Source: an uncultured Bacteroidales bacterium
Lineage (GTDB): Bacteria; Bacteroidota; Bacteroidia; Bacteroidales; UBA932
Length of the DNA stretch: 7,733 bases
Reading direction: 5' to 3'
Assembly (NCBI GenBank): GCA_905234775.1
Contig: CAJOJC010000066.1
Location: forward strand, 1-7,733
Within the stretch, counting starts at the first letter, position 1, and each line of letters starts with the position of its first letter. The translations under genes and the position numbers were made by a program. The notes under the pieces are model-generated. The model made no database searches. It had not been told where the DNA came from and saw only the letters and a program-made list of their open reading frames with translations. Positions 1 to 7,733 of this stretch are shown here, one piece after another.

Positions 1-357
1 AATATGGGTAACCTTGTTCTTTCCGAAGATCGGTTTTTCTGGATAGATCTCGACCGTTTCGGCTATGGAAATCCTATGCTCGATATCGGCCATCTGTTCC
101 AAATATGCAACACATATGCGTCGATGAGGCAGGTTCAGGGAATTTTCCATATGGACAAGGAACAGTTGAACCGCTTCTGGGATGCTTTCGCAAAGGCCTA
201 TACAGGGCAGGAAGACCACTCCGAATTTGACCGCCTGGCCGGTAAGTTCGCAGCTATGGATATGGTCCTGTGTTACGAGTTCCACAAAGACAACCTTGCC
301 GAACAGATCTTCTTTGGGGTGATTATCAGGAAGCTCATAAAGAAGTACTATGTCTAA
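1..357 (+). CDS. Phosphotransferase of the APH/choline-kinase fold, C-terminal part only (cut by the left edge)
   Basis: The frame is open through base 1, so the ATG at 4 is an internal methionine and the real start lies outside the window. The visible 118 codons begin N-M-G-N. This fits the end of the catalytic loop HGDxxxxN of aminoglycoside-phosphotransferase-like kinases, with the HGD just off the edge and the metal-binding Asn retained. About a dozen residues later comes IDLDRFGYGNPMLDIGH, the equivalent of the DFG-type metal-binding Asp segment followed by the G-x-P-x-x-D-I/L motif of the family. The rest is a helical C-terminal region. The family transfers the ATP gamma-phosphate to small molecules such as aminoglycosides, choline, sugars or amino acids. 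The substrate here cannot be told, and a resistance role should not be assumed. The gene overlaps the next one by 8 bases, so the two are very probably co-transcribed. The ATP-binding lobe is not visible. Confidence 0.75.
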   Translation, partial: NMGNLVLSEDRFFWIDLDRFGYGNPMLDIGHLFQICNTYASMRQVQGIFHMDKEQLNRFWDAFAKAYTGQEDHSEFDRLAGKFAAMDMVLCYEFHKDNLAEQIFFGVIIRKLIKKYYV

Positions 358-1189
358 GACCTCGGTCCTCGCCCAGCAGTTTCTTCCGGTAAAAGGGATA
401 GTCAATGCCCGCGACCTCGGAGGCTACAAGGCCGCAGGCGGGCGCAGGGTAAAGGACGGACGTCTGATCCGCTCGGCTCATCTGGCCGAGGCGACGGGCT
501 CCGACCTCCGCTATCTCGCGGGCTTGCCGGTAACAACGGTTATAGACTTCCGCAAGGAAGAGGAAAAGGTTGGAAAGGTCAATAAAACTGTAGAAGGCTC
601 GCAGTATATCTGTCTTCCGATAGATGCCAGCGGCAATGCGGCCGCGAGTGCTACCGAGGAAGAGAAGAAGAAGTTCACGGGCAGAAAGAAGTTCGACGTC
701 AAGAAAATAATCGTGATGGCCGCCTTCAACGACAAGGCGAAGGCAGTCGCCCGCAATATGTACCCGGTACTCCTTTTCAGCCCAGAGTGTCAAAGTCAGT
801 TTGCGGAATTCTTCCGCCTTGTCCTTCGAGCCGAGAACGGAGCAGTCTTATATCACTGCACCCAGGGTAAGGACCGTACGGGAATAGCATCGGCCCTGCT
901 TCTGGCCGCTCTGGGCGCCGACAGGGAGACAATAATCTCCGATTTCGACGCTACCAACCACGTCTATGGAGCCGATGTGAAGAAATACTCCCGCCGTGTC
1001 CGTTTCTGGGGCGGGAAAGAGGACGAGGTCGGGGTAGTCAAAGCATTCCTGGGAGCCAACACCGAAAACTTCATCCTGGCTCTGGACGAAGTAGACAGGC
1101 AGTATGGCTCGATCGACGCCTACCTTCGCGGCCCTATCGGGCTCACGGACGAAGACATCAAGTTGCTGAGGGAAAGATATCTGGAATAA
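350..1189 (+). CDS. Tyrosine/lipid phosphatase, PtpB-like (Y_phosphatase3 type)
   Basis: A cytoplasmic 279-residue protein with no signal peptide. It carries the cysteine-phosphatase P-loop HCTQGKDRTG at residues 169-178: nucleophile Cys170, transition-state-binding Arg176, and the Lys/Asp pair (GKDR) typical of the family of Mycobacterium tuberculosis PtpB. The N-terminal NARDLGGY (19-26), the RSAHL segment (41-45) and IDFR (65-68) match the N-terminal signature of the same family. These enzymes hydrolyse phosphotyrosine and, in PtpB relatives, phosphoserine/threonine or phosphoinositides. The Lys in the P-loop favours polyanionic or lipid substrates, but the substrate here is unknown. A charged insert around residues 100-120 (EEEKKK, GRKK) separates the two halves. 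The start overlaps the end of the kinase-like gene by 8 bases, giving a kinase/phosphatase pair that is probably translationally coupled. The stop TAA directly abuts the convergent ffh stop. Confidence 0.88.
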   Translation: MSKTSVLAQQFLPVKGIVNARDLGGYKAAGGRRVKDGRLIRSAHLAEATGSDLRYLAGLPVTTVIDFRKEEEKVGKVNKTVEGSQYICLPIDASGNAAASATEEEKKKFTGRKKFDVKKIIVMAAFNDKAKAVARNMYPVLLFSPECQSQFAEFFRLVLRAENGAVLYHCTQGKDRTGIASALLLAALGADRETIISDFDATNHVYGADVKKYSRRVRFWGGKEDEVGVVKAFLGANTENFILALDEVDRQYGSIDAYLRGPIGLTDEDIKLLRERYLE

Positions 1190-2509
1190 TTAGCGCAGAC
1201 CCTTCAGACGATTCTGCAGCGATCCGTCGATCGCCATCTTCATCATCTTCTGAGAACCCTCGAACTGCTTGATCAGGCGGTTTACGTCTGCAAGGCTGGT
1301 TCCCGAGCCGGCGGCTATGCGGCGGCGGCGCGATCCGTTGAGGACCTCGGGGTGTTCGCGCTCGTAGGGGGTCATGCTCTTGATGATGGCTTCGGTGCTC
1401 TTGAAGGCTTTGTCGTTGTCTATGTCGACATCTTTCATGGCATTTCCTACACCGGGGATCATCCCTGCGAGATCCTTGATGTCGCCCATCTTCCTGACCT
1501 GCTGGATCTGGTCGTAGTAGTCGTTGAAATTGAATTTACCTTTCGCGACTTTTTTCTTCAGTTCGCGGGCCTGCTTTTCGTCGTACTGCTCCTGAGCCCT
1601 TTCGACCAGGGAGACGACATCGCCCATGCCAAGGATGCGGTCTGCAATACGTGAAGGGTGGAAGACGTCGATGGCCTCCATCTTTTCGCCCGTACCGACG
1701 AACTTCACCGGCTTACCGCTGACGGCCCTAACGGAGAGGGCAGCACCGCCGCGGGTATCGCCGTCGAGTTTGGTGAGGACAACTCCGTCGTAGTCGATGG
1801 CTTCGTTGAAGGCGGTAGCGCTGAGAACTGCGTCCTGGCCGGTCATGGCGTCGACCACGAATAGGGTCTCCGAAGGCTGGCAGGCCTTGTGCATGGCCCT
1901 GATTTCGTCCATGAGTTCCTGGTCCACGGCGAGGCGGCCGGCGGTATCGACGATCACTACGTCGTAGCCGCTCTTGCGGCCCTCGGCTATCGCGGCCTGG
2001 GCTACCTTCACGGGATCGGATTCGCCGTCGATAGAGAAAACGGGCAGTCCGATGCCTTCTGCGAGGGTCTTGAGCTGTTCGATAGCGGCGGGGCGGAAAG
2101 TGTCGCATGCAGCGAGGAGGACCTTCTTCCCCTTTTTCTTCAGGTAGAGGCCGAGCTTGGCGCTGAAGGTAGTCTTACCGGAACCGTTGAGACCCGCCAT
2201 CAGGATTACGGCGGGGGAGCCCTTCAGATTGATGTCCGATTCGGAACTGCCCATGAACTCCACGAGTTCGTCGTGGACTATCTTCACCATCATCTGCTGA
2301 GGCTTGACCGCGGTAAGGACATTCTGGCCGATGGCCTTCTTCTTAACGTTGTCGCAGAACTCCTTTGCTACCTTATAGCTTACATCGGCATCTAGGAGGG
2401 CCCTGCGGACTTCCTTCAGGGTCTCGGAAATGTTGATTTCGGTGATTTTGCCTTCACCTTTGAGTATCTTGAACGAGCGCTCAAGCCTTTCGCTGAGATT
2501 TTCGAACAT
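1190..2509 (-). CDS. ffh: Signal recognition particle protein Ffh (SRP54 GTPase)
   Basis: A full-length 439-residue Ffh. It binds 4.5S RNA and hydrophobic signal sequences of nascent chains, and delivers ribosomes to FtsY at the inner membrane. Domain order: N helical bundle (about 1-95, beginning MFENLSERLE); G domain with P-loop GLNGSGKTT (106-114), DTFRPAA (136-142) of the insertion-box region, DTAGR (188-192), TKLDGD (246-251) and GTGEK (272-276); and the methionine-rich M domain (about 297-439) with the RNA-binding SRRRRIAAGSG motif (393-403) and DVNRLIKQF. All GTPase motifs are intact. The C-terminal tail after the M domain is short and lacks a long Met/Gly-rich extension. The ATG at 2507-2509 lies 28 bases downstream of a perfect -7 box, with no clear Shine-Dalgarno sequence. 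The gene is essential in most bacteria and is an ordinary chromosomal marker. It stands alone on this strand. Confidence 0.98.
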   Translation of the reverse strand: MFENLSERLERSFKILKGEGKITEINISETLKEVRRALLDADVSYKVAKEFCDNVKKKAIGQNVLTAVKPQQMMVKIVHDELVEFMGSSESDINLKGSPAVILMAGLNGSGKTTFSAKLGLYLKKKGKKVLLAACDTFRPAAIEQLKTLAEGIGLPVFSIDGESDPVKVAQAAIAEGRKSGYDVVIVDTAGRLAVDQELMDEIRAMHKACQPSETLFVVDAMTGQDAVLSATAFNEAIDYDGVVLTKLDGDTRGGAALSVRAVSGKPVKFVGTGEKMEAIDVFHPSRIADRILGMGDVVSLVERAQEQYDEKQARELKKKVAKGKFNFNDYYDQIQQVRKMGDIKDLAGMIPGVGNAMKDVDIDNDKAFKSTEAIIKSMTPYEREHPEVLNGSRRRRIAAGSGTSLADVNRLIKQFEGSQKMMKMAIDGSLQNRLKGLR

Positions 2510-2537
2510 AATCGACGTTTTCTTTTTGAATGAGCCG

Positions 2538-2545
2538 CAAATTTA
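2538..2545 (-). promoter_or_regulatory. Probable Bacteroidota -7 promoter box for ffh
   Basis: Read on the minus strand this is TAAATTTG, a perfect match to the TAnnTTTG -7 consensus used by the primary sigma factor of Bacteroidota. It would place transcription start near 2531 and give a leader of roughly 20 bases before the ffh ATG. No convincing TTTG -33 element lies 19-21 bases upstream, which is common in this phylum. The box mirrors the one at 2559-2566. Confidence 0.55.
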
Positions 2546-2558
2546 CACAAAATCTGAT

Positions 2559-2566
2559 TAAATTTG
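2559..2566 (+). promoter_or_regulatory. Possible -7 promoter box for the barrel/nucleotidase pair
   Basis: TAAATTTG matches TAnnTTTG perfectly. It ends only 9 bases before the chosen ATG at 2576, so transcription from it would begin about 3 bases before the start codon, giving an almost leaderless mRNA. A TTTG at 2525-2528 is about 30 bases upstream, too far for a normal -33 spacing. The box may be real with an unusually short leader, or may be a chance match in A+T-rich intergenic DNA. Confidence 0.35.
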
Positions 2567-2575
2567 AGGTTGAAA

Positions 2576-3649
2576 ATGAAAAGGCGCCTGTATACAGTTT
2601 TTTTGTTGACTTTCTTGTCAACTCTGACTCTGTGTGCTCAGGGCAAGTTCTTTACAGGCTCGGGCCTAAACTATGTATTCGACAATCACGAATTTGCCCG
2701 CTCGCATAACGCCTATATCCCGTCTGAAACAATTCACTTCGTCCGAGTGACCAACCTATTCGGCTGGACTTTCGTCCAGAGCGATAACCTGACCTACAAT
2801 CTGGTCTTCGGGGCGGACCTGGTAAAGCAGATGGGAACCAAGATCAGCGCCCTGAGGGATATAGTCGATGATATTCCTATCTTTTTCGAATCGAATTTCA
2901 ACGACGGGACTAAAACCTTCACTGCCGTTGTGGGCTCTTACCCCAGAAAACTGGTGAAAGGCGTCTACAGCGAACTGCTGATGAGCGAAGAGACGCTCGA
3001 GACCGATTTCAACTTGGACGGAGCATATCTTGGTTACTCGAAAGGCGGTTTTACTACCGAGCTTGCCCTTGACTGGATGGGTAAGTACGGAAATACCCGT
3101 AAGGAGCGTTTCCAGATCCTCAGTTACGGCAGTTGGAATATAGTCTCCGCCTTCTCGCTCGGCTGGGCCGGCAGTTTCTATCACTACGCCGGCAGCGTCG
3201 AGGCCCCCGGGGTGGTGGACAATCATCATCTCCAGGCCTTCATCAAGTACGATTTCGCAGCGGAAAGCGAATACTCCGAGCTCAGCCTTAAGCTCAGCGC
3301 CCTGGGCAGTTATCAGAGGGAGCGCCTTCTGGATGACCTCAGACTGCCTTTCGGCGGGGAACTCGAAGCAAAGGCCCAGTGGAGAAGTCTCGGTTTTCGC
3401 AACGTAACTTCCTATACGGAGAATATGCTTCCGTTCTACGACTGGACAGACTCCGCCGGACACCTTTACGGAGATATGCTCTACCGCGGTTCGAAGTTCT
3501 ACAAAGGCTTCTACGACCTTACCGAACTCTACTGGGCTCCCCGCATTACCCGCAAACTCGACATAAAGCTCAGCCTCCGCTACCACTGGGGAAGCGAAGG
3601 ATTGCTGGGCTCCGAACAAAGATTCTCCCTTCTATTTGACATATTATGA
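2576..3649 (+). CDS. Probable outer-membrane beta-barrel protein, family not recognised
   Basis: A 357-residue exported protein. The ATG at 2576 is preferred over the in-frame TTG at 2564 because it gives a clean signal peptide: MKRR, then a hydrophobic core of about 15 residues, ending LTLCAQ-GKF, with cleavage expected near residue 21-22. The Cys is not in a good lipobox because the residue before it is Leu. The mature part has no long hydrophobic helix. It has many stretches of alternating polar and hydrophobic residues rich in Tyr, Phe and Trp (for example TTELALDWMGKY, LDIKLSLRYHW and the end RFSLLFDIL), separated by short polar turns, as expected for a transmembrane beta-barrel. I recognise no named family or catalytic motif. 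It overlaps the nucleotidase lipoprotein downstream by ATGA, so the two are almost certainly one operon. A role as a pore or partner for that enzyme is inference. Confidence 0.75.
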   Translation: MKRRLYTVFLLTFLSTLTLCAQGKFFTGSGLNYVFDNHEFARSHNAYIPSETIHFVRVTNLFGWTFVQSDNLTYNLVFGADLVKQMGTKISALRDIVDDIPIFFESNFNDGTKTFTAVVGSYPRKLVKGVYSELLMSEETLETDFNLDGAYLGYSKGGFTTELALDWMGKYGNTRKERFQILSYGSWNIVSAFSLGWAGSFYHYAGSVEAPGVVDNHHLQAFIKYDFAAESEYSELSLKLSALGSYQRERLLDDLRLPFGGELEAKAQWRSLGFRNVTSYTENMLPFYDWTDSAGHLYGDMLYRGSKFYKGFYDLTELYWAPRITRKLDIKLSLRYHWGSEGLLGSEQRFSLLFDIL

Positions 3650-5391
3650 GAAAAACCTACAACTTGCTTCTAGTCATAGCATTCATTTCCGCCTTATCGT
3701 GTAGCCCGAAACAGGGGACTCTTCACGTCATTACTACCAACGATGTCCACGGCGCCTGGTTCGACAGTACCTATTTCGGAGGCAGACAGGTCCCCAGCCT
3801 TATGGCAGTCAATTACTATGTAGACAGTATCCGTAAAGCAGACGGCCCCGGAAATGTCCTTTTGCTGGATGCAGGAGATTGTCTTCAGGGAGACAATGCG
3901 ACCTATTATTTCAACTACATCGATACTCTTACCGAACACCTTTTCGTCCGGATCGCCGACTATATGAAGTATGATGCGATTGTAGTAGGAAATCACGACG
4001 TCGAGACCGGACACTCGGTCTATGACCGCGTTACAAGGGAGCTGGATGCCCGCGGTATCCCGTTCCTCGCCGGAAACGCCATCAAGCCCGACGGGACATC
4101 TTACTGGCCCGAGTACAAGGTGTTCAAAAAAGCCGGGCTGAAAGTTCTGGTGCTTGGCTACACAAACGCGAATATGGCCGAATGGCTCGACCCTTCAATA
4201 TGGTCCGGAATGGAATTCGTCTCGCTGGTGCCTTTTGTCCAGCAGAGGGTTGACCTCATTAAAGCGAAGGTGAAGCCGGATGTAACTATAGTCGCTCTCC
4301 ACAGCGCAGTAGGGGAAGGAGACGGTCAGGCCCTTGAGGCCCAGGCCCTGGATCTTTTCAATACCCTTAGCGGAGTGGACCTTGTAATCTCGTCCCACGA
4401 CCACCGCCCGTGGATGGAATCATCCGATTCGATAGCCCTTGTCAATACCGGCTCTAAAGCCTACAATTTCAGCCACACCGTTATTTCAATAGACAAGCAG
4501 GGCAACAAGACTATCAAACCTTCAATCGTAAGAGTAGACAAGACTAAGGCGGATCCGAAGATGAGGGAGGTTTTCGCCCACGACTTCGCCGAAGTAAAGC
4601 AGTTCACCTCGATGGAAGTAGGCACCATCACCACGCCTATGGTTACCCGCGAGGCTTTTGCCGGTCGCTGCTTCTACACAGATTTCGTCCACTACGTGTG
4701 CAGAACTTTTTCGGGCGCGGATATTTCGTTCGCAGCCCCTCTGACCTTCAACAAGACGGTCCCTGCGGGTCCTGTAATCTTCAACGATTTGTTTACAATC
4801 TACCCCTTCGAGAATGCTCTGTATGTATTGCGCCTTACCGGCCGCGAGATCAAGGGCTATCTTGAGTGTTCTTACAACAAGTGGATTCAAACCCTGAAGC
4901 CGGGCGGAAACGTCCTCAATATAGTACCGCGCTCTGATCCCAGAAACGACCAGAAAGGATGGTCGTTCGTTGAGAGAAGCTACAACTTCGACAGCGCTTC
5001 GGGAATCAACTACACGGTAGATGTCACCAAACCCTACGGCGCGCGAGTGAAGATAAGCTCGATGGCCGACGGCAGCGCGTTCGATCCTGAGCGCGTGTAT
5101 ACCGTCGCGATGACCTCGTACCGCGCTGCCGGCGGCGGCGACCTTCTCTTCAAAGGCGCCGGCCTTACCCGCGAACAGCTTTCCGGCCGCGTAGAGGCCC
5201 GCTATCCCGAAATCCGCGACCTCATCTTCAAGTATTTCCAGATTCACGGCGAGGCCGATCCGGAAACGATAGCCAACCCGCCGGCAGTGACGGACGGCGA
5301 CCGCATCCTTCTCGGCGACTGGAAGTTCGTCCCGGAAGATGAAGCAAAAAAGGCCATATCCAGGGATATGACCTTGATGTTCGGGAAGTAG
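3646..5391 (+). CDS. 5'-nucleotidase / metallophosphatase lipoprotein (UshA/CpdB-type two-domain enzyme)
   Basis: A 581-residue exported enzyme predicted to hydrolyse nucleotides or related phosphoesters outside the cytoplasm. The signal peptide ends in a lipobox-like ALSC with lipidated Cys19. The N-terminal calcineurin-like metallophosphatase domain holds the dimetal ligands in order: TTNDVHG (30-36; Asp33, His35), DAGDCLQG (75-82; Asp78), GNHDVE (115-120; Asn116, His117), LHS (218-220; His219) and SSHDHRPW (249-256; His251, His253). The C-terminal 5'-nucleotidase substrate-binding domain runs from about 325 to 560, with TVPAGPVIFNDLFTIYPFEN (371-390) and YRAAGGGDLLFKG (492-504), which forms part of the nucleotide-binding site. 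The NGGGIR motif of UshA is replaced by APLTFNK (364-370), a variant I associate with Bacteroidota members. Substrate preference (nucleoside monophosphate, cyclic phosphodiester or sugar phosphate) is therefore uncertain. Its ATG overlaps the barrel gene's stop (ATGA). The residues after Cys19 (SPKQ) are not acidic, so periplasmic-side anchoring is the default guess. Confidence 0.92.
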   Translation: MRKTYNLLLVIAFISALSCSPKQGTLHVITTNDVHGAWFDSTYFGGRQVPSLMAVNYYVDSIRKADGPGNVLLLDAGDCLQGDNATYYFNYIDTLTEHLFVRIADYMKYDAIVVGNHDVETGHSVYDRVTRELDARGIPFLAGNAIKPDGTSYWPEYKVFKKAGLKVLVLGYTNANMAEWLDPSIWSGMEFVSLVPFVQQRVDLIKAKVKPDVTIVALHSAVGEGDGQALEAQALDLFNTLSGVDLVISSHDHRPWMESSDSIALVNTGSKAYNFSHTVISIDKQGNKTIKPSIVRVDKTKADPKMREVFAHDFAEVKQFTSMEVGTITTPMVTREAFAGRCFYTDFVHYVCRTFSGADISFAAPLTFNKTVPAGPVIFNDLFTIYPFENALYVLRLTGREIKGYLECSYNKWIQTLKPGGNVLNIVPRSDPRNDQKGWSFVERSYNFDSASGINYTVDVTKPYGARVKISSMADGSAFDPERVYTVAMTSYRAAGGGDLLFKGAGLTREQLSGRVEARYPEIRDLIFKYFQIHGEADPETIANPPAVTDGDRILLGDWKFVPEDEAKKAISRDMTLMFGK

Positions 5392-5407
5392 CAGTCAATA
5401 GAAAAGA

Positions 5408-6136
5408 CTACCAATCTGTGTTATTAGTTGTGTTGGTCGCGGTAAGAACCATGCCTATTTCATTGCCATCCTTATCAAGGCCAGTGATAGGAATAGTTAC
5501 ATGGAAGGTGAAAGGAGATTCCAGCAGATAGGAGTACTGCTTCTTTATTTGAATGGTTTGCGCCCCAATAGGGGGCTCTCCCAGACCAATTATTGGTAGA
5601 ACTCCTTCAGAATAGTATTCATTACAATCGTACGCAACAACGTTGGGAGCTTTATGAGAAGCCTGAGCATCCAGTAGATGCTGATCAGGAATGACATCCA
5701 TTTCCGGATATTTGATTCGTCCCAGAGAATAGCATTCAAAAAGGTCAGACAAATCTTCACCAGCTTCTCGTCCGTCTATATCGGTGTCTGAATAGATTTG
5801 GATAGGACCGGATACTCCGGCGAAGATATAAAGAACACTATTGTCTCCGTCATACGAATAGTGATGAATATTGTAATGCATGAATTCATCTTTTAAATGA
5901 TCAATCATATCTTCCTTTATAGAATGCTTTTTCAGAAAATCCGAACTACTCCCTTTTGGCGAAAGCATTAATGTGACACCATTATAAGCGGCAAACACCG
6001 TGAGCTCAGGTTTGAAAGCATCTATTGATAAAATTCGATATGTCGTTTCCATTACGGTAGTTTCATCCCCCTCATTATTACGGCAGGAGAAGAAACAAAT
6101 AATCGCCAGAAGAACGCAGAATGATAATCTTTTCAT
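5408..6136 (-). CDS. Unrecognised lipoprotein, partner of the C10 peptidase (candidate inhibitor or accessory protein)
   Basis: A 242-residue protein that I cannot assign to a family. It has a clear lipoprotein signal peptide: MKRLSF, a hydrophobic core, then FFSC with Cys18. The following RNNEGDE is acidic, resembling the lipoprotein export signal that sends Bacteroidota lipoproteins to the cell surface. The mature protein has a predicted alpha/beta part (about 30-115, with a helical stretch SDFLKKHSIKEDMIDHLKDE at 65-84), an acidic segment DTDIDGREAGEDLSDLFE (117-134), and a beta-rich C-terminal part (about 190-236, including FTFHVTIPITGLDKDGNEIG). No catalytic motif is visible. It lies 5 bases downstream of the C10 peptidase gene and shares 21 bases with that gene's start, so it is co-transcribed and probably functionally tied to it. 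It is about twice the size of known staphostatin/Spi inhibitors, so inhibition is a hypothesis only. Base composition is A+T-rich like the protease and unlike the upstream neighbours. Confidence 0.85.
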   Translation of the reverse strand: MKRLSFCVLLAIICFFSCRNNEGDETTVMETTYRILSIDAFKPELTVFAAYNGVTLMLSPKGSSSDFLKKHSIKEDMIDHLKDEFMHYNIHHYSYDGDNSVLYIFAGVSGPIQIYSDTDIDGREAGEDLSDLFECYSLGRIKYPEMDVIPDQHLLDAQASHKAPNVVAYDCNEYYSEGVLPIIGLGEPPIGAQTIQIKKQYSYLLESPFTFHVTIPITGLDKDGNEIGMVLTATNTTNNTDW

Positions 6137-6138
6137 GG
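6118..6138. repeat. 21-bp direct repeat, copy 1 (start of the partner lipoprotein gene)
   Basis: Identical base for base to 7563-7583. On the minus strand it reads CC, then the ATG and the codons for KRLSF plus one further base. It covers the first six codons of the lipoprotein signal peptide, including synonymous positions (AGA, TTA, TCA). Identity ends just upstream of the CC and right after the sixth codon. Confidence 0.95.
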
Positions 6139-6141
6139 TGA

Positions 6142-7581
6142 TTATTCTTTAATAGTAAAATTATATATCATTTTTCGATTATAAATGTAGGGCGACCAAG
6201 ATCCATATTGCCATATTCCGGATAGCGTACACCATGTATTATTATATGAGGTTGGTCCCTGTCCCCAATTCATGCCGTAGTAATAAATATGAGGAGTACT
6301 ATATGTGATTTCATCATCTGGGGGCAGTAATATTGGATTATTAGTGGGGTCATCATCTAGGTCTACCCACCTCCATGTTATCCTGGTCCTGGTCCTGGTC
6401 CGTTTGTATCTGTCAACAAGAAATGCGTGGCCTTTTTTCTCAACTCCCCGAACATCTCTCTTTCCAGCGCATACTATCGGGTAACCACTTTGCAAACTCG
6501 ATACGATAACACTGGAATTATACTCGTCCAGGCAAGTACTGTTCCAACCATAGGGAGAAAAGACATCGTCGACTAAATCTTCCGTGTCAGCTTCGGATCC
6601 GTCCCAGCCATAATCCATATGAAGTCTCTTTCCAACATCGCCTACAAGTAATGCCGCACAAGTGTCAGTGGTGCTTAATAAAGACATGGTCGCCCATGTG
6701 CTGGTGGAATGATCCCAGAATAACTGAATAACCGAGTTGTCATATACATGTCCTATGCATATCCCGGCACGTGGACTTGTGGTCGGGACCCCGTCCTTAG
6801 AGTGAAGGAAGTAGAGCATTTGAGCGCCGGCAATAGCTACACATCCGGCAGGACATTTTACAATAGAATCATTGTCATTAATATCATCAGGACAGAAGAA
6901 ATTGTAAATATTGTGTTGATGCCACCTTGTCCAAGTTAAATGAGGTATAGAATCATATACTTCCTCCTCACTTTCTGCAACAACCATTTCCCAAAAACCA
7001 TTTGGAATTCTTTCTCGGTCATCTTGATGACTTCCAAATGAATTATTGCGATGCTTGTTAATAAGTGTATTATCAGAATTGACTATTTTCCAGAAGTCTA
7101 ACGAGTTTTGAATATTTTTCTCCTCTTCTTGTGTCCCAGGAGGCAAAAGACCGTTAAGGGATAACCAGATATCACTAGATAACAAAGAAATGTGCCCTCC
7201 AAAACCAGTTGGATCATTCATCTCGTCGAAAAGACCTTCATGGTTGTACGCCAATGGTATAGGACTTCTTTTATCTGTAGCAATAATCTCAAAGCCTTTG
7301 GAATACTGAAGAACGTACAAACATGGAATACTGTCCCAATAAATAGGTTTGATGCTTGATAAGACCACTTCCTCTCCTCTTGATTTACCTTCAAGAATCC
7401 TGAAGTTGACGTAGTTTATAAGATCGCTTTCGGTAACCAGATAATCATTCTGAAGACCTACTTGGAAAGATGTCTTGGTAAGTGTGGACCTCTTATTTAA
7501 GCTTGATATCGGTTGTTTAGTTGAACAAGCATATAACAACAATATAATTAGGAGAGGCAAGAAGAATGATAATCTTTTCAT
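6142..7581 (-). CDS. C10 family cysteine peptidase (streptopain/Bfp-like) with propeptide, lipoprotein
   Basis: A 479-residue secreted protease precursor. The signal peptide ends LLLYAC with lipidated Cys19. Residues about 45-140 look like the Spi/C10 propeptide domain, with the typical GFEIIATDKRSPIPLAY (96-112). The catalytic domain starts near 212. LTWTRWHQHNIYNFFCP (215-231) holds the conserved Gln222 before the catalytic region, PAGCVAIAGAQMLYF (244-258) holds nucleophile Cys247, and GHAFLVDRY (384-392) holds catalytic His385. DVGKRLHMDYG (315-325) and SLQSGYPIVCAGK (362-374) are also family-typical. The NWG (438-440) matches the Asn-Trp loop, but the next residue is Gln441 where streptopain has a second Trp (NWGW). 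An unusual insert between the His and NWG regions contains RTRTRTR (394-400), encoded by a hexamer repeat, and an acidic Pro-rich stretch. The family cleaves host and bacterial proteins after removal of the propeptide. It is the first gene of a two-gene unit, with its own upstream promoter-like box. Confidence 0.92.
   Translation of the reverse strand: MKRLSFFLPLLIILLLYACSTKQPISSLNKRSTLTKTSFQVGLQNDYLVTESDLINYVNFRILEGKSRGEEVVLSSIKPIYWDSIPCLYVLQYSKGFEIIATDKRSPIPLAYNHEGLFDEMNDPTGFGGHISLLSSDIWLSLNGLLPPGTQEEEKNIQNSLDFWKIVNSDNTLINKHRNNSFGSHQDDRERIPNGFWEMVVAESEEEVYDSIPHLTWTRWHQHNIYNFFCPDDINDNDSIVKCPAGCVAIAGAQMLYFLHSKDGVPTTSPRAGICIGHVYDNSVIQLFWDHSTSTWATMSLLSTTDTCAALLVGDVGKRLHMDYGWDGSEADTEDLVDDVFSPYGWNSTCLDEYNSSVIVSSLQSGYPIVCAGKRDVRGVEKKGHAFLVDRYKRTRTRTRITWRWVDLDDDPTNNPILLPPDDEITYSTPHIYYYGMNWGQGPTSYNNTWCTLSGIWQYGSWSPYIYNRKMIYNFTIKE
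6381..6401. repeat. Tandem hexamer repeat (TCCTGG, 3.5 copies) inside the C10 peptidase
   Basis: Three perfect TCCTGG units plus a half unit. On the coding strand these are alternating AGG and ACC codons giving the RTRTRTR run at residues 394-400 (the outermost Arg uses CGG). Gain or loss of units stays in frame and would lengthen or shorten a strongly basic stretch just after the catalytic His segment. Confidence 0.9.
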
Positions 7582-7583
7582 GG
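7563..7583. repeat. 21-bp direct repeat, copy 2 (start of the C10 peptidase gene)
   Basis: Exact copy of 6118-6138 at the start of the peptidase gene in the same orientation. The two copies are 1445 bases apart, bracketing the whole peptidase coding region. Recombination between them would delete the protease and leave the partner gene joined to the protease promoter with an intact start. Confidence 0.95.
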
Positions 7584-7607
7584 CACAATTAATAAGGATT
7601 ACTTTTT

Positions 7608-7615
7608 CAAAATTA
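7608..7615 (-). promoter_or_regulatory. Probable -7 promoter box of the C10 peptidase/lipoprotein unit
   Basis: On the minus strand this reads TAATTTTG, a perfect TAnnTTTG match. It sits 26 bases upstream of the peptidase ATG, giving a predicted leader of about 20 bases. No good -33 TTTG is found 19-21 bases upstream, which would fit a promoter that depends on an activator. The inverted repeat at 7645-7659 would then be centred at about -48. Confidence 0.5.
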
Positions 7616-7644
7616 ATAAATATTTATAGATAACTACTAGTGAT

Positions 7645-7659
7645 GCGTTAATTTAACGC
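7645..7659. promoter_or_regulatory. Perfect inverted repeat GCGTTAA-T-TTAACGC, candidate operator
   Basis: Seven-base arms around one central base, perfectly symmetrical and G+C-containing within otherwise A+T-rich DNA. It overlaps a second palindrome AACGCGTT (7655-7662), so the stretch holds three GCGTT half-sites. The one-base loop rules out an RNA hairpin terminator and no T-run follows, so a protein-binding site is the better reading. Its location fits an activator site for the peptidase promoter. Confidence 0.5.
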
Positions 7660-7733
7660 GTTGTTTATATAACTTATTAATATTTAATGTTTTACTAACG
7701 TTTTGGCTTATTCACGATTTGAATCGCTTTCCG

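Follow-up and report, generated by a model that had tools for sequence, protein, structure and literature searches.

At the right end of the window, the stretch of 7,733 nucleotides of Bacteroidales DNA analysed here, a gene for a C10 (streptopain-type) cysteine protease is followed on the same minus strand by the gene for a small lipoprotein, which begins 5 bases 3′ of it. The open reading frames (Table 1) bear out this arrangement as described in the initial annotation. The explanation that we propose, and to which we would give an even chance, is that both genes constitute a co-transferred and probably co-transcribed pair, in which an envelope-anchored C10 zymogen would be accompanied by a dedicated partner guarding the producing cell. 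The pairing of C10 proteases with genes for proposed inhibitors has already been published for Bacteroides; here the layout is the same and the partner family is a different one.

Table 1. Positions of the genes, protein features and upstream elements in the window
Feature	Position	Strand	Basis or remark
Gene of the partner lipoprotein (242 aa; rare family, 9 clusters)	5408..6136	(-)	ORF, homologue search
Partner conserved motif IPITGLD, residues 215-221	5474..5494	(-)	Alignment and model
Partner conserved motif GEDLSDLF, residues 126-133	5738..5761	(-)	Alignment; varied in P0008 and P0009
Partner signal peptide, ending at lipobox Cys18 (ICFFSC)	6083..6136	(-)	Alignment
Repeat, copy over the partner 5′ end	6090-6138		49 nt
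C10 (streptopain-type) cysteine protease gene: lipoprotein signal, I69-like propeptide and catalytic domain	6142..7581	(-)	479 aa; ORF, Pfam, alignment, model
Asn438-Trp439 of the C10 active site	6265..6270	(-)	Alignment
Catalytic His385 of the C10 protease	6427..6429	(-)	Alignment
Catalytic Cys247 of the C10 protease	6841..6843	(-)	Alignment
C10 propeptide region, about residues 20-202, inferred boundary	6976..7524	(-)	Sub-cut-off PF13734 match and zymogen structures 1dki, 3bb7
Lipoprotein signal peptide of the C10 protease, up to lipobox Cys19 (LLLYAC)	7525..7581	(-)	Alignment
Repeat, copy at the 5′ end of the C10 gene	7535..7583	(-)	49 nt
Possible -7 element TAATTTTG	7608..7615	(-)	Pattern match
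Palindrome GCGTTAA-T-TTAACGC upstream of the C10 gene	7645-7659		Seen by eye

The C10 protease and the family of its partner

By its profile match, its catalytic residues and its modelled zymogen fold, the 479-residue protein is a member of peptidase family C10. It matches PF01640 (Peptidase_C10) in Pfam with an E value of 4.4e-19 (69.9 bits, against a cut-off of 26), and C247, H385, N438 and W439 align with other C10 enzymes, the catalytic Cys and His being intact. The best structural matches of the model, which is of middling quality (pLDDT 75.5, pTM 0.52), are 1dki, the SpeB zymogen (E 3.2e-9), and then 3bb7, prointerpain A. The PF13734 (I69) profile aligns with residues 85-129 at E 1.4e-4, with 22.7 bits and thus below its cut-off of 25, and NCBIfam has no family for the protein. 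Lipobox-type signal peptides are found in both the protease and its partner, and the lipobox Cys19 of the protease is invariant in the 22 aligned sequences (window included). Searches for the window protease in the plasmid, phage and genome-contig collections gave no match, and scans of viral contigs using single C10 proteins as queries found nothing. Among the C10 relatives in the matches listed, two carry an organism name (P0034, Bacteroidales bacterium, and P0103, Bacteroidaceae bacterium).

The 242-residue partner falls below every Pfam cut-off, the best match being PMM (E 0.092, 13 bits against 22.4). It has no match in NCBIfam, and a PDB search with its profile returned nothing up to E 10, so that the absence of a recognised family, as originally claimed, holds in the three databases. 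Counting that of the window, the family comprises only nine clusters in a search of 5.8 billion proteins, and it is absent from the genome-contig and viral-contig collections that were searched. Six homologues were recovered by single-sequence search, with identities to the window partner of 37-41% (P0002-P0006) and 29% (P0007); a profile search added the shorter P0008 and P0009, which are 38% and 32% identical over the aligned part. All nine clusters agree at 16 alignment columns, including those of YPxM and IPxTG. The structure model of the partner is of the mixed alpha/beta type; in its C-terminal beta hairpin, IPITGLD forms the first strand and turn. It had been anticipated that a confident structural match to an unrelated function would count against a protease partner; a structure search with the model gave no confident match to any fold. 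Because the genes are adjacent and their products probably reside on the same membrane, it is conceivable that the protease cleaves the lipoprotein, as a substrate or a decoy, but we regard this as most improbable, as no positive evidence points to it and the conserved motifs fall in confidently predicted parts of the partner rather than in a flexible tail.

Two of the partner homologues, P0003 and P0006, are identical over their first 39 and last 75 aligned residues and only 56-70% identical in 20-column windows across columns 41-120. This pattern would correspond either to a pair of alleles that are mosaic or vary in the middle, or to an assembly chimera.

Composition and recurrence of the gene pair

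The description of both genes as A+T-rich is right relative to their surroundings, since the pair has a GC content of 40% versus 47-57% in neighbouring genes. In addition, GC3 is 0.37 in the C10 and partner genes versus 0.61-0.75 in five other genes of the window, and each of the two genes is closer in codon usage to the other than to four neighbours. This shared and unusual codon usage indicates that they probably arrived together, and joint lateral arrival is its simplest reading. The other genes of the window look ordinary, encoding Ffh/SRP54, a tyrosine phosphatase, a 5′-nucleotidase family protein and an unassigned 357-aa protein, next to a short ORF that is cut off at the window edge and has a weak APH match. 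Nevertheless, low GC3 in both genes is what any joint import would produce, including one in which the protease and the lipoprotein are mere neighbouring cargo of a single acquired segment and the lipoprotein has an unrelated function. We judge such an explanation to be quite unlikely in view of the recurrence of the pair and of the other C10 loci described below.

A 49-nt repeat spans the 5′ ends of both genes; its two copies share 76% identity and are identical in their last part. Upstream of the C10 gene, a possible element matches the -7 promoter pattern of Bacteroidota; the five matches of this pattern in the window, versus 3.7 expected, are within chance. The palindrome located further upstream is a possible operator.

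To compare loci, partner and C10 clusters were matched by the exact size and the source of the longest contig of each cluster. The partner cluster P0005 and the C10 cluster P0012 (66% identical to the window C10) are both represented by a 3876 bp contig from source lgn, and the partner cluster P0003 and the C10 cluster P0013 (64%) by a 23112 bp contig from source ena; the window's own partner and C10 clusters both have 7979 bp, as must be. Two exact size matches over eight partner clusters were thus seen versus about 0.07 expected, and no contig size occurs twice among the best 120 of the 235 C10 matches. These coincidences of size and source indicate that the pairing recurs: for two of the eight partner homologue clusters, a close C10 relative very probably lies on the same contig. 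When the three pairs are compared, the window partner shares 40-41% identity with the other partners and the window C10 65-66% with the other C10s, and between the P0005/P0012 and P0003/P0013 pairs the partners are 78% and the C10s 79% identical.

For the remaining clusters, the contigs of P0004, P0006 and P0008 (at most 2021 bp) are too short for both complete genes, and P0002, P0007 and P0009 (7916, 19512 and 11411 bp) have no C10 counterpart among the best 120 of the 235 C10 matches. Conversely, 117 of the 119 C10 relatives among the matches listed, the window's own excluded, have no partner cluster on a contig of equal size, and these include close relatives such as P0011 (67%), P0014 (62%) and P0015 (59%). 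As only the longest contig is reported per cluster, the absence of a match is weak evidence, yet it counts against the pairing; both figures, a C10 neighbour for two of the eight partner clusters and a size-matched partner for so few C10 relatives, are what the cargo explanation would lead one to expect, and the repeated association of the same partner family with related C10 genes on size-matched contigs speaks against it. The proposal that partner homologues should be found beside C10 genes could be answered for only two of the eight clusters, both on the side of the pairing.

Lipoprotein genes downstream of other C10 genes

A survey of plasmids, phage records and IMG/VR contigs yielded 19 non-duplicate C10 loci including the window, 18 of which were judged. 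A partner was defined as a lipoprotein of 100-300 aa encoded not more than 62 bases downstream, limits that were set after the pairs had been seen. Near-duplicates (L014, L017, L018 and L027) were dropped, and L011 was excluded because its record stops 239 bases past the gene. L005 was judged from its annotation, the lipobox-like strings of L023 and L006 were judged false by annotated start and position, and L009 and L013, with C10s 82% identical, were counted separately. Four further Serratia records whose match was equal (H22, H23, H25 and H26) lie outside the survey, which took in two of the four C10 places counted in NC_022111.

Eight of the nine short lipoprotein C10 genes with intact Cys and His, counting the window, are followed within 62 bases by the gene for a lipoprotein of 126-242 aa (Table 2). 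The count becomes 7/8 without the window, and equally 7/8 when L009 and L013 are merged; a distance limit of 30 bases leaves seven pairs and one of 100 bases the same eight. The exception is L026, a viral contig, in which an intact lipoprotein C10 has no lipoprotein gene next downstream. None of the other nine C10 genes is followed by such a lipoprotein, namely L016, a lipoprotein C10 without the catalytic His found on B. fragilis plasmids, and the eight long ones (L005, L006, L010, L020, L021, L022, L023 and L028). Among these, L028 has a 472-aa lipoprotein 45 bases downstream, larger than the rule allows, and L020, whose next gene lies 292 bases downstream, was scored as having no partner. 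In the same loci only 2 of 113 non-C10 genes have a downstream lipoprotein of this kind, one of the two being the partner gene of L019.

Table 2. Short intact lipoprotein C10 genes followed by a small lipoprotein gene
Locus	Gap (bases)	Partner (aa)
Window pair	5	242
L002, viral contig	10	144
L009 (MT838022.1)	6	174
L013, B. uniformis plasmid	6	177
L012, P. distasonis	21	224
L015, S. copri	62	149
L019, P. distasonis	10	126
L025, viral contig	-4 (genes overlap by 4 bases)	218

A close small lipoprotein after eight of nine such C10 genes, versus two of 113 non-C10 genes, is difficult to accommodate if the two genes were unrelated cargo. The initial view of protease and partner as a module is thereby strengthened, as the pairing does not look accidental either within the partner family, where it recurs twice, or among short intact lipoprotein C10s in general. 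Position, the lipoprotein signals of both products, joint acquisition and recurrence together argue for a functional pair. On the other side, the six homologue clusters without a demonstrated C10 neighbour and the partnerless L026 weigh against a dedicated one.

The partners are mutually unrelated in sequence save those of L009 and L013. The best BLAST match of the window partner to the others is to that of L015 (28.6% over 70 columns, E 7e-4, residues 8-77), which starts inside the signal peptide of the window partner. A relationship to the other C10 partners was discarded, since hhalign aligns the signal peptide region only, and a PDB search with three of those partners gave nothing better than E 0.06. 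The length of the window partner had been taken as a sign of a new class, an argument that loses force given the partners of 218 aa (L025) and 224 aa (L012) and the variation of partner sequences from locus to locus. L012, L015 and L025 have a changed Asn or Trp next to the active site.

Possible roles of the partner in the light of known systems

The closest precedents are the Bfp/Bfi and Btp/Bti systems of B. fragilis and B. thetaiotaomicron, for which the available portions of two reports describe C10 genes co-transcribed with Bfi/Bti genes and propose inhibition or guarding by the latter, a role that rests on sequence and predicted structure (PMC2873492, PMC3462683). Like the window pair, these systems comprise a predicted-lipoprotein C10 zymogen adjoining the gene for a small exported protein and, as far as these portions describe them, BtiA and BtiB are also predicted lipoproteins. 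If the operational mark of a Bfi/Bti-like pair is taken to be a C10 gene with the gene of a small exported protein no more than about 35 bp away, the window pair has it, with 5 bp and a lipobox. Unlike Bfi, described in the same portions as staphostatin-like and of 116-138 aa, the window partner has 242 aa and conserved motifs of its own. According to the same text, inhibitor-like neighbours are reported for bfp1 and bfp4 only out of the four bfp genes, btpC is apparently transcribed alone, BtpZ retains BtiZ in spite of lacking the catalytic Cys, and soluble or active Bacteroides C10 enzyme was not obtained in E. coli (PMC2873492, PMC3462683). The Bacteroides C10 proteases are also presented there as SpeB relatives, some of which, including two bfp genes, are on mobile elements (PMC2873492).

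The window pair likewise resembles streptopain SpeB and its inhibitor Spi (I69), in which a C10 protease with a propeptide has a small protein gene adjacent; unlike Spi, the window partner carries a lipoprotein signal and has no PF13734 match. That profile gave no match at E up to 1 in the seven members scanned of the nine in the partner family, and an origin of the partner as a propeptide copy was rejected, given that only its signal peptide aligns to C10 propeptides. By sequence, then, the partner family is new and not Spi-like. Staphopain and staphostatin, the latter described as lipocalin-like, also combine a protease with a small neighbour gene (available portions of PMC2873492), although staphopain belongs to a different peptidase family (C47 versus C10); no lipocalin-like match emerged among the structural matches of the partner model, none of which is confident. 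Interpain A and other long C10s share the catalytic domain; the long C10 genes of the survey (602-1656 aa), unlike the window C10, have no lipobox judged real and no close downstream lipoprotein of 100-300 aa (0/8). C10/SpeB homologues are mentioned in the parts available of PMC4936053 and PMC7872030, which describe no partner, and in the literature covered, with few subscription journals, no title was recognised as describing the window partner family or a general C10 partner slot.

In the model that we favour, both genes would have been transferred together and would be transcribed together, and their products would be anchored in the same membrane, where the partner would bind and restrain the protease and so guard the producing cell. 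This would parallel the Bfi/Bti proposal for Bacteroides, with a partner family of its own. Guarding or inhibition appears to be the likeliest role by analogy, because it matches that proposal and tolerates rapid replacement of the partner. Mutually unrelated partners would suit fast-changing cognate proteins, and the single case of L016, which lacks both the catalytic His and a partner, fits the same role. Three points count against it: the I69-like propeptide of the protease would make a second inhibitor unneeded for latency, BtpZ, in the portions available of the reports cited above, keeps its BtiZ without a catalytic Cys, and the inhibitor role of Bfi/Bti is itself a prediction there. The main rival is an accessory subunit that helps the C10 protease to fold, mature or reach the surface, or whose task is to bind substrate or glycan alongside the protease on the outer membrane. 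We consider this rather unlikely, since variation of the partner from locus to locus next to a recognisable C10 core would be odd for a folding helper, and no confident fold match links the partner to a binding domain.

More tentatively, and with somewhat less assurance than we attach to guarding in the window pair itself, the survey may be extended to a variable partner slot, in which short lipoprotein C10s of Bacteroidota would be followed by lipoproteins from unrelated families in each lineage, each of them a cognate guard; inhibitors of C10 proteases would then have arisen repeatedly, the window partner representing one new family. Control of Bacteroides C10 proteases by their neighbours is inferred in the available portions of the publications (PMC2873492, PMC3462683). 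With the positional rule of a short lipoprotein C10 followed by a small lipoprotein within about 60 bases, partners could be found without sequence similarity, and the rule offers several independent C10/partner pairs.

Several of the surveyed loci have further features. L016 (3192-4514) and its near-duplicates L017 and L018, from B. fragilis and Bacteroides sp. plasmids, have Ala in the His column; in L016 an Arg occupies the Cys position and a Cys follows at the next residue, for which reason only the loss of His is claimed. This C10 homologue is flanked by a recombinase gene and a convergent porin gene and has no partner. In the viral contigs L026 (3914-5290) and L027, the lipoprotein C10 is extended at its C-terminus and has no lipoprotein gene beside it. 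In L002 (9031-11687, IMG/VR) the C10 gene and its 144-aa lipoprotein come after an ORF resembling, by eye, a DNA cytosine methyltransferase. L009, although labelled Bacteriophage sp., has a gene order in common with the B. uniformis plasmid pBUN1 (conjugation gene, C10, lipoprotein and a 467-aa ATP-binding protein) and is for this reason probably plasmid DNA. The P. distasonis plasmid of L019 has a further lipoprotein gene (4934-5776, 280 aa) after that of the 126-aa partner; a DUF3244 protein is annotated upstream in this locus, and a weak DUF3244-like ORF lies upstream of the C10 gene of L015 (S. copri).
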